Source of the DNA: Clostridia bacterium
GTDB taxonomy: Bacteria > Bacillota_A > Clostridia > Christensenellales > CAG-138
Direction of reading: 5' to 3'
Length of the DNA: 5,769 bases
Assembly (NCBI GenBank): GCA_017553815.1
Contig: JAFZJT010000248.1
Span: 1 to 5,769, forward strand
Shown: positions 1-5,769 of the stretch, piece by piece
How positions within the stretch are numbered: position 1 is the first letter of the stretch
How the letters are laid out: each line of letters begins with the position of its first letter
Notes under the pieces: generated by a model
Database searches by the model: none
Seen by the model: only the letters and a program-made list of their open reading frames with translations
What the model was told of the DNA's origin: nothing
Position numbers and translations under genes: made by a program

Positions 1-1
1 A

Positions 2-262
2 CTCTTTTCTTTAGATACCGATAACAGGATCACGAAGGAGCTGGATGAAATCATAATCAAGAACGGATTTGCCGCGGCAATGATTGAGCGACGCACTTCG
101 CTGGATATGACGCAAAAAGAAATGGCTGATTACCTTGACGTATCGCAGCCTACTGTGTGCCGATTGGAAAGCGCCGTTTATCCGCTGTCGATCAAGTTTC
201 TATGCGAGCTGTGCGAAAAACTTGATATGAAAATGCAGTTTTCTCTTTCCTTGGTCGATTGA
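2..262 (+). CDS. XRE-like helix-turn-helix protein, 5' end outside window
   Basis: The frame is open from the left edge to a TGA at 260-262, giving 86 visible residues. The segment around TQKEMADYLDVSQPTVCRLE (codons at about 110-169) is a classic Cro/CI-type helix-turn-helix: a TQ start to helix 2, then SQPTV in the recognition helix, then RLE. The protein ends soon after the domain with a short hydrophobic tail, so this is a small DNA-binding protein or the C-terminal HTH of a longer one. An internal ATG at 80 has no recognisable ribosome binding site, and the residues before it (ending KNGFAAA) read naturally as helix 1 of the same domain, so the true start probably lies beyond the left edge. 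HigA-type antitoxins and simple transcription regulators both look like this, and the visible part cannot separate them. The HTH call is firm; the role is unknown. Confidence 0.75.
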   Translation, partial: LFSLDTDNRITKELDEIIIKNGFAAAMIERRTSLDMTQKEMADYLDVSQPTVCRLESAVYPLSIKFLCELCEKLDMKMQFSLSLVD

Positions 263-286
263 ACAGAATCAAATATTCGCAATTCA

Positions 287-318
287 GTCCCGCAAGGCAA
301 TTCTTTGTCTTGCGGGAC
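287..318 (+). terminator. Hairpin terminator between convergent genes
   Basis: GTCCCGCAAG (287-296) pairs perfectly with CTTGCGGGAC (309-318). The stem continues inward through GCAA/TTGT with one G-U pair, leaving a TTCT tetraloop, about 14 base pairs in all. It lies 24 bases past the stop of the rightward HTH gene and 29 bases past the stop of the leftward repressor gene, so it can serve both. Neither side has a long T run (ATTGTGTATTAT on the right), so efficiency in either direction is uncertain. Confidence 0.75.
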
Positions 319-347
319 ATTGTGTATTATCCGATGCTATGAAACAA

Positions 348-710
348 TCATTTTCGAGAGCGATTGATTGTTTTCCGGTTTTCGCGCAGCGTTTGTTTGA
401 GCGTTACGACCGTGTCATATAACACCCGTCTTTCGTATTCGGTGCAATCTGCGAGAAGCTCTGAAAAAAGCACGTTGCTATGAGCGGGCGTATAGTTCAG
501 GTTGTCGGTCAACAGGTAATCCGCGCTGGTGTTCAAAGTGTTTGCGATCAGCACAAGTGTTTCCAAGCTCAGACTTTTTTCTCCACTTTCGATACGGGAG
601 ATATAAGAGACCGAACGGTCAATCCGATCTGCCAGCTCGGATTGTGTGATTCGCTGTTTCTTCCGCAAACCACGGATGTACGTTCCAATAGAGATGTAGT
701 TGAGTGCCAT
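348..710 (-). CDS. XRE/Cro-CI family transcriptional regulator
   Basis: A complete 120-residue protein. Residues 6-66 form a Cro/CI helix-turn-helix: IRGLRKKQRITQSELADRID, then SVSYISRIESGEKSLSLETL, then a helix ending in SADYLL. This is the standard small XRE repressor fold, binding operator DNA as a dimer. The tail (about 79-110, containing NVLFSELLADCTEYERRVL) is a helical extension shared with the divergent regulator at 845-1204 (AIFSDILSDCSLGEQNAIL), so the two are paralogs and the tail may mediate dimerisation. The start is well supported: AAAGGAGG (bases 719-726 read on the minus strand) lies 8 bases before the ATG. The end of the protein is very basic (ENRKTINRSRK). Gene order suggests autoregulation through the shared intergenic region, perhaps also regulation of the right-hand genes; that is inference. 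A prophage or integrative-element repressor is the most likely identity. Confidence 0.85.
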   Translation of the reverse strand: MALNYISIGTYIRGLRKKQRITQSELADRIDRSVSYISRIESGEKSLSLETLVLIANTLNTSADYLLTDNLNYTPAHSNVLFSELLADCTEYERRVLYDTVVTLKQTLRENRKTINRSRK

Positions 711-723
711 AAGTTATTCCTCC

Positions 724-740
724 TTTGAAAGTTTTTCAAA
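724..740. promoter_or_regulatory. Candidate operator dyad
   Basis: TTTGAAA-GTT-TTTCAAA is a perfect 7-bp inverted repeat with a 3-base centre. It overlaps the ribosome binding site of the leftward regulator and would lie in its 5' leader. Cro/CI-type dimers bind dyads of about this size, so autoregulation is a reasonable inference. It is AT-rich, so chance occurrence is possible. Confidence 0.4.
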
Positions 741-750
741 CGATAATATA

Positions 751-781
751 ACCTATAAGGCAAAACATGACCTACAAGACA
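751..781. repeat. Pair of imperfect 12-base direct repeats, candidate operators
   Basis: ACCTATAAGGCA (751-762) and ACCTACAAGACA (770-781) match at 10 of 12 positions and start 19 bases apart, close to two helical turns. They lie between the possible -10 and -35 boxes of the leftward regulator. This would suit side-by-side repressor binding on one DNA face. No binding evidence is visible beyond the repeat itself. Confidence 0.35.
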
Positions 782-830
782 TATACGTTTGAGGAAGATA
801 TTGATAAACTTTTAAGTTAGAAAATGGGGA

Positions 831-836
831 AGGAGG
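831..836 (+). promoter_or_regulatory. Ribosome binding site fixing the start at 845
   Basis: AGGAGG ends 8 bases before the ATG at 845. It lies downstream of an in-frame ATG at 824, which therefore cannot use it, so the shorter protein is preferred. An in-frame GTG at 842 is a less likely alternative. Confidence 0.8.
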
Positions 837-844
837 CGACTGTG

Positions 845-1204
845 ATGGCAGATTATGATCAGGAATTGCTGAAGAAAATCGGCGAGCGTATTCGAGATAA
901 AAGAATTGCTCTCGGCATGAGCCAAGCAGAACTTGCCGTCAAAGCCGGGCTATCACTTCCTCGCGTCAGCAAGATCGAACACGCGAAAGTTGAGATGAAG
1001 CTGACAACCTTCATAAAAGTTGCGGAGGCGCTCCAAGTATCTACCGATGAGCTGATTCAGGCGAACGTCCCCTCCACCGGCGAAATGAACAAAGCGATCT
1101 TTTCAGACATTTTAAGTGACTGTTCATTAGGGGAGCAAAACGCGATCCTCGCTACTGTGAAGCAGATGAAAACCGCTATGCGGGTCAATCAAGACAAAGA
1201 GTAA
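845..1204 (+). CDS. XRE/Cro-CI family transcriptional regulator, paralog of the divergent gene
   Basis: From the ATG at 845 the protein has 119 residues. Residues 12-71 form the helix-turn-helix: RIRDKRIALGMSQAELAVKA, then LSLPRVSKIEHAK, then a helix ending STDELI. A short tail (about 86-112, AIFSDILSDCSLGEQNAILA) corresponds to the tail of the regulator at 348-710, so the pair probably arose by duplication, although their recognition helices differ (SLPRVSKIE here, SVSYISRIE there), implying different operators. Head-to-head placement over a shared control region is reminiscent of CI/Cro pairs. A hairpin terminator follows 23 bases after the stop, so this gene is probably transcribed separately from the recombinase operon, though read-through could link them. 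Function as a DNA-binding regulator is secure by family; its targets are not visible. Confidence 0.85.
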   Translation: MADYDQELLKKIGERIRDKRIALGMSQAELAVKAGLSLPRVSKIEHAKVEMKLTTFIKVAEALQVSTDELIQANVPSTGEMNKAIFSDILSDCSLGEQNAILATVKQMKTAMRVNQDKE

Positions 1205-1227
1205 TTCATATTGATTATCCAAATTTG

Positions 1228-1257
1228 AACCACAGGACAAATAGTTGCCCTGTGGTT
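1228..1257 (+). terminator. Hairpin terminator after the second XRE gene
   Basis: AACCACAGG (1228-1236) pairs perfectly with CCTGTGGTT (1249-1257). After one A-C mismatch, CAA/TTG can extend the stem to an ATAG tetraloop. The following bases TATTTCATTTC are T-rich but interrupted. Its position 23 bases after the stop of 845-1204 fits an intrinsic terminator that separates the regulator from the recombinase operon. Confidence 0.7.
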
Positions 1258-1259
1258 TA

Positions 1260-1288
1260 TTTCATTTCGTATACGCATTTTTTATAAT
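1260..1288 (+). promoter_or_regulatory. Candidate promoter of the recombinase operon
   Basis: A perfect TATAAT lies at 1283-1288. The -35 is poor: TTTCAT (1260-1265) at 17-base spacing or TTCATT (1261-1266) at 16. No TG extension is present. The predicted transcript would start near 1295, giving a leader of about 58 bases before the ATG at 1353. A strong -10 with a weak -35 would suit a promoter that is activated or tightly repressed; this is inference. Confidence 0.55.
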
Positions 1289-1294
1289 TTTGTA

Positions 1295-1321
1295 TCGAAG
1301 GAAAACACCCCGTTCCTTCGA
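1295..1321. repeat. Perfect 9-bp inverted repeat at the predicted transcription start
   Basis: TCGAAGGAA (1295-1303) and TTCCTTCGA (1313-1321) are exact reverse complements around a 9-base centre AACACCCCG. No T run follows, so this is unlikely to be a terminator. It could be an operator, a leader hairpin that stabilises the mRNA, or a recombinase binding site close to its own gene. Sequence alone cannot decide among these. Confidence 0.6.
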
Positions 1322-1352
1322 CATATCAGATCGTGTCTTTGCAGGTGGCTAC

Positions 1353-1943
1353 ATGGAAGAATTAGATGTAATGTCAAAGCTCAGCAACGTGTTTGGCTCG
1401 CTTATGCAGCCAAATAAGGATGTTGCTTACATAGAGAAGATCAATAAACATAAGCAATGGCTGGCGACCATCCGACATGAGCATCCAAGTCCTCATAAGA
1501 AGTACAAGATTGGCGTCTATATTCGGTATTTTAATCAGACCAAGTATGACGACTACTTGAAATACCATATTCAGCAATTCTCTGACACAATCGCACTATG
1601 CCCAAATTGGACGCTTGTTGGCTTCTATGTGGATGAAGGCAGCGTAGCGCCGCGTATGGAAACCGCGCCTGAATGGTGCAGACTGTTAGGAGATTGTTTC
1701 GACGGCAAGGTAGATTTGATCATAACGCAAAAGGTGTCGAATGTTTCAAGGACGCCGGATGAGATAGCCTTTTTAGCGAGAATTCTTGCGGCGCAGAAGC
1801 ATCCGATTGGGATTTATTTCGTTTCGGAGGATTTGTTCACCTTGGCTTCTTACTATCAGGAGGATCTGCGAGATACAGAGTTCCTGCTGGATAAAGAGAC
1901 GGGAAAGCTATTAGTGGAAAATGAGGAGCCGGACATCGAATGA
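1353..1943 (+). CDS. Catalytically dead resolvase-domain protein (serine recombinase paralog)
   Basis: This 196-residue protein is a serine recombinase N-terminal domain without the DNA-binding domains that normally follow. Residues 51-164 align with residues 49-163 of the recombinase encoded next. Shared blocks include PNWTLVGFYVDEG (84-96; PNWKLVEIYADEG in the neighbour), GKVDLIITQKVS (118-129; GKLDLIVTKSVS) and HPIGIYFVSEDLFTL (150-164). The catalytic motif YARVST of the neighbour reads YIRYFN here (56-61), so the nucleophilic serine is Phe60. The conserved arginine after KSVS is Asn130, while Arg58 and Arg133 are kept. DNA cleavage is therefore very unlikely. A 50-residue leader precedes the domain, and an acidic tail (ENEEPDIE) ends it. 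ATG 1353 is chosen because AGGTGG (1343-1348) precedes it; the frame extends upstream to a TTG at 1245, but that lies inside a terminator hairpin. The stop overlaps the next start as ATGA. A likely role is as a regulatory or structural partner of the active recombinase (inference). Confidence 0.85.
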   Translation: MEELDVMSKLSNVFGSLMQPNKDVAYIEKINKHKQWLATIRHEHPSPHKKYKIGVYIRYFNQTKYDDYLKYHIQQFSDTIALCPNWTLVGFYVDEGSVAPRMETAPEWCRLLGDCFDGKVDLIITQKVSNVSRTPDEIAFLARILAAQKHPIGIYFVSEDLFTLASYYQEDLRDTEFLLDKETGKLLVENEEPDIE

Positions 1944-3796
1944 ACGATACTAATAGGAGAGAGCGAATCAAGGCTGAAAAAGAACGGCTCAAAAGAAGGA
2001 TTCGCGTTACCGTAGATACCAATACATACGAATATATCCCGGAAAAGAAGCCATTTGATGTTTTTGAGGATATTGATACGCATCAAAGGGTCGGCATCTA
2101 TGCGCGTGTCTCCACGGATAATCTTGAACAGACCTCCTCCTATGAATTGCAGAAGAAGTATTACGAGGAGTTTGTAACGAAGCATCCGAATTGGAAGCTG
2201 GTCGAGATATATGCGGACGAAGGGATCAGCGGTACGTATCTGCGAAAGAGGAAGAACTTTCTGCGAATGATAGAGGATGCCAAAGCAGGCAAGCTGGATC
2301 TGATTGTCACAAAGAGCGTTTCGCGTTTTGCCCGCAATGTGGAAGACTTTCTCGGAACGATCAGGGAATTAACGCATTTGAAGAATCCGGTTGGCGTCCT
2401 ATTTGAGATGGAAATGATCTTTTCGCTGAAAGATGAATCCAAAATGGCGCTTTCTTTTCATGCGACTATGGCGGAGGAAGAATCTCATGTGCGAAGCCGG
2501 AGCATGGAAACCTCTTTGAGAATGCGCCTGGATAACGGGCTGCCGCTTACGCCGAAGCTATATGGGTACACGCATGATGCTGAGGGCAATCTTGTGATCA
2601 ACCCGGAAGAAGCGCCTACGGTAAAGCTGATGTTTTTCATGTACCTGTACGGTTTTTCAAGCCAACAGATTGCCGACGAGCTGAATAAGCTGGAGAAAAA
2701 GACCTACTATGGAAAAGGTGGATGGCTGCCGAGCGTTGTTCTCGGCATTCTCCGAAACGAGCGACATTGCGGTGATGTGCTGACGCGGAAAACGTACACA
2801 CCCGACTTTCACGATCATATCTCACGCCCAAACAGAGGGGATCGTCCGCAAAGCAGGTATTACGATCACCATGAGAGCATAGTCAGCCGTGATGACTACA
2901 TTGCCGTGCAGCACATGATTCAAAACGCACGGTATCGGAATAAGTCAGTATTGCCGGAGTTGTCGGTGATCGAGGACGGGATTCTAAAAGGATTCGTTGT
3001 CATTCATCCGAGATGGGCCGCATTCAAAGAAGCCGAGTACATGCAGGCAGCGCGCAGCGTCCCGAAAACACCCGAACAGGATCAACCACGGGTAATCACC
3101 GTAAAGCCGGGCGACTTTGACTTTCGTGGGTTCGAGATAGCGCGATCCGAGCTGTTGGATACCAATAATCGACCGGCGGTGACATTTAGTAAGGGTCAGA
3201 TAAAGCTGAACGCACCTATCATACGAAAGTACGGCGAGAATAACTATCTTGAACTGCTAATCAACCCGTTGGAAGGAAAGTTTGCGGTACGGAGATCGGA
3301 GAAGGAAAACAAAACCGCAGTTCAGGTTTCCATGCTGCGAAACGGACAATACATTCCGAAGTCGATACCTGCGGCAGCGTTCTATTCGACGATATTTGGG
3401 CTGTTTGATTGGGATTCTGAAATAGGGTATCGGATCATTGGCTCGCTGTACGAGCAGGACGGAGAAAGCGTGTACATTTTCAACCGGTCAGATTCTCAGG
3501 CGCTTATGCACAAGGACATGATGAGTATGGCTGATAAGCAGGGATCAGACGGAGGTGATCTCTCCCTGTCCTATCAAGGAAGAAATGTGCGAGCAATTCA
3601 GGCAGAATGGTTTAACAGCTTTGGGAAACAGTTTTATTTCCATGAGCAAACTTTGATCGAATTGGAATCCCAAAGCGAGCGAGATTGGAAACTGCGTATG
3701 GAGGGGACGACCTTCAGCGCGGGAAAGAAACTGAATGTCACGGGCTTTGACGAACTCAAAGCATATATCTGGAAAGAACTCGGAAAGGAGAATTAA
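1940..3796 (+). CDS. Large serine recombinase (site-specific integrase/excisionase type)
   Basis: This 618-residue enzyme belongs to the large serine recombinases, which cut and rejoin two att sites through a 5' phosphoserine intermediate. After an unusual charged leader (1-49), the resolvase domain spans about 50-195. It contains YARVST (54-59, nucleophile Ser58, with Arg56), YADEGISGT (91-99) and KSVSRFARN (125-133, with Arg129 and Arg132). The residues expected for catalysis are thus present. A Recombinase (PF07508-like) DNA-binding domain follows at about 203-330, including GDVLTRKTYTPDF (278-290) and YYDHHESIVS (307-316). The usual zinc ribbon is missing: the only cysteine in the protein is Cys277. 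In its place is LPELSVIEDGILKGFV (338-353) followed by a long C-terminal region (about 391-575) resembling the two small proteins downstream. A GAGGAG at 1923-1928 lies 11 bases before the start, and the ATGA overlap suggests translational coupling. Probably the integrase of a mobile element or of a DNA rearrangement; no att site was identified. Confidence 0.96.
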   Translation: MNDTNRRERIKAEKERLKRRIRVTVDTNTYEYIPEKKPFDVFEDIDTHQRVGIYARVSTDNLEQTSSYELQKKYYEEFVTKHPNWKLVEIYADEGISGTYLRKRKNFLRMIEDAKAGKLDLIVTKSVSRFARNVEDFLGTIRELTHLKNPVGVLFEMEMIFSLKDESKMALSFHATMAEEESHVRSRSMETSLRMRLDNGLPLTPKLYGYTHDAEGNLVINPEEAPTVKLMFFMYLYGFSSQQIADELNKLEKKTYYGKGGWLPSVVLGILRNERHCGDVLTRKTYTPDFHDHISRPNRGDRPQSRYYDHHESIVSRDDYIAVQHMIQNARYRNKSVLPELSVIEDGILKGFVVIHPRWAAFKEAEYMQAARSVPKTPEQDQPRVITVKPGDFDFRGFEIARSELLDTNNRPAVTFSKGQIKLNAPIIRKYGENNYLELLINPLEGKFAVRRSEKENKTAVQVSMLRNGQYIPKSIPAAAFYSTIFGLFDWDSEIGYRIIGSLYEQDGESVYIFNRSDSQALMHKDMMSMADKQGSDGGDLSLSYQGRNVRAIQAEWFNSFGKQFYFHEQTLIELESQSERDWKLRMEGTTFSAGKKLNVTGFDELKAYIWKELGKEN

Positions 3797-3802
3797 CCGG
3801 GA

Positions 3803-4657
3803 ATGGAAAGACCAACCGATCATGATGAACACGGGAACAACACTTCCTCCGTGCCTCCTTCATTGGCAGGAGAGCATATCATCGAATTAGGAGATCATGT
3901 AGATTTCTCAAACTTTCAGGTTGTTCGCGGTGAATTCTATGCGGACATACGGAGCCCGTATATCACCATTAACAAGTATAAGGTGTATGTAAACTCTGCC
4001 TGTCTCCGGCTGTTTCCGGATGCGGAGTATGTATTTATTCTTGTCAACAAAGAATCCAAGCTGATTGTTTTGCGTCCGTGTGAACCGTTTGCTCGTGACG
4101 CCTATCGCTGGAGAAAGGAATCGAAAGGCAAGATCGTCCCTCGGCAAGGCGTATGCAAGCTCTTGTTCGCGCTTGTGATGAACTTGATGCATTGGAACCC
4201 GGATATCCGTTATAAGCTGCTGGGCAGTATAGCCCATGCGAACAATGAGTATGTACTTGTTTTTGACCTCACAACTCCCAAGTTTTTTCCCACAATACAG
4301 GGCGAAGGGCAGGAATCAAAAGTTTCCAAAACAGGAGTTTATCCGGAGGATTGGAGCGGTCAGTTTGGACTTCCCTATTATGAACACCAACGGTATATGC
4401 AGATCAACGTACTCGATGGGTTTACCGTGATAGCGCAGAGCCCTTCTACAAGGAATACGGAATCGACTAATACGGCACAAGGAGGATTTGATTATGAGCG
4501 AACAGAATCAAGAACTGATCCTGACGATCGACATGAAGAAGAACAGGATTCGGGTAAACAGGCAAACGCTTGCGGCGATAGGAATGCCCAACAGTATCCT
4601 GCTATTGGTCGATCCGCGGGAAATGTCTATAGCGGTGAAGGGGACGAATCGGCTTGA
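3803..4657 (+). CDS. Stand-alone paralog of the recombinase C-terminal domain
   Basis: I recognise no named family, but residues 31-195 resemble residues 392-568 of the preceding recombinase. Matching blocks are YITINKYKVYVNSACLR (53-69) with AVTFSKGQIKLNAPIIR (413-429), FILVNKESKLIVLRP (78-92) with LLINPLEGKFAVRR (439-452), W131 and YKLLGS (137-142) with W491 and YRIIGS (497-502), and W-x3-FG-x2-YY-x-H (184-195) with W-x3-FG-x2-FY-x-H (557-568). No catalytic domain is present. The domain appears beta-rich, possibly a DNA-binding or oligomerisation module (inference). The start ATG lies 12 bases after AAGGAG (3785-3790) and 6 bases after the recombinase stop. The last 55 residues overlap the next gene in another frame and look like low-complexity hydrophilic sequence (RTDPDDRHEEEQDSGKQ), so the natural end may lie near 4470-4490, with the stop lost by mutation or a frameshift. 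Confidence 0.7.
   Translation: MERPTDHDEHGNNTSSVPPSLAGEHIIELGDHVDFSNFQVVRGEFYADIRSPYITINKYKVYVNSACLRLFPDAEYVFILVNKESKLIVLRPCEPFARDAYRWRKESKGKIVPRQGVCKLLFALVMNLMHWNPDIRYKLLGSIAHANNEYVLVFDLTTPKFFPTIQGEGQESKVSKTGVYPEDWSGQFGLPYYEHQRYMQINVLDGFTVIAQSPSTRNTESTNTAQGGFDYERTESRTDPDDRHEEEQDSGKQANACGDRNAQQYPAIGRSAGNVYSGEGDESA
4479..4485 (+). promoter_or_regulatory. Ribosome binding site fixing the start at 4494
   Basis: AAGGAGG ends 8 bases before the ATG at 4494, ideal spacing. An in-frame TTG at 4488 is only 2 bases from this site and is rejected. The site lies inside the reading frame of the upstream gene, which supports independent initiation. Confidence 0.85.
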
Positions 4658-4865
4658 GAAGCAAACTGACTTGCAGATGATCCAGTTTCGTCTGAAGAAC
4701 CGTAGCCGTTCGATTGAGGTGTACAGCCACGCTCTTGTTACGCAATTACGGATACTTGAGCCCAAGCTCAAAGTTACAGAGGTTTATCATCTGCGAGGGA
4801 GAGCGTTTCCGGTAGAAAGCATTGCGGTTTTCTCTTTGCAGTCAGCAGAACCAGTATCTGTGTAA
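4494..4865 (+). CDS. Second small protein related to the recombinase C-terminal domain
   Basis: This 123-residue protein of unknown function is a minimal version of the domain seen in the recombinase C-terminus and in the preceding gene. ILTIDMKKNRIRVNRQTL (9-26) and ILLLVDPREMSIAVKG (35-50) correspond to AVTFSKGQIKLNAPII (413-428) and LELLINPLEGKFAVRR (437-452) of the recombinase. YHLRGR (98-103) followed by a final strand IAVFSL (110-115) corresponds to YRIIGS (497-502) and VYIFNR (511-516). The terminal W-x3-FG block of the other two is absent. The pattern G/N-x-I-x-V-N followed by strands recalls AbrB/SpoVT-like DNA-binding hairpins, but that is only a loose resemblance. A strong ribosome binding site supports the start. 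The start of the ParB-like gene follows the stop by 4 bases, so the two are probably translationally coupled. An accessory role in recombination, such as heteromer formation with the recombinase C-terminus or control of its direction, is inference. Confidence 0.7.
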   Translation: MSEQNQELILTIDMKKNRIRVNRQTLAAIGMPNSILLLVDPREMSIAVKGTNRLEKQTDLQMIQFRLKNRSRSIEVYSHALVTQLRILEPKLKVTEVYHLRGRAFPVESIAVFSLQSAEPVSV

Positions 4866-4869
4866 ATCA

Positions 4870-5769
4870 ATGGATCGGGAACTACACATTGACAAAGAAT
4901 TTCAAATGCTGATCCGACCACTATCCAAAAAGGAGTATAAGCAATTAGAAGCGAATCTGCTTGTGGAGGGGTGTTTAGATCCGATTATCGTATGGGGCGA
5001 CATTATTCTGGACGGTCAGCACCGATATTCGATCTGCCGTAAACATCATCTATCCTTTGAAATCAAAGAAAAGGATTTTGAAAGCAGAGAGGAAGCCATC
5101 GTATGGATTTGCGCGCATCAGCTCGGTCGCAGGAACCTTTCCGAGGAAGCCATGAAGTTCCTGATCGGTGTTCAGTACGAAAAAGAGAAGGTGGTCGCAA
5201 AGCGGAGAAATGAAGCGGGAACGAATCAATACACCCCTGCCGAAAAACGAAAAGAATCGTCGCAGAGACCTATGATTGCAACGACAACTGCTCAACGGAT
5301 CGCGGAAGAACAGCACTTGTCACCGGCTACGGTTGTGAAATATGGGCAGTATGCTTCTGCACTACGATCCATCAGTGAAAAAGAGCCGACGCTGCTCCCG
5401 AAGATTCTATCAGGACGCTATAAAATCTCGCATCAAAGCATCCTGAACCTGTCGAAGATGCCAAAGGAGGATGTCAAAAAGGTCAATCGAAACATCGAGA
5501 ATGACGAAGCATCGTTCGTAAAGTATAAGCATACGCGCACTGAAATCAATGAACAACTCAGTACGAAAGAGCATTTTGTTCTCCCGGAAACGACAGTAAA
5601 AACGAAACCCCAATATGATCCTGATTCGGAAGTGACAGGGTTGATGCTGACAGTTCCGTCGTGGATAGGATCTATGGAACGTGTCCGAACAAAAGTCAAT
5701 CTGTCCGATGTTGCAGACATAACGAAAGATAAGCTGTGCAGAACGCTTCACTTGCTAATGGTTGAAGCA
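4870..5769 (+). CDS. ParB-like nuclease/partition domain protein, 3' end outside window
   Basis: The frame is open from the ATG at 4870 to the right edge (300 codons, no stop). Residues 13-90 form a ParB N-terminal-like domain: IRPLSKKEYKQLEANLLVEG (15-34), DPIIVW (37-42) and ILDGQHRYSIC (46-56), the last being the signature loop. A helical region continues through LGRRNLSEEAMKFLIG (85-100). A predicted helix-turn-helix follows at about 139-165 (TTAQRIAEEQHLSPATVVKY), typical of KorB/Spo0J-type DNA-binding proteins. The GERR-type box of chromosomal ParB is replaced by DGQHR, placing it among the divergent ParB-like proteins common on mobile elements. The first 120 residues are conserved in style; the remainder is unassigned. 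The start has no clear ribosome binding site and lies 4 bases after the previous stop, so translation probably depends on coupling. No ParA is visible. Roles could include element maintenance, transcription control or DNA organisation for recombination. Confidence 0.85.
   Translation, partial: MDRELHIDKEFQMLIRPLSKKEYKQLEANLLVEGCLDPIIVWGDIILDGQHRYSICRKHHLSFEIKEKDFESREEAIVWICAHQLGRRNLSEEAMKFLIGVQYEKEKVVAKRRNEAGTNQYTPAEKRKESSQRPMIATTTAQRIAEEQHLSPATVVKYGQYASALRSISEKEPTLLPKILSGRYKISHQSILNLSKMPKEDVKKVNRNIENDEASFVKYKHTRTEINEQLSTKEHFVLPETTVKTKPQYDPDSEVTGLMLTVPSWIGSMERVRTKVNLSDVADITKDKLCRTLHLLMVEA

Follow-up and report, generated by a model that had tools for sequence, protein, structure and literature searches.

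A phage-like serine recombinase of gut Clostridia accompanied by two genes for its tail domain and often by a catalytically dead copy of its N-terminal domain

Each of the well-studied serine integrases consists of one protein, and a coiled coil together with an unrelated partner determines its direction. Ordinary large serine recombinases rely on the zinc ribbon with its coiled coil for control of synapsis, and control of pairing elsewhere combines the coiled coil with a directionality factor. Directionality factors such as gp3 and gp44 are small proteins that act on the integrase's final domain, and that of phiC31 integrase binds at the zinc domain and the base of the coiled coil (PMC5814800). 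The recombinase XisF of the cyanobacterial fdxN element needs two further proteins from the same element (PMC4874684), and catalytically inactive subunits of Tn3 resolvase function at accessory sites (PMC9943657). Here we describe B, a phage-like recombinase of gut Clostridia that is accompanied by two genes for its tail domain and often by a dead catalytic copy. B shares the catalytic and recombinase domains and the active-site residues of large serine recombinases of the phiC31 and A118 type (PF00239, PF07508 and PF13408), but it lacks the zinc ribbon and ends in another domain, here called X; three additional genes carry copies of its two ends.

The window, by which we mean the whole 5,769-base stretch of DNA that was analysed, opens on the forward strand with the end of an XRE-type helix-turn-helix (HTH) gene that is cut by the window edge (2..262; matches to HTH profiles at about 32 bits). 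A divergent HTH regulator of phage-repressor type, h, lies on the reverse strand (348..710; HTH_3, E 4.7e-16; RstR family, E 4e-14, below the cut-off), and a forward-strand HTH regulator, H, whose exact start codon is unsure, heads the operon (824..1204; HTH_3, E 1.5e-13). On the same strand follow A, a stand-alone resolvase catalytic domain without the catalytic Ser (1353..1943; PF00239, E 3.5e-4, below the cut-off); B, a serine recombinase of 618 residues (1940..3796); C, a stand-alone X domain (residues ~34–211) with a poorly conserved tail, recognized by BLASTP and hhalign (3803..4657); and D, a minimal stand-alone X domain of 123 residues, recognized by hhalign and a structure model (4494..4865). 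D overlaps the tail of C in a different frame, and a Shine-Dalgarno-like aaggagg precedes its start codon. The ParB-like E (4870..5769, forward strand; phrog_2159, E 0.001) is cut by the window edge, and F, a DUF6551 protein, continues the operon in relatives beyond the window end. The open reading frames were confirmed where the original prediction had placed them.

B carries a resolvase catalytic domain (PF00239, E 4.9e-24) and a recombinase domain (PF07508, E 4e-18), and its active site is preserved, with Ser58 kept in 141 of 142 orthologues and Arg129 and Arg132 each in all 142. The zinc ribbon PF13408 has no match in B of the window at E ≤1 or in B of locus L205 at E 0.01; it was found in all four neighbouring recombinases scanned. 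Downstream of the recombinase domain, residues 349–362 (LKGFVVIHPRWAAF; 2984..3025, forward strand) contain a conserved LKGF..NPRW, no Cys and no PF13408, and occupy the place where the zinc ribbon stands in ordinary large serine recombinases. In the predicted structure of residues 336–618, a long helix pair is not visible. The zinc domain and coiled-coil base that are bound in phiC31 integrase, according to PMC5814800, are the part missing from B. The X domain occupies residues 394–568 (3119..3643, forward strand), as supported by BLASTP, alignment, hhalign and a structure model, and has W-x3-FG-x2-FY-x-H at its end. Among NCBIfam families, CcrA/CcrB scores highest on B (CcrB, 81 bits, over residues 48–284), but B falls far under the 900-bit cut-off and the match stops short of the X domain. 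The XisF model scores 29.5 bits on B against a cut-off of 375, and the XisH and XisI families are missing among the Pfam matches listed for C and D. An apparent natural split of B in locus L208 was set aside, as the break lies within a run of A bases and is likely a sequencing error.

The original prediction held that the same block recurs in B, C and D, and our comparisons bear this out. Pairwise BLASTP aligns B residues 394–515 with C residues 34–155 (22% identity, E 3e-13) and B with D over 48 columns (E 0.002), and gives no match between C and D, so that at the level of single sequences the B–C likeness is clear, B–D is weak and C–D is absent. Profiles were built from 81 of 82 representatives, L137 having been dropped by hand because of its odd lengths, as ortholog alignments of 81 rows each for B residues 336–618 (A2), C (A4) and D (A3). 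With these, hhalign matched B to C at 100% (E 8.8e-40), C to D at 98.8% (E 1.2e-16) and B to D at 98.7% (E 2.1e-16), and each of 12 control pairs (the X alignments set against those of E, F or A, E set against F, and alignments with reversed columns) stayed at or below 1.2%. The motifs named in advance are also conserved: for W-x3-FG, the B alignment shows invariant F226 and G227 and a W222 conserved to 90% or more, the C alignment has invariant W184, F188 and G189, and in all three alignments (B, C and D) conservation of the turn's Y and G reaches 90% or more. Predicted structures of the B end and of D, the fold comparison suggested alongside, place strands and helices in nearly equal order. 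Chance or convergence would fit the missing BLASTP match between C and D and the modest B–D value, but is contradicted by the profile comparisons with their 12 negative controls and by the shared motifs, and we consider it extremely improbable.

Where duplication had been predicted, an older history emerges: the X domains of B and those of D form two separate clades in a tree, which argues for an old triplication, and the three X regions are not a local duplication. Relatives in the PDB, sought by sequence with the three X alignments, gave a best E of 0.2, from the B profile alone. A sliding-clamp identity proposed by Foldseek was rejected as not credible (TM below 0.3, rmsd about 14–23 Å). 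Searched by Foldseek against viral models, D resembles uncharacterised phage proteins at a TM of about 0.6.

The gene order was surveyed, as the original prediction had suggested. An uninterrupted B-C-D row occurs in 146 of the 164 C-anchored sources, in 77 of 80 B-anchored viral loci and in 40 of 45 D-anchored viral loci, sets that have many contigs in common; D is missing from two of the 80. In the 12 genomes searched with C, every match was either a C gene or the terminal X domain of a neighbouring B, in a search to which a lone D is invisible. The linkage of B, C and D is thus nearly obligate. A fared differently, being present in 68 of 146 loci and missing from 78, and is therefore not essential. 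E lies directly 3' of D in 145 of 146 loci, and median gaps, with gene starts placed at the first start codon, are −8 bases for B–C, −8 for C–D, −4 for D–E and −1 for E–F. Where there was room to see it, an HTH gene stands upstream of B on the plus strand in 94 of 101 loci and on the minus strand in 86 of 101. E and F are a module separable from A–D: a very divergent A-B-C-D set sits on a plasmid, with E–F absent from the 12.5 kb read.

A matches B (31% identity, E 2e-16 by BLASTP), in line with the prediction of a stand-alone N-terminal copy, but it has lost its catalytic Ser. The corresponding column holds no Ser in any of the 68 orthologues, and the position of B Arg129 is taken by Asn in 67 and by Gly in one. 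A–D are all under purifying selection, the dead A included (median dN/dS 0.072 for A, 0.061 for B, 0.073 for C and 0.105 for D).

We propose that A–D together make up a serine recombinase of several subunits, a reading that we hold to be evenly poised between right and wrong. The conserved operon suggests a DNA-rearranging enzyme built of several different parts, not one protein. B would cut and exchange DNA through its normal catalytic and recombinase DNA-binding domains, its X domain standing in for the zinc ribbon with coiled coil. C and D would act as extra X subunits that co-assemble with the X domain of B at or near the crossover site, and may decide the pairing of the two bound dimers, setting synapsis or direction. 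Where present, A would take an architectural or braking role in the assembly, and nucleotide binding by the adjacent ParB-like proteins E and F may gate the complex. As most elements looked at carry a separate integrase too, the reaction would serve the mobile element in some further way, for instance in multimer resolution or the setting of excision; since that integrase is usually near, B is probably not the main one. Counted against a multi-part recombinase are the loci without A (78 of 146) or D (two of 80), the lack of flanking repeats or a local recombination site beyond what shuffled sequence gives, except in a few single loci, and the possibility that B and the X domains merely share an operator or DNA site and form no complex.

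A more elaborate version, in which pairing is distributed over B, C and D, A is brake or scaffold, and CTP- or ATP-binding E and F load or license a heteromeric recombinase, seems doubtful to us; if true, mobile elements would have, besides their integrase, a second recombination system that can be switched. F belongs to DUF6551, and DUF6551 fusions with a ParB-CTPase fold bind CTP or ATP according to PMC12704722, in whose main text the words recombinase and integrase do not occur.

The original prediction had suggested a split complex or competitors of the full enzyme. A joint function finds support in linkage, gene overlaps, selection and the plasmid set; subunits and competitors are indistinguishable by sequence. 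As directionality factors or competitors, C or D would bind B or occupy its X contact, reversing or blocking a reaction that B alone performs one way. Serine integrases are indeed bound by their factors at the last domain, and C and D copy the last domain of B and sit in the same operon. However, the available part of PMC5814800 does not describe known factors as paralogues of an integrase domain; unlike gp3 and gp44, C and D are two and are paralogues of that last domain itself. Two X paralogues and a dead catalytic domain exceed a single factor, and D is missing from the two loci noted above; we regard this reading as unlikely. Less likely still, C and D are MraZ/AbrB-like transcription regulators of the operon, with the X domain of B tethering B to the same operator; the Pfam matches listed at E ≤10 for 81 proteins each of C and D include neither MraZ nor AbrB. 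As a natural recombinase without a zinc ribbon and with separate copies of its domains, the system would allow direction control to be studied subunit by subunit, and it might yield a recombinase that can be switched through the supply or omission of small proteins.

B and its partners might alternatively be the integrase of a small mobile cassette, from H to F, that moves between phages and islands. H–F blocks of about 5.5 kb are 95.7–98.6% identical across three contexts (L046; L039 together with L117, identical over the flanks printed; and L119, on a contig that stops at F), with flanks at most ~72% alike or unalignable, and a stand-alone copy lies in an Anaerotignum chromosome. Homologous exchange explains these blocks equally well, however, and the Anaerotignum copy may be a relic. 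Flanking repeats were not found either: exact direct and inverted matches between the 1.5 kb before A/B and the 0.9 kb after F in 107 loci were in most cases similar in length to those in shuffled sequence and gave no local recombination site of B. Moreover, of 33 loci with room, 22 have two minus-strand recombinases, three have one and in eight none was seen, and all three cpaF islands seen at both ends carry a tyrosine-recombinase trio. Together these points make the cassette reading improbable in our view. The idea that B integrates the cpaF islands was dropped because that trio lies at the far end in all three. The Anaerotignum cassette was likewise dropped as proof of autonomous movement, its longest flank repeats being 10 bases; by our own reading, a transposase-like start adjoins F there. 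Longer inverted matches of 14–18 bases occur in six of the 107 loci, and in L006 a direct repeat of 40 bases resembles a shared hairpin. Around the H promoter, inverted repeats reach at most 16 bases in single loci, none of them widely shared.

That the operon is a defence or superinfection-immunity system of prophages and islands is very improbable. Phage copies sit between a presumed integrase pair and regulators and one island copy adjoins a restriction gene, but A–F have no match in PADLOC-DB at E ≤0.01, and an intact recombinase would be an unusual effector. Within PMC, searched by title and start of abstract, with subscription papers and preprints outside its scope, no paper on the operon was found. 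The words recombinase, integrase, invertase and ParB are all absent from the main text of PMC9226167, and PMC12427128 mentions Ca. Heliusvirales a single time, with genes not given. Our analysis proposes a function for genes that are labelled hypothetical in these gut phages. C is held by 16 PV0364xx records, although five of the 19 such records among the 60 portal rows listed have no C match, and A is absent from PV036410. All six PV0364xx records examined are labelled Ca. Heliusvirales and contain a gene row with the sizes and order of B-C-D-E-F.

We identify the last domain of the serine recombinase B, the X domain (residues 394-568 of 618), in two consecutive small genes, C and D. The window reads as an HTH regulator ORF on the minus strand, h (348-710), followed on the plus strand by ORFs for a second HTH regulator, H (824-1204), a stand-alone resolvase catalytic domain, A (1353-1943), then B (1940-3796), C (3803-4657), D (4494-4865), and the start of a ParB-like gene, E (4870 on). 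The overlap is 4 bases between A and B and 164 between C and D, with gaps of 6 bases from B to C and 4 from D to E. Pfam recognizes both resolvase catalytic and recombinase domains in B, nothing in C or E at E-values up to 1, and only chance-level matches in D over that range. By pairwise BLASTP of single sequences, B residues 394-515 align gaplessly with C 34-155 at 22% identity (E-value 3e-13), B and D reach only 0.002, and C and D do not match. Given the weak B-D and absent C-D matches, we built profiles from ortholog alignments of 81 loci per gene (81/82, one removed by hand), less than 80% identical to one another in B. Profile-profile comparison is significant for all three pairs, with probabilities of 100% for B-C (E-value 8.8e-40), 98.7% for B-D (2.1e-16), and 98.8% for C-D (1.2e-16); 12 control pairs (E, A, reversed columns, and F, the DUF6551 gene after E) never exceed 1.2%. 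The original prediction of one block shared by B, C, and D is borne out by these profiles.

The expected likeness, compared by order of elements in predicted folds, is seen between D and the end of B. Their predicted structures (mean pLDDT 89 for D; 79 for B residues 336-618, above 90 for the bulk of the X core) run almost alike: a pair of strands, a helix, two pairs of strands, a second helix, and a final pair of strands, except that one strand of the third pair is broken in two in B. Searched against a viral structure library, the D model matches uncharacterised phage proteins, such as Gp105 of Lactococcus phage KSY1 (TM about 0.6, probability 1.00), and by this model its fold may be widespread in phages.

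B, C, and D are closely linked. Using C as query, we fetched 80 of the genome loci (168 matched) and 80 of the viral loci (98 matched); three annotated phage regions and the window bring the total to 164 sources. B-C-D is contiguous on one strand in 146 of them; most of the other 18 seemingly start within or after B, judging from order strings. To lessen the C-fetching bias, we also fetched viral loci with B as query (80 of 94 kept) and with D (45/45), many of them on contigs already in the C set; B-C-D is present in 77/80 and 40/45, respectively. Of the three B-anchored exceptions, one reads as broken frames and two, when checked, lack D; the five D-anchored contigs start too late for a whole B. 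A is present in 68 of the 146 loci with contiguous B-C-D.

We placed 95 X domains in a tree, built on a short alignment with some long branches and a bootstrap not fully settled. In it, 32 B domains form one clade and 31 D domains another (supports 100/97, 100/99); the 32 C domains are split, as those of two divergent sets (L205, L208) lie nearer to B. The separate B and D clades point to one old triplication and away from a local duplication. Prevalence is low: 2 of 98 evenly drawn Clostridia genomes, not counting the centre genome, match at an E-value of 1e-20, and in both the C match adjoins the B match. One viral contig of 113,553 bases (L120 and L131) holds two matches to the cassette, the H-to-F block, about 58 kb apart.

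The catalytic Ser is kept in 141/142 full-length B proteins and the two active-site Arg in 142/142. The zinc-ribbon position of B in the window reads LKGF..NPRW, without Cys; a Pfam scan finds no PF13408 (zinc ribbon) in this B or in that of L205, and finds it in 4/4 neighbouring recombinases scanned. At L161 9032-10537, one of two neighbouring phage recombinases, this family matches in two stretches. The predicted stand-alone copy of the N-terminal domain exists as A, but without the catalytic Ser in 68/68 proteins; Asn replaces the first active-site Arg in 67/68, and new conserved motifs such as YIRYFNQTK are present. We estimated dN/dS on 38 pairs selected from 67, leaving out any with an incomplete gene, saturation, or dS up to 0.1, and with gene overlaps uncorrected. 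The medians (number of pairs in parentheses) are A 0.072 (13), B 0.061 (37), C 0.073 (28), D 0.105 (23), E 0.087 (32), and F 0.035 (28). Low dN/dS, lost active-site residues, and new motifs argue from sequence that A is a conserved pseudoenzyme, not a gene in decay. At L208 7080-7103, a break within a run of A splits B into two ORFs, probably through a sequencing error or frameshift.

In ordinary serine integrases, according to PMC5814800, the zinc domain and coiled coil decide which bound dimers pair and are also where the directionality factor binds. B, in contrast, has X where these would be, and is accompanied by two further X proteins. The simplest inference by analogy is that B, C, and D would assemble via X and jointly control which dimers pair. 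PMC9943657 describes inactive subunits that can hold an architectural place in Tn3 resolvase, and A, as a dead catalytic domain, could fill a comparable one.

A-D and E-F are separable modules. Very divergent A-B-C-D sets occur on a plasmid of Subdoligranulum and on a fecal contig, where the 12.5 and 5.4 kb examined contain no E-F. The reverse, E-F without A-D, is seen in another contig and in Dulem virus 33, whose record has no C match and of which 20 kb were read. On the plasmid, an AAA ATPase gene precedes the divergent set. In the divergent variant, an ATPase gene lies upstream in L205 (2010-2987, AAA_25) and a similar-looking one in L208 (5115-6092). According to PMC12704722, DUF6551 fusions bind CTP or ATP. 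In one complete genome (L032 8978-11292), what we read as a transposase-like gene (9696-10841, opposite strand) interrupts E, a natural insertion.

C occurs in 16 PV0364xx records of phages and in 4 fecal contigs; each of the six PV records opened carries the label Ca. Heliusvirales. Their order is regulators, where the record reaches that far, then B-C-D-E-F; PV036432 starts just before B. After F, Lachnospiraceae-type records carry an opposite-strand gene pair, one named integrase, beside the endolysin, the usual integrase place; in PV036453 a pair named integrase and invertase sits further on. Where at least 6 kb of sequence follows F (33 loci), two minus-strand recombinases occur in 22, a single one in 3, and none within the DNA covered in 8. 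Portal and large terminase genes both lie within about 20-33 kb of the cassette in 4 of 12 genomes searched. Two genomes have conjugation coupling genes at a distance of about 45 kb, which proves nothing. By ORF reading, chromosomal genes surround an isolated cassette in Anaerotignum neopropionicum, a genome with no portal or terminase match.

The same 19.6-kb island, 98.5% identical, is inserted in cpaF (our name for what we take to be the tad pilus ATPase gene) in Coprococcus comes and Blautia luti (G008 C49, about 27.6-47.2 kb; also G009 C122, L189-L195), splitting it at residues 315-318. Its cargo includes a type IIG restriction gene and the cassette, with a tyrosine-recombinase trio at the far end. 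Both cpaF halves flank a third island with the same trio, and a fourth is visible on one side only. The point at which cpaF is cut is shared by islands in the L056 and L061 genomes. The cassette thus travels with different integrases in these settings and probably does not itself serve as the integrase.

The H-to-F block, which begins in the H promoter region and ends at a terminator-like hairpin downstream of F, is 95.7-98.6% identical across the contexts of L046, L039 and L117, and L119, whose flanks either do not align or reach about 72% likeness at most. At one locus, L006, the cassette lies between the copies of a 40-base direct repeat, situated 1.2 kb upstream of A and 134 bases downstream of F.
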